Shown: positions 1 to 64,000 of the stretch, piece after piece
How positions within the stretch are numbered: position 1 is the stretch's first letter
How the letters are laid out: each line of letters opens with the position of its first letter
Assembly: GCF_007859855.1 (NCBI RefSeq)
Contig: NZ_SJPK01000004.1
Location: 608,422 to 672,421, forward strand
Length of the DNA stretch: 64,000 nucleotides
Reading direction: 5' to 3'
Source: Allorhodopirellula solitaria
Lineage (GTDB): Bacteria; Planctomycetota; Planctomycetia; Pirellulales; Pirellulaceae
Position numbers and translations under genes: made by a program
The notes under the pieces: generated by a model
The model's database searches: none
What the model was told of the DNA's origin: nothing
Seen by the model: only the letters and a program-made list of their open reading frames with translations

Positions 1-122
1 TACTTCAATCACGGCGTCACAAATGCTCTTTCAGAAGGATTCAACAGCAAAATTCAGTCGATCAAATCCGCCGTCCGGCGGTTTCGTTCGTTCAAGAACT
101 ACCACCTGAGAATCTTATTTTG
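1..122 (+). pseudogene. ISL3-family transposase, C-terminal fragment
   Basis: Reading frame 1 from the first base gives a typical ISL3 (DDE_Tnp_ISL3) transposase end: the NALSEGFNSKIQSIK stretch followed by FRSFKNYHLRILFW. In this family the glutamate of the SEG motif is the last acidic catalytic residue. The gene begins left of the window. After ILFW the frame runs straight into a MITE end (from 123), so the native C-terminus is lost and the frame continues into unrelated sequence as far as about 325. I read it as a transposase interrupted by a MITE. The left part is not visible, so whether the copy was otherwise intact is unknown. Confidence 0.75.
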
Positions 123-171
123 GGTTCATCCGGCGGAAGCGTGCGCAGAGCACAGCGGAAGTTTTTTTGAG
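123..171 (-). mobile_element. Truncated end of the 318-bp ISL3-type MITE
   Basis: The 49 bases from GGTTCATCC to TTTTTTTGAG match the reverse complement of the right end of the elements at 6288-6605 and 11582-11899 with one visible mismatch in the TIR (CCGGCGG for CCGACGG). Homology stops sharply after 171. It lies inside the ISL3 transposase tail. The opposite end is missing, so no target duplication can be checked. Confidence 0.8.
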
Positions 172-479
172 TACTGTCATATCCAGAACGAAAATTTGCA
201 GTGCGCGCGTACGCTCAGCGGCACCACCAATAGGGTAGCTTTTTCGACACTCAAAGTCCACTGTTTGTCGGCCAGCCAGCACGGCTCGGTTAGCTTTGGT
301 GGTTCAGTCTCGCCACCCTGGTAGATATCCGAAGCTCTGAGAGCCCCACACTGTCTCATCCGGCGTTTGAACCGCTAACAGAGCATCTCACTCAAGCACG
401 GGCTTGCTCAGCAGAGCTACGCTCCACCGATACCCTCGGCATGCGACGACGTTGTTAGTGTGCTTGGCAGCACGACAAT
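172..479. other. Gap without a recognisable gene
   Basis: No convincing coding region. Short open frames on both strands show no domain I recognise. The stretch lies between two broken insertion sequences and is probably scar sequence from repeated insertion and deletion. Confidence 0.5.
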
Positions 480-719
480 TCAGCCTAAGGCTTCAGAGCT
501 TCGGACGGTTTCGATTCTACAGTGTTTTCCTGGTTCACTCCAAGACGAATTAGTAAGCCGATCAGCAAGTCGCCGATCGATTGAGGGCCTCGACGCTTCT
601 TGACAGCGAGAAGCTGCCTCAGCGATTCTCGAAAACTGCTCGACAATCGTTTTAACGCGTTTTTCTCGTCTCAGGTCGCCTAATTCAAGCCAAGCGAACT
701 CCGATTCAATCCATTCCAT
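480..719 (-). pseudogene. IS4-family (IS50/Tn5-like) transposase remnant
   Basis: Starting from the methionine at 719 the minus strand reads MEWIESEFAWLELGDLRREK, the N-terminal DNA-binding signature of IS4/IS50 transposases (compare the Tn5 pattern W-A-x-x-x-F-x-x-A-x-L-G-D-x-R-R). The similarity ends after about 36 residues. Further on, a different frame carries a basic stretch, KKRRGPQSIGDLLIGLLIRL, ending in a stop near 480. I take this as a copy collapsed by an internal deletion. The first part is clear family recognition; assigning the second part to the same transposase is inference. It is far too short to be active (full IS4 transposases are about 400-470 aa). Confidence 0.6.
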
Positions 720-779
720 CGCCGCAGCCCTCCCTGAGCACACTGAGATCCTTTATGTGCCTGTGTATCTACCCGAAAA

Positions 780-798
780 GATGTGTAGGATAAAGAGG
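780..798 (-). repeat. Possible IS50-like terminal inverted repeat
   Basis: Read on the minus strand, these 19 bases are CTCTTTATCCTACACATCT, close to the Tn5/IS50 end consensus, with nine identical bases at the inner edge (TACACATCT). They lie about 60 bp outside the start of the transposase remnant, roughly where an IS50 outer end would be. No partner end was found at low coordinates. Confidence 0.35.
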
Positions 799-858
799 CT
801 TCTGGCCTGGGGCAATCGAATAGATGAATAAAACGGGGCGGGAAGCCTGGACGAGGAT

Positions 859-2034
859 CTAGCAGCACGGACCTTCGTCACGACAGTCGTCCGCCGATTC
901 GGTGGTCGCGTGATATTCCAGCCCTTTCGTTTCGCGCGGATGACGCCGCGTGCTGCGTCGGCAATCAAACGCCTTCGCGTCTTCCGATGGTACAACCTCG
1001 CGAGGCTCAATCGCGTCAAACATGTTCGTGTACGGTTCTTGCTGAAGCAGCTTGAACGTCTTGTCGCAAACTGCCATCCGCTCGCCACGAAAATACGTGT
1101 GACCGTCGTCATCCTGGACCCTCTTGAATGGGCCACGATATGACACTGCTTGCCCGCGTTCCAGGCATGGACCTTGCTTTCCTTTGTGTGCGACAACGGT
1201 CACACTGCGAAATTCGATTCCCTCGACAGTCCGCCACGGCTCAGCTTGTCGTTTGACAACCTCGATTCCGTGAAACCCAGCGTCCTCGAATGCGCTGAGA
1301 AACTCATCTTCGCGAAATGCTCCTGTGATGCAGCCCGACCAAAGCTCCGGGTCTTGTTGCAGTCGCTCAGGAACGCTCTCGTCGCTCACGATATCACTAA
1401 TCGCCGCACGGCCACCGCGACGCAAGACACGAAAGATCTCAGCGAACAAGATCCGGCGATCCTGCTGACGGACCAGATTCAGCACGCAGTTGGACAATAC
1501 ACAGTCGACGGATTCGTCAGCGACCAGTGGTTGCTCGCGGCGCAACCGTTCCTCGGTATGGCGAAGAGCCAGGTACGCTGCGGGATCGTTTACCGGGTGT
1601 GCTGACAACTCGCCAGCGAGTTGGTCCAGATCGAGAGCCAAATCCTGGATCAGACCATACCGAAAGTCCACGTTCGCATAGCCGAGTTTTTCCGCCACTG
1701 CTGGCGCGTGCTTTCGAGCGAGCCCCAGCATTTCACGGTTGCAGTCGACACCGATCACGCGGCCTTGAGCACCAACGACCTGAGCGGCGATGTAACACAA
1801 CTTGCCGCCGCCGCTGCCTAGATCCAGCACGGTTTCTCCGGGGCGAACGTAAGGCGTGGGATCGCCGCAGCCATAGTCACGCTCGATGATTTCGTCCGGG
1901 ATCGCCTTGAGCAAATCGGTTGAGTACTCGACTGGGCAACACAGCGCAGGTTCGACTGCTTGTGCGGCGGCGGCGTATCGCTGGTAGACCGAGGACTCAG
2001 CGACTTGCTGATCGCTGGACGAGACTGTTTTCAT
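859..2034 (-). CDS. arsM: ArsM-like arsenite S-adenosylmethyltransferase
   Basis: A SAM-dependent methyltransferase of about 391 aa. The SAM site is VLDLGSGGGKLCY with the downstream GVD motif. Cysteines sit where arsenite methyltransferases bind As(III): a CC pair near the N-terminus (ALCCPVEY), YGCGDPTPY before the SAM motif, SNCVLNL and WSGCITGAF. The C-terminus ends in a further CC pair. The longer start at 2082 is rejected: the ATG at 2034 follows a good Shine-Dalgarno (AGGAAG, about nine bases upstream). It is the last gene of a minus-strand redox cluster including a SelD-N-terminus-like oxidoreductase, a MerA-like flavoprotein and a TVP38 protein, a setting I associate with arsenosugar-type loci. 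The radical SAM partner ArsS is not in the window. Substrate is inferred from family and cysteines. Confidence 0.75.
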   Translation of the reverse strand: MKTVSSSDQQVAESSVYQRYAAAAQAVEPALCCPVEYSTDLLKAIPDEIIERDYGCGDPTPYVRPGETVLDLGSGGGKLCYIAAQVVGAQGRVIGVDCNREMLGLARKHAPAVAEKLGYANVDFRYGLIQDLALDLDQLAGELSAHPVNDPAAYLALRHTEERLRREQPLVADESVDCVLSNCVLNLVRQQDRRILFAEIFRVLRRGGRAAISDIVSDESVPERLQQDPELWSGCITGAFREDEFLSAFEDAGFHGIEVVKRQAEPWRTVEGIEFRSVTVVAHKGKQGPCLERGQAVSYRGPFKRVQDDDGHTYFRGERMAVCDKTFKLLQQEPYTNMFDAIEPREVVPSEDAKAFDCRRSTRRHPRETKGLEYHATTESADDCRDEGPCC

Positions 2035-2393
2035 AAAACCGACTTCCTTTCGGATGCGAGTAGTGTTTGCCGCACGGAGCAAGGCGAGGCAGTTCGCAGG
2101 AGAAGACGGTTAACCTACGCGATCCTTACAAAATTCAAGAAAAGTTTTTCGCCGTCCCCGCGTTCCACTGCGACGTGATGCAATGTGTTTCTAATGTATC
2201 GCAGACTAACCAATGGTGCGACATTCCTCAGCGGACAAGCCGACTGCGAAAGCGTCATCTCGTCCCTTCCTCGATCGCTCAACGTGTGCCGGGACCACCA
2301 GGTGGCGTCGCACGCGTCGCCGACCCGCCAGCACCGACGCCAGGTTGACGATTTTTCAGCACCGACGATTCGATCGACTGGTCCGGTCTCTTC
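2035..2393. other. Non-coding gap upstream of arsM
   Basis: About 360 bp with no supported gene; the short frames look like noise. It must hold the arsM ribosome binding site and probably its own promoter. The sequence CAGCACCGACG occurs twice within 45 bases (about 2330-2375), which is the only repeat seen. Confidence 0.4.
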
Positions 2394-3515
2394 CTAAACG
2401 CGGTACTTGCTGACGAAGCCTTCATCGATTCGCACTTTGAGCTTCCAGCACCAACCCGCATGGAAGGAGAGTATTTTGTATTGTAGCAAAGCGCGACCCT
2501 GACCCGTGTTGAGAATCTTCAGGAAGTCTTGCTGCGGATCGAAATCGATCATCGGGCTGCCGTCGATCAACGCGCGCAGGTTGTGCCATAGGACTGGGGC
2601 TTGGCGAACAGCGTAGACACCTGCTTTGGGAGAAGGGTTGGCGAGAATGGTGCCGGAGTCACCGACAGCAAAAATGGGGTGTCCTGCCGTCGTGCGAAGT
2701 GTCGCTTCGGTCGCAAGGAAACCACGTTTGTCAGTCGGCAAATTTAGCTTGCCGAGCAGGGGGGGAGCGACTGCGTCGGTTGCCCAAAGGACCACGTCGG
2801 CAGCGAGCATGCGTCCGTTCTGGTCGGCGACCGCATTCTCGCCTACCTCCGTTACTCGAAACCCGGTGGTGACACCAATCGATTGCCTCGACAGTTCGCG
2901 ACGCAACTTACGGATACTTCGGCGATTCATGCCTCCCGCAATCTCGTCGCTGGCGCTGACGATGTGGACCGACGGAGGGTTCTTCGGGAAAAACTGAGCG
3001 AGCCGGGCGCGGACGCAGAATGCAATTTCCACCCCAGCCGCACCGCCGCCAACAACTGCGATTTTAGGTGGTTCGTCCCCCGCATTCCAGCATCGCTCGA
3101 ATCGTTCATCGAGTCGTTCGATGAACGTTTGCATCGGTTTGATCGGGAGCAAGTTGGATGAATCAAAATGCTCCCACCCGGCGGGGACGGAACCGATACC
3201 CACCGATAGCGCGTTGAAAGTAAGCGGTGCTCTAGCAGCGAAGTGAATCGTATTCGATTGGGCATCGAGTCCGACGACTTCGTCCAAGATCAATTCCGCT
3301 CCGGCTCGCGCAACCAGCGGGGCCAGTTCAATCTCCATGCTTTCACGCGAAAACTGGTTCGCAAGAGTTCCAGGCAACATGCCCGAATAGGTTGCTGTCG
3401 GAAACTTCGAGATGCAGACCAAGCGACAATTCGGAATCGGGGAATCAACCCAGAGATTGAGGATTTCAGCATTTGTATGGCCAATGCCTAGTAGCACAAT
3501 GGAATTTGTTTTCAA
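2394..3515 (-). CDS. FAD-dependent oxidoreductase, SelD-N-terminus-like family
   Basis: A two-dinucleotide-domain flavoprotein of 373 aa resembling the family often fused to the N-terminus of selenophosphate synthase (Nterm_to_SelD, NDH-2-like). Visible motifs are the N-terminal FAD loop GIGHTNAEIL, TYSGMLPG, the NAD(P)H loop VVGGGAAGVEIAF near residue 153, and the second FAD motif IFAVGDSG near 300. No redox-active CxxxxC is present, so electrons probably pass to a quinone or other acceptor. The start codon is TTG with a GAAGG Shine-Dalgarno seven bases upstream; a REP element (3528-3550) abuts that site directly. It lies between arsM and the REP/RAYT insertion and was probably co-transcribed with the MerA-like gene before the insertion. 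Confidence 0.75.
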   Translation of the reverse strand: MKTNSIVLLGIGHTNAEILNLWVDSPIPNCRLVCISKFPTATYSGMLPGTLANQFSRESMEIELAPLVARAGAELILDEVVGLDAQSNTIHFAARAPLTFNALSVGIGSVPAGWEHFDSSNLLPIKPMQTFIERLDERFERCWNAGDEPPKIAVVGGGAAGVEIAFCVRARLAQFFPKNPPSVHIVSASDEIAGGMNRRSIRKLRRELSRQSIGVTTGFRVTEVGENAVADQNGRMLAADVVLWATDAVAPPLLGKLNLPTDKRGFLATEATLRTTAGHPIFAVGDSGTILANPSPKAGVYAVRQAPVLWHNLRALIDGSPMIDFDPQQDFLKILNTGQGRALLQYKILSFHAGWCWKLKVRIDEGFVSKYRV

Positions 3516-3527
3516 TAGACTGCCTTC

Positions 3528-3645
3528 GTAGCCTGGGCTTCTAGCCTGGGTTGAGGTTTCGTAGCCGAGGCTTCTAGCCTGGGACGGGGACCACAGGACA
3601 AATCAGGCTGGAAGCTACGGAACCCAGGCTGGAAGCCTAGGCTAC
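3528..3645. repeat. REP elements on the 3' side of the RAYT gene
   Basis: Two direct copies of a 23-base unit (3528-3550 and 3561-3583, GTAGCC...AGCCTGGG), then a shortened inverted copy (3604-3619) and a full inverted copy (3623-3645, CCCAGGCTGG...CTAGGCTAC). Each unit can fold through AGGCT...AGCCT. The last copy contains the RAYT stop codon (3642-3644); the first adjoins the ribosome binding site of the next gene. Confidence 0.85.
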
Positions 3646-4349
3646 GGGAGCACGATCTTCGGAATGGGTTGAGACTCCTCGATCTTCAGATCGGTGCGAA
3701 TTCTAGCGGATGACCAACGGTAGTCTTCCGCCGCAGCGCACAAGCCTGCTTTGACTGGATTGTTTTCAATATAGCGGATGATACGAATCGCTTCGATTTC
3801 CGTGCGTGCCCAGTGATCGAAGGTCTCCTGCTGCCAATATGTGTCTTCCACACCACGCGAGCGATTGCACATCGTCGCGGTAAAACTCTGGATGCTGTGA
3901 GAGATGATCTCGCGCGGTGTGCGATCTTTCTTACCCAGTCGTCGTAGCCGCTGTATTTCTGTGTCCGCCCAGTCCTCGTTGATACGGAAGAGCCAATGAT
4001 GATGGCTAGGCATGACGACGAACGCCAGCAATTTGTAGCGTTCGTCCGCGAAGTGGAGGAATGCATTGACGACGATCTTCGCTTGTTCCTCATCGGTGAG
4101 ATGATGTACGGGCGAGTGATGATCAAGGAGGCTGTCGACGAAGGAAAAGAACAGCTTTTGCTTGTGGTGTTCCCACTGGTCTGCAGAGAACTTTCCGGGT
4201 TTGGGGCGACGATCTAGTTTCTCGCGGCACTGGTCAATCTGCTTCAGTCCGATGGCGGAGAAACAACCTTTCAAGCATCCTGTGATGAATACGGGATGAC
4301 CGGGAACATCCCAATGAGGTAAATTGCGTCGCCGAAAGATGCCTAGCAT
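3642..4349 (-). CDS. REP-associated tyrosine transposase (RAYT, Y1/HUH)
   Basis: A 235-aa Y1 transposase of the IS200-related RAYT group, single-strand-specific enzymes that act on REP palindromes. The N-terminus RRRNLPHWDVPGHPVFITG is typical. The HUH metal site is VVMPSHHHWLF, and the catalytic tyrosine is expected in RYIENNPVKAG, aligned by eye with the corresponding tyrosine of E. coli RAYT; both are intact. The ending YRWSSARI is also family-typical. REP copies in both orientations bracket the gene, and the 3' REP provides its stop codon. It sits inside the arsenic/redox gene block, splitting the MerA-like gene from the FAD oxidoreductase. It looks functional and recent, although RAYTs are usually domesticated single copies rather than freely mobile. 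Confidence 0.9.
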   Translation of the reverse strand: MLGIFRRRNLPHWDVPGHPVFITGCLKGCFSAIGLKQIDQCREKLDRRPKPGKFSADQWEHHKQKLFFSFVDSLLDHHSPVHHLTDEEQAKIVVNAFLHFADERYKLLAFVVMPSHHHWLFRINEDWADTEIQRLRRLGKKDRTPREIISHSIQSFTATMCNRSRGVEDTYWQQETFDHWARTEIEAIRIIRYIENNPVKAGLCAAAEDYRWSSARIRTDLKIEESQPIPKIVLP

Positions 4350-4367
4350 GTCAGACGCTCCGCCAAT

Positions 4368-4488
4368 GTAGCCTGGGTCTTGATCTTTGTTTCGCCAGAA
4401 GCGATTGATTGTATCAAATTTCGAGTACCCAGGCTGGAAGCCTAGGCTACGCCCCCACTTTGATACCCAGGCTGGAAGCCTAGGCTAC
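4368..4488. repeat. REP elements on the 5' side of the RAYT gene
   Basis: A partial direct copy (4368-4377, GTAGCCTGGG) and two perfect inverted copies (4428-4450 and 4466-4488) sharing CCCAGGCTGG then AAGCCTAGGCTAC. The last copy contains the stop codon (4485-4487) of the MerA-like gene, so this repeat has replaced the native end of that gene. Confidence 0.85.
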
Positions 4489-6017
4489 GACCCGACGTTG
4501 AGGCGTTGCAACATGCCGAGCAGCTTTTTGCTAAACGGTGTTAACCTCGTGCGGCTAAACTGGTCACCTAGCTTGCGGATTGCTTCGGCCTGAGTTGGAT
4601 AGGGGTGAATGGCGCCGCCGATTTTTGATAGCCCCAGGCCACCCGTGATCGCGAGGGTCAGTTCGGAAATCATGTCACCCGCGTTCTCGGCGACAATCGT
4701 CGCACCAACGATCGTATCGGTTCCTTGTTTCGTGTGAACCTTGACGAAGCCTTCGTCTTTCCCTTCAAGGATCGCACGATCGACCTCGGCTAATTGCTGG
4801 ACGTAAGTGTCGATTTCGATCCCGGCGTCTTTCGCGTCACTTCCATACATACCAACGTGCGCGATCTCAGGAGAGGTAAACGTTGCCCACGGGATCACCA
4901 GTTCACTGGCTTTTTTCTTGCCAAACGGACCGAGGGCGAACAGAGCATTCTGGATCACGATGCGAGCTTGGAAATCCGCTGTATGAGTGAATTGGAATTT
5001 CGAACAGATGTCACCCGCCGCATAAATATTCGGATTGGTCGTTAGTAAATGATCGTTGACCTTCACACCCTTCTTATCAAAGTCGACTCCGACGGCGTCC
5101 AGGTTGAGATTTTCAACGTTCGGTGCTCTGCCGACCGCCACTAGCAATTGGTCGACGGGTTCGTCGTAGCTTTGGCCGTGCGAATCAACTGTCAGGCGAA
5201 TCCCCCCCCGGCTGTGAATCTTGAGTTTGCGACCACAACAAAGCAATTTGACTCCATCGCGTACCATCGCGTTTTGGACAAGCTCGGCCGCTTCACGATC
5301 TTCGCGAGGCATGATCCCGTGCTCCGATTCGACCAACAAAACTTCGCTGCCAAGCTGAGCGAACGACTGCGCCATTTCACAACCGATCGGACCGGCGCCA
5401 ATCACACCGAGTCGCTGAGGTAACTCGGTGAGCGAAAACACGGACTCATTGGTTAAGTAGTCGACGTCATCGAGCCCGTCGATTGGAGGCGCAGCTGCGC
5501 GAGCGCCGGAGGCGATCACGGCTCGTTTGAAGTCGAGCTTCGTTCCATCGACCTCGATGGTGCTCGAATCGACGAAGCTTGCTTGTCCAAAATACACGTC
5601 GACGCCCAAGTTACGAAATCGAGTTGCTGAATCGTTATCGCTGATACCCGCACGCAGTTTCCTCATTCGCTGCATCACGGAAGCAAAGTCGACATCCACA
5701 TCCGGCACGTTGACTCCGAACTCACTCGCTTTCTTCGCGTTCGCGGCCACGCGAGCAGCACTGATGATCCCCTTGGAAGGGACACAACCGACGTTCAGAC
5801 AATCGCCGCCCATTAGTTCTCGTTCGATCAACGCGACGCGTGCTCCCAGACCCGCTGCGCCCGCGGCGGCAACCAACCCTGCTGTACCAGCTCCAATCAC
5901 GACCAGGTGGTAGGGACGCCTCGGTGTTGGATTGGTCCACTCGGGCGGATGCACGTTCGCTTCAAGAGTTTGGTTGTGTTCGTCGTTGGGCTGGAGCTGG
6001 ATGAGATCAGATGTCAT
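4485..6017 (-). CDS. Mercuric-reductase-like flavoprotein disulfide reductase
   Basis: A 510-aa class I pyridine nucleotide-disulfide oxidoreductase. In order: FAD loop VIGAGTAGL near residue 41, redox disulfide GGDCLNVGCVPSK, NAD(P)H loop VIGAGPIGCEMA near 205, FAD motif IYAAGDIC near 335, and the dimer-interface motif HPYPTQAEA near 473. It lacks both the N-terminal HMA domain and the C-terminal vicinal cysteine pair that bind Hg(II) in true MerA, so mercury reduction is unlikely. Location beside ArsM and TVP38 genes suggests a thiol/quinone redox role in the same pathway. The ATG overlaps the stop of an upstream open frame by 11 bases and has no clear Shine-Dalgarno, suggesting coupling. 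The C-terminus ends inside a REP element. Confidence 0.8.
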   Translation of the reverse strand: MTSDLIQLQPNDEHNQTLEANVHPPEWTNPTPRRPYHLVVIGAGTAGLVAAAGAAGLGARVALIERELMGGDCLNVGCVPSKGIISAARVAANAKKASEFGVNVPDVDVDFASVMQRMRKLRAGISDNDSATRFRNLGVDVYFGQASFVDSSTIEVDGTKLDFKRAVIASGARAAAPPIDGLDDVDYLTNESVFSLTELPQRLGVIGAGPIGCEMAQSFAQLGSEVLLVESEHGIMPREDREAAELVQNAMVRDGVKLLCCGRKLKIHSRGGIRLTVDSHGQSYDEPVDQLLVAVGRAPNVENLNLDAVGVDFDKKGVKVNDHLLTTNPNIYAAGDICSKFQFTHTADFQARIVIQNALFALGPFGKKKASELVIPWATFTSPEIAHVGMYGSDAKDAGIEIDTYVQQLAEVDRAILEGKDEGFVKVHTKQGTDTIVGATIVAENAGDMISELTLAITGGLGLSKIGGAIHPYPTQAEAIRKLGDQFSRTRLTPFSKKLLGMLQRLNVGS

Positions 6018-6287
6018 TGAATATCAATTTGAGCGGGCGGTTGTTGGGTAGTTTGCTGTTATCGATGGTGAACGTGCGTGATACCGACTCAGCGCTGACG
6101 CGCCGGAAAACTGGTTGCCGAATCGACCCGCCAGTGAAAACACCCCGAGGGAGACCAACGCTGTTTGATTCACCGTCGTCGGCGGCGAATCTTTCCATCA
6201 GGGACTGCTCGAGCCTTCGATCGTGGACGCCACACAGGATGGTGTGCAGATACTTAACCGCGACAGAAACGCGTTGGGAATAATTGA
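6007..6287 (-). pseudogene. Possible gene remnant upstream of the MerA-like gene
   Basis: An open frame reads through about 93 residues (for example SVAVKYLHTILCGVHDRRLE) up to FNDI and a stop that overlaps the next start by 11 bases. It has no start codon of its own outside the adjacent MITE, whose insertion at 6288 would cut off the 5' part of any gene here. The end-to-start overlap and the absence of a ribosome binding site for the next gene favour a real, truncated cistron. I recognise no domain. It could also be a chance frame. Confidence 0.35.
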
Positions 6288-6605
6288 GGCTGATCCGACG
6301 GAAGCGTGCGCCCGAGGTTTTCAAGGCATGGCTCCAGTATCGAAGGATTTATTTTTGGGATGTGATTATCAATGTTAGACTGGCACTGCCGGGAGAAACG
6401 GAGCCGAGCTCTGCAGAGGTGCTGGCTTGGCAAGGGATATCTCGGTCGCCAGCGTTTCCCTGCAAAAGCGGTACGGCAATGGTGTTGTCGGTCCCTGGCG
6501 AGCGTTTGTTCGTCAGGGACGCATTTTTGAACGATCATTGGATACGAGAGCCATGCCTCAAAAAAACTTCCGCTGTGCTCTGCGCACGCTTCCGTCGGAT
6601 GAACC
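6288..6605 (+). mobile_element. 318-bp ISL3-type MITE, copy A, with 8-bp target duplication
   Basis: Ends are GGCTGATCCGACGGAAGCG on the left and, reverse-complemented, GGTTCATCCGACGGAAGCG on the right; the inverted similarity continues inward to GGCATGGCTC on both sides. It is flanked by a perfect direct repeat ATAATTGA (6280-6287 and 6606-6613). Eight-base duplications and GG-starting ends are typical of the ISL3 family. It differs from copy B at about ten positions. It encodes no transposase, so it needs one in trans. Inside, GTCCCTG and CAGGGAC (about 6490-6520) can pair as a hairpin. Long open frames cross it on both strands but match no protein I know. Confidence 0.88.
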
Positions 6606-6641
6606 ATAATTGACAGATTCTGTTCTCGGGCTCCAAGCTAC

Positions 6642-7652
6642 CTACTCATTGTGCCGATCTCCAATCGTCTTTCTCATCAAAACTAGGTTGTCGTGTACAA
6701 GACTCGATGACCAGATAAACTTCCCATCCGCTTTCGGATCGTCGAACAAGTCGGTGAAGTTTGTGTAGGCGGGTTTATTATCAACGCCGACAAATTCGTT
6801 CGTAAAGATCGCCGCGTTCGGCCAACCGCTATCGTCAAAGTCGACCGCGGCCCAATTTTTAGGAATTGGCCAGTGGGCAGCGAAGTGAGTGGTGCCGTCG
6901 TCAACGTCGTCGGTGCTACATCTCGAACTGTCTCGGAGAGATCCTTTCAGTACCAGGCAATCCTTTGTTTTCAGAGGCGCGGTGTAGAACGTTTGTGCCT
7001 TCCAGCTGGCGTCCGTCACGGCAATGGTCTCGCCAGCAGCGTCTTTCACAACCGCAACCAAACCGGCGTCACCTTGGTGAAAGGACGCACCTTTGAACTT
7101 TTCGAACCCCAACCCCAGACGTTCTTCCCAATCGACCCCCATGATTGCGATTGTCAACGGACGCTGCGCTCTGAACCGGATCACGCTACTGTTGAACGGT
7201 GTCATCGGGACAGGGTCGATTGCCAACAGTTCGCCGTTCACGTAGATCTCGAAGTAGTTGTCGCCGAAAACGTAGGCTGCAAAAAGCTCGTCTCCGCCAG
7301 CATCAATCACCGGAATCGACTCCAGATCCACGTCGGCAATTCCGGTTGGTTCGACTCCGTTTGCTTCGTTGTACAAGTCGGGGGCTTTCATGGCGGTTTG
7401 GAAATGCGTCTTGGCTGGCACCATCCACTCCCTGCCGTCTGGGGACGTGATTGTTCCAACGTTGGCCGTGCGTGGGTTGTTCCCCTTCCATTGGTAGAGC
7501 ATGGTGATGCCCGACTGAGCCTCGCCTTGGGTAAACGAAGGCTGCACGGACGTAGTGTCCGGTTGCTGAGCATCGGCAATTGGCTGAGCTACCCCAATCA
7601 TGCCGAGCAGTACAGCGGTTCCGGCCATAATAGAGAAACATAGTCGATTCAC
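6642..7652 (-). CDS. Secreted protein of unknown function
   Basis: 336 aa starting with an N-terminal signal peptide (hydrophobic AGTAVLLGMIGVAQPIADAQ, cleavage likely after ADA). The start is GTG with an AGG Shine-Dalgarno upstream. The mature part looks all-beta, with repeated segments such as FEIYVNGELLAIDP and WAAVDFDDSGWPNA that resemble galactose-binding or jelly-roll domains of secreted glycosidases, and it ends FIWSSSLVHDNLVLMRK. Catalytic residues cannot be assigned. It lies 74 bases downstream of the TVP38 gene on the same strand and is likely in one transcript with it. Its 3' side was hit by MITE A. Periplasmic location follows from the signal peptide; function is unknown. Confidence 0.65.
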   Translation of the reverse strand: MNRLCFSIMAGTAVLLGMIGVAQPIADAQQPDTTSVQPSFTQGEAQSGITMLYQWKGNNPRTANVGTITSPDGREWMVPAKTHFQTAMKAPDLYNEANGVEPTGIADVDLESIPVIDAGGDELFAAYVFGDNYFEIYVNGELLAIDPVPMTPFNSSVIRFRAQRPLTIAIMGVDWEERLGLGFEKFKGASFHQGDAGLVAVVKDAAGETIAVTDASWKAQTFYTAPLKTKDCLVLKGSLRDSSRCSTDDVDDGTTHFAAHWPIPKNWAAVDFDDSGWPNAAIFTNEFVGVDNKPAYTNFTDLFDDPKADGKFIWSSSLVHDNLVLMRKTIGDRHNE

Positions 7653-7725
7653 GGATTGAGCCTCATGGACAATTCAAGTTGCGGAGAGTTTTAAGCAGCT
7701 TCCCATCTAGTGAATTCAGGGAAGC

Positions 7726-8877
7726 TCAGGCACTTTGGCATAAGATGACCAACGAGACCATGATACCGTCAGTCAGCCGCTGCCGTGGAATCGCCGGTTC
7801 GCAACGGAGTGCCGTGTGATCGACGGACGGGCCAGCGGGAATGGCCGCGTCGGTCTTCTTCATGGCGACTTTCGGAGGCTCAAACGTGCTGGTGAGCGAC
7901 CGCTCAATTTGCTCTGCACGCAGAGAGACAAAGACTGCTGCGGCGACAGCGGCAACCGCTAGGCCGGCAAGCAACAGCGTCCCGCGAACGCTCGATTGGG
8001 GCGCGGGCTCTTGGGAAGCCGCAGAGGTCTCATTGCTCTGCGATGGTTCATCGACTTGTTCGTTGAGTTTCCGCCCCGCCAAGCGTGTTACGTAAACAGT
8101 CACGATAACCGTTGCCACTAAACCGACCGCAAGCATCGCCCACTCCGCAGTCGAACGTTGGCGATCGGCGCCGACCGCTACACCGGTGACGTGACCGAGG
8201 TAAACGTATAGAAACGTACCCGGAAGCATCGCTATCCAACTGGTCAATGCGTAGGGCCAAAATCGCACGGGCGTCAGGCCGTAAAGATAGTTTTGCACGT
8301 TGAACGGGATAGCGGGTGACAGTCGCAATAGCCCGACGATTTTCCACCCACCCTCCGCGATCGCGCGGTCGATCGCGCCGAATCGCCGATTTCTCTTCGC
8401 CATCGCCGCGACCTTGTCTCTGGCCGCGTAGCGTGCGATCAAGAACGCGAGCGACGCGCCGATTGTCGATCCGGCTGAAACGATTACCGTACCGAGTCCG
8501 AGACCAAATATGGCTCCAGCGACAAGCGTGAGAATGGTTCCCGGGACAAACAAGACGGTCGCCACGATGTACAGCAGCACCAGAACAACTGGTCCCCAAT
8601 ACCCCAGTCCACCAATCCAATCCTTCGCCGCTGACATGGCTTGGTCAAACGGCAGCGAACCGATGATCGCCAAGAGTGCAGCTAGAATGCACAAGATCGA
8701 CACCCAGCGGATGACCGATAAAGCTCTGTTGGGACCTGGGTCGCTGCGTCGTTGCGTTCGCTGCCCGGCGGCGTCACTGGCCGGCGAGCTGATCGGGTCG
8801 TCGATTGTTTCCACGCCGGTAGCCTTTGGATTGCGGGGATTGGCAGCTTGGGAGCCACCGTCTTGTTGTCGTATCAA
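7726..8877 (-). CDS. TVP38/TMEM64 (VTT/DedA-like) membrane protein
   Basis: An inner-membrane protein of up to 383 aa. After a polar N-terminus come a first transmembrane helix (about residues 55-75) and the VTT core: LFVPGTILTLVAGAIFGLGLGTVIVSAGSTIGASLAFLIAR in sequence terms, with the family hallmark F-V-P-G and G-x-x-x-G segments, then LRLSPAIPFNVQNYLYGLTPV, the conserved R-x-x-P-x-x-P-F stretch. An unusual extra C-terminal region of about 130 residues adds one more helix and a tail. The start is probably TTG at 8877, with a GTG about 20 residues later as alternative. TVP38 proteins sit beside ArsM or fused to MerA-like oxidoreductases in other bacteria, matching this context. Its transported substrate is unknown. 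Confidence 0.8.
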   Translation of the reverse strand: MIRQQDGGSQAANPRNPKATGVETIDDPISSPASDAAGQRTQRRSDPGPNRALSVIRWVSILCILAALLAIIGSLPFDQAMSAAKDWIGGLGYWGPVVLVLLYIVATVLFVPGTILTLVAGAIFGLGLGTVIVSAGSTIGASLAFLIARYAARDKVAAMAKRNRRFGAIDRAIAEGGWKIVGLLRLSPAIPFNVQNYLYGLTPVRFWPYALTSWIAMLPGTFLYVYLGHVTGVAVGADRQRSTAEWAMLAVGLVATVIVTVYVTRLAGRKLNEQVDEPSQSNETSAASQEPAPQSSVRGTLLLAGLAVAAVAAAVFVSLRAEQIERSLTSTFEPPKVAMKKTDAAIPAGPSVDHTALRCEPAIPRQRLTDGIMVSLVILCQSA

Positions 8878-9119
8878 GATGACGCTGACGTCGCGTTGTC
8901 CTTACAGAACTTTCTAACGCAGTGACACTTGAATACGTCGATGTAATGGAAACGACGGTGTTGGTCAGGCCAATACTGAACAGATGCTGCGACTCGATTG
9001 AATCGTTGCTCATGCTCAGCAGTGTCAACGTTACCAGAATCAAATGTTGCCAGGAGAGCAGACAGAATGCAGACGATCATCCCGTCTGGACCATCCATTG
9101 GGAACCGCCTAAGCCGACT

Positions 9120-9380
9120 TCACGAACCCTGTGAGTCCATCGCTTTCGTAATTCTCTGCTTCGCGGCGGCGGACAACGTCACCTCTTGGGGCATTTCTTT
9201 ACCAGACTCGCGACTCACCTCCTGCGCGATTCGTTCTTTGAGCAGAATCTGATCACGACGAAACGCAGAGCAAAGCCGACACATCTGCAAGTGCATCCAA
9301 ACGATAATCCGCTTGCTTGGCGGCAAGGGACGGTCGAGCGACTTGGACACGAGCTTGGTAATTTCTTTGCATGACAACAT
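9120..9380 (-). CDS. Putative zinc-finger anti-sigma factor
   Basis: 86 aa with a ZAS/zf-HC2-type arrangement: Cys4, then His30, Cys34 and Cys37 in the string HLQMCRLC. It has no transmembrane segment, so it would be a cytoplasmic, possibly redox-responsive, anti-sigma like RsrA rather than a membrane sensor. It begins 15 bases after the ECF sigma gene, the usual order for a sigma/anti-sigma pair, and is presumably co-transcribed and coupled to it. Metal release from the C-x2-C motif by oxidants would fit the neighbouring superoxide dismutase and redox genes; that link is inference. Confidence 0.72.
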   Translation of the reverse strand: MLSCKEITKLVSKSLDRPLPPSKRIIVWMHLQMCRLCSAFRRDQILLKERIAQEVSRESGKEMPQEVTLSAAAKQRITKAMDSQGS

Positions 9381-9395
9381 GACGGCGTAGTCCGG

Positions 9396-9995
9396 TTATG
9401 CTTTTTCCTGGAGCCAATGCCGTTTCATGCAGTTGGCGAGACTGAGGCGTGCACGATGCAGAAGCACCCACAAATTAGACGCACTGATCTCCAACTCCTT
9501 ACAAATTTCGCCCGAGTCCAGATCCTCCATTTCTCGAAGCATGAACGCGCTCGACTGCCGCTCGGGCAGAGATTTCAAACAGGCGTGAAAGATAGGCCAA
9601 AACTCCTGGCGGTCGACTGAATCCAGTGGTTCCAGCAGCGTTTCGCGAACGTTCTGCTTCCATTTGCCGCTACTGTCGAAAAACGAGTCCAGTGAATCCC
9701 GTGTATCCAGCGTTTCCGCCCGCGCCGCCGGTTGGGCCGATCGATCACGTTGCCGGACAAAGTCGATGATTTTGCGCTTCAAAATACCCATCAGCCAGCC
9801 TTGCTGCGAGCCAGCACCGGAGAACTGGTGTCGATGCTGGATGCCGGCCAAAAAAGTCTGCTGCACCACTTCCTCGGCAGATTCCGGTTTGCGCAGCCGC
9901 GAGAGAGCATAGCGAAAAAGAGCGTCGCCATAGGTGTCTACCCAAGTCGCGGGGTCGCGGTTCTGGTCGGCCTTGGTCAATTCGGATCGTTCCAT
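9396..9995 (-). CDS. ECF-type RNA polymerase sigma factor
   Basis: 199 aa with both ECF regions. Region 2 includes YALSRLRKPESAEEVVQQTF and the -10 recognition helix QGWLMGILKRKIIDFVRQR; region 4 includes LPERQSSAFMLREMEDLDSGE followed by EISASNLWVLLHRARLSLAN, the -35 helix-turn-helix. The length is normal. The ATG at 9995 follows a leader carrying a perfect palindrome (10051-10074). The small zinc-finger anti-sigma follows at once. The regulon is not deducible from the sequence; neighbouring SOD and arsenic-type genes suggest oxidative or metalloid stress. Confidence 0.88.
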   Translation of the reverse strand: MERSELTKADQNRDPATWVDTYGDALFRYALSRLRKPESAEEVVQQTFLAGIQHRHQFSGAGSQQGWLMGILKRKIIDFVRQRDRSAQPAARAETLDTRDSLDSFFDSSGKWKQNVRETLLEPLDSVDRQEFWPIFHACLKSLPERQSSAFMLREMEDLDSGEICKELEISASNLWVLLHRARLSLANCMKRHWLQEKA

Positions 9996-10050
9996 TCAGT
10001 TCCAGACGCACAGAAAGAGGTGCCGTTGAGTCTACCAGAACTCGCTTCAG

Positions 10051-10074
10051 CGATTGTGAGTCATCTCACAATCG
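10051..10074. promoter_or_regulatory. Perfect 10-bp palindrome upstream of the ECF sigma gene
   Basis: CGATTGTGAG, four bases (TCAT), then CTCACAATCG: a 10-bp inverted repeat without mismatch, 56 bases upstream of the sigma start codon. Position and symmetry suggest a repressor/activator operator or a leader hairpin; it has no following T-run, so an intrinsic terminator is unlikely. The TTGTGAG...CTCACAA core recalls LacI/GalR-type operators, but no such regulator lies in the window. Confidence 0.6.
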
Positions 10075-10197
10075 GGGCCGATCGGCGTACCTCCAATGAT
10101 CTCTGAGCGTGAACGGGACGACCACATCGCTGTGGTGGAATTGTTTGGAATCACCTAGCCGACTACAGGGCAGATCGAGCGATTCGAAAGAGATTCG

Positions 10198-10674
10198 CTA
10201 GAGTACCGCTTTTAGGTCCGGGATTTTGTCGATCAGGCGCCGAGCATTCGGATTGATGTCGATCGCTTTCCGGACTAGCTGCAAGGCTTGGGCGATCTTC
10301 CAATGTCGTGCTGCAACGCGAGCGAGCAACACATGGTACGCTGCGAGTTCGCACAAATTTTCCTGGTTGACTGCCAGAATATTCAATGCCTCTCGGTCGC
10401 GTTCCATTTCGATCAGGCACGTCGCCAAGTCCAACAGTACCACTTCGCGGCTCGGGTCGTCATCTGCCAATCGGTCTAGCAAATCGAGCGCCTCCGGCCA
10501 CCGGTTCAAATGCATCAATGCCGTGGCTTCGCAGTACATGATCTCGGACGTTCGCCGGTTTTGCATGTCGAGTGAATGCATCTCACGGAGTGCCGATGAG
10601 TAGCTCTCGCGGCGAAAATGGTTCGCAACGCGACGCATGACCGCGTTGACTTCGCGCCGTGGGTGCGTGCTCAT
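10198..10674 (-). CDS. TPR-repeat protein
   Basis: 158 aa, all helical, with at least three tetratricopeptide units, for example YCEATALMHLNRWPEALDLL and LLDLATCLIEMERDREALNI, the last being AQALQLVRKAIDINPNARRL. It starts with the ATG at 10674, which overlaps the SOD stop codon (ATGA), so it is translationally coupled to the dismutase; the longer frame to 10713 lies inside the SOD gene and is not used. TPR proteins act as scaffolds, and the partner here is not known. It has no signal peptide, so it is cytoplasmic. Confidence 0.78.
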   Translation of the reverse strand: MSTHPRREVNAVMRRVANHFRRESYSSALREMHSLDMQNRRTSEIMYCEATALMHLNRWPEALDLLDRLADDDPSREVVLLDLATCLIEMERDREALNILAVNQENLCELAAYHVLLARVAARHWKIAQALQLVRKAIDINPNARRLIDKIPDLKAVL

Positions 10675-11264
10675 GCGACTGCTCCGGCCAATCGCTCCGC
10701 GACGAAATCCCAATTTGTAACGTCCCAGAAACCGTCAACAAATTTCGGTCGTTCGTTCCGATAGTCGACGTAGTATGCATGCTCCCAGACATCCAAGGTA
10801 AGCAGCGGGGTTTGGTTGTGCTTCAGCGGCGTGTCCGCATTGCCCAGCGGCAAGATCGATAACTTGCCAGTCGGGTCAATCGCCAGCCAAGCCCACCCGG
10901 CACCAAACAGTGTCGTTGCCGCGGCCGAGAACTGTCGCTTGAACGAATCAAAGTCGCGAAAATCCCGGTCGATCAAGTCGGCAAGCGGTCCAGACGGACC
11001 CTGCGAAGCAGACGGTGTCATACAGTTCCAGAAGAATGCGTGATTCCATGCCTGCGCCGCATTGTTAAAAGTGCCGCCACTGCTAGCAATCACGACGTCC
11101 TCGAGAGATTCCTCCGAGAGTGGATCGTCCTCCAGTATCTTGTTCAGTTTCGTGAAATAACTGGCATGGTGTTTTTCGTAATGGTAACTCATCTGCTCCT
11201 CGGAGATGTACCCTTTCAGAGCGTCCATCGCGTAGGGAAGTGGCGGCTGTTGGAATGCGGGCAT
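10671..11264 (-). CDS. sodB: Superoxide dismutase, Fe type
   Basis: 197 aa, normal for Fe/Mn SODs, converting superoxide to oxygen and peroxide in the cytoplasm. The four metal ligands are visible: His in YHYEKHH, His in AWNHAFFW, and Asp and His in DVWEHAYYVDY. The stretch FNNAAQAWNHAFFWNCM, with glutamine before WNH, is the pattern of iron SODs. The start is the ATG of MPAFQQPPLPYAMDAL at 11264; an upstream in-frame extension to 11390 is not SOD-like. A paired dyad (11394-11434) lies 130-170 bases upstream. The next gene, a TPR protein, overlaps its stop codon. Confidence 0.93.
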   Translation of the reverse strand: MPAFQQPPLPYAMDALKGYISEEQMSYHYEKHHASYFTKLNKILEDDPLSEESLEDVVIASSGGTFNNAAQAWNHAFFWNCMTPSASQGPSGPLADLIDRDFRDFDSFKRQFSAAATTLFGAGWAWLAIDPTGKLSILPLGNADTPLKHNQTPLLTLDVWEHAYYVDYRNERPKFVDGFWDVTNWDFVAERLAGAVA

Positions 11265-11393
11265 GCTATTTTGACTCTTAGATTGTGCTGGTAAATGAAG
11301 CGCGACAACGATCCGGACTGCCTGCGAGGAATGATCGTGAAATTCCTCCCCGGCGAATCCAATGGGTCTCTTGGGACACGTCTCCTCCAAAGT

Positions 11394-11434
11394 GTAGCTG
11401 TAGCTACAGTCGCGTCAAGTGTAGCGTGTGCTAC
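11394..11434. promoter_or_regulatory. Two tandem GTAGC-N4-GCTAC dyads upstream of SOD
   Basis: GTAGC-TGTA-GCTAC at 11394-11407 and GTAGC-GTGT-GCTAC at 11421-11434. Both are preceded by AGT or GT, so the shared unit is GTGTAGC-N4-GCTAC. The centres are 27 bp apart, a little over two and a half helical turns. Located 130-170 bp upstream of the SOD start, they look like paired sites for a dimeric repressor, possibly BlaI/CopY-like or an iron/redox regulator. The regulator is inference only. Confidence 0.6.
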
Positions 11435-11581
11435 TTGTGGTGACCTGCGTGATCCAACATCCGTCGCACATTGGGACTGAAGATGGCCGCGATGCCTCTG
11501 GTCTGCTTGGCCGCCAAGTGGATTTCGATTCACGCCATTGAGCTATTGACCCTCGGCATGGCAGCGATCGTGATTCTTAAC

Positions 11582-11899
11582 GGCTCATCCGACGGAAGCG
11601 AGCGCCCGAGGTTTTCAAGGCATGGCTCCAGTATCCAAGGATTTATTTGTGGGATGTGATTATCAATGTTAGACTGGCCCTGCCGGGAGAAACGGAGCCG
11701 AGCTCTGCAGAGGTGCTGGCTTGGCAAGAGATAGCTCGGTCGCCAGCGTTTCCCTGCAAAAGCGGTACGCCAATGGTGTTGTCGGTCCCTGGCGAGCGTT
11801 TGTTCGTCAGGGACGCATTTTTGAACGATCATTGGATACTCGAGCCATGCCTCAAAAAACCTTCCGCTGTGCTCTGCGCACGCTTCCGTCGGATGAACC
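11582..11899 (+). mobile_element. 318-bp ISL3-type MITE, copy B
   Basis: Same length and orientation as copy A with about ten base differences (about 97% identical by eye). Ends are GGCTCATCCGACGGAAGCG on the left and, reverse-complemented, GGTTCATCCGACGGAAGCG on the right. The flanks (TTCTTAAC and TGCGCAAG) do not match, so this copy has lost its target duplication or one flank has been rearranged. It lies in the gap between the 3' end of the ATPase gene and the SOD promoter region. Confidence 0.87.
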
Positions 11900-11929
11900 T
11901 GCGCAAGGAGGTTCGCTTCGGCGCGACGT

Positions 11930-13048
11930 TTATCGACTCGGCCACTTCCAGCCGTACTGACTGAGCAGGTCGGCATCTTTCAATACCGTTTCGCCATCTT
12001 CTTTTTCCAGCCGGATGGAAACGCAGACGTCGTCTGCTTTTAACGCATCGACCAGTCTTTGATTGTGACTGACGACGATGATTTGGCTGTTTTCGGCCGC
12101 CAGCGTGATGAGCCGAGCGAGTGCGGGGATCAGATCAGGATGCAAACTATTCTCGGGTTCATTGAGCACCATCAGTTCGGGGGGACGCGGGGTCATCAAG
12201 GCCGCCACCAGCAAAAGAAAACGCAGTGTTCCGTCGGAAAGTTCACTCGCTGATAAATAGCGTCTCATTCCAGACTGCTCGAACATCAATTGCAGGCCAG
12301 CGTCAGTTGCGGCGACATCGATGCGCGATCCTGGAAAGGCATCCTCAATCGCTTGGGCGAGTCCACTTCGGTCGCCAATCTCACGAATCGTTTGAATCGC
12401 AGCAGCTAAATCTGCACCATCGCCCGACATGATCGGGGTAAAAGTTGCGACGCAGGGCCGACGTGCTGGCGAGTTCGCATCGACTCCGAAGGTGTCATAG
12501 AAGCGCCAGCTGCGAAGTGTCTCACGCATGATGATCAGCTCTGGGGCGGCGATCGGATCGGCGTATTCCGAGAGCATGCTGGCCTGACGCGGTAGAGCGA
12601 CATGGATGTCTTGCCACTTTCCTCGCTCGCCGCGGCACCGCAGCGTTGCTACGCGGCGGTCGGCACAAAGATTCTTGGCTTCCAGACCGATGCCGCGCCA
12701 CAAACACTCGCGTTTCAACTCAGGGTCACCGCGAAACATTGACTCACTCGGCGGTGGAAGACCGAGGTCGAGGCAATAACTCAGCGGATCGGCCGTCAGT
12801 CCCAGCCTGAGACTGACGGGCTCCTTTCCGCTCTTCTTGGGGCCCGCCCATCGCACCGAACCAAAACCGCCTTCCCGAGCGAGCGATTCGGCCAGTCGTC
12901 CTTCAGCGGCATCTGCGATCAGGCGTAAAGCTCGATACAGGTTCGACTTTCCTGACCCGTTCGCGCCGGTTACCACATTGAGTTGTCCAAGCTGCAGAAT
13001 GATCGAACGAATGGATCGATATCCGGAAATGGCGATGCGATCGATCAT
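11930..13048 (-). CDS. Predicted SMC/RecF-like AAA ATPase (COG4637 type)
   Basis: 372 aa. N-terminal IDRIAISGYRSIRSIILQLG and Walker A GANGSGKSN at about residue 33; then the ABC-type signature LSDGTLRFLLL, Walker B PELMVLNEPENSLHP and the H-loop VVSHNQRLVDAL. This arrangement (AAA_15/AAA_21) is shared with OLD, RloC-type and many housekeeping ATPases. There is no TOPRIM nuclease domain in the protein. This subgroup is usually stand-alone and of unknown role; some relatives belong to phage-defence modules, but no partner nuclease is adjacent. It is possibly co-transcribed with the unknown gene 97 bases upstream. MITE copy B lies 30 bases beyond its stop. Confidence 0.82.
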   Translation of the reverse strand: MIDRIAISGYRSIRSIILQLGQLNVVTGANGSGKSNLYRALRLIADAAEGRLAESLAREGGFGSVRWAGPKKSGKEPVSLRLGLTADPLSYCLDLGLPPPSESMFRGDPELKRECLWRGIGLEAKNLCADRRVATLRCRGERGKWQDIHVALPRQASMLSEYADPIAAPELIIMRETLRSWRFYDTFGVDANSPARRPCVATFTPIMSGDGADLAAAIQTIREIGDRSGLAQAIEDAFPGSRIDVAATDAGLQLMFEQSGMRRYLSASELSDGTLRFLLLVAALMTPRPPELMVLNEPENSLHPDLIPALARLITLAAENSQIIVVSHNQRLVDALKADDVCVSIRLEKEDGETVLKDADLLSQYGWKWPSR

Positions 13049-13144
13049 TTGGCGAGAGACTGCTCTTCAAATCGATGAACACGGTTTTCTTCGCGGCGAC
13101 TCCGCGACCAAGGCGACAACGCAGTCGTCTCGGCAGCGTGATCA

Positions 13145-13735
13145 TCACAACCAATATTCGTCGAGATAGTCCTCCGCATCTTCAGGGACCGTGACGGAAT
13201 CCGGTTCGTCCGACGAAGGATCATATTCCGTTCTCAGCATGTTGGGCCGAAATTGATAGTTCGTCGTGGCGACCCTGCGGAACCCCAGTTCTGCGCGTTC
13301 AGTGGGCGATAGGTCGGTGCAATCATCCAGTGTGAAGATCAGTGATTCTTTGGGAAACATCCGGCAGACGGCGTCGATGATGAACGGCTGCAACGGTCGT
13401 AGCGAAGAGTGGAAACAGGCTTCGTAGATAAATCCGAAACCGTGAACGCAGTCCTGTACATCGAAGTCATCTCGAATCTTGGGTTCGCTTTGGTGGAGAT
13501 CCAACGTTACGGCGCAAAGACCTTCCCATCCGCCCGAATCCGCGTCAGCGATCTGAAGGATGTCGCCACTGCTAAACTTGGTTCGCGTCCAATCCAAATA
13601 GTCGATCGCAAGGCGGCCGGCGACCACTTCCGCGTCGTCCTCGGTACCGAAAACGACCTCGACAATATGGTTGTCGATGTTTTGCTGGGGATCGTCAGGC
13701 TTGGGGTGATGGATAGTTTGCGTTTGGAGCCACAT
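13145..13735 (-). CDS. Protein of unknown function
   Basis: 196 aa, acidic, no signal peptide or transmembrane segment. It has a mixed alpha/beta character: EVVFGTEDDAEVVAGRLAID, then SLIFTLDDCTDLSPTERAEL, and near the end ELGFRRVATTNYQFRPNML, which weakly recalls the closing strand of GNAT acetyltransferases. I cannot assign a family. The codon use and full-length open frame look like a real gene. The ATG at 13735 is the only reasonable start. It lies upstream of the predicted ATPase on the same strand and may share its transcript. Confidence 0.55.
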   Translation of the reverse strand: MWLQTQTIHHPKPDDPQQNIDNHIVEVVFGTEDDAEVVAGRLAIDYLDWTRTKFSSGDILQIADADSGGWEGLCAVTLDLHQSEPKIRDDFDVQDCVHGFGFIYEACFHSSLRPLQPFIIDAVCRMFPKESLIFTLDDCTDLSPTERAELGFRRVATTNYQFRPNMLRTEYDPSSDEPDSVTVPEDAEDYLDEYWL

Positions 13736-14178
13736 CGGGCATTCCGATCACTGGTGGAGGTTTGGTAGCTGGAAAGGTCGATGATCTAGTATAGGACACG
13801 GCGTGACACGTCTGGTCAAAACCTCAAACTGAATGAGAGCAAGGCTTCTTCGGCGGCAGGTTCTCGCCGGATTCTGAGCAGGGACTGTGGCGGAGAGGAA
13901 GAACTTCATCGAGCAGTACACGGCCAAGACGCTCGTGCCGGAAGCACTCAGTCTCCGAGAGTGAGCCACCGGCCGTGGCGGATTCGTGCATGTCGACGGT
14001 AGTGCCAAGTTTTACGCACAAGCAGGCCAGGCGTTTACTGAGGTTCTCTTGGAGAATCCGCCGACACAATGATTCTGGACTGGCTGGCTGGACACGTGAC
14101 CGGTGGGCTTTGCTTGCTCGGTACTGTTGGAAAATCGATTGGCGTCGGGGCACCTCTCTCCCTGTCGAGGCCGCCGGT
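13736..14178. other. Gap without a recognisable gene
   Basis: 443 bp between an unknown gene and the PAS-AraC regulator. Overlapping open frames up to 109 codons occur on both strands but none shows a domain, ribosome binding site or consistent codon use. I see no repeat ends here. It might hold a decayed gene or a non-coding RNA; nothing in the sequence decides. Confidence 0.4.
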
Positions 14179-14913
14179 CTATCGGCAGCGATATTCGCTT
14201 GGTGAGAGCTGCATGATCTTCCGGAAACTGCGACTGAAGTGTGCGTGGTCGTAGAAACCGCACTCGTGCGCGATCTCGGAAACCGTCTTGTCCGTTTCCC
14301 TTAGCATTCGCGCGGCGTGTTCAACGCGAATGCGCACCAGATACTGTCTGGGCGAAGCACTGAACGCTCGACGGAAACGTCGCTCGAAATGGCTGACCGA
14401 CAGCCCCGCCATCTCGGCAAGCTCGTCGGTCGAAAGCCTGTCGGCGAAGTTTTCATGGAGGTGCGTAATGACGTTGGCGAACGCATCGACTGTCCCCGAC
14501 GGTGTCTGGATCCGTTCAATCTGGCGTGAAAAACCGGCGACCCCGATCACCCGATTTCGTTTATCCCGCAGAGGTATTTTGCTGGTCATCACGAGACGTG
14601 GTGACCCTGCATCTTCGGGAGCACTCTCCACCCGGTCCACAATCGGCTGGCCCGATTCCATGATGGCCGCATCGTCGGCCCTGTATTCATCGGCTCGTGA
14701 CTTGGGGAAAAAGTCGTAGTCTGTTCGTCCGATCGCCTCTTCTTCCGAAGCGACACCACAGTACTCGCAGCCCCGCCGGTTCAACGCGATGAAACGCCCT
14801 TGGCGGTCCTTGACGAAGAACGACAGGCCAGGAAGGAAGTCAAACAGCAAGAATGCTTGGCTGTCAGGCCCCAAGCTGCCAAGAAACCTCTCACGCAAGT
14901 CGGTATTTTTCAT
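14179..14913 (-). CDS. PAS-domain AraC-family transcriptional regulator
   Basis: 244 aa. Residues about 15-130 form a PAS domain (FLPGLSFFVKDRQGRFIALN ... IGRTDYDFFP), which usually binds a small ligand or cofactor. Residues about 145-244 are the double helix-turn-helix of AraC/XylS proteins: LAEMAGLSVSHFERRFRRAF and VSEIAHECGFYDHAHFSRSF. This PAS-plus-HTH_18 layout is common in planctomycetes next to sulfatase or PSD1/DUF1501 loci. It is divergent from the PSD1 gene with 111 bases between the starts, so it probably controls that pair. The ligand is unknown. Confidence 0.85.
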   Translation of the reverse strand: MKNTDLRERFLGSLGPDSQAFLLFDFLPGLSFFVKDRQGRFIALNRRGCEYCGVASEEEAIGRTDYDFFPKSRADEYRADDAAIMESGQPIVDRVESAPEDAGSPRLVMTSKIPLRDKRNRVIGVAGFSRQIERIQTPSGTVDAFANVITHLHENFADRLSTDELAEMAGLSVSHFERRFRRAFSASPRQYLVRIRVEHAARMLRETDKTVSEIAHECGFYDHAHFSRSFRKIMQLSPSEYRCR

Positions 14914-15024
14914 GCCGGAATTTTACACGAGAAAGATTCCCTCGTGCAAGACAAGCCCGTCGCGTTTGGGCAGAATCAGCGAAGCTCCAACATCTCAATC
15001 TGCTTGTACTCTCAGTTCCAAATC

Positions 15025-18000
15025 ATGAGACATACTTTCACTGGAATCTTACTCCTCCTGGCGATACCGTGCACCGCAGCCGGACTGTCCGCAGGCGACA
15101 TCGACTTCAATCGAGACATTCGTCCGATCCTATCGGACAAGTGCTATTTCTGTCACGGACCGGACGACGAGAACCGGGAGGCGGGACTTCGCTTCGACAT
15201 CCGCGAGGAGGCGATCGACATCATCGAGGCGGGTGAGTTGGTGGACCGCATCCGCAGTGATGATCCCGACATGATCATGCCGCCTCCCCGGGCGAAAGTG
15301 CCACTGACGGAGCAGGAAAAACAGCTCCTGGAGCAGTGGATCGACGAAGGGGCGCCGTACGCTGGGCACTGGGCCTTTGAGAAACTGCCCCTGGCGGTCG
15401 ATGTGCCAGATCCTGAAGATTCGGATTGGCCGCGAGAGACGCTCGACCGATTCGTGCTATCGAAGATGAAGCAGCATGGACTATCACCGAGCAGCGATGC
15501 AGACCCTCTTCGTTGGCTGCGCCGCGTCACGATCGACCTGACCGGATTGCCTCCTACGCTCGAACAGATCCGCGCATTCGAGCAGTCGCTGCAGACCGAT
15601 CATCAACAAGCTTATGTTGATGTCGTCGACAGGCTGTTGGGTTCCACGGCGTTTGGAGAGCAGATGGCCGTCGCGTGGCTCGATGCCGCTCGTTACGCCG
15701 ACTCTTATGGCTATCAATCCGACAAGCTCAATACCCAGTGGCCGTACCGCGACTGGGTCGTCGACGCCTTCAACAACAACCTGTCATACGACCAGTTCTT
15801 AACCTGGCAGCTTGCCGGCGACCTGATGGAAAACCCGACGCGCGAACAACTGGTCGCAACAGCATTCAATCGGATCCATCGTTTGAACAATGAGGGTGGG
15901 GCGGTGTTCGAGGAGTGGCGCCTGGAAAATGTGGCCGATCGCGTGCACACATTTGGGACCGCTGTGCTTGGGCTGACGATGGAGTGTTGTCGGTGTCACG
16001 ATCACAAATACGACCCGATTCCGATGCGAGACTACTACTCGCTATCGGCTTTCTTCAATTCGATCGACGAAAGCGGTGTGTACGATCGGACGGAGAAGGT
16101 GCCGTGCCCTTCGATACTACTGCCGACGCCCGAGCAGGCGACGGCGTTGCAGGATGCCAAGACCAAGTTGGCAGAATCCGAACGTGAATACAAAGGCGCC
16201 CTTGCGGGAGCTCGAAACCGTTACCAGGAATGGGCACCGAAGCCGGACAACAATCTCACCATCCCTGATCTGCGACTCGCGTTAGCATTGGACGAGGATT
16301 TCGATAACTCGATGAAGGATGTTTACCATCCCTCCCAATCCGATCGCAGTTGGGCACAAATGCCCAGATTGTTGCCCGTCGAAAACAACCCGATTGAGCG
16401 TTTGGATCCTTCTCTTGCCGCGGATTCACGCGGTGATGTTGCCTTGCCAAGCCGGCAGGCACTTCAGCTCGACGGGGAACGCGGGATCACTACGCAGGGG
16501 ATCGAACCGTTTGACCGTTGGCTACCGATGTCGGTCGTCGTGACCTTTCGAGAAACGAGGCGGTCACCGCAGCGTAGTTTGATCGCCCATCACACCCGCG
16601 GCACGGACTGCGGATACAACGGTTGGGATTTGACCATCGAGGACGGACACCTTGAATCTCGCATGGCTCGGGTTTGGCCGGGCAACGCGATCAGTGTGCG
16701 CGCGACTCAGCGGATTCCGGTGGACCAGTGGCATCAAGTGAGTGCGACTTACGATGGCTCATCCCGAGCGGCAGGGCTGAAGCTCTTTCTCAGCGGTGAG
16801 GAGTTGGAGACGAAAGTCGTTCGCGATGAATTGAAGAAGAGATGCAACGTGAAGGTTGATCATGGCGGCGAGTTTGTGGTGGGACAGCGGTTTCGTGCTC
16901 GAGGTTTGGCTGGCGGCCTAATCGACGATGTCCGTGTGTATGACCGCGCGTTGACAGCCGTCGAGCTGACGACCCTGGCTTTCGGGCAACAACCGTCCGC
17001 CGGAGGCAAACCAAGCTTCCGCTATTATGCTTCGGCGATCGACGAAAAGACGCGTGCTGCAATGTCCAAGCTGACCGAGGCCCGCAAGGAGTTCGTGATG
17101 GCCGAAGAAGTGATGGATGAGCTCCCGATCATGAAAGAAAGCGACACCCCGAGGCTCGCTCACGTTCTAGCGAGAGGGGAGTATGATGCGCCGAAGAACA
17201 ATGACACGCTCGTTGACCGCCGAACACTTTCGGGGCTTTCAGTCGCCATGCCCGAGGGTGCTCCGCGCGATCGCCTTGGCCTCGCGCGTTGGGTGACCGA
17301 CCCGCAGCATCCGTTGACCGCGCGGGTTGCCGTCAACCGCTTCTGGGGGAGCTTCTTCACAACGCCGTTGGTCCGCACCCCGGAGAATTTCGGCTCACAA
17401 GGCGATTTGCCAACACACCCTGAGTTGCTCGATTGGCTGGCCCGAGATTTTGTCCACAACGGTTGGGACGTCAAACGATTGTGCAAGGCGATTGTGCTTT
17501 CCTCGACCTATCGACAGGACTCATCGGCAACGCCTGAGCGGCTCGCGTTCGATCCGACGAACCAGTGGCTCTCCCGCGGTCCGGCTCACCGTTTGGGCGC
17601 CGAACAGATCCGCGATCTGGCACTCGCTGCGTCGGGGTTACTGAATCCAAAATCGGGCGGACCGCCGGTCTCGCCCTATCAGCCGGGTGAGGATTTGTGG
17701 AAAGAGTCCAATGGCATGTCGCCTCCGTATCAGCAATCCGTCGGCAAGGCCTTGTATCGACGGTCGCTGTATTCGGTTTGGAAACGAACCGCTCCGTTGC
17801 CCAACATGATGGCATTCGACACAACGACGCGAGAAGTCTGCACGGTAGAGCGTTCGCGGACGAATACGCCGTTGCAGGCGCTGGTGTTACTCAACGACGT
17901 GCAATTTATCGAAGCGTCGCGGGTGCTCGCAGCAGAACTTGTCGAGATGCCCAAGAGCGACCGACTCGAAACTGCATTTCTGCGACTCACCGGTCGCTCA

Positions 18001-18204
18001 CCCGACCAGCGGGAGCAACAGATCCTTGGCGATCTGCTCGCTGAAGAAGAGGCCTATTACGCCACTCATCCGGAGGCAGCAGAGAACTTGCTGGCACTCG
18101 GCGAGGCGGTGACGAGCCCAGACGTCGACAGCGCCAAGGTTGCCGCGCTCACCAACGTCTGCCAGTCCATCCTGAATCTTGATGCCACGATCTGGAAGCG
18201 CTAG
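15025..18204 (+). CDS. PSD1/PSCyt1 domain protein (DUF1549-LamG-DUF1553)
   Basis: A 1059-aa exported planctomycete protein. The signal peptide [20 protein letters not shown] is followed by the PSCyt1 c-type heme motif CYFCHGPDD (about residue 37) and [17 protein letters not shown]1549 follows (residues about 130-390) with a second Cxx[16 protein letters not shown] LamG-like jelly-roll insert occupies about 420-660 ([16 protein letters not shown] ... [17 protein letters not shown]). DUF1553 closes the protein (about 745-1000), including [20 protein letters not shown] and [20 protein letters not shown]. These proteins are thought to act in breakdown of complex polysaccharides and always travel with DUF1501. 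The start is the ATG at 15025, directly before the signal peptide; the open frame runs on upstream into the regulator. The biochemical activity is not established. Confidence 0.88.
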
Positions 18205-18253
18205 CCGTTTTCCACATCCCAGATCCTCGACCGCGTTTTTGCAAAGCCTCTCC

Positions 18254-19690
<1,437 letters not shown>

Positions 19691-19771
19691 TCAGCGACGC
19701 GAAACTACGCTGACCACCGGCTGTTCTCGGTCCAACCGGATTTGTCATGGGTAACTCCAGCGTGTTGGATT

Positions 19772-21181
19772 TTAGAGGTTTGGCGGTGGCGGCGCGGAAC
19801 TGGCTGGCTTTTGTTTGGGCAGCGTCCAGAGCAACAGCCCCATCCCGACCACAGCGCTGACTGCCGATCCGACGATAACACCGGTTTTGGCCGTTGTGAG
19901 TCCGTAGGCACCGAAGGCGAGACCATCGATGAACAGTGCCATGGTAAACCCGATACCGGCCAGACAGCTCCCCGATAGGAGAACCGGCCAGCTAACACCC
20001 TGAGGCAGTTCGGCCAATCCGATGCGAATTGCGATCCAGCTAAAGAGGGCAATTCCGACCGGTTTGCCCACGACGAGTCCCAGCATGACTGCGATTGCGA
20101 CGGGGTCACCGATGTTTTGCGGTTCAATGGGTACCCCGGCATTGGCGAGCGCGAAGAGCGGCATGATTACATAGGCTGCCCATGGGTGTAGTGTCATCTC
20201 GAGATATTCTAAGGGCGAAACAGTCTCACGCGTCAAACGCTGGACCTCTTGGACGATCTCGGCGCGGTGGCTGCGTTCGGCCCAGCGTCGATCGCCAAAG
20301 TCTTCTTCTCGAACGTGCAAGTAGTCGCGGAATCGCTCTGGAACCAAGACCGATTTGTCTGGGGTCATGAGGCCGAGGATCACGCCGATGAGGGTCGCAT
20401 GAACGCCGGATTCATGGAGGGCGATCCAGGCGATCGCGCCGACGGCAATGTAGGGAGGGAACCGGCGCACACCCAATCGCGACATCATGTGAACGAGAGC
20501 AATTGCGATCGCCGCCATCAGGAGGTATTGGGCATCGAGTGACTCGGTGTACCCAAGTGCGATCACCACGATCGCACCGATATCATCGACGATCGCCAGA
20601 GAGAGCAGCAGAATCCGCAGGCGATGTGGGACTCGGGGACCGAGGATCGCTAAACAGCCGACCACGAAGGCAATATCGGTGGCCATCGGGATCCCCCAAC
20701 CCCGCATTCCGGGTTCGCCGTATTGCAGGGATAGATACAACCCGGCGGGAACCAACATGCCTCCCATCGCGGCGGCGATCGGTAGTGATGCCTGTTTGAG
20801 ATTCGACAGCGCCCCATGGACCAGCTCGCGTTTGACCTCCAGACCGATGACGAAGAAAAAAATCACCATCACGCCGTCGTTGATGACATGATGAAGGCTG
20901 TGACGAAAGATCAGGTCGCCGAAACCGAGCGTGACCTCGGTTTCCCAGAACGCGAGGTAAGACTCCGACCAAGCCGAATTGGCTGCGATCAACGCAATTG
21001 CGGCACAGAGAACCAGCATGAATCCGCTGGTCGTTTGGAACTGCAAATATCGGACGAAAGGCCGCAACCATTTATCGATGGGTTGGTCAGGGAGTGGATT
21101 ATCCAAAGGATTCGTTCCATGTTTGTCATGCGGATCGGGCAAATCGAATCCAGGCTGATCTGTGATCACCGGACCTGTCAA
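19772..21181 (-). CDS. nhaA: Na+/H+ antiporter NhaA
   Basis: 469 aa, slightly longer than E. coli NhaA (388) because of polar tails. Twelve hydrophobic segments can be drawn. Family motifs include SLHHVINDGVMVIFFFVIGLEVKREL, shortened here as INDGVMVIFFFVIGLEVKRE, GWGIPMATDIAFVVGCLAIL and the ion-binding aspartate pair in SLAIVDDIGAIVVIAL. It exchanges internal Na+ or Li+ for protons at alkaline pH, fitting a marine or brackish bacterium. The start may be TTG (21181) or the GTG four codons later. It ends tail-to-tail 81 bases from the DUF1501 gene. Expected regulation by NhaR is not visible. Confidence 0.93.
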   Translation of the reverse strand: MTGPVITDQPGFDLPDPHDKHGTNPLDNPLPDQPIDKWLRPFVRYLQFQTTSGFMLVLCAAIALIAANSAWSESYLAFWETEVTLGFGDLIFRHSLHHVINDGVMVIFFFVIGLEVKRELVHGALSNLKQASLPIAAAMGGMLVPAGLYLSLQYGEPGMRGWGIPMATDIAFVVGCLAILGPRVPHRLRILLLSLAIVDDIGAIVVIALGYTESLDAQYLLMAAIAIALVHMMSRLGVRRFPPYIAVGAIAWIALHESGVHATLIGVILGLMTPDKSVLVPERFRDYLHVREEDFGDRRWAERSHRAEIVQEVQRLTRETVSPLEYLEMTLHPWAAYVIMPLFALANAGVPIEPQNIGDPVAIAVMLGLVVGKPVGIALFSWIAIRIGLAELPQGVSWPVLLSGSCLAGIGFTMALFIDGLAFGAYGLTTAKTGVIVGSAVSAVVGMGLLLWTLPKQKPASSAPPPPNL

Positions 21182-21402
21182 GTCGATGTCAGCGTGGGAA
21201 AGTCAGTGAGCCCAAGTGAGGCCGGGGATCGACACGCTAAGGCGGGCTTGTATTATGGTACCCGTGCGATCACATAGTCAGCGTCTCGTTTGAGGATTCG
21301 ACGATGCTCGTCATGCTGGAACGTCGAAGGCTGGCGAGGTACCTGCCCATTCGGTGCCGCACACTACCAAGGTCGCCATAGCTGTCACGTGGAGAAAGCT
21401 CG

Positions 21403-23388
21403 ATGATTGATTCGGTTGCTCGTATTCTCATCTGCATCGGCGCAGTGGGAATCATGCTGCCCCACGATGCGAGTGCGGCGGAGGCGGGACGGTACGCTAG
21501 TAGCGATTCGGACTCGGGCTACGATCACTGGATCGATCTCTACGACACATCGAATCGAAAGATCACGAAAGACTCCACCCTGCCTTACTCGCCTCAGAAT
21601 ACCTGTGGGCGATGTCATGACGACGAGTCCATCTCTCATGGTTGGCATTTCAATGCCTTTGCACTCGAGAGTCAGCAGGGACGCCCCAGCGAACCTTGGA
21701 TCTGGACGGATTCCCGGACCGGCACACAGCTTCCGATGTCCTATCGCGAGCAACCCGAATCGCGAAAGAGCATGTTCGATCCGCGCGAGGTTGGACTGAC
21801 GCCGTGGCAGATGACCATGAAGTTCGGCGCACGATTCCCGGGAGGCGGGTTCGGCACCGCCGACCAGTCCACCGAAAAGAAGAAGACTGCGGCTGACAAC
21901 GAAACGACCGAGAGCGATGCAACCGCAGACGCCCTCTCGCCCCGCTGGGCGTTGACGGGTTCGCTCGAGATTGACTGCATGGCCTGCCATGCGACCTCGA
22001 GCCAATACGACTTCGAGTCGCGTCGTCATCAGATCGAAGACGAAAATTTTGCCTGGGCGCCGACCGCCGCGTTGCATCTCGCCACCGTCGATGGGCGGGT
22101 GTCTCGAATCCGAGAGGGTTCCGATCCCGAAGATGAGAAAACGCAAGCTGCAGTGCCTCAGGTCAGCTACGATGCGTCCCGATTCTCACCCGACGGGAAG
22201 GTATTCTTCGATCTCGTCCGCGAACCCGAAAACAATGCCTGCTACCAATGCCATAGTACGGTGCAGGTCAACGAGGAGGGGATCGAGCCCCGGTGGATTC
22301 ATGACGACGACGTACACCTGCGTGCGGGCATGCAATGTGTTGATTGCCACCGGAACGGGATCGATCACGACATCGTGCGAGGTTTCTCGGGCCAGACGCA
22401 CGCGGATGATTTTTCGATCGGCACGCTGTCCTGCCGCGGTTGTCATCTCGGTGACGAATCCTCCGCTGCCGATGACGACCCAATGTCTCATGAACTCACC
22501 CGGCGGGCGGGACGACTCGGATCGCCCAAGCCGGTTCATGCGGGATTGCCGCCGGTGCACTTTGAACGACTCGCTTGCACCGCCTGCCACTCAGGTCCCG
22601 TCCCGCGAGAGGAGGCGACTCGCCTGATGACCTCGCTCGCCCACGCTTTGGGGGCGAAAGAGCGACGGGCTGGTGACGAACCTCCGCAAATTCTCGGTCC
22701 CGTTTACGCCAAACTCGACGACGGGAAGATCTATCCGCACAAGGTGACCTGGCCCGCGTTTTGGGGGATTCGTGAAGAGGGTGCCATCACGCCGCTGAAC
22801 CCCGACGACGTTTACACCTGGACGCGTCGACCGCTGCGAGTTCGCAAGAATCTGAAAGAGGAACTCGCCAGCGATCCGGAAAAGTTCAACGAGAAGGTCG
22901 CCGAGGCGCTCGCTGCGATCGAGGAGGAAACGGGCGCGGATCAAGCTGTGTACGTGTCATCAGGAAAGGTCTACGCCCGGGACACCGACGAGAGCGGCAA
23001 CGAATCGCTGGAGGTGCTCGAAGACGATTTTGATGAGGCGAAGATGGTGGCATGGCCAATCGCCCACAATGTACGCCCCGCTGGTTGGTCCCTGGGCGTC
23101 GATGGCTGTGTTGAATGCCATTCCAGCGACGCTCCGATTTTCGCCTCGACGGTCACTCCACTGGGGCCGGCTCCGCTGCAAGCCGAACCGGTCACGATGG
23201 CTAGCTTGCAAGGACTGGACGCGTTTGAGCGGGCGAGATGGAACGAATTGTTTGCCGGGCGATCGAGCTTCAAGGTTCTCGTCGCTGTGTCGCTCGCTGT
23301 GGTATTGGCTATCCTGCTGATCGGACTTGCGTCGGTCGCGACCAAGTTGACCCGCCACCATGGCATCGAAGCGGAGAAAGGATCATGA
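21403..23388 (+). CDS. Membrane-anchored seven-heme cytochrome c
   Basis: 661 aa with a signal peptide (IGAVGIMLPHDASAA) and seven CxxCH motifs: CGRCH (68), CMACH (192), CYQCH (280), CVDCH (312), CRGCH (344), CTACH (392) and CVECH (569). Additional histidines could serve as distal ligands, for example SHGWHFNAF next to the first heme. A C-terminal transmembrane helix (KVLVAVSLAVVLAILLIGLA) anchors it, so the hemes face the periplasm. The spacing does not match octaheme nitrite or tetrathionate reductases or NrfA that I know. The ATG has a GGAG Shine-Dalgarno eight bases upstream. The next gene overlaps its stop (ATGA) and encodes a histidine-bearing membrane protein, presumably its partner. 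Electron donor and acceptor are unknown. Confidence 0.85.
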   Translation: MIDSVARILICIGAVGIMLPHDASAAEAGRYASSDSDSGYDHWIDLYDTSNRKITKDSTLPYSPQNTCGRCHDDESISHGWHFNAFALESQQGRPSEPWIWTDSRTGTQLPMSYREQPESRKSMFDPREVGLTPWQMTMKFGARFPGGGFGTADQSTEKKKTAADNETTESDATADALSPRWALTGSLEIDCMACHATSSQYDFESRRHQIEDENFAWAPTAALHLATVDGRVSRIREGSDPEDEKTQAAVPQVSYDASRFSPDGKVFFDLVREPENNACYQCHSTVQVNEEGIEPRWIHDDDVHLRAGMQCVDCHRNGIDHDIVRGFSGQTHADDFSIGTLSCRGCHLGDESSAADDDPMSHELTRRAGRLGSPKPVHAGLPPVHFERLACTACHSGPVPREEATRLMTSLAHALGAKERRAGDEPPQILGPVYAKLDDGKIYPHKVTWPAFWGIREEGAITPLNPDDVYTWTRRPLRVRKNLKEELASDPEKFNEKVAEALAAIEEETGADQAVYVSSGKVYARDTDESGNESLEVLEDDFDEAKMVAWPIAHNVRPAGWSLGVDGCVECHSSDAPIFASTVTPLGPAPLQAEPVTMASLQGLDAFERARWNELFAGRSSFKVLVAVSLAVVLAILLIGLASVATKLTRHHGIEAEKGS

Positions 23389-23816
23389 AAAGAGTCATCC
23401 GAATTTTGTTAGGTTGGGCGCTGCTGGTGCTTGTGGCCGCCCTGTTGGTCACTTCACTCGGCCCCCATCCGCTGCACGGCAACACCCTGATGGCCCATAT
23501 GCTTGCCAGCGGAGCATTCGTTGCCGTGTTGCCTCTGTTCGCGATCGCCTGGCTGTGGCCGATGAGTGACCCAGCCAAGCGTGTGGTACTCACGCGTGTG
23601 GGATACTGGACCTTGCTCCTGACCGGTTTCCTCACCACGGTGACCATGTTCCTTTCCATGCTGCCCATGGCGGGAACCGAAACCCTGCATGAGCTGATCG
23701 GTCTCCACGGTAGTGCGGGCTACGCAATGGCTGCCGCCGCCGTCATCTTTTCGCTCGGTTGGCTCTATGCCATCAAACGCGGTACCCCCCGCCGTGTCCC
23801 CAACGACAACGCGTAA
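23385..23816 (+). CDS. Small four-helix membrane protein, possible b-type heme subunit
   Basis: 143 aa, four predicted transmembrane helices. Histidines lie in the loops or at helix ends: H28, H31 and H38 in GPHPLHGNTLMAH, and H102 and H108 in LHELIGLHG. Pairs of histidines on neighbouring helices are how small cytochrome b proteins hold heme, so a membrane cytochrome b passing quinol electrons to the seven-heme cytochrome is a reasonable inference. I cannot name a family. Its ATG overlaps the stop of the cytochrome gene, so the two are made together and probably form one complex. Confidence 0.7.
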   Translation: MKRVIRILLGWALLVLVAALLVTSLGPHPLHGNTLMAHMLASGAFVAVLPLFAIAWLWPMSDPAKRVVLTRVGYWTLLLTGFLTTVTMFLSMLPMAGTETLHELIGLHGSAGYAMAAAAVIFSLGWLYAIKRGTPRRVPNDNA

Positions 23817-23964
23817 CGCCGAGCAGCTTTCGTCACAGCCGTGCTGCTATAATTTTGCATCCGCCGCCCGCTCGAGCGTGTTTGCAACGCTCGGCGTCTC
23901 CTCCGGTCGGATAGAATGATTGCCATCACACGCTTTCCTACCTTGAATGACGGACGACAAGCCC

Positions 23965-24717
23965 ATGCGAATGACTGTTCCATCCTTACTTCTGCTCGCG
24001 ATTGCCGCAGGTTTTCAATCGGTTTCCGCCGCCGAGGAGGATGCCGCCCCGACCACGCAGCCGGCAAGCTCCGCCGTTCGTGCCGCGGTCGATGACACGG
24101 GGCCCGGTTGGCGTTCTCTGACGGAATCGGATTTTGCGGCCGTCAATAGCGCTCCCGATACGTGGTCGTGGAAGGACGGGGTGCTGCACTGCACGGGGCG
24201 TCCGGTCAGCGTCCTGCGGACCCGGGAACCAGTCAAGAACTTTGAACTGGTCGTCGAGTGGATGCATGAGCGAGCGGCGGGAAATTCAGGAGTTTTCGTC
24301 TGGACCACCCCCGAATCGATCGAAAAGCTAACCGAGAGTGGAGAGCCAGGATTGCCTGCGGGTATTGAAGTTCAAATTTTGGATCATGGGTACACTGACA
24401 TGGTCGCCTCGCGTGGCCAGAAAACAGATTGGTTTGGAACCAACGGCGATGTCTTCGCCGTACGAGTCCAAATGACTCCCTTCCCCCCGCTGTCGCCCAA
24501 CGGCAGTCGCAGCTTCCCTCGGAAACACCTCGCCAAGGGGCACGGGAACTGGAACCAGTACTACGTCCGAGCCATCAACGGCGAGGTCCGGTTGTGGGTT
24601 AATGGTGAAGAAGTCTCCGGCGGCACCGACATCGATCCGGCTCAAGGCTACCTATGCCTGGAAAGTGAAGGGTCACCGATCCAATTCCGTAAGCTACGAA
24701 TTCGCGAACTGCCTTAA
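23965..24717 (+). CDS. DUF1080 (3-keto-disaccharide hydrolase-like) secreted protein
   Basis: 250 aa with a signal peptide (MTVPSLLLLAIAAGFQSVSA) and one DUF1080 jelly-roll domain: WRSLTESDF, WSWKDGVLHCTG, NFELVVEWMHERAAGNSGVF, GIEVQILDHGYTD and the ending GYLCLESEGSPIQFRKLRIR are all characteristic. The fold is concanavalin-like and many planctomycete paralogues exist; some members hydrolyse 3-keto-glycosides, but the substrate here cannot be told. Start ATGs exist at 23947, 23965 and 23971; 23965 places the signal peptide best. No clear operon partner. Confidence 0.88.
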   Translation: MRMTVPSLLLLAIAAGFQSVSAAEEDAAPTTQPASSAVRAAVDDTGPGWRSLTESDFAAVNSAPDTWSWKDGVLHCTGRPVSVLRTREPVKNFELVVEWMHERAAGNSGVFVWTTPESIEKLTESGEPGLPAGIEVQILDHGYTDMVASRGQKTDWFGTNGDVFAVRVQMTPFPPLSPNGSRSFPRKHLAKGHGNWNQYYVRAINGEVRLWVNGEEVSGGTDIDPAQGYLCLESEGSPIQFRKLRIRELP

Positions 24718-24740
24718 GCATGGACCGATGCGCGGCAACG

Positions 24741-25703
24741 TCAAAGGACGGGAGCCGCGCCGCTGGGCTCTTCAGCCGTCGTCGACCTCGCTGCCTCTAG
24801 CGCACGCAGCGCTTCGAATTCTTGCCGGAGCGTCTGCGTGGACATCGAATCGTTGTGGTATAGCCCAGGTACTTCGATCCATGTCTTGTGGGGAGTGGTC
24901 AATGAATCAAAGAGGGCGCGGCCGTTTTTCATCGGGACGATCTGGTCGGGGGTACCATGGACGGAGACCACGTTTCCCGAAAAACCTCGTAATCGGATGC
25001 TGCTGTTGAAAGGGTTGCTCATTAGCCACCGCACCGGCAGCCAAAAGTACTGCTCCGCGCCAATCTCCATGGCACTGTCAAAGGTCCGGTCGAGGATTAG
25101 GGACTGGGGTGGAGCGTCCATCGCCTCCACGAGGCCAGCGGCGATCCCTCCGCCGAGCGATCGACCGTAGATCGTAATCTCCTCAGGTGCCACATCGGTC
25201 ACCTTGGACAGAGCGCGGACCGACGACAGGGCATCGTCGATCACGCTGGCTTCCGTCGGCGTGAACCCGTCAGGCTGGAATCCGCGGTATTCCGCGGTCA
25301 GCACGGTCGCGTTGGCGACGTGAGAGAGTTGCTCTGTCCATCCATCCAATTCGGTCGCCCGGATTTCATTGCCGTGCAAAAACAAAATCACACGATCCGG
25401 ATTCTTGCGAACGAGAATGCGACCGAGCAGTTCGCTGCCGTCCACAGCCTCATAGGCGAGTGTCGTGACGGAATCCTGGATCGGCTGTTCCGATGAGTAC
25501 CGATCGGCCGTCGCCTGTGGCGCTGCCTCGAGAAACGCTCCGGGAAAGACCAGTCGTGTTTCCATGTATACCAAGGTCACGCAGATCGCCGCGTATCCAA
25601 TCAGGATGAGAACCAGCAAACGCAGGCCTCGCCGACGAAGCGCGGGTGGTCGCGGCCGGGTAGGCTGGATCGGACCGGGGGTCGGATCAGCTTCATTTTC
25701 CAT
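24741..25703 (-). CDS. Membrane-anchored alpha/beta hydrolase
   Basis: 320 aa. A basic N-terminus is followed by a transmembrane anchor (LLVLILIGYAAICVTLVYM), then an alpha/beta hydrolase domain of the YfhR/BEM46 type: RVILFLHGNEIRA (oxyanion region), nucleophile elbow IYGRSLGGGIAAG, the Asp region VVSVHGTPDQIVPM and the His in GLYHNDSM. The catalytic domain faces the periplasm. The substrate is unknown. It lies convergent to the DUF1080 gene and 55 bases downstream of another hydrolase on the same strand, so a shared transcript with that gene and FloA is possible. Confidence 0.83.
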   Translation of the reverse strand: MENEADPTPGPIQPTRPRPPALRRRGLRLLVLILIGYAAICVTLVYMETRLVFPGAFLEAAPQATADRYSSEQPIQDSVTTLAYEAVDGSELLGRILVRKNPDRVILFLHGNEIRATELDGWTEQLSHVANATVLTAEYRGFQPDGFTPTEASVIDDALSSVRALSKVTDVAPEEITIYGRSLGGGIAAGLVEAMDAPPQSLILDRTFDSAMEIGAEQYFWLPVRWLMSNPFNSSIRLRGFSGNVVSVHGTPDQIVPMKNGRALFDSLTTPHKTWIEVPGLYHNDSMSTQTLRQEFEALRALEAARSTTAEEPSGAAPVL

Positions 25704-25758
25704 GTTCGATTCCTTTCTGAAGAGATTGTCTCACGCCCCACCTCGGCAGCTCTCGCCG

Positions 25759-26649
25759 TCAGCGGTCTGTGGCGTAACGATGCAGAAACGCGGCGCTCAT
25801 CTGGGTGATCAACTCCGCGTCGGCGGGATTTTTGATCAACAGGTGATCGGCACCGCTGAGCGTAATCAAGCTGCAGCCCGGTAAACCCTTCTCATCTTCG
25901 ATCAAGCCGGAAATTCGTAGGGCGTGGTCGTAGCCGAGTGTTTGATCGACAGGGGAATGAAAGGCGAGCACCTGAGAGCGGATCCGATTGAGGTGATCAG
26001 CCAGCGAATGGCTGCGGAAATCAGCCAGCATTTCGCGGCAGATGGTCCACGTCATTCCACCGATCACGACGTCCCCCCGCCCCTGGCTCTCGATCTCGGG
26101 GTTCATCCGCTCCAACAGATCGGCGAGATGCTTGGTGTCGCTCGGGGCCGCGATGCTGATGACGGCTTTGAGTTGGAGGCGGAGTTCCTCGGGGAGTGAT
26201 ATGCCTGATGGAATCGGCATCCCGGCGGCTGTTGCGAGTGAAGCGGCCCCACCGAAGCTGTGTCCGATCAACGCGCTGACCGGCCCGAGTGACTCGTCTG
26301 CGAAGCGAATCGCGGCAGCGAGATCGGCGAGATTGGTGGAGAAGTTTGTTTGGGAGAAGTCGCCCTCACTGCCACCGAGACCAGTCATGTCAAACCGTAG
26401 GACCGTGATCCCACGTTCGGCCAAGCCGCGAGAAATCCGGGTGATCGCCTTGAGGTCTTTATTGCAGGTAAAACAATGGCTGAAGACCGCCACGGGATAG
26501 GGCAGCGGTGCGGGCTCGGAGCCCTGTTCGTCTACCGGCGTAGGGCGATCGACAATTCCGGCGAGGGCGAATCCATTGCCACCCTCGAAGCGAACTCGAT
26601 TGGAGCGGCGTTGAAAGCCGCCGATGTGGTTGGCGTCCCTTCCACTCAC
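25759..26649 (-). CDS. Alpha/beta hydrolase of the OsmC-associated type
   Basis: 296 aa. The segment [20 protein letters not shown] followed by [19 protein letters not shown] is characteristic of hydrolases that in many bacteria are fused to a C-terminal OsmC peroxiredoxin-like domain; here the OsmC part is absent and the protein ends after the catalytic histidine ([11 protein letters not shown]). Nucleophile elbow: [10 protein letters not shown]. The start is GTG at 26649, overlapping the FloA stop codon (GTGA), so translation is coupled. Cytoplasmic. Substrate unknown. Confidence 0.8.
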
Positions 26650-27725
26650 GCTGAGCCATCCGATGGCAATTTGGAGTCGGGCGTGCCAATCCGTCCGGCT
26701 TCAAAAGCCGCCGCCATCGCTTTGGGAACTTCGGCCTCGGCGAGTACAAGCCGCGAGCGATTTTCTGAGACACGGGCCTTCATCTGTTGCTCCTCGGCGA
26801 TCGCTTCGGCCCGCCGCCGCTCCGCTTTGGCGCGTGCCACCCGGGTATCCGCTTCGGCCTGGTCGCTCTGCAAGCGAGCACCAATGTTTTCACCCACATC
26901 GATATCCGCGATGTCGATGGAAACGATCTCGAACGCCGTTTGGGCGTCGAGCGCCCGCGAGAGCACAACACGCGTGATCATGTCGGGATTTTCGAGAACG
27001 TCAAAGTGCGACGCGGCCGAACCGATCGAACTGATGATCGCCTCACCCACCCGGGCGATAATCGTGTCTTCAGTGGCCCCACCAATCAATTGTTCGATAT
27101 TCGTTCGCACGGTAACGCGAGCTCGCACACGCAGCTCGATACCATTTTTGGTGATGGCGCTGAGTGTGGTTTTGCCACTGCGTTTCGGGTCCGGACAATC
27201 GATCACCTTGGGATAGACGCTTGTTTGTACAGCATCGAGCACGTCACGGCCTGCCAAATCGATCGCAGCGGCTTGGTCAAAATCCAACGGGATGCGGGCG
27301 CGGTGAGCCGCGATGATTGCGTGGATCACGTTCATCACATTCCCACCAGCGAGATAGTGGGCCTCCAGCCGATGGGTGCTGATTCCATCGACTCGGCTGA
27401 TGTTCAACTTGGCCTGCGCTGCCATCACCTTGGCGTGCACGATCACGTTGGGATTGACCTTCGTGAAGTGCATGCGGATCAGATTCACCAGCTTCACGTC
27501 CGCGTCGGACATGTAAGCCTGGAACCACAGTTTGCCGTACTGCAACAGGAAGAAACCCAAAACCACCGCGACTGCAATCGCGACGAGGATCCCGACCGTG
27601 AAGGCAATCGCATAGAACGTGCCTGGCTTTGCCTGCTGTGCCAAGAGGCTGGGCTGTGCGATCAGCGCCTGTCCCCAGGATGAGATCGTGGGCCAGTCAG
27701 AAAACAGTTCAGTTGTCAGGATCAT
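26646..27725 (-). CDS. floA: Flotillin-like protein FloA
   Basis: 359 aa. An N-terminal hydrophobic hairpin ([26 protein letters not shown]) is followed by the UPF0365/FloA core: [40 protein letters not shown], the nearly invariant [20 protein letters not shown], and a coiled-coil rich in Glu/Ala ([20 protein letters not shown]). FloA organises functional membrane microdomains and affects membrane fluidity and envelope complexes. Length and start (ATG 27725) agree with the family (about 330 aa). Its stop overlaps the next gene, a hydrolase. The usual partner NfeD-type protein is not seen nearby. Confidence 0.92.
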
Positions 27726-27881
27726 GGATATCGAACAGCCAGGTTAGGATACGTAGCGGTTTGGGGCCGAACGCGGTGCGGGCGCGAGGCCCTATCGTAA
27801 CTCAATGGCAGCCCATTGTGTATGAAATCCAGCCTGCTTTGGGAGGTTCGTCGGCTCTCATCGAATCTCAGCGAAGCGTTT

Positions 27882-28271
27882 CTAGGAGCGGATCGACGCC
27901 GCGATCCGGTCGACGGCCAGCCGCAAGGACCGCGCCGCCATGACGAAGTTCGTGTGGCCACTGACCTCGGGTTGGATCTGTTCGTACAGTTCGGTGGCAC
28001 CGACGAGTCGACGCAGCTTTTTTTTCGCCATTTTCAGGTAGGTAGCTGGATCGACCGAGTCGTCGACGGGGCCCACGGCGAGGATAAAATCGTACAGATC
28101 CCGTACGATCTCACGCAGATCCTCGTCATCCTCGGCTTCATCACAATGCTTGAGGAAGGTCCGTACCATCCACACATGCGTGACTTGGTCATCGATCCCG
28201 TGGATTTTCGCCAACGGCGATTGCTCGTCCTGCGGGCTGTCGTCGGTGTTGGGGAGGTCGTTCAAAGTCAC
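27882..28271 (-). CDS. Conserved-looking small acidic protein, unknown function
   Basis: 129 aa, mostly helical, with an acidic N-terminal half (HCDEAEDDEDLREIVRDLYD) and a basic helix (YLKMAKKKLRRLVGATELYE). No signal peptide or metal motif. The GTG start overlaps the stop codon of the upstream membrane-protein gene (GTGA), which argues for a real, co-translated gene. It lies 156 bases upstream of floA on the same strand. I do not recognise a family. Confidence 0.6.
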   Translation of the reverse strand: MTLNDLPNTDDSPQDEQSPLAKIHGIDDQVTHVWMVRTFLKHCDEAEDDEDLREIVRDLYDFILAVGPVDDSVDPATYLKMAKKKLRRLVGATELYEQIQPEVSGHTNFVMAARSLRLAVDRIAASIRS

Positions 28272-28876
28272 GTCGTTGATTCTTCAACGGGGTCGGAATC
28301 GCTCGCTTCGCTGCTGAGTCCCTCATCGTCGCTACCAGTCGCCTGGACCGGGGTGGCAAGTTCGGCGGCCGGTTTCGCGGGCGCGTGAGCTTGCGGAGTA
28401 TTCATCGCGACAATCACCAATCCCACGATGGTCAAAGCCATTCCAACCCATAGCATCGGGCTGACGGTGGTCTCTGCATGCAGTTTCAACATGGATACGA
28501 TCGCGCTGACCGAGACCGCACCGCCGAAGACGATCGGCATGACGAGCAAGGCGTTGCCGCGGCTGGTCATCATCGCGGAGGTCAAGCACAACGCGCCGAA
28601 CGCTCCGAGTAGTCCGGCGAGGAACCCCCATTTCATCGTGGGGTAATACTGGCCCGTAAAACTAAACGAATCGCCTTTGACTGCCATCATTGCCAAGCCG
28701 CCACAGATCGCGATGACCAGGTAAGCGAGACCGATGAACACGTACGGCTTGAAAGGGGACCACAGTGGCACGCCATCGACACGTGGCGCATGGGCGTTGC
28801 CGATCGTCGGACCGTAGCATCCCCAAAAGACTGCCGTGCCGATTGCGAAGAGAATGGGTACTAACATTTTGTTCAT
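28268..28876 (-). CDS. Half-size DMT/EamA-like membrane protein
   Basis: 202 aa with about six transmembrane helices, beginning MLVPILFAIGTAVFWGCYGP and ending near MLWVGMALTIVGLVIVAMNT with a polar, acidic tail (DDEGLSSEASDSDPVEE). Helix content and the G-x-x-x-A-x-C-L-T-S-A pattern resemble a single repeat of drug/metabolite transporters, which would need to dimerise. The start at 28876 (ATG, GAGAG upstream) is preferred to 28960, whose extra residues are polar and unlike a membrane N-terminus. It is coupled to the next gene by a GTGA overlap. Substrate unknown. Confidence 0.7.
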   Translation of the reverse strand: MNKMLVPILFAIGTAVFWGCYGPTIGNAHAPRVDGVPLWSPFKPYVFIGLAYLVIAICGGLAMMAVKGDSFSFTGQYYPTMKWGFLAGLLGAFGALCLTSAMMTSRGNALLVMPIVFGGAVSVSAIVSMLKLHAETTVSPMLWVGMALTIVGLVIVAMNTPQAHAPAKPAAELATPVQATGSDDEGLSSEASDSDPVEESTT

Positions 28877-29044
28877 GAATCTCTCAAAGGAGGTGGTTGG
28901 TGAGGTTCGAAACAGTGAGTCCCTATCCGAAAAGGAGGCTGACCCTTTGGAGGCGAACATTTGACGTGGTTTTCAACGGTCTCACCGGAGAGGGGCAGGC
29001 CCTTGTTCGGACAGGCCCCTTTTCGGGTAGGCGTCGAAGACGGG

Positions 29045-30136
29045 CTACGGGTTGATCAAGAAGTGACAGATATCACCATCTTGCATCACGTACGCTTTGC
29101 CTTCAGCGCGAAGCTTTCCAGCGGCGCGAATATCCTTCTCGGTTTTGTATTCTTCGAGGTCGGCGAGGCTGTAGATTTCAGCGCGGATGAACTTATGCTC
29201 GAAATCACTGTGAATCACCCCAGCGGCTTGGGGGGCGGTCGATCCGATCCGGAACGGCCAGGCACGCACTTCCTTTTCACCGGCGGTGAAATAGCTCTGC
29301 AATCCGAGAGTGCGATAGGTCTGGCGGGCGATCACGTTGAGTGACGGTTCCTCTAACCCTACGTCGGCGAGCATCTCGGCTCGATCGTCTTCATCGAGTT
29401 CCGCGATCTCCGCCTCTAACTTGGCACAGACGCAGGCCACGCTGGCGCCCGACTTCTTGGCGTGCTCGCGAACTCTTTGGACAAGTTCGTGCTCGCCGGC
29501 CAAGTCGGTTTCGTCGACATTGGCGACGTACAGAATGGGTTTGCCGGTCATCAAGCCGTAACTACTGATCGCTGCCGCTTCGGCCTCGGGCAATTCGAGC
29601 GTCCGCAGAGGCTGCTCACTCTCTAGGTGAGCGTTGCATTTTTCGATTGCTGAAACGCGGAGCTTGGCTTCTTTATCGCCCCCCCGCGCGCTCTTTTGGG
29701 CTCGCGGCAACGCGTTCTCGAGCGTCTGCATGTCGGCCAGGACCAACTCCGTTTCGATCGTATCGATATCCGCGATCGGATCGACGTTACCCGAGACGTG
29801 AATCACGTCGGGGTCATCGAAACAGCGGACGACCTGCATGATCGCGTCGACTTGACGGATGTGACTGAGGAATTTGTTCCCCAGCCCCTCACCATCGGAG
29901 GCACCTTTGACGATGCCCGCGATATCGACGAGTTTCAACGCCGCCGGAATGATCTTCTGGGGCACGATGTACTCGGTAATGCGGGTCAGACGTGCATCAG
30001 GCACACTGACGATGCCCTCATTGGGCTCGATCGTGCAGAATGGGTAATTGGCACTCTGGGCCGCGACGCTGCTGGTCAGGGCATTGAACAAGGTGCTTTT
30101 GCCTACATTCGGCAAGCCGACGATTCCGGCTTCCAT
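29045..30136 (-). CDS. ychF: Redox-regulated ATPase YchF (OLA1 family)
   Basis: 363 aa, the standard length. P-loop [14 protein letters not shown] near the start, switch regions with [28 protein letters not shown], the altered base motif NVDETD that makes the family prefer ATP over GTP, and the C-terminal TGS domain ([20 protein letters not shown], then [17 protein letters not shown], ending HFLINP). It binds the 50S ribosome and influences translation and stress responses. The start is the ATG at 30136 before [12 protein letters not shown]; the upstream extension is not conserved-looking. Single-gene unit. Confidence 0.95.
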
Positions 30137-30357
30137 CGAATACCTTTGTGGGAGGGGGAATGAAGCGAGGGGGACGAAAATCAAAAAGGGATCTGGCCCA
30201 TGTTATCGCTGCTGGAGGTGGATTCGTCGACCCAGGCACCACTCTTGTCTCGGCAGTATCGCTCCGACATGGGAGTGCTGGACGGATCTGATACGATGCC
30301 GACTCCACACGATGGCAAACTTCCTTCAACCGCTCCCCCCGCACAGAGGACCACCTC

Positions 30358-31152
30358 ATGGATCTTGGAATTTCACAGAAAACGGCATTGGTAACCGGCT
30401 CGTCCGCTGGGATTGGGCTCGCCACAGCCACTCGGCTGGCCGCCGAAGGGGCCCAGGTCTGGATCAATGGTCGCTCCGAAGACCGGCTTCAAGCTGCCGC
30501 TAAAACGATCGGCGAGACGGTAGCGGGCGCCGACGTGAAGTACGTTGTGGCCGATCTCGGCACCGCAGCAGGTTGCGAGTCTCTTTGTCAGCAAGTTCCA
30601 GCGGTTGATATTCTCGTCAACAACGTGGGGATCTTTGAACCCAAGTCGTTTGCGGAGATTCCCGATGACGATTGGACGAAAATGTTCAACGTCAACGTGA
30701 TGAGCGGCGTGCGCCTGACGCGGCACTACCTATCCGGGATGCTGCAGTCGGACTGGGGCCGCATTATTTTCGTCTCCAGCGAGTCGGGAGTTCAGATTCC
30801 TGATGAGATGATCCACTATGGCATGACCAAGACCGCTCAATTGGCCGTTGCACGCGGTGTTGCCGAAACCACAGCCAAAACCGGTGTGACGGTCAATAGT
30901 GTCTTGGTGGGGCCGACCAAGTCCGAAGGCGTCGGTACCTTCGTCGAGGAAATGGCCCGCGACCAAGGGGTTACCCTCGAGCAGTTCGAAAAAGACTTTT
31001 TCTCAAACGTTCGGCCGACCTCGATCATTCAGCGATTCATCGAGGTCGACGAGGTCTCGGCGATGATTTGCTACCTATGCTCAGGGCTCGCTTCGGCCAC
31101 CAATGGCGCGGCACTGCGTGTTGATGGAGGCGTGGTCAAGTCGATTCTCTAG
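30358..31152 (+). CDS. Short-chain dehydrogenase/reductase
   Basis: 264 aa classical SDR. Cofactor loop TGSSAGIGLA (TGxxxGxG), INGRSEDRL suggesting NADP preference, NNVG, and the catalytic Ser-Tyr-Lys in FVSSESGVQIPDEMIHYGMTK spread over the usual distance. The C-terminal YLCSGLASATNGAALRVDGG is typical. It resembles YvaG/BacC-like 3-oxoacyl-reductase homologues, but the substrate is not evident. The ATG at 30358 has AGAGGA upstream. It is divergent from ychF and convergent with the esterase gene; no partner genes. Confidence 0.9.
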   Translation: MDLGISQKTALVTGSSAGIGLATATRLAAEGAQVWINGRSEDRLQAAAKTIGETVAGADVKYVVADLGTAAGCESLCQQVPAVDILVNNVGIFEPKSFAEIPDDDWTKMFNVNVMSGVRLTRHYLSGMLQSDWGRIIFVSSESGVQIPDEMIHYGMTKTAQLAVARGVAETTAKTGVTVNSVLVGPTKSEGVGTFVEEMARDQGVTLEQFEKDFFSNVRPTSIIQRFIEVDEVSAMICYLCSGLASATNGAALRVDGGVVKSIL

Positions 31153-31319
31153 CCCAGAAATCTGACTGGGGGCATGATTTGCGGCTCGATTTCGTCAGGC
31201 TGACGGCCACACACACCACGATCTCAACCTCGACCTCAACCACGGTCGAAACGCTCGAAAAGGTCATCGCATTTCAAGAAGGCGATCGCGGCTGCGTAGT
31301 CGCGCACCGTGCCTTCGAA

Positions 31320-32318
31320 CTACGGGTGCAATCGTAGCTGTTCCCGAAAGAACTCACTGACCTGGGCCTGGGTTTGGGGGTGCATGAGGGTCACGATGTG
31401 GCCCTGCTTGGCGATCTCGGTCAAGTTGACCGAGACGCCTGCTGCGGCCAAGGCCTCGGCAAAACGGCGGCTATTGGTGATCGGGACAATCATGTCGGTT
31501 TCGCCATGGATCAGTTGGATCGGCGGGTCAGCTGCCGAGACATGCGCGATCGGGGACGCGGCGGCGTAGAGCTCAGGGAACTGTCGCCGGGATCCTCGGA
31601 GAAAGTACGACAACGAATCATTGTCCAGCGGCAAGTTTTGGAAATCGCAGGGCGGGCCACCCGCACACACTGCCGCTATCTTGGGCAGACGCGCCCAACG
31701 GGGATCCATGAGCGACCACCGACTCGCCTCGGCTTGCTCCTGGCGGGACTCGTCGGCCAGTACACCGACAAGTGCTGAAAGATGCCCGCCAGCAGAATAG
31801 CCGAACAGGCCGATCCGCTGCGGGTCGATGGCGAGGTCAGCGGCGTGGTCGCTGAGGTACACAAGAGCTTCGCGAACATCATCGACTTGCGCCGGAAACT
31901 TCGCATGGGGGGCCAGGCGATAGTTGATGTTCAAAACGCAGATCCCCATTTGGGAGAGCTGCTGGGCGTAGCCACTGATCGTCCATTTACTGCCCGCTAG
32001 CCAACCGCCACCGTGAACCACGACGATCGCTGGCCGCAGTTTGCCGACGACCCGGACCGGAGGTTCGCTCGGGGCAGTCGCAGCGGCAGTTCCAGCCTGC
32101 TCCACCTTATCGATGGAGTCACCTGGCAGGACAGGAACGTAGAGATCCGCTAAGCCCGCGCTGCCCGATTGCAGTTCAGGAGAAGCACTAAAACGCAGGT
32201 TCTCGAACGTTTCGACCACCTGGGGCGAGGTTGCCTCAGCCCAAAGTGGGGCGGAGGCGAACAAGGCCGCGACGGCAATCGGGAACAATCGGGGCAGATG
32301 GGCAATCACGTCGCTCAA
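31320..32318 (-). CDS. Exported alpha/beta hydrolase (BD-FAE/esterase type)
   Basis: 332 aa with a signal peptide (LFPIAVAALFASAPLWA). Hydrolase motifs include IVVVHGGGWLAGSK (HGGG oxyanion hole), INYRLAPHAKFPAQVDDV, LFGYSAGGHLSALV (nucleophile), HGETDMIVPITNS (Asp) and KQGHIVTLM (His). This is the carbohydrate-esterase-like layout common in planctomycetes. The start is TTG at 32318 (GTG at 32309 as alternative), two bases after the stop of the Prc protease gene, so expression depends on that gene. Periplasmic. Confidence 0.85.
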   Translation of the reverse strand: MSDVIAHLPRLFPIAVAALFASAPLWAEATSPQVVETFENLRFSASPELQSGSAGLADLYVPVLPGDSIDKVEQAGTAAATAPSEPPVRVVGKLRPAIVVVHGGGWLAGSKWTISGYAQQLSQMGICVLNINYRLAPHAKFPAQVDDVREALVYLSDHAADLAIDPQRIGLFGYSAGGHLSALVGVLADESRQEQAEASRWSLMDPRWARLPKIAAVCAGGPPCDFQNLPLDNDSLSYFLRGSRRQFPELYAAASPIAHVSAADPPIQLIHGETDMIVPITNSRRFAEALAAAGVSVNLTEIAKQGHIVTLMHPQTQAQVSEFFREQLRLHP

Positions 32319-32320
32319 GC

Positions 32321-34510
32321 TCAGTTGGCTCGCGCCAAATTCTGAGCTCGCAGTCCCTCAATGTACTGCTGGGTGATGTTGAGGACCTCTTGGTTGTAGA
32401 AGGTGTCGTGGAAGACCTCTTCAGTGCCCAGTTGTGCCTCGATCTCCTTTTCTTGCTCATCTTTCTGAGCCTTCATTTCGGCCCGTCGCTGCATGAACTT
32501 TTCCTCATTGAGCGAAATCGTCTGCAGGTCCTTTTGGTCCACGTACAAACCGATTCGCCGCATCAATTCCGTGAATTCCTCGTCTTCAGAAATCCGTTTC
32601 TGGGAACTGACTCGCAGTGCGTTGACGAGATCTGCCGGCACCATTCGGTAGAGATCGTGCGGTGCTGGTGTGATCTTGTCGTTGGCGAGTGCGTACTCGA
32701 GATCGCCTTCGGCGACAGGCATCTTTGCGATCACGCTTGGCAGAACGATGTCCGCCGCGACGCCATCGAGCTGAGTGCTTTCGCCGTCGGGCAGGTAGAA
32801 CTGCTGCAGGGTGACCTTCAGAGCGCCATAGTTGGCACGCCGGATCCGGAACAGTGACTGGCCGATATCCATCAGCGTTTGCACGGTGCCTTTGCCGTGG
32901 GTTTGTGGATCACCGACGATGATGCCGCGGTGGTAATCCTTGATCGCACCGGCGAGAATCTCGCTGGCACTTGCACTGAGCTTGCTCGTCAGTACGACGA
33001 GTGGCCCATCCCAAACGGTACCGGGATGATCGTCGTCATACTTCTGTACCGATCCGTTGGAGTCTTTGACTTGCACAACCGGTCCTTGATCAATGAACAG
33101 TCCCGTCAGGCTGATCGCTTCGGTCAGTGAACCACCACCATTGCGGCTCAGGTCGAGGACCACGCCAGCCACATTTTGTTGTTTAAAGTCTTCGAGGATC
33201 TTGGCGACGTCTCGGGTGCTACTGCGGTAGTCCGGATCGTTTCGCCGTGCACCTTCCATGTCCATGTAGAAGCTAGGCAGGTTCAGGTACCCGATCTTGA
33301 GCATACCGGGTTGGCCGGGCACCTCGTGCTCGATGACTTTGCCACGCGCCGCGGAGTCTTTTAGTTCGATATGAGCGCGAACGATCTCCATGATCTCAGT
33401 GTTCCCACTGCCGCCGGGACGAACGCCCAAACGCACCGTGGAACCAGCTTTGCCGCGGATCAGCTTGACCACGTCTTTGAGCGGCATTTCGATGATGTCG
33501 ACCATCTCGCCGTCTTTGCCCTGGCCCACCGAAACGATCGAGTCATCGGGTTTGAGTTTGCCGTGCAGATCAGCGGCACCGCCAGGAATGATCGCTTTGA
33601 CCTGGGTCGTGCCGTCTTTCTCGCCGAGCGATGCGCCGATCCCGTCGAGGTTGAGAGCCATGCTGATGTTGAAATCATCGAGCGTGGCGGGCGACATGTA
33701 AGTGGAATGGGGATCGTAGCTATTGGTGACCGAGGTCAAAAACATTTCCAGGATGTCGTCGCTGCTGGTCGAACGCCAGCGTTTGGCGTAGCGGTCGTAA
33801 CGACGCAACAATTGATCGCGGGCTTCCTGGCCGACAACGGGCTCGTCGGAATCCTTCAAATCGAGCAGCGATAACTTCAGCTGCCGCCGCCAGCGGTCGG
33901 TGGCTTCCTCGGCATTGTGAGCATATTGGGCCGCATCCCGATCCACGATCACCTCTTCGTCGATCGTGAAATCGAAGTCGCTCTCGAGAAGCTCGTGGAT
34001 CTTCGCCACGCGTTGATCGACCCGCTGGGTAAACCGCTCGAAGATGTAGTACGCCAGGTCAAGGTTGCCGGCCCGCACGTGGTCGTCGACGACGGCCGAA
34101 TAGCGATTGAACTGGTCAATATCGCTCTGCAGAAAGTAGAGCTTGAGTGGATCGAGTGTTTGGATATACAGGTCGAGGGCGCGGGCGCTGAGTGCGTCAT
34201 CGAGATCCTTGCCCGAGACGTGCTCGCTCGGCATCAGCCGGGCGATCAGCCGCGACACGACGCTGTCCTGGGGGGCGGGTTTAGGCAGTTGGGCAGGCGC
34301 GGCCTGCTGCTCCGCCGCGGGCGGGGCGGACTGCGTGCCGCTTTGGATGGGAACCGGGTTGACCGCAGGCTGTTGGCCGGCGGGGACCGCGTTTCGCAGT
34401 TGGTCGGTGTCCTGAGCGTGGAGTGGCGAGAGCAGACCGGAGAAACCCGTGAGGAGGCCCAGCGTCACTGCTGCGAACCGAGGGGGATGCGAACCGAGGC
34501 GTTGCGACAT
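32321..34510 (-). CDS. prc: Tail-specific protease Prc (C-terminal processing peptidase, S41)
   Basis: 729 aa with a signal peptide. In order: a proline-rich linker, the helical N-terminal domain of Prc (about residues 90-270), a PDZ domain (IGASLGEKDGTTQVKAIIPG, about 290-380), the S41 protease core with the serine in SKLSASASEILAGAIKDYHR and the lysine in THGKGTVQTLMDIG, and the C-terminal DUF3340-like helical domain. It degrades periplasmic proteins with nonpolar C-termini and processes envelope proteins. The ATG at 34510 fits the signal peptide (TLGLLTGFSGLLSPLHA). It is followed by the esterase gene two bases on. Confidence 0.92.
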   Translation of the reverse strand: MSQRLGSHPPRFAAVTLGLLTGFSGLLSPLHAQDTDQLRNAVPAGQQPAVNPVPIQSGTQSAPPAAEQQAAPAQLPKPAPQDSVVSRLIARLMPSEHVSGKDLDDALSARALDLYIQTLDPLKLYFLQSDIDQFNRYSAVVDDHVRAGNLDLAYYIFERFTQRVDQRVAKIHELLESDFDFTIDEEVIVDRDAAQYAHNAEEATDRWRRQLKLSLLDLKDSDEPVVGQEARDQLLRRYDRYAKRWRSTSSDDILEMFLTSVTNSYDPHSTYMSPATLDDFNISMALNLDGIGASLGEKDGTTQVKAIIPGGAADLHGKLKPDDSIVSVGQGKDGEMVDIIEMPLKDVVKLIRGKAGSTVRLGVRPGGSGNTEIMEIVRAHIELKDSAARGKVIEHEVPGQPGMLKIGYLNLPSFYMDMEGARRNDPDYRSSTRDVAKILEDFKQQNVAGVVLDLSRNGGGSLTEAISLTGLFIDQGPVVQVKDSNGSVQKYDDDHPGTVWDGPLVVLTSKLSASASEILAGAIKDYHRGIIVGDPQTHGKGTVQTLMDIGQSLFRIRRANYGALKVTLQQFYLPDGESTQLDGVAADIVLPSVIAKMPVAEGDLEYALANDKITPAPHDLYRMVPADLVNALRVSSQKRISEDEEFTELMRRIGLYVDQKDLQTISLNEEKFMQRRAEMKAQKDEQEKEIEAQLGTEEVFHDTFYNQEVLNITQQYIEGLRAQNLARAN

Positions 34511-34833
34511 AAGAGTTCTGCGTGGGGGAAAGTGATCGCGATCTCCGACATCGATCCCCGTTTAGCAGGCTGCTGACGGAGCGATTCGATGCCTACGAGC
34601 ACGAGTACGGAGGAGAGAATACCAGGGGATAGTAGGAAAGGATGGAAAGTCAGGCAACCGCGATTTTCCATCTTCTTACTCTACGCGGCCGAGCCGATCC
34701 GGTTCGGATGGTAGCGATTGTTCGGGAATTGTCGAATGTTGGGGGCAGGTTGTGCCGATAACTCTGCTTGAAGCGGTTCTGCTGACATCGGCGGGGGCGT
34801 ACTCAGGCAAGTCATTGTTTCAGGAATGCAGGG
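34511..34833. other. Divergent intergenic region of prc and the BBP7 gene
   Basis: 323 bp without a supported gene. It should carry both promoters. I see no strong dyad or repeat; CCGAGCCGATCCGGTTCGG (about 34688-34706) is a weak imperfect palindrome. Confidence 0.4.
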
Positions 34834-36801
34834 ATGAACACTCACTCACAACTCGCCTCGATACCGACGAGATTTTCGGTGACCTCACTGCGGTCCATCG
34901 TCGCCGCCGGGATGCTCGTCATCCTCTCGCCCGCGATGGTTTTCGCAGCTCCGCCGACACCCGAGGACGATATCGATTACGCCGCGAGCGGATTTCGTTT
35001 ACCTCCTGGGGTCCACCCCGGGGACTGGGCCACGGCGGCCCGCGTCAGTGCTGCCGGCGGGATCAACTACGCCAGCCAGCCAGCGATCAGCGGCCCCATG
35101 ATGGGTGGCCCCATGGCGGGCGGCCCGACGATGGGCGGCCCAATGATGGGCAGCCCCATGATGGGCGGCCCGATGGCGGGCCCCATGATGGGCAACACGC
35201 CCCTCTCACAGAAAATTCCGACATCGTTCCCGTCGGGACCGATCCCCGGCATGCCGGCGGGCGGTCAAGCGGGGATGCCGGTTTCGACTGGGCTGCCAGG
35301 GCCGATCGGCACGGCTGCTTACCAGTCGGCGATGCAAAATCCCTACGGGCAGGTCATGCCCGTCGGCCACCAGGGAGGTCTGCTGGAGTATTCAGGCAAC
35401 TACGGTCCCGCGTGTGATTCATGTGGCGACGGTGGCTGCGGTTGCGACGGTGGCTACGCCGGTGGCTATGCTGGGCCCTACGCAGGACCCATGTATGCAG
35501 AGGGCGCCTGTGGTTGTGGTGCGGGGTACGGCAGCGGATGTAGCTGTGCGGGCCCCGGCGGTTTCCAGGGGATCCTGCCCGCGATCATGGGGAGTTGCCA
35601 CGCCTGCAACGGACAAGGCTGCGGCGTTTGCAGCTCACGGCTCTACCAGAGCGGATGTCTAGGACGGGGCGGAATGCTCGGCGACTGGTGCAGCGGCAAG
35701 TGCATGCAGGGCGACATGGGCATCCTGCTGGGAACGATCTACGGCGGAACAGTCGGCTGCATCGACGCCCTGCGACCTTACAGCGAAGCGGGTAAATGTG
35801 CCCAGCGTTGGTACGATCTGTCGGTCGAGGGTTTGTTCCTCGGCAATAACTTCTCGCAAGGCAACACGGTATTGACCACTCGGGGCATTGATGGGCCAAC
35901 CGTGATGAGCCTTGACGATGTGCGAGCTAGCGATCTCGAAGCCGGTGTGCGGGTTTCGGGGGCGTTGATCCTGGGAGTCGGTGGAAACGTGGAGGCGACC
36001 TACATGGGTGGCCAAGAATGGAATAACAGTGCTCAAGTCGTCTCGGACGATCCCAACAACCCCGACCTGTACTCCTACATTTCGGACTTCGGAACGTTCC
36101 CCATCGGGGGATACGATGATACTGACCGCTCGATCATCCAACAGGCCTACACCCAGTCGCGGTTCCACAGCGGTGAAGTCAACTATCGCCGTCGTGCCGT
36201 CGGCCCGGGCTGCCGCTTCCAAGGATCGTGGTTGTTTGGAGCTCGCTACATCCGCTTGGATAACGATTTCGGATACAGCACGATCGGTACGTTCAACGAC
36301 GGAACCGGCGGATTCGGCGGCGGTAGCAACGACCAACTGCGGTACTACGACTCCGTCAACAACACCAAGAACAATCTCTTCATGGGCCAAATCGGCTATG
36401 ACGTGTGGTGGAACATGGTTCCTGGTATCCAGCTCGGCCTGGGCATGAAGGGGGGCTGGGGGCAAAACGATTGGGAACGCGGCACCTCGGTGTACGCCAA
36501 CTCCATCGGCCCCGGAGCCACTGCTGGCTCGGCGGAAATTAGCGACCGGGACCGCCGCGGGAGCGTCATGGGCGAGTTTGAGACCAAACTGGTCTACCGC
36601 TTGTCCCACTCCTGGTCGTTCCGGACCTCGTATCACTTGCTCGCAGTCAGCGACATCGTCGACACGGTTCCCTCAGCAGATTACGTCCGCTCGTCGCTGA
36701 CCACTCTTGGTGGCGGCGGTGCGGTCACGACACCACCGCCTGCCGGCTTCAGCGATGTGGTTCTGCAAGGTTTCACTGTCGGTGCGGAATACATGTGGTA
36801 G
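34834..36801 (+). CDS. BBP7-type outer-membrane beta-barrel protein
   Basis: 655 aa. The signal peptide (SIVAAGMLVILSPAMVFA) is followed by a low-complexity region: Met-Gly-Gly-Pro repeats (residues about 89-112, nucleotides 35098-35184) and then a Cys/Gly-rich stretch (about 190-270; CDSCGDGGCGCDGGYAGGY and similar). The C-terminal 340 residues form the planctomycete BBP7 porin-like barrel with alternating strands, for example WSFRTSYHLLAVSDIVDTV, ending FTVGAEYMW with an aromatic last residue as outer-membrane proteins require. The paired cysteines suggest cross-linking in the planctomycete wall or surface layer; that is inference. A strong hairpin lies 14 bases after the stop. Confidence 0.82.
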   Translation: MNTHSQLASIPTRFSVTSLRSIVAAGMLVILSPAMVFAAPPTPEDDIDYAASGFRLPPGVHPGDWATAARVSAAGGINYASQPAISGPMMGGPMAGGPTMGGPMMGSPMMGGPMAGPMMGNTPLSQKIPTSFPSGPIPGMPAGGQAGMPVSTGLPGPIGTAAYQSAMQNPYGQVMPVGHQGGLLEYSGNYGPACDSCGDGGCGCDGGYAGGYAGPYAGPMYAEGACGCGAGYGSGCSCAGPGGFQGILPAIMGSCHACNGQGCGVCSSRLYQSGCLGRGGMLGDWCSGKCMQGDMGILLGTIYGGTVGCIDALRPYSEAGKCAQRWYDLSVEGLFLGNNFSQGNTVLTTRGIDGPTVMSLDDVRASDLEAGVRVSGALILGVGGNVEATYMGGQEWNNSAQVVSDDPNNPDLYSYISDFGTFPIGGYDDTDRSIIQQAYTQSRFHSGEVNYRRRAVGPGCRFQGSWLFGARYIRLDNDFGYSTIGTFNDGTGGFGGGSNDQLRYYDSVNNTKNNLFMGQIGYDVWWNMVPGIQLGLGMKGGWGQNDWERGTSVYANSIGPGATAGSAEISDRDRRGSVMGEFETKLVYRLSHSWSFRTSYHLLAVSDIVDTVPSADYVRSSLTTLGGGGAVTTPPPAGFSDVVLQGFTVGAEYMW

Positions 36802-36815
36802 TCAGTCGTCGGGTC

Positions 36816-36838
36816 ACCACGCTCCGCCGGAGCGTGGT
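36816..36838 (+). terminator. Hairpin after the BBP7 gene
   Basis: ACCACGCTCC, loop GCC, GGAGCGTGGT: a perfect 10-bp GC-rich stem starting 14 bases after the stop codon. There is no T-run after it, so it may stop transcription with Rho or protect the 3' end. Confidence 0.6.
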
Positions 36839-36945
36839 CTCGACTGGTCGACGGGTACGAAGGAACCGAGAAACGATCTACACTGCGGTTTCACCATACT
36901 GCGGTCCCGTCATCCGTTCCTGTAACCCCCGGCCGATATCTCTCC

Positions 36946-37746
36946 ATGATCTCTCGCAAACCCATTTTCCCCGGTGTCATCGAGCTGAATTTTCAGGCGG
37001 GTGAGGTACTCGGTTGCAATCTGTACCTCATCTACGACCAAGACGAATGGGTTTTGATCGACGTTGGGTACGAAGAAACGGTTGACGATTATATCCAGAT
37101 CATCCGCGATTTGGATTTCCCTCTGTCCCGTTGCCAGACATTGATCGCGACCCACGCGGACGTCGATCATATTCAAGGACTTGCCAAGGCCAAGCAAGCG
37201 TTCAAAACCACCGTGACGGCACACCCCAACGCGGTCGAGCCTTTGCAGAGCGGGGACACGCTGAAGACCCTGGCATTGATCGAAGCCCAGGACCTGCGTT
37301 TGGAGATGCCGCCGGTCCAAGTCGATCACTTGGTCAATGACGGTGATGTGATACGCGTCGGCAAGCTCGAGGTGGAGGTTTGGCACACGCCAGGCCATAC
37401 CGACAGCCAGTTGGCATTCCGTTTGGGCGATGTGCTGTTCTCGGGCGACAATGTCTATCGCGATGGCTGCATCGGTGCCATCGACGCCCACCATGGCAGC
37501 GATATCAAGGCCTTTCTCCGCTCACTTCGGCGTATCCGTGATAGCGACGTTCGCTGGCTCGCCCCGAGTCACGGACCGATCTTTGCCAAGGATGACGTCA
37601 TGCTTGACAAGGTGATCGAGCGAGTCGAAGGCTACCTGCACATGGCCGATTTCGGCACTCTGGCAGAGGATTGGCCACTGATGGACCAATGGGACGCCGA
37701 AGTCGCTCAAGGCATCCTGCCCGATGGCTTCCAATTGCCTGGCTAA
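36946..37746 (+). CDS. MBL-fold metallo-hydrolase with altered metal motif
   Basis: 266 aa metallo-beta-lactamase fold, with a first half giving ATHADVDHIQGL. The usual HxHxDH is here H-x-D-x-D-H, the second histidine replaced by aspartate. The other ligands are visible: His in TPGHTDSQLAF, Asp in FSGDNVYRDG and His in APSHGPIF. The last 40 residues (ERVEGYLHMADFGTLAED) are an extra helical tail. A changed metal preference or loss of one metal ion is possible. No signal peptide, so cytoplasmic. The substrate is unknown. Confidence 0.82.
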   Translation: MISRKPIFPGVIELNFQAGEVLGCNLYLIYDQDEWVLIDVGYEETVDDYIQIIRDLDFPLSRCQTLIATHADVDHIQGLAKAKQAFKTTVTAHPNAVEPLQSGDTLKTLALIEAQDLRLEMPPVQVDHLVNDGDVIRVGKLEVEVWHTPGHTDSQLAFRLGDVLFSGDNVYRDGCIGAIDAHHGSDIKAFLRSLRRIRDSDVRWLAPSHGPIFAKDDVMLDKVIERVEGYLHMADFGTLAEDWPLMDQWDAEVAQGILPDGFQLPG

Positions 37747-37835
37747 GGAGCACGCGTCGGAGATCGACCAGGCTTTCCGCCTGTCGCGAACACCACGACC
37801 GCGCTGAGATTCATTATGCTCAAGGGTGTGTGCCC

Positions 37836-37849
37836 CCCAGAATTCTGGG
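37836..37849. promoter_or_regulatory. Perfect palindrome upstream of the thioredoxin-like gene
   Basis: CCCAGAATTCTGGG, a 14-bp uninterrupted palindrome ending 30 bases before the start codon at 37880. It could be an operator overlapping the promoter or leader. No known consensus matched. Confidence 0.4.
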
Positions 37850-37879
37850 CAACCCATCATTTAACCCTGTGAGCCTCTC

Positions 37880-39160
37880 ATGATCCGACCACTCAGCACA
37901 GACCATTTGTTGTCCCGATTCCCCGCTCTCAAGCCATCGTCGCTTGCATTTTGCGCCCTGCTCGCCACCGGACAGGTCATGTTACCGTCCGGGGCCCACG
38001 CCGATGAGGGTGACACTCAGACGGCCGCAGCGGAAGCAGACTCCGCCGAAGAGGAACCGACCGAAGAAGCCGCAGCGATCGAAGTTCCCGATGGCGATGC
38101 GGACGAATTGTTTGCCTTCGCAGCCGAGACGATGCAGAATCGCGGGGGCAACATGAAGTCAGTCCGCCGCGCCGCTCGCGGGGTCGTCGACACGGCGGCA
38201 AAAATCCGCACTCTCGATGACGTGACCGTGCCCCAGCGGCTCAAAGCAGTTTCGCTGCAGCTAAACGCTCTGCAATTTCTTTCCGGCCAAGACAAAGAGC
38301 TGACTGCCGAACTCGATGCACTGCGTGAGTCAATCGCCAACAGCGAGCATCCCGCCATCCGCAACCTCGCCGTCATGGAGAAACTTCAATCGCAGGTCCG
38401 TGACGTGGCCTCGATGGAAGAAGAAGAACAGCAGGGCCTTGTCGACCGCATTCATGCCATGGCCGATGAAGGCAGCCTGAACTCCCAGCTCTATTCACTC
38501 GCCTCGCAGCTCGCCGGTCGCCTCGGTTCCGATGATCAAACCGAGATGGCGGTCAGTCTTCTCAACGGACTCGCCGAGCGGATGGAGGAATCCGATGATG
38601 AACAATTGCAGTCGCTGGCCGAACGGGCCCGAGGGACTGCCCGACGATTGAATCTGATGGGCAATTCCATGACGCTCACCGGTACCACCGGGAGCGGTGA
38701 GGAGTTTGATTGGTCGGACTATCGAGGACAGGTGGTCCTCGTCGATTTCTGGGCGTCCTGGTGCGGCCCCTGTCGTGGCGAAATCCCCAACATGAAGCGC
38801 AACCTTGCCGCCTATGGTGACGATTTCGCGATCGTTGGGATCAACATGGACAACACCCCTGAGGCGATGCAGAAGTATCTCGACCAAGAGGATATCAGCT
38901 GGGTTAACATCGTCGGTGACGAGGAGTCCGGTGCTGGCTGGAACCATCCGATGGCGAGACACTACGGCGTCTCAGGCATCCCGACAGCCATCCTCGTCGA
39001 CCGGGAAGGTAAAGTGATCTCGCTCTCTGCCCGCGGGGCGCGGTTGGACCAATCTCTCGAAGAATTGCTCGGGCCTCCCCCTGAAGTTGAAGAGCCCGCC
39101 GATACGGAAGCTGGCGATGACGAGGCCGCCGCTGAAGAAGCTGCCCCTGAGTCCGAGTAA
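37880..39160 (+). CDS. Exported TlpA-like thioredoxin-fold protein
   Basis: 426 aa. A signal peptide is followed by an acidic Ala/Glu-rich linker (EADSAEEEPTEEAAAIEVPD), a helical region of about 170 residues, and a TlpA/ResA-like thioredoxin domain (about residues 270-395) with active site DFWASWCGPCRGEIPNM (W294, C295, C298 approximately) and the cis-proline region SGIPTAILVD. The C-terminus is again acidic. It should act as a periplasmic disulfide reductase, for instance in cytochrome c maturation or on exported cysteine-rich proteins such as the BBP7 and DUF6666-like proteins of this window; that connection is inference. Single-gene unit with a palindrome just upstream. Confidence 0.87.
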   Translation: MIRPLSTDHLLSRFPALKPSSLAFCALLATGQVMLPSGAHADEGDTQTAAAEADSAEEEPTEEAAAIEVPDGDADELFAFAAETMQNRGGNMKSVRRAARGVVDTAAKIRTLDDVTVPQRLKAVSLQLNALQFLSGQDKELTAELDALRESIANSEHPAIRNLAVMEKLQSQVRDVASMEEEEQQGLVDRIHAMADEGSLNSQLYSLASQLAGRLGSDDQTEMAVSLLNGLAERMEESDDEQLQSLAERARGTARRLNLMGNSMTLTGTTGSGEEFDWSDYRGQVVLVDFWASWCGPCRGEIPNMKRNLAAYGDDFAIVGINMDNTPEAMQKYLDQEDISWVNIVGDEESGAGWNHPMARHYGVSGIPTAILVDREGKVISLSARGARLDQSLEELLGPPPEVEEPADTEAGDDEAAAEEAAPESE

Positions 39161-39398
39161 ACCGTCTTGGCAGTGACGTAGTTTGCCGAGAACAACGAGC
39201 GGAACGCTGCACCGCAGCGTTCCGCCCGCACAGGTTTAGTAACGCGGGAGTAGTAAGTGTCCTATTGGACGAAGCAACGAGCTGCTCAATACCCAGAAGT
39301 ATCCTCTCAGGGATTAAAGAGAATAGCCGTAGGTCAGCGCAGCGCCACCGACGGTGTCTCTTTCTAAAACGCCTTCGGCTTAGGAAAACTTGTGGGGC

Positions 39399-39602
39399 TC
39401 AACCGCCACCGACTAGAGTCACCACTTCGACACGGTCACCCTCGGCGACCATGTATTCACCGTGTTGCTCGCGCGGCACGACCTCTTCGTTGATCTCGAC
39501 GGCCAAGTAATTCTTGGGCACGTCAACTTGCTCAATCAGCTCACTGATTGACATTGAATGATCGACTTCGGTAGTCGTGCCGTTGACGGTGATCGTAATC
39601 AT
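39399..39602 (-). CDS. thiS: Sulfur carrier protein ThiS
   Basis: 67 aa ubiquitin-like sulfur carrier. It begins [20 protein letters not shown] and ends in [12 protein letters not shown]; the final Gly-Gly is thiocarboxylated and delivers sulfur to the thiazole ring of thiamine. No ThiG, ThiF or ThiH gene is adjacent. The ATG overlaps the stop codon of the upstream sugar isomerase gene (ATGA), so the two are translated together. Confidence 0.9.
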
Positions 39603-40600
39603 GAGGCTTCGTCAAAAGCGGCGTCGAATGCCACGTTGGATGGCGAGAAATCGAGCTTCTTCGTAAACTCGCAGGCTTCACGAGCACCGAAGGTGCGTTC
39701 CATGCCCGAATCCTCCCACTCGATCGACAGCGGGCCAGCGTACTCGATGACGTTGAGCGCTCGAATGATCTCTTCAAAGTTCACGCCACCGCGTCCGGGG
39801 CTGCGGAAGTCCCAGCCTCGCCGCGGATCGCCGAAGTTCAGGTGGCTGCAGTTGATGCCAGTCTTACCATCGAGTGTGACGATCGCGTCTTTGATGTGCA
39901 CGTGGTAGATGCGATCGGGGAAGGCGCGAATGAATTCAACGGGATCGATCCCCTGCCAAATCAAGTGGCTGGGGTCGAAGTTAAAACCGAATTCAGGCCG
40001 ATGATCGAGTGCTTCGAGCGCACGCTGTGCGGTGTAGATATCGAAGGCGATCTCGGTGGGGTGGACTTCCAGGGCAAAGCGGACACCGCACTGACCGAAG
40101 ACATCCAGGATCGGATTGAACCGCTCGGCGAGCAGGTCAAACCCAGCATCGAGCGTTTTTTCCGGGACGGGCGGGAATGAGTAAAGCAGGTGCCAGATGC
40201 TGCTGCCGGTGAATCCGTTGACAACATCGACGCCGAATTTCTGGGCCGCGCGGGCGGAATTGGCCAGCTCCTCGGCCGCACGAGCGTTGACCCCAGCGGG
40301 GTCGCCGTCGCCCCAAACATGCTCGGGAAGAATGGCTTTGTGCCGCTCGTCGATGATGTCGAGCACGCCCTGGCCCGCCAAGTGAGCGCTGATGGCGTGG
40401 CACTGCAAGTTGTGTTTGGCCAGCAACGCGTGTTTCTTGTCGCAGTAGTCGTCTTCGGCAAGCGCTCGGCTGACTTCGAAGTGATCGCCCCAACAGGCCA
40501 GTTCGATACCGTCGAAACCGAAGTCGGCTGTCATCGCAGCGAGTTCTTCAATCGGCAGATCGGCCCATTGGCCGGTAAACAGGGTGACGGGACGGGGCAT
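39599..40600 (-). CDS. Sugar phosphate isomerase/epimerase family TIM barrel
   Basis: 333 aa of the xylose-isomerase-like AP-endonuclease-2 superfamily. Motifs: [17 protein letters not shown] at the start, [27 protein letters not shown] (Glu metal ligand), [12 protein letters not shown] (Asp/His), [10 protein letters not shown] (His) and [11 protein letters not shown] (Glu). It probably binds Mn2+ and isomerises or epimerises a sugar; many planctomycete paralogues belong to inositol or keto-sugar routes. The ATG at 40600 has GGAG six bases upstream. It is coupled to thiS downstream. Confidence 0.87.
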
Positions 40601-40673
40601 GAAAGACTCCGGTGGGTGAGGTGACAATGGACAGTGGCCCCAGGATAACGGAGACCCCCGCCCCGTTGTAGCA

Positions 40674-40707
40674 CCCCCTGAGGCGACGTCCCAAAGACGC
40701 CTTGGGG
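40674..40707 (-). terminator. Hairpin between aroDE and the isomerase gene
   Basis: CCCCTGAGGCG and CGCCTTGGGG can pair with one bulge across a 12-base loop. It lies 46 bases beyond the aroDE stop, so it may end that transcript. No T-run follows. Confidence 0.4.
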
Positions 40708-40752
40708 CATCAAGTCGACGGGAATTGCAGATTTCCGATAGCCCCGGGAGCT

Positions 40753-42243
40753 TCAGTTGATCTGGACCGGATTGGTGGCTTGTTTGATCTTGGCCCGCAT
40801 CAGATCCGTCGGCGCGTCCTTGCCGGTGAACAACCGGAATTGGTAGGCAGCTTGGCGGACGAACATATCCACGCCTGTGATCAAGCGAGCCCCGGCTTGC
40901 TTGGCGTACTTGATCAGCACCGTGTTCTCGGGATTGTAGACGGTGTCAAAGACGACCATGTATTCGTTGATGGACGTCATGTTATACGGAGACACGTCCA
41001 CGTCCGGGTGCATTCCGACCGGGGTGCCGTTCACCAATAGGTGCGCTTTGACTTCATGGCGTTGGTCCCACGCGATGCTCTGGCAACCGATTTCATGAGC
41101 CAACAACTGGCTGCGTTCTTCGGTGCGTGAGGACACATAGACATCGCACTTGCGTTGCCGCAGCCCCCAAGCGATGGCTCGTGACACTCCGCCGGCGCCA
41201 AGGATGAGTGCGACCTTGCCCTGCATCGAGTTCTCCTGGCCACGTTCGATCTCGAAGGTTTCTTCGATGCAGTCCATCGCTGCGCGGTAATCGGTGTTGT
41301 AACCGAGTCGCTCTTCGCCATTGAAGATCATCGTGTTGATGGCCCCGATCCCCGTTGCGCTCGCTTCGGCCTGGGTGCAGTAATCCAACGCCGCTTCCTT
41401 GTGGGGGATCGTGATACTGATGCCCTCGATGCCGATGCTATGGCAACCGTTCATGAACGTCTGCAGGTCATCTTTGGGGACTCGCAGTGGCAGGTAGCGA
41501 GCATTGATCTCCGAATCGACGAACGCTGCATTGTGAATCAGCGGGCTGTGACTGTGTCCCACCGGATCCGCAATCACCCCAAACAATGCCGTGTCAGGCT
41601 TGATCGATTCATAGTGGTAGGTGTTGTTCATCTCCTTCCAATTGATCTGCCCCGGAGCGAGTTTCTTGTCGGCGCTGAAGGTGGCGTAGGTGAAGGGGGA
41701 TCCGACCCGATTGGAGAGGATCCGGGTGATCATGCCCATCTCGCCCATGCAAATCCCGATCGTGGGGATGTCGGATTGTTCGACCAGCCGAATCATCCGG
41801 ATGTTGTCCGAGAATGTGTTGGCCATGGTGGCGATCTTGACGATGTCCGCATCCTCCTCAGCCATCGCTGCGTGAATGTCCTCGAGTTCGTCGGGCGTGC
41901 CGCTGAAGTCGTGGTAGCTGATGATTCGTTTGGTGGAGCCATAACGTGGGATTTGGGCGGCCACGTCAGCCTCGATGTCGACGTACTCGACACCCGTGGC
42001 GATCGCGCTGCGGAGCAGCATCAGGCGTTCCTGTTCGGACTTTTCCCAGCGTCCCCCGTCTTCCTTTCGCCGCGCCGTCAGCACGACCGGGCCAGGCCGG
42101 TCGCCCACGAGCCGCTTGAGGTTGACCGCCCGGGAAATATAGTCCAGACGCAATTCCACCAATTGAGCTCCCTGCTCAACCAAGAACTGGTGTTCGGCGA
42201 TCATTCTTTTATGACGGGCACGGCCAAGACTGACACAAATCAT
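40753..42243 (-). CDS. aroDE: Bifunctional 3-dehydroquinate dehydratase / shikimate dehydrogenase
   Basis: 496 aa fusion of two consecutive shikimate-pathway enzymes. Residues 1-215 are type I dehydroquinase (AroD): the catalytic His is in [11 protein letters not shown] and the Schiff-base Lys in [11 protein letters not shown]. Residues about 222-490 are AroE: substrate motif [13 protein letters not shown], catalytic Lys in [13 protein letters not shown], Asp in [11 protein letters not shown] and the NADP loop [15 protein letters not shown]. The arrangement is like the plant enzyme and several planctomycetes. The ATG at 42243 begins [14 protein letters not shown], directly the first strand of the barrel. 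It is cytoplasmic and makes shikimate for aromatic amino acids. Confidence 0.94.
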
Positions 42244-42520
42244 TCAAAAAACTCAATAACATTGGGGGAGGCCCCCGCCTGGCGGGGCAAAACCTGATGC
42301 GAAACAGCTTATATTAGTCGGGCTGATTTTGACCAGGAGGTCTTCGCCGCTGAACAATCCCGGCCGCCGCTGCCGTAGGGAACATCCCACTGCTGCCGTT
42401 CGGAGTGAGCCGTCCGGCGCGTGCCCGCTCGGGGCGAGATGCCTCGCCCCCCATCGCTCGGGTGGGCCGCGGCTCTGGTAGTCATCGGTTCTGGTAGTCA
42501 TTCAAAACGGAAATGGAAAC

Positions 42521-43807
42521 ATGCAGATTGGAAAGACGAACCGCTCGGCCCCCGTCACCGCGGGGCTGTTGCTGGGGGCGTGCTTGTTCGCCACGGTCGC
42601 CCCAGCGCAGTCGCCCCCCGCCGCGAACCTTCCTACCTGGACGATGGCACGCGCTGATAGCGGATCGAGCGGCGCGATCGGGCGGAACCTGCCGAGCCAG
42701 CTAACATTGCTTTGGGAGGCCGAAACTGCCGAAGCGATCGAATCGACGCCCGTCAGCGACGGTGTCAACGTGTACGTCGCCGATGTCATGGGAGGCGTCG
42801 AAGCACTCGATCTCGCTTCGGGTGAGTCGCGTTGGCGGCGCGAATTCGAGACAGGGTTCGAGGCGTCGCCCGGGCTTTTCTTACCCGAATCGATTGACGC
42901 CAACGCCGCCGAGTCGACTGCCCAGATTCCAGTGATCGAAGCGGCCAGCGGTAACCCAGCAGAGGATTCTGCCGCGGCAGACGCGGCCGTCCGGGCGATC
43001 CTCGTCGTCAGCGATGTCTATGGAAATATTGTGGCGCTCGACCCCTCGACCGGGGAGTCAGTTTGGAAATACGCGACCGAGGGGCAAATTAGCGCCGCTC
43101 CCACGTTTTTCGCCGTGCCCCGAGGGGATGCCTACGAAGTGCGGGTGCTGCAATCGAGCCAGGACGGAAACTTGTACTGTTTATCGGCTGCCGACGGAGC
43201 CTTGGTATGGAAATATGAGACGGGGGACCAGATCCGTTGTTCCGCTTCGATCGCTGCTGGGAAAACATTTCTAGGCGGCTGCGACGGCCAATTGCATGTG
43301 ATCGACCTCGCGACGGGCGAGCCTGCCCGCGAACCCTTGCCGCTAGGCGGCCCCACTGGCAGCACGCCTGCGGTCAGCGGCGATGAAGTGTTTTTACCGG
43401 TTATGGCTGGCACGCTGTTTGCGTTCCATCCCTCCACAGGCGACGTTCGCTGGGAGTTCGAAGATCCCGATCGACCCGATGAATTCCGCAGCAGCGTCGC
43501 CATCGGAGCCGACCGGATCGTCGTTTCGAGTCAAAACAAGCACGTCGATGCGATCGAGCGAGCGTCGGGCGAGCGGATTTGGCGAAAAACACTCCGCCGG
43601 CGTGCCGATGCCTCGCCGCTGATCGCCGGTGATGATGTTTGGATCGCATCGACCGCCGGATTGCTGTTAAGATTGTCTCTTGCCGATGGCGATGAGAAAT
43701 GGTCGTTTGAGTCGCGAGGCAAATTCATGGCAGCTCCTGCTGTCGTCGGCGATCGCTTGATCATTGCTGATGACGACGGCGTTGTCCGCTGTTTCGGGCC
43801 GTCGTAG
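42521..43807 (+). CDS. Exported PQQ-type beta-propeller protein (BamB-like)
   Basis: 428 aa with a signal peptide (VTAGLLLGACLFATVAPAQS). The rest is a run of PQQ-like blade motifs, for example GGVEALDLASGESRWRREFE, GNIVALDPSTGESVWKYATE and DGNLYCLSAADGALVWKYET, about seven blades in all. No catalytic residues of quinoprotein dehydrogenases are visible, so it is more likely a scaffold like BamB than an enzyme. An acidic, Ala-rich insert (about residues 128-160) breaks the blade pattern. It is divergent from aroDE by about 280 bp. Confidence 0.83.
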   Translation: MQIGKTNRSAPVTAGLLLGACLFATVAPAQSPPAANLPTWTMARADSGSSGAIGRNLPSQLTLLWEAETAEAIESTPVSDGVNVYVADVMGGVEALDLASGESRWRREFETGFEASPGLFLPESIDANAAESTAQIPVIEAASGNPAEDSAAADAAVRAILVVSDVYGNIVALDPSTGESVWKYATEGQISAAPTFFAVPRGDAYEVRVLQSSQDGNLYCLSAADGALVWKYETGDQIRCSASIAAGKTFLGGCDGQLHVIDLATGEPAREPLPLGGPTGSTPAVSGDEVFLPVMAGTLFAFHPSTGDVRWEFEDPDRPDEFRSSVAIGADRIVVSSQNKHVDAIERASGERIWRKTLRRRADASPLIAGDDVWIASTAGLLLRLSLADGDEKWSFESRGKFMAAPAVVGDRLIIADDDGVVRCFGPS

Positions 43808-44016
43808 TCGCCGATTCAGTGGCGGGTGATCGACAGTTGGATTGTCTTTGTGAAGTGTTCGGGGCTGGCTGCTGATAGCTCAGGCTTGTTTGACGGGCAT
43901 GACGAACGCTGACGCCGAACATTATTAGAACAATCGTCCCGCGTGCGGCTATTCGCTGACACGACCGGCATCACTATCCCACCTGACCCTACCTCACCAC
44001 CCTGGAACTCCCTGCC

Positions 44017-45333
44017 ATGACGAGCACATCGAGCGACGACAAGACCGAAGTAGGCAGTGTCTTTATCTCTAATTACCCACCGTTTAGCCAATGGAACGCG
44101 GAGGCCCTCGACGACGTTCGCGGCGCGATGGAGTCCCCGCCCGCCAACGACAACCCGCTCGGGCTGTACCTGCACATCCCATTCTGTCGCAAGCGTTGCA
44201 AGTTCTGTTACTTCAAAGTGTTCACGGACGTCAAAGCACCCGATGTGCAGCGTTATGTGGACGCCTTGTGCAACGAGATCTCCATGGTCAGCAAATTGCC
44301 GGTGATGGGCGAGCGGCCGTTTCGATTCGTTTACTTTGGCGGCGGGACACCGAGTTTTCTGTCTCCGAAACAGCTCACCAAGCTCGCCGATCGCCTGCAT
44401 GAGCACATCACCTGGGATGGAGCGGAGGAAGTTACCTTTGAGTGCGAGCCAGGAACGCTCAGCGAGACGAAGGTCAAGACGCTTAGAGAGAAGCTCGGTG
44501 TGACCCGCATCAGCCTCGGTATCGAGAACTTCAACGATACTTTGCTCGAAGAGAACGGCAGAGCACACCTTTCCAAGCAAGTCTATGCGGCATGGGAGTG
44601 GATCGAGGCGGCGCAGTTCCCCAATGTAAACATTGACCTGATTGCTGGAATGGTCGGCGAGACCTGGGACAACTGGCGCGACAACATTCGCCGCACGATC
44701 GAGATGTCTCCCGAAAGCGTCACGATCTACCAGATGGAGCTGCCGTTTAACACAATCTACAGCAAAGACATGCTCGGCAATCAAACCGAGAGCCCCGTGG
44801 CGCCGTGGCAAACCAAACGCGACTGGGTCGATTTCGCTTTCGATGAGATGATCGCCGCGGGATACAAGGTCAGCAGCGGTTACACGCTCGTCAAAGACAC
44901 AGGCAAAGTAAACTTTTCCTACCGCGACAATTTGTGGCGGGGCGCCGACCTGATCGCCACCGGCATCGCCAGCTTCGGGCACGTCCGCGGTGTGCACTAT
45001 CAGAACTTGCCCCACATGCCGGCGTATCTCGAGACGGTGGAAGCAGGAAACCTGCCGCTGGGCCGGGGCTACGTCCCCACCCCGCACCAAACCCTGATCC
45101 GCGAAATGATTCTGTTGCTTAAGCGGGGCTTTCTCGAACGCGACTATTTCCGAGACAAGTTCGACACCGACATCGTCGCGGACTGGTCCGACGTTTGGAC
45201 CGGCTACATCGAACAGGGGCTCGTCGAAATTGACGAGCGTGAAATTCGCTTGACGCGGGAAGGTTTGCTCCGTGTCGATTCGCTCCTCTCGGCATTTTTC
45301 GAGCCCGAGCACCAGAACGTTCGCTACACCTGA
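44017..45333 (+). CDS. HemN/HemW-like radical SAM protein
   Basis: 438 aa. The [4Fe-4S] motif is HIPFCRKRCKFCYFKVF (CxxxCxxC, cysteines about residues 55-62), followed by YFGGGTPSFLSPKQL and GIENFNDTLLEENGR, both characteristic of coproporphyrinogen III dehydrogenase relatives. Tyr, not the CGC or CDF of classical HemN and HemW, follows the last cysteine. A C-terminal winged-helix-like part resembles the HemN C-terminal domain (EIRLTREGLLRVDSLLSAFF). It may be a heme-handling or uncharacterised methylase-like member, so the enzymatic assignment is open. Cytoplasmic. No heme genes are adjacent. Confidence 0.82.
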   Translation: MTSTSSDDKTEVGSVFISNYPPFSQWNAEALDDVRGAMESPPANDNPLGLYLHIPFCRKRCKFCYFKVFTDVKAPDVQRYVDALCNEISMVSKLPVMGERPFRFVYFGGGTPSFLSPKQLTKLADRLHEHITWDGAEEVTFECEPGTLSETKVKTLREKLGVTRISLGIENFNDTLLEENGRAHLSKQVYAAWEWIEAAQFPNVNIDLIAGMVGETWDNWRDNIRRTIEMSPESVTIYQMELPFNTIYSKDMLGNQTESPVAPWQTKRDWVDFAFDEMIAAGYKVSSGYTLVKDTGKVNFSYRDNLWRGADLIATGIASFGHVRGVHYQNLPHMPAYLETVEAGNLPLGRGYVPTPHQTLIREMILLLKRGFLERDYFRDKFDTDIVADWSDVWTGYIEQGLVEIDEREIRLTREGLLRVDSLLSAFFEPEHQNVRYT

Positions 45334-45614
45334 TCGATTTGGGCGTCGTTGCCGCGTCGCGGCCACCGGGCCGATTCCGCGGATTCGATTTCGGGGGGCG
45401 TGGCCGATTGCCGCATCGTCCGCCGGGCGTGCTCGGCGCGGCTGGATTGGCCAGGTTTGAGCGATCGCGGCCGAGGCGGTCGATTATGACAGTGGGGCAG
45501 ACTACATGCCTTGTTGAAAACGTGGTTGAGTGAGTAAAGTAGGCCCTTCCAGAAAATGTGCACCTACCGCTGATTTTGAACACGATCCCAGAGGCCGGGT
45601 TTTTCCCGTATTTG

Positions 45615-48359
45615 ATGTCCGATTCCAAAAACGTCGCCGAAGTCGAAGTCGCTCAGAACGAAGTCGCCCAGCAGCTTGGCGAATTGCAGAGATCCGCTGA
45701 CGTAGATGTCAATACTTACGAGACCCAGGAATGGCTCAGTTCGCTTGAGTATGTGCTCGACAGCCAAGGGCCCGAGCGAGTCAAATTTCTCATCGACCAA
45801 CTCCGCGACCGTGCGGCCGAGCATGGCGTGGCTTTGAGTGCGGACACCTCCACCCCCTATGTCAATACGATTCCCGCGCACGAACAGCCTGCCTATCCTG
45901 GCAACCGGGAGCTCGAACGACGCATTAAGTCCATTATTCGCTGGAACGCGATGGCGATGGTCGTGCGAGCGGGCAAACGCGGGGGAGGCGTCGGAGGGCA
46001 CATCAGCACCTTCGCCAGCAGCGCGACGTTGTATGAAGTCGCGTTCAATCACTTTTTCAAAGGCCGTGGCGAAGACGGCTACTCAGGCGACTCGGTCTAT
46101 TTCCAAGGCCACGCCTCGCCCGGAATGTACTCGCGAGCGTTCGTCGAAGGCCGGCTCGATGAGCACAAGCTCGAGAATTTTCGACGTGAGTTGGAAGAGG
46201 ACGGCGGCCTAAGCAGCTACCCTCACCCCTGGCTGATGCCCGATTTCTGGGAGTATCCGACCGTCTCGATGGGCCTCGGGCCGATCATGGCGATCTACCA
46301 AGCCCGGTTCAATGAATACCTCAACGACCGAGGCCTCCGCGACACCACCGGCCAAAAGGTCTGGGCTTTCCTGGGTGACGGCGAATGTGACGAACCTGAA
46401 ACCCTCGGCGCCATCGGTTTGGCGTCGCGAGAGAAGCTCGACAATCTGATCTTCGTTATCAACTGCAACCTGCAGCGTCTCGATGGTCCCGTTCGCGGAA
46501 ATGGTAAGATCATCCAGGAACTGGAGTCGATCTTCCACGGTGCGGGATGGAATGTCATTAAAGTCATTTGGGGTGGTGAGTGGGACGAACTGCTCGCTCG
46601 CGACACGACGGGACTGCTCGCGAAACGCATGAACGAAGTCGTCGATGGGCAGTATCAGAAGTACACATCGATGCCTGGCAGCTATATTCGCGAGCACTTC
46701 TTCGGCAAGTACCCCGAACTGCTCGACCTCGTCAAACATCTCTCCGACGAAAAACTGGAAAAAATCGGCCGCGGTGGACACGATCCCGAGAAGGTCTACG
46801 CGGCGTACAAGAAAGCCGCGGACTTGAAAAACGGCAAGCCAACAGTGATTTTGGCCAAGACCGTGAAGGGATATGGCCTCGGCGAAGCGGGCGAAGGGCG
46901 CAACGTCGCCCACAACCAAAAGAAGATGAACGAAGCCGAATTGCTCGAATTCCGCACGCGATTCGGCATCCCCATCAGCGATGAGGAAGTCGGCAACGCA
47001 CCTTTCTACAAACCGCCGGCCGCCGGTGCAGAGATCAAGTATCTGCAATCCCGACGTGAAGAGCTCGGGGGCTACCTGCCGAGTCGCCCGACGACGCATC
47101 CCACGCTGGAAGTCCCCACGATGGAGGACTTTGGCAAGCTCGTCAAGAAACTCGAGAACAAGAGCATCAGCACCACGTTTGCTGCCGTTCAGACCCTGAT
47201 CGCTATGTGCCGCGACAAAAAGATTGGCAAGTACGTCGTCCCGATTGTCCCCGATGAGTCGCGAACGTTCGGCATGGAAGGGATGTTTCGCCAGTTCGGA
47301 ATCTACGCGCATGCGGGCCAGAACTACGAGCCCGCCGATTCCGATCAGATCTCCTACTACAAGGAAGCCCAGGACGGCCAGATCCTCGAAGAAGGCATCA
47401 CTGAATGCGGCTCGATGAGCAGCTTCAACGCCGCAGGCACCGCATATAGCTGCCACGGCGTGAGCATGATCCCATTCTTTATCTACTACAGCATGTTCGG
47501 ATTCCAACGGATCGGTGACTCGATTTGGGCCGCCGCCGACATGCGTGCCAAGGGGTTCCTCGTCGGTGGTACCGCCGGCCGAACGACGCTCAACGGCGAA
47601 GGTCTGCAGCACCAAGACGGCCATAGCCTGCTCAACGCAATCGCATTCCCGACTGTGCGTGCCTACGACCCCGCTTTCGCTTACGAAGTCGTCGTGATTG
47701 TCCAAGAGGGCATGCAGCGGATGTTCGTCGATGGTGAACAGTGCATCTACTACATCACGGCCGAGAACGAAGAGTACATGCACCCCGAAATGCCTGAAGA
47801 TTGTCAGGAAGGCATCATCAAGGGGATGTACCGGTTCAAGAGCGTCGAGGTCGATGGTGGCGAACAACGCGTGCAACTCTTCGGCAGTGGTGCCATTCTC
47901 AACTGCGTCCTGAAAGCGCAGGAGATCTTGGCTGAGAAATACTCGATCGCTTCGGACGCGTGGAGCGTGACCAGCTATACGCAGCTTCGCCGCGATGCCG
48001 GTGCCTGCGAACGCTGGAACCGTTTGCACCCGACCGAGACGCCACGTCGCAGCTACCTCGAGGAAACACTCGAGGGTGTCGAAGGCCCATTCATTTCGGC
48101 CAGCGACTACGTGCGGGCACTCGGAGAGCAATTGACACCGTGGATTCCAGGTGACTACTTCGTGTTAGGGACCGACGGAATGGGCCGCAGCGATACCCGC
48201 GAAGCTCTGCGTCGCCATTTCGAGGTCGATGCCGAGTCGATCGTGATCGCCACGCTCTACCGGCTCGCTAAGGCCGGAGAGATGGAAATGTCCGATGTCG
48301 CAAAAGCCATCAAGGATCTCGATTACAATCCCGATAAGGTCGATCCATACTTCGCCTAA
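45615..48359 (+). CDS. aceE: Pyruvate dehydrogenase E1 component, homodimeric type
   Basis: 914 aa, the AceE length. It decarboxylates pyruvate with thiamine diphosphate and reductively acetylates the lipoyl group of E2. ThDP/Mg motif [16 protein letters not shown] ... FVINCN near residue 255, substrate and HIS segments [20 protein letters not shown] and [13 protein letters not shown], and the C-terminal [20 protein letters not shown] and [14 protein letters not shown] all match AceE. The start is the ATG at 45615 ([14 protein letters not shown]), preferred over 45558, whose extra 19 residues are hydrophobic and not family-like. aceF follows after 112 bases. No E3 gene is adjacent. Confidence 0.95.
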
Positions 48360-48377
48360 ACTAGCGACGAGAAAGTA

Positions 48378-48454
48378 AGGGTTCAGTGTTTCAGGGTTCA
48401 GTGAAAGAATCCCGACGCCGCTCGTTGAACCCGAAACCCTCCCATCTGAACCCT
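48378..48454. repeat. Inverted GGGTTCAG repeats in the aceE-aceF spacer
   Basis: AGGGTTCAG occurs at 48378-48386 and 48393-48401, with its complement CTGAACCCT at 48446-48454 and a partial one (TTGAACCC) near 48425. The set can form alternative hairpins in the mRNA between the two genes and could tune the ratio of E1 to E2. It may be a copy of a genome-wide small repeat. Confidence 0.6.
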
Positions 48455-48471
48455 CATTCTTCTTTTTCCCC

Positions 48472-49929
48472 ATGCAAATCAAACTTCCTGAACTCGGCGA
48501 CGGTATCGAATCCGGCGACGTCCTCGAAATCTTCGTCTCCGTCGGCGAGGTGATTGAGGCCGGCCAAGACATCGTCGAGATGGAAACCGATAAAGCCACT
48601 GTGCCGGTTCCCGCCGATGCGGGCGGCAAGATTACGAAGATCACCGTCAGTGAAGGCGATACCGTGCCGATCGGTGGCGTGCTGTTGGAAGTCGAAGCTG
48701 CTGAGGGAGCCGACGCTCCTGCCGAGGAGAAGCCTGAGCCACCCGCGGAAAGCAAAGCGGAACCCGAGGAAAAGGCTGAGCCAGAGGAAAAGGCTGAGCC
48801 AGAGGCGAAGCCCGAACCAGAAGAGAAGGCAGAAAAGAAAAGCGAGCCCGAGCCCGAAGCCGACAAGCCCGAAGCTGACGAGCCCAAAGCCAAGCAGGAG
48901 CCCGCTCCTGCACCACCGAGTCAGCCCGCCGCTCCCGCGGCGCCCGCAGCACCGGCGACGACTCAACCGGCCAACGCCAGCTCCATCCCTGCTGGCCCAG
49001 CGATCCGTAAACTCGCTCGCGAAACGAGCGTGGATCTCGCCAATGTCCGTGGCACTGGCCCCGGTGGACGGATCACACGCGACGATGTTCTCGCTGCGGT
49101 TCGATCGGCTAGCCAAGCCAAGGCCGCGCCAGCGGCACCCGCTGCGGGCAGCCCCTCGCGACCCGCTCGGCCCGCCGCTCCCGTCTCCGACGACCTGCCC
49201 GGGAAAGCCGATCAAGATGAATTTGGGCCGATCCGCGTCGAGCGGATGAGCAAGATTCGCAAAACGATCTCGGCTCAAATGCACGCCTCATGGTCCAACG
49301 TGCCACGCGTTACCAATTTCGACGATGCCGACATCACGGACCTCGAACGACTGCGTCAATCCAGCAAGGAAGACTACGCCGCTCAAGGCCTGAAATTGAC
49401 CACGATGCCGTTCTTGATCAAAGCCGTCGCCACCGCCCTGCGTCAACATCCCTCGATCAATGCGGTGATCGACAGTGAAAACGAACAGATCGTCTACAAA
49501 GACTACGTGAATATCGGGATTGCCGTGGACACCGATCGTGGCCTGGTCGTCCCCGTGCTGCCGGATGTCGATCGGATGGGGATCCCTGATATCGCCCGCG
49601 GGCTCGCTGAAACGGCGGGCAAGGTCCGGGGCGGTCAGTTCTCGGTCAGCGATCTGAAGGGCGGTTCGTTCACGATCAGTAATCTCGGCGCGATCGGTGG
49701 CCAGTACAGCACCCCCATCGTCAACATTCCCGAGGTCGCGATTCTGTTGGTCGGCCGCAGCCGCAAGTTGCCTGTCGTCATGCCCGACGACTCGATCCAG
49801 CCGCGACTGATGATGCCGTTGAGCTTGTCCTATGACCATCGACTCGTCGATGGTGGCACGGCCGCTCGGTTCCTCAATGACGTGATCGGATACCTGCAGG
49901 CACCCAGCCGTTTGTTGTTGGCGCTGTAG
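48472..49929 (+). CDS. aceF: Dihydrolipoamide acetyltransferase (E2 of pyruvate dehydrogenase)
   Basis: 485 aa. One N-terminal lipoyl domain with the lipoylated lysine in METDKATVPVPADAGG (K43), a long Glu/Pro/Ala/Lys linker with EEKAEP repeats (nucleotides about 48766-48840) and a Pro/Ala section, the E1/E3-binding domain (AGPAIRKLARETSVDLANVR ... GRITRDDVL), and the catalytic acetyltransferase domain ending SLSYDHRLVDGGTAARFLND with the active-site His and Asp. It forms the complex core and transfers acetyl to CoA. Only one lipoyl domain is present, against three in E. coli. The E3 partner must be elsewhere. Confidence 0.94.
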   Translation: MQIKLPELGDGIESGDVLEIFVSVGEVIEAGQDIVEMETDKATVPVPADAGGKITKITVSEGDTVPIGGVLLEVEAAEGADAPAEEKPEPPAESKAEPEEKAEPEEKAEPEAKPEPEEKAEKKSEPEPEADKPEADEPKAKQEPAPAPPSQPAAPAAPAAPATTQPANASSIPAGPAIRKLARETSVDLANVRGTGPGGRITRDDVLAAVRSASQAKAAPAAPAAGSPSRPARPAAPVSDDLPGKADQDEFGPIRVERMSKIRKTISAQMHASWSNVPRVTNFDDADITDLERLRQSSKEDYAAQGLKLTTMPFLIKAVATALRQHPSINAVIDSENEQIVYKDYVNIGIAVDTDRGLVVPVLPDVDRMGIPDIARGLAETAGKVRGGQFSVSDLKGGSFTISNLGAIGGQYSTPIVNIPEVAILLVGRSRKLPVVMPDDSIQPRLMMPLSLSYDHRLVDGGTAARFLNDVIGYLQAPSRLLLAL

Positions 49930-50033
49930 TCCGTTGTGCCGTGGAGCGTCTAGCCTGGTGCTCGTCCAAGAGAACAGGCTGGATGTCGGTTCTGCGCCTG
50001 TAGAACCGACCGCAACTCGAATGAGCAAGGTCG

Positions 50034-50786
50034 TTGACTAGCCCTTCCAATCCGCACGACGCCGTGGGCAGCAGCCTGCCCGCGAGCCCAAGAATCCTCG
50101 TCGGTGTCTGCACGTTCAATGAAGCCGGCAATGTCCGCGAATTGCTGCAACAGATCACCGCTGCGCTGCCCTCGGCTGATGTGATCGTCGTGGACGATAA
50201 TTCACCCGATGGGACCGCCGCTGCGGTACGCCAATACGCGTCGTCCTGTCACGGTTCGACGCAGATTCGGTGCCACGTGCGGCAACAACGCGGTCTCGGC
50301 GGAGCCATTCGGGCTGCGATGACGGAGGCAATCGAGGGCGATTATGATTTGTTCTGCAATCTCGACGGCGATTTATCGCATAACCCCGCCGACCTGCCTC
50401 GACTCGTCGCCGCCGTTCAGGCGGGAGCCGACGTGGCCGTGGGTTCACGGTACGTTGCCGGTGGCGAAATCGTTGGCTGGCCCCTGCGGCGGAAATGGAT
50501 GAGCCGCTGCATCAATGCGGTCACCCGCCGTCGCTTGCGACTGCCGGTCCGCGACGCCAGCGGTTCGTTTCGTTGCTACCGCGTCAGTAAACTCGCAGAG
50601 CTCGATCTGAGCGACGAATCTTATGAGGGCTACGCGTTTATCCAGGAGGTTCTGATGCGACTCTTTCACGCTGGCGCCCAGTTCACCGAAGTTCCCATCA
50701 CCTTCACCGAGCGCGTACGTGGCGAGAGCAAGCTGAGTTTTCGGGAAGCGATCCGCTCAGGATGGACCGTATTCCAACTGAAATAA
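50034..50786 (+). CDS. Family 2 glycosyltransferase, polyprenol-phosphate mannose synthase-like
   Basis: 250 aa without transmembrane segments. GT2 motifs: ILVGVCTFNEAGNVRELLQQ, VIVVDDNSPDGTAAAV, the metal-binding NLDGDLSHNPADLPRLV and ASGSFRCYRVSKLAELDLSD, with ERVRGESKLSFREA at the end, all close to DPM1-type enzymes that transfer mannose or glucose from a nucleotide sugar to a polyprenyl phosphate. The start is probably TTG (50034), because the only upstream ATG is in another frame; AAGG lies just before. Downstream partners such as flippases are absent. Confidence 0.85.
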   Translation: MTSPSNPHDAVGSSLPASPRILVGVCTFNEAGNVRELLQQITAALPSADVIVVDDNSPDGTAAAVRQYASSCHGSTQIRCHVRQQRGLGGAIRAAMTEAIEGDYDLFCNLDGDLSHNPADLPRLVAAVQAGADVAVGSRYVAGGEIVGWPLRRKWMSRCINAVTRRRLRLPVRDASGSFRCYRVSKLAELDLSDESYEGYAFIQEVLMRLFHAGAQFTEVPITFTERVRGESKLSFREAIRSGWTVFQLK

Positions 50787-50919
50787 GATCCTATCCGTTT
50801 CGAAGGCGGGCAATCGATCACACCTGCTCTCTGGCTCACTCCACTTTCTCGCTTGCCGGTACGCAATAGGCTAGACTGCAACTCATTCTCCGGTTGATAC
50901 ACTTTCCCCACACGCCATC

Positions 50920-51813
50920 ATGAATACGCCACTTTCACGTCGCAGCGTTCTCACCCGTACCCTCGCCTCGGCAGCAGGCGCCGCCACCATTGCCGGGACG
51001 ACACTCCATGGCGAGGAATCGGCATCGGGCTCAGCGACGAACACTCCCGTCAACGCAAAATCGGGACGGCTGAATCAGTCCGTCTGCAAGTGGTGCTACC
51101 GCAGCATGTCGCTCGAGGACTTGGCAGTTCAAGCTGCCGAACTCGGGTTGGTCGGCATCGATCTGCTCGGCCCCGCGGATTTTCCCACGCTGAAAAAGCA
51201 CGGTCTGGTCTGCACGATGGTCGGATCGCACGCACTCACCGATGGGCTCTGTGACACCAAGTATCACGACCAAGCCATTGAGAAGATCAATGCAGCAATC
51301 GAAGCGACATCCGCCGAAGGTTGGAAGAACGTGATCTGTTTCAGCGGCAACGCGCGGGGGATCGATCGCAAGACCGGGATGAAAAACTGCGTCGATGCCC
51401 TCCGCAAAGTTGTGCCCGTCGCAGAAGCAGCCAATGTGACGCTGCAAATGGAGTTGCTCAACAGCAAAGTCGACCACGCCGACTACATGTGCGACAACAG
51501 CGAATGGGGAGTGGAACTCGTCAAACAGGTCGGCAGCGACAATTTTAAACTGCTCTACGATATCTACCACATGCAGATCATGGAGGGTGACATCATCCGC
51601 ACGATCGAAAAAAATCATCCCTACTACGGTCACTATCACACTGCGGGCAACCCCGGTCGCCACGAACTCGATGACACGCAGGAACTCTTTTATCCACCCA
51701 TCGCCCAGGCCATCGCCGAGACCGGCTACCAGGGATACTTCGCCCATGAATTCATCCCCGCCGGCGATCCGATGACAGGGCTTCGAAAAGCGGTCGCCCA
51801 GTGCACCGTGTAG
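50920..51813 (+). CDS. Tat-exported hydroxypyruvate-isomerase-like TIM barrel
   Basis: 297 aa. A Tat signal (LSRRSVLTRTLASAAGAATI) precedes a xylose-isomerase-like barrel. Motifs: SVCKWCYRSMSLEDLAVQAA, VTLQMELLNSKVDHADYMCD (Glu), KLLYDIYHMQIMEGDIIRTI (Asp and His), GHYHTAGNPGRHELDDTQEL and GYFAHEFIPAGDP (Glu), which match the metal-binding set of Hyi-like isomerases. Export of such a protein is a feature of planctomycete paralogues. Reaction inferred only: isomerisation of a small sugar or keto-acid in the periplasm. Confidence 0.83.
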   Translation: MNTPLSRRSVLTRTLASAAGAATIAGTTLHGEESASGSATNTPVNAKSGRLNQSVCKWCYRSMSLEDLAVQAAELGLVGIDLLGPADFPTLKKHGLVCTMVGSHALTDGLCDTKYHDQAIEKINAAIEATSAEGWKNVICFSGNARGIDRKTGMKNCVDALRKVVPVAEAANVTLQMELLNSKVDHADYMCDNSEWGVELVKQVGSDNFKLLYDIYHMQIMEGDIIRTIEKNHPYYGHYHTAGNPGRHELDDTQELFYPPIAQAIAETGYQGYFAHEFIPAGDPMTGLRKAVAQCTV

Positions 51814-51828
51814 CCGATCACGCGATGC

Positions 51829-53019
51829 TTAGTAGGCACCCGTTGCGTGGTGGAGATTGTCGATGGCGACGGCGAGGTCTTTCTGTCGCGCCAATCGATC
51901 GCCGCGGAGTTGATGAATTTCCAGCTCCACGATGAGATCGCTACCCGGTGCGGATTCATCGATTTGGATTCGCCCACGGGTCTGATCGAGGCGCTCCGAG
52001 GCGAATTGCAACTGCTCGTCGACCAATTTCAATCGCTCGCTGGCGCAACGCACATCGAGGATAGCCTGCAGCGTCTCATTGCGGACGACGTTCTCGAGAG
52101 AGCGTTTCAGTTCCGAGCACTGGTATCGTCGCACGCTTAACTCGTTGTCGCCCGTGTCGTGCTGAAAGCACTTGAGAATCCCCGTGGCCGCGGTGGCGAG
52201 CGACATGCCCGCCCCGGGGCTGATCGTGCTCATCAAGATTCTCGCCGCATCGAGATTACAGCTTCGTAGGTCTCGGCACAGAACATCAACGGCGCGGAGG
52301 TCGTGTCGCCGCGCCTGCGCGTCGGCAACTTCGTCGGCTGCGTTGATCAGGGGCGCATCTTCGGGGAGCGCGTCCACCATGATCGCCGCGGCGACCTCCG
52401 TCTCACTCCGCCCGGTGAGGCGCGACAGCTCTTGCCGGAGCTTGCGGGCTACGAACGTGTGTTCCAGCTGGGCATCGACCAGATCGAGACGCGTTTGTTT
52501 CAGCTTGAGCGGGTTTCCGTCGGGGAGTTCGAGACGCTCGGCCTCCGTCGCCATGGCGATCAATTCGTCTTGCACCGAGATCGCTTCGCCCGCCAGATCT
52601 CGGGCCCGGATTGCCGCAATGAGCTGATGGTAGGCAATCGCTGCTTCGGTCGCGCTGTCACTGCGACGTGCCAGGGCAAGCTCTTGCAGAACACTCTGGG
52701 CATACCGAGCCGCACAGCAGCGATCGGGATCGCTGGTGTCGATGCCACGCATTACGGCGGTGGACTCCGCCTCGATCTGATTTGCTGCCGGCGAGTGCGC
52801 TGCGGCCCATTGCATCACCTGAGACAAAGTGTACGTCGCTACGCTTTCTGAAACGATTGCCTCCCCCGCATGAAAGGTCTCGGAGGACACTAGCAGAGGC
52901 ACTTCCACCGCTAGAGCGGGACGTGTTGCTGCCGTCGAACAAGCGATACCGGGAGCCAGGATCGCGAGGGCCACGGCGATGCGATGGCGTCGAGTGCGGT
53001 TGAGGGGGTTCGTTGACAT
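51829..53019 (-). CDS. TolC-like exported helical protein
   Basis: 396 aa with a signal peptide (RIAVALAILAPGIACSTA). The mature part is nearly all long amphipathic helices (ELALARRSDSATEAAIAYHQ, ISVQDELIAMATEAERLELP, LKLKQTRLDLVDAQLEHTFV), as in the periplasmic coils of TolC-type outer-membrane efflux proteins, but the beta-barrel strands are not clear and the length is short for TolC. Several cysteines (CCAARYA, CRDLRSC) are unusual for that family. The start chosen is the ATG at 53019 before MSTNPLNRTRRHRIAV; the open frame extends further upstream without support. It may be a structural variant or partner of an efflux system not in the window. Confidence 0.6.
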   Translation of the reverse strand: MSTNPLNRTRRHRIAVALAILAPGIACSTAATRPALAVEVPLLVSSETFHAGEAIVSESVATYTLSQVMQWAAAHSPAANQIEAESTAVMRGIDTSDPDRCCAARYAQSVLQELALARRSDSATEAAIAYHQLIAAIRARDLAGEAISVQDELIAMATEAERLELPDGNPLKLKQTRLDLVDAQLEHTFVARKLRQELSRLTGRSETEVAAAIMVDALPEDAPLINAADEVADAQARRHDLRAVDVLCRDLRSCNLDAARILMSTISPGAGMSLATAATGILKCFQHDTGDNELSVRRYQCSELKRSLENVVRNETLQAILDVRCASERLKLVDEQLQFASERLDQTRGRIQIDESAPGSDLIVELEIHQLRGDRLARQKDLAVAIDNLHHATGAY

Positions 53020-53301
53020 CCTGTCTCGCGATGTGCTGAAAACATGAAAGGGCGGTTCAGCTGTGTAATCGGAAGAAACCCCGCAGATGCAGTAGATTTC
53101 CTTTTTGGTGTTCGACTGTGCGGGCGAGGGGTAGTCCGACCGCCGTGAAACGCGGGAAAACCGTTCGGGTTGGATAGTTTGTAACGATTGCGTGGGATTT
53201 TCTAATGAGATGGTCTGTAGCGATCCGATGCTAAAACACATCGAAACTACCACAGCACGATGATGGCCGATGGCGATCGTCTGCGACTTTGGAATCTTTT
53301 C

Positions 53302-54684
53302 ATGCTTGCCACCGATCTCTTGACGAAATTCACGCTCGCTTCTGACGGCCGTTTTGTTGGACTCGCTCGGGTTCTTGCTGCGATCGCATGCGTCTCGACC
53401 GCGTCGGCAGCGGACACCTACTCGCGTCAACAGCAGGCGTCAACGTCAATGGCGTGGTCACCCGCTCGGGTGTCCGCCGACGCTTCGGCGGTGGTCGAAC
53501 GGGCACCGCAACTCGTGCCGCGTTCAAGTGCCCAGCGGACGAGTCTTGCCACCAATACCGCTGCGTCGCCTCAGCGGCAAGCCAGTGGAGAGGTGCAGCA
53601 GGTGGGATTCCTCGAGGACTATGGCGCTCACAGCTCTGTCTGTGATTGTCAAGAGTGCGCCTCCTACGGGCCCAATTGCGGGATGGAGGGCGGCTACCTC
53701 GTCGAACCGGATTGTGGTCTCGAAAGCCAAGGCGGGTACGGACCGGCGTGTGGGATCGAACCCGGTTGCGGACTGGAGCCACTGCAGGGTGATCCTTGCG
53801 GCTGTGACGCGTGCAGTAGTGGCATCGGGGCGTGTGAGCACCCTCGCTTCCCACTCTTCCTGCCTGTCCTTGGTGTGGACTGGAGTCGCTTTGAGTTCTA
53901 CTTCGGTAGTCAAGCGTTTCTCAACCCGCTCAATGTTCCCAGTACCGGTTCAGGAACGAACGCCAACAGTGGGAGTTTTGGCTTTCACCAGGGATTCAAT
54001 GAGGGACGCGATCTGAAAAATTTGTTCGGTGCCGATCTATCGGCTCAGCTCGGGCTGCGAGCGACACAGAACAATCTCGAGGGCCAGCACTTCACCGACC
54101 AGCATCGCAACCAAATCTTCATCACCGGCGGCCTTTTCCGCCGGGTCGACTATGGACTGCAATACGGCCTGGTGCTGGATTACCTCAACGAGGATTGGTA
54201 CTACCACGCGGATCTCTTGCAGCTGCGTGGCGAGCTGAGCTGGAAACTATCCCGCAACCATAACTTTGGCTTTCGATGGATGGCCGGGCTCAATGACGAT
54301 ACAGTTCCCACCATCGTCAACGATCCAGCCGGTGCTCTCTTCGCGGGCACGCAAACCGCAACCGCTACCGACCAATACCGCGCGTTCTATCGATATTGCT
54401 TTGGCCCGACCGCTCAATGGACGTCTTATATCGGCGGCACTGACAGTGACCACTTCCTGATTGGCAGTGACATGGACGTTCCGCTCAAGGGAGGTATCTC
54501 GATGAAAATCGCCTCCACCTACTTCGCCCCGACAGGCGATACAGCGGTTCCGAAATACCAAGCCGAAGGCTGGAACCTGGGGATTAGCATGGTCTACCGA
54601 CCTGGCTGCCGGACGTCAACGAACCGCTACCTCCGCCCCATGTTCAACGTCGCAGACAACGGCTCGTTCTTCGTCACGAAGTAG
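53302..54684 (+). CDS. Planctomycete outer-membrane protein (DUF6666-like)
   Basis: 460 aa. The signal peptide ends near TASAADTYS. Residues about 120-185 are Cys/Gly-rich (DCQECASYGPNCGMEGGYLV, CGCDACSSGIGACEHP), comparable with the BBP7 protein at 34.8 kb. The rest is barrel-like, starting FEFYFGSQAFLNPLNVPSTG and GSFGFHQGFNEGRDLKNLFG, which I associate with DUF6666-type planctomycete proteins, with later strands such as HNFGFRWMAGLNDDTVPTIV. The ATG at 53302 is chosen because the signal peptide follows it closely. Function is presumably structural or porin-like. Confidence 0.7.
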   Translation: MLATDLLTKFTLASDGRFVGLARVLAAIACVSTASAADTYSRQQQASTSMAWSPARVSADASAVVERAPQLVPRSSAQRTSLATNTAASPQRQASGEVQQVGFLEDYGAHSSVCDCQECASYGPNCGMEGGYLVEPDCGLESQGGYGPACGIEPGCGLEPLQGDPCGCDACSSGIGACEHPRFPLFLPVLGVDWSRFEFYFGSQAFLNPLNVPSTGSGTNANSGSFGFHQGFNEGRDLKNLFGADLSAQLGLRATQNNLEGQHFTDQHRNQIFITGGLFRRVDYGLQYGLVLDYLNEDWYYHADLLQLRGELSWKLSRNHNFGFRWMAGLNDDTVPTIVNDPAGALFAGTQTATATDQYRAFYRYCFGPTAQWTSYIGGTDSDHFLIGSDMDVPLKGGISMKIASTYFAPTGDTAVPKYQAEGWNLGISMVYRPGCRTSTNRYLRPMFNVADNGSFFVTK

Positions 54685-55000
54685 CAACTGGCGACGCCGT
54701 CGCTCACGCCGGCACGCCAGTCGGGGCGAACGCCTTTTTCGCATTGGAATTTCGAAATCCACCAATCGACGGCGCGTGAACCACCCGATGAAGGAGTATT
54801 GGCGGGCCGAACGAAATCATGCGGCGTGATGGACGTTCTCATGCGACACCCAAACGCAGATCGATCAAAAACTGCGTCGCAACTTTAGGACATACGTACA
54901 CGACGAGTGAGTTGTGTCGGTTCGCTGTCACTTCGTCCGGCACGCCATCTGATCAGTCAGTGCAGCGTCCGGACCAATCGAGCCTGCCGGAGAAGTCACC
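54685..55000. other. Gap between two outer-membrane protein genes
   Basis: 316 bp; I see no supported gene and no strong dyad or repeat. It should contain the promoter and ribosome binding site (GGAGAAG at about 54989) of the next gene. Confidence 0.4.
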
Positions 55001-56014
55001 ATGTCGAAATCTGTTTCGCTTCCCACGTTGGTTCGATTGAATCGCGTGAGTGTTCTTCTGGACACTTCGTCACTCCGACGCTTGATCCTTGCCGCGTCGC
55101 TCGGTGCTGTGATGCTGGGCGGCGTAGCGGCAGCTCAATCGTGTGACACTGCTTGCTACTCTGATGATGATTTCGGGGCCTGTGACTCACTGGATCGAGA
55201 CGGTACCTGCAACGCCAATCGTCCGCACCAACGAGGGACAGTGGGTTCGCTGTTTCGCTGGTCCGCCGGGCCTGGTGCCGGAGAGCTGCCGCAACCCGAC
55301 TCGCCATTGGTAAGTAATCGCCCAAGCTTCACCGCCGCCAGCAGCGTGGTCGGCCTGGGGGTTTTCCAAATAGAGAGTGGTTACCAATACACATCCGACG
55401 ACGGCGGAGGCCAACGGAAACATTCGAGCACCTACCCCAATACGCAGTTTCGCTACGGGGTCTTCGCGAACTGGTTGGAACTTCAGTGTGCGTTTGACTT
55501 CACCAGTCAATCAATCAATGGAATCGATTCAACGAGTGCCAACGATCTCGCCCTGGGGTTTAAGTTCGGCTTGACGCCGCAGGACCATTGGCGGCCGCAG
55601 ATGGCTTTGATTTCACAAATGAATGTCGGTGTGGATCGAGGGGCGGGCGCGAATGAAGATGTTCTACCTGGGATCAATTGGATCTACAGTTGGAGCATCG
55701 GTGATTCACTCGCCGTGACTGGCAGTTCGCAGTTCAACCGAGCTATCGATGGCGTGACGGACGAAACCTACAACCAGTGGGCGCAGTCCGGCGTGGCTTC
55801 CTACTCACTCTCGGATCGTGCGAGCAGCTTTGGAGAGTTCTACGGCCTCTACCCGAGCAACGCCGACACCGCTGGCGCGCAGCACTATTTCGATGCCGGC
55901 TTTCTGTACTTGCTCAGCGACAACGTGCAGTGGGACATACGCGGCGGCCTCGGGCTGAACGATCGAGCCGACGACTATTTCGCAGGAAGTGGTCTCACGG
56001 TTCGCTTTCGTTGA
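55001..56014 (+). CDS. Transporter-like outer-membrane protein (MetA-pathway type)
   Basis: 337 aa with a signal peptide (LILAASLGAVMLGGVAAAQS) and a short cysteine-containing segment (CDTACYSDDDFGACDS). The barrel part, starting LVSNRPSFTAASSVVGLGVF and continuing FQIESGYQYTSDDG, FANWLELQCAFDFTS and AQHYFDAGFLYLLSDNVQWD, resembles Phenol_MetA_deg-like outer-membrane proteins found in many planctomycetes. The final RFR ends in a strand. Substrate unknown; the name transporter is a family label only. GGAGAAG precedes the ATG. Confidence 0.75.
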   Translation: MSKSVSLPTLVRLNRVSVLLDTSSLRRLILAASLGAVMLGGVAAAQSCDTACYSDDDFGACDSLDRDGTCNANRPHQRGTVGSLFRWSAGPGAGELPQPDSPLVSNRPSFTAASSVVGLGVFQIESGYQYTSDDGGGQRKHSSTYPNTQFRYGVFANWLELQCAFDFTSQSINGIDSTSANDLALGFKFGLTPQDHWRPQMALISQMNVGVDRGAGANEDVLPGINWIYSWSIGDSLAVTGSSQFNRAIDGVTDETYNQWAQSGVASYSLSDRASSFGEFYGLYPSNADTAGAQHYFDAGFLYLLSDNVQWDIRGGLGLNDRADDYFAGSGLTVRFR

Positions 56015-56085
56015 GATCGGCAGGCCCCTCGGCGAAGAGTTGGTCGTCGCCTTCGAGAACACGGTTTTTTGACCGACCGATTGAA

Positions 56086-57957
56086 TCACGAGAGGACTTG
56101 GGCGATATATCCGCCGACTAGCGCCAGCACGGTGGTGACTGCGTAGGAAACCGGAAAGGGGACGGCTGCGACTTGGCTTTCGGACTGGTCGAGGATCGCG
56201 TTCAGGGCGGGTGTTGAATTTCGTCCGCCTGCACATGCCCCCGCGTTGATGATTGAGTTCATCTTGAGCAGTCGGTCGCCGACAAAGTAAGCCACGACCA
56301 CAGGCAGCAAGGCGGCAGTCGTTCCGATGATGGCCAGCCAGATGACCGTATTGCCGGAGAGAGCACTGGCAATTTTGGGACCAACGTTCGCGCCCAGGGC
56401 CGCCACGAAAATATTCAGACCAATGTCTTGCAGGAAACTCCGCGCACCTTCGGAGACGGGGCCGCCCCACGAGGGATTCCGGCTGCGGAGGTAAGCAACC
56501 ACGATGCCGGCCAACAGGCAGCCCGCGGAGGTTCCCAGGGCGAACGGGATGCCTGCGACGGTGACACTGAGCGAGCCAACGATGTAACCAGCGGTCATCG
56601 CCAGGGCCAGAGAGGTGACCTCCGTCGTAGCGAGATTGCGTTCAGTGATGGCGCGGCTACCGAGGGTCTTGGCGGCGCGGTCAATGCAGGACTCTGGGCC
56701 GGTCAAGCGGATCACGTCGTGATGGCGAAGGTCGGTGTCTGGCCCCAAGGGAATCTCCTGGCCGGCGCGAAAGATCGCTGTCACTCTCAATCCATAGGCG
56801 AGTTCAGTTCCGGCGAGATCAGCAATCGTCCGGCCAGCGATATCGGTTTGCCCGACGACGATATCGGCAGCTTCAATGGGGATGTTGCGGGCGCGATCCT
56901 CGTCAACCTCCTCACCAACCTGGGCACCGTCGAGAATCAAGTCGCCAATATCAGCGCGAGCGGCGACAATGTCCCCGATCTGTAGTGTTGGGTTCTCCGC
57001 GAGATCGATGATCTCGTCGCCGCGAACCAACCGCAGGATCGGAGCCTCCGGATGCGCTCGAAACAATTCATTGACGGTCTTGCCGACCAGGTTCTCGTGT
57101 GTGACACGATAGGCGCGAATATCGACCGATGAATGGCCCAAGAGCAGCGATTGCGGCGTGCCGGGCAAGGGATGCGTCCCTGAACCCGAAAAATCTTGCT
57201 CGGCGCGTTTCGCGTCTGCGACTGGGTCATGTCCGAACATCGCCGGCAGGTAGCGCAGGAGCACGATGATTCCGACGCTCGACAAGAGATAACTGATCGC
57301 GTAGCCCGCCGCCATATTGGCACCGATCTGATCTGCCGTCATGCCGGGAGGGATCGTCGCCGTCCCGCTTTGCACCGCTGACTGAGCCACGCCCAGCACC
57401 GCGGTGATCGTGTAACTGCCCGAGATCAGCCCGGCGGCGAACCCGGAGTCTAAACCTGCCAGTTCAGCGCCGAAGAAGCAAATGCACCAGTTCAATGCCC
57501 AAATGATCAACCCGACAACGATCGCGGCCAACCCGGAGGACTTCAGCCCGGCAAAGAACTTGGGCCCCGTCCCCAGCCCCAACGCGTACATGAACAGTGT
57601 TAAGAAAATGGTCGAGACGATGCCGGGAATGGAGTAGGTCAATCCATAGGCTACCTGCGCGATCATCGACAACACGACAGCGACCAGAAGAACGCTCGCA
57701 GTTGACCCCAAAGAAATCGGGCCGAACGGGATCCGTCCGAGCGGGTAGCCGATTGCGAGAGCGACCAAGATAAACACCCATTGCTGCTCCCCGAGGAACT
57801 GAAAAACACCTTCCAAGCCGACACTGGCCAGCGGTATCAGAATGCTCGAGCAGAACAGGTCTAACGGAATTGCCTGAATCACGGTTCGTTTCCTATCTAG
57901 CTGGTTTTTCAACGATTGTAGTGGCCCAGGTCCGGTCTGTTGGGTTTGAGGGGGCAT
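56086..57957 (-). CDS. AspT/YidE-type exchanger with two RCK_C domains
   Basis: About 623 aa. Two membrane halves, each of about five helices (IPLDLFCSSILIPLASVGLE at the start, and LNIFVAALGANVGPKIASAL near the end), flank two TrkA_C/RCK_C domains (about residues 255-420; RLVRGDEIIDLAENPTLQIG and IFRAGQEIPLGPDTDLRHHD). This is the layout of the aspartate:alanine exchanger AspT and the YidE/YbjL proteins, which swap a dicarboxylate for its decarboxylation product or transport other anions. GGAGGTG precedes the ATG at 57957; a GTG before IQAIPLDLF is an alternative start. It is divergent from the RegA-type regulator, which may control it. Confidence 0.83.
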   Translation of the reverse strand: MPPQTQQTGPGPLQSLKNQLDRKRTVIQAIPLDLFCSSILIPLASVGLEGVFQFLGEQQWVFILVALAIGYPLGRIPFGPISLGSTASVLLVAVVLSMIAQVAYGLTYSIPGIVSTIFLTLFMYALGLGTGPKFFAGLKSSGLAAIVVGLIIWALNWCICFFGAELAGLDSGFAAGLISGSYTITAVLGVAQSAVQSGTATIPPGMTADQIGANMAAGYAISYLLSSVGIIVLLRYLPAMFGHDPVADAKRAEQDFSGSGTHPLPGTPQSLLLGHSSVDIRAYRVTHENLVGKTVNELFRAHPEAPILRLVRGDEIIDLAENPTLQIGDIVAARADIGDLILDGAQVGEEVDEDRARNIPIEAADIVVGQTDIAGRTIADLAGTELAYGLRVTAIFRAGQEIPLGPDTDLRHHDVIRLTGPESCIDRAAKTLGSRAITERNLATTEVTSLALAMTAGYIVGSLSVTVAGIPFALGTSAGCLLAGIVVAYLRSRNPSWGGPVSEGARSFLQDIGLNIFVAALGANVGPKIASALSGNTVIWLAIIGTTAALLPVVVAYFVGDRLLKMNSIINAGACAGGRNSTPALNAILDQSESQVAAVPFPVSYAVTTVLALVGGYIAQVLS

Positions 57958-58122
57958 TTTTTTAAACGCACCTCCAGGCTCACAGCTGCCGTGAAGAAAT
58001 GGAAGAACTTCGGCCGCCGCCGACAAGGTGAGGGAGGGGCGGACCGAGCAAAACAAGGTTCGGGAAGAGGGATGTGCCCGTTCGCGCAATTCATCGCTCT
58101 GCCCTTCTCAAGGGTGGTGGGC

Positions 58123-58878
58123 ATGTTGAAAAAAATGGCTCAGGCGACGATGCTAAACAGTGTTCCCCCCGACACATTGTTTCATTTCATTGAGGGTTTG
58201 GTCGTGACTCTGCCTCCTGAGTATTCTGATCCATCGGAAGCCTGCACCGCGGAAACCGTGGGGGCTCAATCGATACTGTTGGTTGATGACACCGAGGTGC
58301 TCCGCGAGCGTTTGGCGGTCGCGATGCGAAGCCGAGGCCTGGAGGTCCAAACGGCTGGCAATTTTGATGAAGCCGTCAGTGTTTTTTCGCGTAGGCCGAC
58401 TGATCTGGCAGTGCTGGATTTGCGCATGCCGGGTCGCAGCGGATTGGATCTTCTTCGCAAGTTGCTGCAGTTGAAGCCGGATTGCCGAATCATCATGTTG
58501 TCGGGTTTTGGCAGCATCCCTGCGTCCATCGATGCGGTGCGCGCCGGAGCGGTCAATTTCCTCAGCAAACCAGCAGACGCAGACGATATCTTGTCGGCTT
58601 TTGTTCGCGGCGATGAGCCGATCGTTCCCGAGGGTGGGTTGGCATTCCCCGCGCCTTCGTTGGCACGCAACGAATGGGAACACATTCATCGCGTCCTCGC
58701 CGACTGCAACAACAACATTTCCGAAGCGGCGCGGCGTCTGGGGATTCACCGCCGATCGCTGCAACGCAAACTCCGCAAACGGGCCCCCATCGACCCAAAG
58801 ACACCCGCCGCCGAGGACTTTTACGAAGGTGAAGAAGAGTGGGAGGGCGGCAGCGTGGGAGAGGAAAGCGACGAGTGA
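58123..58878 (+). CDS. RegA/ActR-type response regulator
   Basis: 251 aa. A receiver domain (about residues 50-165) with ILLVDDTEVLRERLAVAMR, phosphorylation site AVLDLRMPGRSGLDLL and FLSKPADADDIL is followed by a proline-rich linker and a C-terminal Fis-type helix-turn-helix, NNISEAARRLGIHRRSLQRK, the PrrA/RegA/ActR arrangement. These regulators answer to redox-sensing histidine kinases. The start is uncertain: ATGs at 58123, 58135 and 58150 are possible; AAGGGTGG before 58123 is the best ribosome binding site. The C-terminal tail is very acidic (EDFYEGEEEWEGG). No kinase gene is adjacent. It overlaps the next gene by GTGA. Confidence 0.87.
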   Translation: MLKKMAQATMLNSVPPDTLFHFIEGLVVTLPPEYSDPSEACTAETVGAQSILLVDDTEVLRERLAVAMRSRGLEVQTAGNFDEAVSVFSRRPTDLAVLDLRMPGRSGLDLLRKLLQLKPDCRIIMLSGFGSIPASIDAVRAGAVNFLSKPADADDILSAFVRGDEPIVPEGGLAFPAPSLARNEWEHIHRVLADCNNNISEAARRLGIHRRSLQRKLRKRAPIDPKTPAAEDFYEGEEEWEGGSVGEESDE

Positions 58879-60371
58879 GCGGACGAGATGAGATCGTGCC
58901 CGCTCGACGGTCACCCAGTGCTGCTGCTCGTCGAACCGGGGTTCGAGGCGTGCTCGGGTGGGCATTGATTCTGTTGACGGTGTGTTTCTGCACGGGAAGG
59001 TGGCGACCTCATCTCGTTTCGGATTCGCCAAGCTATCAACAGTATCCTTTCTCATCGCTCGCTGAGATGGCTCGTCACACACGCCTGCCCGCCTATCCCT
59101 CGCTGTTGCAGGCGGTCCAAGCGGTATCGCCGAGCGAGGCCGCCGGCTTGCAGGCCGTGGTGTTGATACAAATTTTGCTACACGCCGTCGCCGTCGCTAT
59201 GCTAATGACCGAGCTGCGGAACTGGGGCGTGCCGCGACCGACCGCCATCGCGGCCGCGGCAACCGTCGCGATTGGCTGTCCCTTTTGGGACAATGTCTCA
59301 ACGATCGCAACGGATTGCCTAGCGATGTCGGTCGGCGTGATGATCGCTGTCGCCGTGATGCGTGGTTGGCGGAAAGGGTTTTCTCGGTGGCTCAACCTCG
59401 GGATCGGAATGGCAGTGGTGCTGGCTATCGGGCTGCGGCCAGCCTCACTGTTTTTAATTCCATGGGTGATCGCGATGTTGCTGTTTCGCCCTCGTGATCG
59501 GGCGCCGGTTTCCTGGCGCGGGCGTGGTCAAGATGTCGTGGTCTTCGGATCCTTGCCGCTGATCATTCTGCTGGGGTGGTGCGCGTTTCGATACCACGTT
59601 GCTGGCGATTTCTCGTTGTTGCCATTCGGCCATCAAAACATGGCGGCGGTCACCACGCAGCTGCTCGACAACGAGGAACTTGAACGCCTGCTGGGACGCG
59701 TCGGGGAGATTGCCAGTGAGATTGGCGAGCGCCGTGTTGTGGTCTCGCAGAGCGGGGCCCGCTCATTGGCCGACGCCGGTTCACTCCCTCGGGATGGATT
59801 GGATTTGCGGGTCACGAGCGATCCATCGCTCCGTGCGGACTCCTACATGACCTTGGAGAATCGCTGGGATGCGATGACCTATCTCGTTGTGATCCCGGCG
59901 GCAGCCCAGGTGGCGGGCGATGATCCGATTGCCCAGCATCGGTTGCTATCGCGTTTGGATCATGAGATCGTTGAGGCTTATCCATTGCGGTATGCGCGTT
60001 GGTGGTTGCTAGCGGTCCGGCGCGGGATTTGGGGATCCTTTGCCAATATCCTCATGCACCCGATCTTTCTTCCAGTGATCGTTTTTGCGGCAGCCGCTGC
60101 CGTGGTGTGGAGTGTGCGTCGGCGCGCCGACTTCGCCTCTCCGGCAGAGTCACTGCCCGTTGCTGGAGCGAGGGGATTGGAACCGGCGTGCCGCGCCATG
60201 ACTCTGATCGCGATCAGCTTTGCGGGTTTCGGGATCGCGTTTATTGCACTCACGAGTCCGACGATTGGCCGGTTCACCGATCCGACGTTTGTATTCGTCC
60301 CCTGTCTCGCTGTTCTCGTGGTCGCCTCCGGACTCGACAACAGGCCCAGCATCAGCGTTCGGACACGATAA
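58875..60371 (+). CDS. Multi-pass membrane protein of unknown function
   Basis: About 498 aa if the GTG at 58875 is used; this GTG overlaps the regulator's stop codon (GTGA) and so is favoured. About nine hydrophobic segments are visible, for example VLGWALILLTVCFCTGRWRP, VLIQILLHAVAVAMLMTELR and SFAGFGIAFIALTSPTIGRF. The first loop has SDSPSYQQYPFSSLAEMA and a histidine, vaguely like the donor-binding loops of GT-C or PMT glycosyltransferases, which have acidic residues after the first helix. I cannot name a family with confidence. It is co-transcribed with the regulator. Confidence 0.6.
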   Translation: MSGRDEIVPARRSPSAAARRTGVRGVLGWALILLTVCFCTGRWRPHLVSDSPSYQQYPFSSLAEMARHTRLPAYPSLLQAVQAVSPSEAAGLQAVVLIQILLHAVAVAMLMTELRNWGVPRPTAIAAAATVAIGCPFWDNVSTIATDCLAMSVGVMIAVAVMRGWRKGFSRWLNLGIGMAVVLAIGLRPASLFLIPWVIAMLLFRPRDRAPVSWRGRGQDVVVFGSLPLIILLGWCAFRYHVAGDFSLLPFGHQNMAAVTTQLLDNEELERLLGRVGEIASEIGERRVVVSQSGARSLADAGSLPRDGLDLRVTSDPSLRADSYMTLENRWDAMTYLVVIPAAAQVAGDDPIAQHRLLSRLDHEIVEAYPLRYARWWLLAVRRGIWGSFANILMHPIFLPVIVFAAAAAVVWSVRRRADFASPAESLPVAGARGLEPACRAMTLIAISFAGFGIAFIALTSPTIGRFTDPTFVFVPCLAVLVVASGLDNRPSISVRTR

Positions 60372-60484
60372 AACGAAGCTGGCGCAGATGGCCTATATGG
60401 TAACTATGCAGCGTCGTGTCTATTGATTCGCTGGGGGCACCTTGCCTCCTCATTGATCAATCTCGACCCCCAAGGCATCACTCG

Positions 60485-62044
60485 ATGGAACCGCTCGATC
60501 TGGCCAAGTTTGAATGGAAAATCGTTGTCCGGCAATTGACCGCAGACGACTTCGAGGCGCTGTCCGCGCTCGCTCTTCGATGCTTTCCTGGCATGCCCAC
60601 GTTCGGACGGGCAGAACTCGAGAGCCAACTGGAGATCTTTCCCGAGGGTCAGATCATTGTCGAGATCGACGGTAAGATCGCTGCCTCCTCATCGAGTTTG
60701 ATCCTGGAGTACGACGACGGACTGGAATGGCACAACTGGAAAAAAATTTCTGACTCGGGATACATTCGCAATCACAAACCCAAAGGCGACACGCTGTACG
60801 GGATCGAGATCATGGTGGATCCCGAGTTTCGTGGAATGAAGTTGTCCCGGCGTCTCTACGACGCGCGGAAAGAACTCTGTCGCCGAATGAACTTGGCCCA
60901 GATCATCATTGGGGGGCGGATCCCAGGATACCACCGCCACGCTGACAAAATTTCGGCTCGAGAGTATATCGACAGTGTGCTTGAGAAGAACAATTATGAC
61001 CCCGTGTTGACGGCGCAGTTGTCCAACGGGTTCATCGTGCGTGGGTTGATACCAAATTACCTACCTTCGGACACCGAATCGGGCGGCTATGCAACGTACG
61101 CGGTGTGGACGAACCTGGAGCACATCCCAGGGGCCAAACGCCGTTTTCACCACGTGATCGAACCGATCCGCGTCTGCGTCGTGCAATACCAGTTGCGAAC
61201 GATCCAGAATTTCGATGAGTTTGCTCAGCAGTGCGAGTTCTTTCTCGATACGGCCTCGGACTACAAGTGCGACTTTGTGCTGTTCCCCGAACTGTTCACG
61301 ACGCAGTTGCTATCGTGCGTCGACGCGAGTCGGCCCGGTCAAGCCGCGAGGCAACTCGCCGCATTCACCCCGCAGTACCTCGACCTCTTTACCGAGATGG
61401 CTGTCAAGTATGACCTCAATGTGATTGGCGGGTCGCAATTCGTGATTGAGAATGACACGTTGTATAACGTTGCCTATCTATTTCGCCGTGACGGATCGAT
61501 TGGCAAGCAATACAAGCTTCACATCACACCGAGTGAACGGAAATGGTGGGGAGTGAATCCAGGCAAGTCGGTTGAGGTCTTCGACACCGACTGCGGCCGG
61601 ATCGCGATTCAGGTCTGTTACGACATTGAGTTCCCCGAGCTCACACGTATCGCGACTCAAAAGGGCGCATCGATCGTCTTCGTCCCGTTCAACACCGATA
61701 CGCAGCATGGATATCTGCGTGTGCGGTATTGTTCGCAAGCACGCTGCATCGAAAACCATCTGTATGTCGCGATCTCGGGTTGCACGGGCAATCTCCCCTT
61801 CGTCGAGAACTCGGACATTCACTATGCCCAATCGGGGATTTTCACACCGGCGGACGCGGAGTTCGCTCGCGAGGCAGTCGCGGCCGAGTGCAATCCCAAC
61901 GTCGAGACCCTGATTATTCACGACCTCGATTTCGAACAACTCCGCCGTCACCGCGAACAGGGCTCGGTTCAAAATTGGAATGATCGCAAACGGGATCTTT
62001 ACAAGATTGTCTATGAAGAGGACGGCAAGACGTTTGAGGTTTGA
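60485..62044 (+). CDS. GNAT acetyltransferase fused to a nitrilase-type amidohydrolase
   Basis: 519 aa in two parts. Residues about 1-205: a GNAT fold, with [20 protein letters not shown] as the acetyl-CoA loop. Residues about 225-510: a carbon-nitrogen hydrolase with the Glu-Lys-Cys triad, Glu in [12 protein letters not shown], Lys in [17 protein letters not shown] and Cys in [14 protein letters not shown]. Such fusions occur in several bacteria and are annotated as GNAT/carbon-nitrogen hydrolase; the physiological substrate is unknown. The ATG at 60485 ([18 protein letters not shown]) is chosen; a GTG at 60416 in the same frame adds 23 unsupported residues. It ends 11 bases from the convergent RNase III gene. 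Confidence 0.88.
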
Positions 62045-62055
62045 AAACGCCTCAA

Positions 62056-63228
62056 TCAATCACTCGACTTTGTCGGTTCCTCGACCGAATCACAGAGATG
62101 TGGAATGGGCAGGTGATGCAGTTCAGCGAGCGCGTTGGCGGCGGCTCGCTGTTCAGCATCCTTTTTGTTGTTGCCCCATGCCGCTGGAAAGGCTTGAGGA
62201 CCGATAACCGCTCCGATCAAAAACGCCTTGCGATGGTCGGGCCCCATTTCGCGAATCAATTTGTAAACCGGCGTTGCTGAAAGCTCTCGCTGCGAATACT
62301 GCTGGAGCACCGACTTGTGGTTCCCCGATCCCTGTGTATCGACCGATAGACGGACTTCGTCGGCAAGCCATTTTCTGAGCCGGTCTCGAACCACGTCATT
62401 GCCACCATCGAGATACAGAGCCGCAATGATCGACTCGAATACATCACTGACTAAGGACCGGGGATAGCTGCGGTTCCGGGTAACGCCGCGACCGACAATC
62501 AAACATTCGTCTAAGCCGAGTTTGGTCGCGGTCCGCCCGCAGGTGCGGCGGCTGACGACGGCCGACTTGATCTTGGTGAGATCACCTTCGTTGTATTCCG
62601 GGTAGGCTTCAAACAGCCACTGGCAAACGGTCATCCCCAGCACAGCGTCGCCGAGAAACTCGAGCCGTTCGTTGCTCGAGAGTCGATTGGCGGCGCCCGA
62701 AGCGTGAGTTAAGGCTGATCTCAGCAGGGCAATGTCTTTGAATCGGTACTCGAGTATCTCTTGGCACCGCTGCAGTTTGGCATCCGAATCGGCGTAGGGT
62801 TGATCGACCGCAGCGGCGTCGACTAGATGAATCGAACCGGGATGGGCGACGCGTTGGTCGGCAATGAAGGGGCCTGGGCCAGCTCGATGCTCGTCGGAAT
62901 CTTCGTACTCGTCGGATCGACGCCCTGGGGCGGTTTGCCGCACTTTCGTAGACTGCTGGTCATCAACGGACGCCTGGCTCGCCGCAGACTCTCGACGGAC
63001 ATCGTCCGGAGAAGAGCTAGCGAGTTGTTTCGAATCGCGCAAATCGTCAGCGGATTCCGGCTCGGAAGGAGAGGCGGGCAAGGCAAAACCATTTTTTAAA
63101 AGAGATAAGTCGAAGAGAATTCTTCGTGGTTTCAGTCCCGCGCCGGCGGCCGAATGGTGATTTTCGGCCGCCGGTGAGTGACTGAGGCTTGTCGCGCCAA
63201 CATAGACAAATCCCCCCTCATTCGCCAT
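62056..63228 (-). CDS. rnc: Ribonuclease III with a long N-terminal extension
   Basis: 390 aa against a usual 220-250. The C-terminal 245 residues are a normal class I RNase III: catalytic motif NERLEFLGDAVLGMTVCQWL, second acidic cluster DVFESIIAALYLDGG and a double-stranded RNA-binding domain (HKSVLQQYSQRELSATPVYK ... AFPAAWGNNKKDAEQRAAAN). The first about 145 residues are polar, disordered-looking and rich in Ser, Asp and Arg (DDVRRESAASQASVDDQQST, EYEDSDEHRAGPGPFIADQR). Internal starts around 62,800 could yield a short form. It processes rRNA and mRNA precursors. It is divergent from the peptidase gene. Confidence 0.9.
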   Translation of the reverse strand: MANEGGFVYVGATSLSHSPAAENHHSAAGAGLKPRRILFDLSLLKNGFALPASPSEPESADDLRDSKQLASSSPDDVRRESAASQASVDDQQSTKVRQTAPGRRSDEYEDSDEHRAGPGPFIADQRVAHPGSIHLVDAAAVDQPYADSDAKLQRCQEILEYRFKDIALLRSALTHASGAANRLSSNERLEFLGDAVLGMTVCQWLFEAYPEYNEGDLTKIKSAVVSRRTCGRTATKLGLDECLIVGRGVTRNRSYPRSLVSDVFESIIAALYLDGGNDVVRDRLRKWLADEVRLSVDTQGSGNHKSVLQQYSQRELSATPVYKLIREMGPDHRKAFLIGAVIGPQAFPAAWGNNKKDAEQRAAANALAELHHLPIPHLCDSVEEPTKSSD

Positions 63229-63332
63229 AGCATCCCATCGAGTTTGAATCAGATCAGGTAAACTTCTTAGCTGTTTCCCCCGTGATTCAATTTTCGTTTA
63301 TGCAGTAGATTGAGCTATCACCTGCTGCACCC

Positions 63333-64000
63333 ATGATGCCTTCTATCTTCGCTCCAGCTCCCATTGGCTACTCGATGACTTTTTCGTTTCCCATCGCCCC
63401 CAAACTGAAATTGCTGTTGCCGATCGTGTGGATCGCCTGTGCAGCAACCCTGCAATCGTCCGCCACCGAACGCGATGAGCAACCGCTGCCGATCGATGGG
63501 ACGCCGGCGAGCGAGTTGCACGACGCCATGGTGGATGACTTGAAGTTCCTCTCCAGCGACGAGTTGCAAGGCCGCAGCAGCATTGATGCCACCATCCTCG
63601 ACGCGGCCGACTACATCGCTGCCCGCTTTCAATCCCTGGGGCTACAGACAGACTTATTCGACGGCACCGCGCTGCAGTTTCTCGATATTTCCGTCGGTCC
63701 ACAAATCGGATCGGGAGACGCGAATTTCTTCCAAACCGAATCACGTGACGCAGCGGCCGAGGCTCGGGGCAACTCCCGGGACTGGGAGTTGGCCCGTGAT
63801 TTCACGCCGCTGGCAATCGGTGCTTCTGAAGGAGAGACAAGCGGTGATCTCGTATTCGTGGGCTACGGTATTCGGGCTCCCGAACACGACTACGACGATT
63901 ACGAAGAGGTCGACCCCGAGGGCAAGATCGTGATCATGCTGCGAAAAGAACCGGGCGCCAAGGATCCCGCCAGCCCGTTTGATGGCCTCGAAAATACACG
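63333..64000 (+). CDS. M28-family-like aminopeptidase, N-terminal part
   Basis: An open frame that leaves the window, 222 codons seen. An ATG at 63333 (others at 63336 and 63375) is followed by a signal peptide (LKLLLPIVWIACAATLQSSA). The mature start ELHDAMVDDLKFLSSDELQG and the later DFTPLAIGASEGETSGDLVF then VGYGIRAPEHDYDDY are typical of exported M28 zinc aminopeptidases carrying a PA domain. The zinc ligands lie beyond the window, so the assignment rests on the N-terminal part. It is divergent from rnc. Confidence 0.75.
   Translation, partial: MMPSIFAPAPIGYSMTFSFPIAPKLKLLLPIVWIACAATLQSSATERDEQPLPIDGTPASELHDAMVDDLKFLSSDELQGRSSIDATILDAADYIAARFQSLGLQTDLFDGTALQFLDISVGPQIGSGDANFFQTESRDAAAEARGNSRDWELARDFTPLAIGASEGETSGDLVFVGYGIRAPEHDYDDYEEVDPEGKIVIMLRKEPGAKDPASPFDGLENT

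What the first reader, a model, noticed from the sequence alone, without database searches (positions are those of the whole stretch)
6280..6613. A 318-bp MITE with ISL3-like ends and a perfect 8-bp target duplication
Copy A has matching inverted ends (GG[CT]T[GC]ATCCGACGGAAGCG) and is flanked by ATAATTGA on both sides. Eight-base duplications are the ISL3 norm, and an ISL3 transposase remnant is in the window, so this defines a non-autonomous family with a likely mobilising enzyme. Long open frames in several phases mean it is probably mis-annotated as small hypothetical genes elsewhere.
Basis: partly seen in the sequence, partly recalled or inferred. Interest (0 to 1): 0.72.

Follow-up and report, generated by a model that had tools for sequence, protein, structure and literature searches.

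The report
Planctomycete MITE carrying transposon-borne RNA gene
A small jumping-DNA element, present in well over a hundred copies in a planctomycete genome, appears to carry a gene for a folded RNA that unrelated bacterial transposons also carry and that did not match the Rfam catalogue.

Summary
Window 6288-6605 is a 318-bp element with 24-bp inverted ends and a perfect 8-bp target duplication. The family is large (359 end-pattern hits against 13 control), and 39 of 62 elements examined keep an 8-bp repeat with at most one mismatch (26 exact; no exact repeat of 4-7 or 9-12 bp). ISL3 assignment is supported, but not through the ISL3 remnant in the window, whose lineage has different ends. 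The matching enzyme belongs to a 1336-bp ISL3 element in a sister species; one copy starts with the same 25 bases as the MITE consensus.

The unexpected part is inside. Positions 6386-6450 match a structured RNA core that follows a -10-like box and precedes a terminator-like hairpin. In 57 sequences 96.3% of pair cells pair and 11 of 15 pairs change on both sides; held-out loci give 95.7%. No Rfam 15 match covers the core. It occurs in 53 of 296 genomes of the order and in named genomes of many phyla. 33 of 50 convergent genes scanned beside it are transposases (IS3, IS110, IS21, IS256 type, others). In the three cases where borders were read it lies inside the repeated unit. Expression and function are untested; two motifs published in 2010 could not be compared.

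The parts
6280..6287 (.). left target duplication ATAATTGA
6606..6613 (.). right target duplication ATAATTGA
6288..6311 (+). left terminal inverted repeat GGCTGATCCGACGGAAGCGTGCGC
6582..6605 (-). right terminal inverted repeat, GGTTCATCCGACGGAAGCGTGCGC read inward
6316..6348 (.). left arm of inner inverted repeat (GGTTTTCAAGGCATGGCTCC...)
   Evidence: similar sequences lie beside the RNA in other transposons
6534..6567 (.). right arm of inner inverted repeat (...GAGCCATGCCTCAAAAAAAC)
   Evidence: ATGCCT-AAAA motif downstream of the RNA in 27 of 47 loci
6376..6381 (+). -10-like box TAGACT, at the offset (-15 from the R1 core start) where TAnnnT stands in 28 of 53 RNA loci
6386..6450 (+). structured RNA core (model R2, 61.5 bits, E 1.2e-14)
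6491..6529 (+). terminator-like hairpin GTCCCTGGCGAGCG..TTCGTCAGGGAC followed by GCATTTTTG
11582..11899 (+). second full-length copy (96.5% identical), no target duplication
11680..11744 (+). RNA core in the second copy (58.6 bits)
123..171 (-). 49-bp right-end fragment of a further copy, next to the ISL3 remnant
1..114 (+). 3' part of an ISL3 transposase remnant of another ISL3 lineage (not the mobiliser)

Best explanation
The element is a non-autonomous ISL3-type transposon (a MITE). Shown: it has ISL3-like ends, makes 8-bp target duplications, exists in well over a hundred little-diverged copies or pieces, and its ends match an intact 1336-bp ISL3 element in a sister species. Shown by comparison: its interior contains a -10-like box, a 64-nt core with covarying stems and a conserved internal loop, and a terminator-like hairpin, and relatives of this core sit beside or inside unrelated transposons in several phyla. 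Inferred: an ISL3 transposase acts on the ends in trans, and the RNA is transcribed from its own promoter. Most likely (inferred, about 0.4 for this step) the RNA acts in trans on a host component that does not depend on the transposase family, and is kept because it helps the elements that carry it, for example by tuning transposase expression or host tolerance.
For: Ends, duplications, copy number. ISL3 partner: five intact 1336-bp copies in G007, transposase Pfam DDE_Tnp_ISL3 E 1.5e-74, HTH_Tnp_ISL3, Zn_ribbon_ISL3, NCBIfam transpos_ISL3 above cut-off; duplication CGAGAATA at L079; L080 shares its first 25 bases with the MITE consensus, L079 22 of 24. RNA: 57-sequence alignment, covariation score 0.584 against 0.199 shuffled (0 of 500) and 0.04-0.11 when slid; on 41 distinct sequences not used for that model, 95.7% of cells pair and the score is 0.680 against 0.162 shuffled and at most 0.131 slid, on an alignment fitted to the model. 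G-U 44 against A-C/C-A 18 cells, which gives the strand, and an A/G to G/A swap between columns 13 and 51 in 56 of 57. TAnnnT at one fixed offset in 28 of 53, terminator-like hairpin in 40 of 48 against 3.6 shuffled. Transposon context: 29 of 50 convergent ORFs by Pfam and 4 more by NCBIfam. Inside repeated units.
Against: No expression data. No copy of the matching ISL3 transposase was found in the MITE's own genome, only a 53-aa fragment at 57% and lineages at 23-36%. MITE pieces abut ISL3 remnants of other lineages at four of the 14 PF01610 loci (L033, L036, L041, L042); I read these as insertions or fusions because the MITE part does not lie as an outer end would at L036 and L041, but I did not resolve them. 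Among 42 copies the RNA core is not significantly less mutated than the rest (P 0.06, or 0.21 without shared polymorphisms). The RNA is not always convergent to a transposase: it is codirectional with an IS110 gene in an Acidobacteriota plasmid and follows AAA_22 ATPase genes on the same strand in five Desulfobacterota loci. 17 of the 50 scanned convergent ORFs are not transposases, and no background rate was measured. 8 of 65 non-redundant sequences of uneven length were left out of the 57-sequence alignment; they match R2.
Confidence: 0.72

Rival explanations
1. Ordinary MITE with no functional cargo; the conserved interior is only shared ancestry of a transposon family.
For: Ends and duplications are typical of a MITE; no selection detectable among the 42 copies.
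Against: Covariation in two sets of sequences is hard to explain by ancestry alone; the core sits by transposons of unrelated families; between subfamilies A and B the core differs at 2 of 66 sites against 26 of 160 in the rest of the interior, Fisher P 0.0065.
Confidence: 0.12
2. The conserved unit works in cis at the transposon end, as a terminator or insulator that stops transcription into and out of the transposase gene; the 64-nt core is only its 5' part.
For: Terminator-like hairpin in 40 of 48 loci; location at or after the 3' end of transposase genes.
Against: A terminator needs neither a promoter-like box at a fixed offset nor the conserved internal loop and the A/G swap; MITEs without a transposase keep it.
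Confidence: 0.2
3. The RNA unit is itself the primary mobile element and hops between transposons; ISL3, IS3, IS21 and IS110 elements are its vehicles.
For: Similar flanking sequences (GGTTTTnnAGGCATG / CATGCCTnnAAAACC) beside several unrelated transposases; ATGCCT-AAAA motif downstream in 27 of 47 against 0 shuffled.
Against: No duplication or empty site at the unit's own borders was shown; in several IS3 and IS21 cases the flank on one side is replaced by transposase-side sequence.
Confidence: 0.2
4. The MITE is mobilised by a transposase of another family that also makes 8-bp duplications.
For: No matching ISL3 transposase found in the same genome.
Against: A complete ISL3 element with nearly the same ends in the same genus. 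Other transposase families in this genome were not searched.
Confidence: 0.08

Closest known systems
ISL3-family insertion sequences and their MITEs
   Same: GG[CT]T-type ends, 8-bp duplications, ISL3 transposase in the matching full element
   Different: The autonomous partner was found only in other species; the five ISL3 copies of G007 and one locus of G005 hold no RNA core. Papers on ISL3 MITEs elsewhere may exist (a Microcystis paper, PMC11448079, appeared in a listing, and was not read)
Coxiella burnetii QMITE1/QMITE2, reported to give rise to the sRNAs Cbsr3, Cbsr13, Cbsr16 (review PMC10969869, passages seen)
   Same: A MITE that gives rise to small RNAs
   Different: Here the RNA core is conserved far beyond the MITE, by transposons of other families and in other phyla; I did not compare sequences
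'Rhodopirellula-1' and 'Transposase-resistance' motifs of Weinberg 2010 (PMC2864571, table rows and passages seen)
   Same: Names, taxa (Proteobacteria, Planctomycetes; several phyla) and lack of an Rfam number would fit
   Different: Both are marked ambiguous as RNA and probably cis-regulatory there; their alignments are in supplements I could not read, so identity is undecided
IS110 bridge RNA and IS605/IS607 guide RNAs (recalled; a RAGATH-18/IS607 paper, PMC11061315, seen only in a search listing)
   Same: Structured RNA encoded in a transposon
   Different: As I recall, those belong to one transposase type each; this one is shared by several unrelated families

Membership tests
MITE | short, no transposase, inverted ends, target duplications, many copies | tested here: met
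ISL3-type element | 8-bp target duplication | tested here: met
   26 of 62 exact, 13 more with 7 of 8; no exact repeat of 4-7 or 9-12
ISL3-type element | ends match an ISL3 element with a DDE_Tnp_ISL3 transposase | tested here: met
   sister genome G007; L080 identical to the MITE consensus over the first 25 bases, L079 22 of 24
ISL3-type element | ends match an ISL3 element of the same genome | tested here: not met
   14 PF01610 matches in G000; ends read for the main lineages only, GGTTCTTC..GGAATTTAGTGGC types and one other
ISL3-type element | moved in trans by the ISL3 transposase | not testable with these tools
   needs an assay
Rfam 15 families | match to a curated covariance model | tested here: not met
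   window 6000-12200 and 6250-6640 and 23 loci (22 places) searched at E up to 1 or 5: no match covers the core; naRNA4 touches its last bases and the hairpin region at E 0.55, 18.3 bits against a gathering score of 59.5
Weinberg 2010 'Rhodopirellula-1' / 'Transposase-resistance' | consensus sequence and structure | not testable with these tools

The most novel reading that the evidence does not exclude
A previously uncatalogued class of transposon-borne RNA gene: one structured RNA carried by IS3, IS21, IS110, IS256-type and other elements and by ISL3 MITEs across many bacterial phyla, acting in trans on a host component and favouring the elements that carry it. In this planctomycete a MITE has amplified it to at least 138 copies in one genome.
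Probability: 0.45. Interest if true: 0.87.

Novelty: new variant of a known kind. Interest (0 to 1): 0.72.

Why it matters
MITEs are usually treated as empty carriers. Here one can be read as the amplified vehicle of an RNA gene that unrelated transposons share, which asks what a common RNA does for elements that have different transposases. The family is well enough defined (two covariance models, over a hundred loci) for direct tests, and it would be a new Rfam-type family unless it equals one of two unregistered motifs from 2010.

Tried and rejected
Rejected: the in-window ISL3 remnant as mobiliser (ends differ). Rejected: a P2 hairpin first drawn inside the core (68.3% of cells paired in A1); the order-wide sequences showed that some of these bases pair in P0 instead. 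Rejected as chance: R2 hit at window 53066-53144 (E 0.55); Rfam hits HOTAIR_2, ncS011, sR32, naRNA4. Dropped before the first alignment A1: L189 (weak DNA hit in what looks like coding sequence) and L207 (loop deleted). From then on I worked with 45 of the 80 listed pattern loci (near-identical and end-cut ones mostly left out) plus 29 of the 30 loci. Led nowhere: empty site for copy A (flank matches are not collinear around the site in the sister genomes); plasmid collection with two RNA queries (the same single record). Ten literature searches: no listed title or abstract start describes this MITE or RNA; one search had 822 papers of which 15 were listed, and subscription papers are not held. 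The 30-34 bp palindromes (three places) were read as internal-deletion relics and not followed. Not done: test of mis-annotation in public gene tables, expression data, other transposase families in the host genome, phage and E. coli collections, a background rate of transposases near random loci.

Full report
Check of the observation. Copy A lies at 6288-6605 with ATAATTGA on both sides and matching inverted ends. Within its own genome (G000, 6.8 Mb, 62 contigs) the DNA search saw 237 candidates and scored 40, all of which match at 97-100%. The end pattern with up to three mismatches hits 359 times against 13 for the control. In 864 kb (40 evenly spaced 20-kb stretches plus the window) there are 31 places, which scales to roughly 240 copies, fragments and halves in the genome. 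Of 62 elements with both ends, 26 have exact and 13 have 7-of-8 eight-base duplications; exact repeats of 4-7 or 9-12 bases occur in none. Targets look A+T-rich by eye. 42 copies of 317-321 bp differ from their consensus by 2.1% on average (0.3-7.5%), and a 300-bp subfamily B differs from A by 10.7%. The MITE DNA was found in 5 of 60 genomes searched, its own included, all in the genus. The genus is probably Rhodopirellula: G004 is 7,145,576 bp, which matches the R. baltica SH1 length as I recall it.

The mobiliser. PF01610 finds 14 ISL3 matches in G000. Their main lineages end in GGTTCTTCTCGGAATTTAGTGGCA (L031, L032) or GGTTCTTCGGGGAATTTAGTGGC (L035); a third lineage (L034, L039/L043) has other borders. 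The remnant at window 1-114 (L036) belongs with L035 (94% identical). None of the ends read is that of the MITE. At L033, L036, L041 and L042 pieces of the MITE abut ISL3 remnants; I take these for insertions or fusions, unresolved. Searching the end pattern in four sister genomes showed pairs 1336 bp apart in G007. They are an ISL3 element with ends GGCTCATCCGACTAAAGCGTGCGC / GGCTCATCCGACTAAAGCGTACTTT. L080 shares its first 25 bases with the MITE consensus. Duplications: L079 8 of 8, L080 7 of 8; at L081 the two flanking octamers match flanks of other copies (L088 and L086), so copies have recombined or were mis-joined; L082 and L083 show none. The transposase of 421 aa has the three ISL3 Pfam domains and passes the NCBIfam ISL3 cut-off. 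Of 13 genomes of the genus 11 have some match to it, most of them distant or partial. Uninterrupted close copies are in G007 and G005 and interrupted ones in G008; G000 itself has only a 53-aa fragment at 57% and lineages at 23-36%. G007 also holds short derivatives of this element (353 bp, L084; 253 bp with two right ends, L085). So the ISL3 reading stands, with the partner lost from, or not assembled in, the MITE's genome.

The interior. The MITE folds far better than shuffled sequence (z -7.5 as DNA, -8.5 as RNA). A block at 100-163 recurs in elements of sister genomes whose other sequence differs, in both orientations relative to the ends. A 20-sequence alignment gave model R1. In a draw of 296 genomes of the order R1 hits 53 (own genome included), in 38 of 122 genera. 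By record title these include Planctomycetota, Desulfobacterota-type deltaproteobacteria, Bacteroidota, Magnetococcales, Lentisphaerae, Kiritimatiellae, Verrucomicrobia, Calditrichota, Neomarinimicrobiota and Alphaproteobacteria. Most records are metagenome bins, where contamination is possible, but isolates are among them: Stieleria tagensis, Belliella aquatica, Echinicola salinicaeni, Parapedobacter tibetensis, Cognataquiflexum nitidum, Desulfosarcina alkanivorans and NaphS2. R1 matches 80 of the 80 listed loci and R2 37 of the 37 others. These loci were chosen by the pattern, so a match to the loop letters is expected; the pattern left the P0 columns, three columns on the 3' side of P1 and nearly all of the 5' strand of P1 open.

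Structure. On 57 sequences (A4; 8 of 65 non-redundant sequences of uneven length left out) the structure is P0 (5 bp), a conserved internal loop UGAARCGGA / AGGRAUA, P1 (6 bp), a small internal loop, and a 4-bp inner stem with a four-base loop. 96.3% of 855 cells pair; 11 of 15 pairs have changes on both sides; the covariation score is 0.584 against 0.199 in shuffles and at most 0.114 in slid controls. Held-out test: the 8 left-out sequences and 37 pattern loci that never entered a model give 41 distinct sequences, 95.7% of cells paired, score 0.680 against 0.162 shuffled and at most 0.131 slid. That alignment was fitted to the model, and the number of pairs with a change on both sides (10) does not exceed the shuffles (355 of 500 reach it). 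Seven of the eight column pairs with the highest mutual information in A4 are pairs of the structure; the eighth is an A/G-G/A swap across the internal loop (38 AG, 18 GA, 1 GG). G-U cells outnumber A-C/C-A cells 44 to 18, which points to the given strand. Upstream, TAnnnT stands at offset -15 in 28 of 53 sequences and in 0-4 at any other offset from -45 to -6. Downstream, 40 of 48 have a terminator-like hairpin against 3.6 in shuffles, 9 on the other strand and 10 upstream. Copy A keeps all parts: TAGACT at 6376-6381, core at 6386-6450, hairpin and T-run at 6491-6529. No Rfam 15 match covers the core in the window stretch and 23 loci searched.

Context. From 74 loci (29, 45) I took the longest convergent ORF of at least 140 aa near the RNA; 54 distinct ones resulted and 50 were scanned with Pfam. 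29 are transposases: IS3-like 13, IS110 8, IS21 5, and one each of IS256, IS1182-like and IS66/mutator-like. NCBIfam adds L247 (ISNCY) and L256, L274, L318 (IS256 variant), and puts L316 near IS1249/IS256: 33 of 50. The other 17 include a fucosidase, a cytochrome c peroxidase, POR and URO-D proteins and proteins without a family. The loci are not all independent and I have no background rate for random loci. On the same strand, 5 of 10 hand-picked upstream ORFs are AAA_22 ATPases, all in Desulfobacterota, and in an Acidobacteriota plasmid the RNA follows an IS110 gene, so convergence is a tendency, not a rule. Where borders could be read the RNA is inside the repeated unit: about 150 bp from the left end of a 3472-bp unit with IS3-type genes in G314 (three of four copies compared over the whole unit, 99.7-99.9% identical, the fourth over part), 313 bp from the right end of a 3.2-kb unit in NaphS2 (whole in two of ten loci, the others cut by contig ends or an insertion), 94 bp from the left end of a 1.54-kb IS3 unit shared by Belliella and Cognataquiflexum at 85%. 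Short multi-copy elements with the RNA also exist in another family of the order: 389 bp in G248, left end GGYTCATCCGCCTGA, and about 350 bp in G240, right end GGTTCATCCGACTGAAGAGTGCGCGG at L372 and GGTACATCC.. at L371 (two copies each looked at). Their ends resemble those of the MITE. In the genus the RNA is in 7 of 13 genomes, own included: 138 of 150 scored candidates match in G000, 14 in G007, 13 in G002, and 1-3 in G004, G009, G010, G012. The intact ISL3 elements tested lack it. In the wider phylum 23 of 294 genomes have it, own included.

What it probably does. The MITE part is straightforward: ends recognised in trans by an ISL3 transposase. For the RNA, presence by unrelated transposons argues against a role tied to one transposase. 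A promoter-like box at a fixed distance, a terminator and a conserved internal loop argue for an RNA that acts by itself. I therefore favour a trans-acting RNA with a host partner, at about 0.4, with a cis terminator/insulator role and a self-spreading RNA unit as rivals at about 0.2 each. Selection on the RNA inside this MITE is not visible among the copies (P 0.06 or 0.21) but is suggested between subfamilies (2 of 66 against 26 of 160, P 0.0065).

Known or new. The MITE is a new member of a known kind. The RNA did not match Rfam 15. A 2010 survey (PMC2864571; passages and table rows seen) lists 'Rhodopirellula-1' and 'Transposase-resistance' without Rfam numbers, both marked ambiguous as RNA. 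I could not read their alignments, and I give about one chance in four that one of them is this RNA. A review of prokaryotic MITEs (PMC10969869; passages seen) mentions sRNAs from Coxiella MITEs, and the words ISL3 and planctomycete do not occur in its main text. Ten searches of the held library listed no title or abstract start that describes this element or RNA (in one search only 15 of 822 papers were listed).

Noticed in passing
L195, L197, L201, L203, L205, L209 (G007): A second MITE family with ends GGTCCATCCGGG.. and, at L203, an 8-bp duplication GAAAAATC carries the same RNA core; one copy (L209/L045) is nested inside a relative of the window's MITE.
   Followed up: partly
L041, L059, L061, L070, L076, L142: A sequence with ends TAAGTCCACGCCATTCG (read at L061 as an inverted repeat) interrupts the RNA core at GAGCTC; the 634-bp composite at L061 has its own 8-bp duplication, so it seems to have moved as a unit.
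   Followed up: partly
L033, L036, L041, L042 (G000): Pieces of the MITE abut remnants of ISL3 genes of other lineages; at L036 and L041 the same junction recurs.
   Followed up: no
L069 1084-1113; L078 5117-5150; G000:C11:34040-34067: 30-34 bp palindromes made only of the two MITE ends; the first has a perfect 8-bp duplication. Probably internal-deletion relics.
   Followed up: partly
L062 506-2811: Between two MITE right ends lies a 521-aa open frame that looks like an IS110 transposase (by eye, no family scan).
   Followed up: no
G000 contigs C2, C9, C13, C31, C52 near base 365: Several contigs start about 365 bp before an RNA core, so the assembly breaks at this repeat; an autonomous element could be hidden in the gaps.
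   Followed up: no
L239 (G059): A group II intron (Rfam, 1681-1906) lies about 120 bp after the RNA core, and repeats resembling CRISPR-DR9, below its gathering score, lie upstream.
   Followed up: no
L081, L086, L088 (G007): Target duplications of the ISL3 copies are swapped between loci, which suggests recombination between copies or mis-assembly.
   Followed up: partly
L317 (NaphS2): An insertion of about 1.8 kb with a 9-bp overlap sits about 130 bp after the RNA core of one of the ten copies.
   Followed up: no
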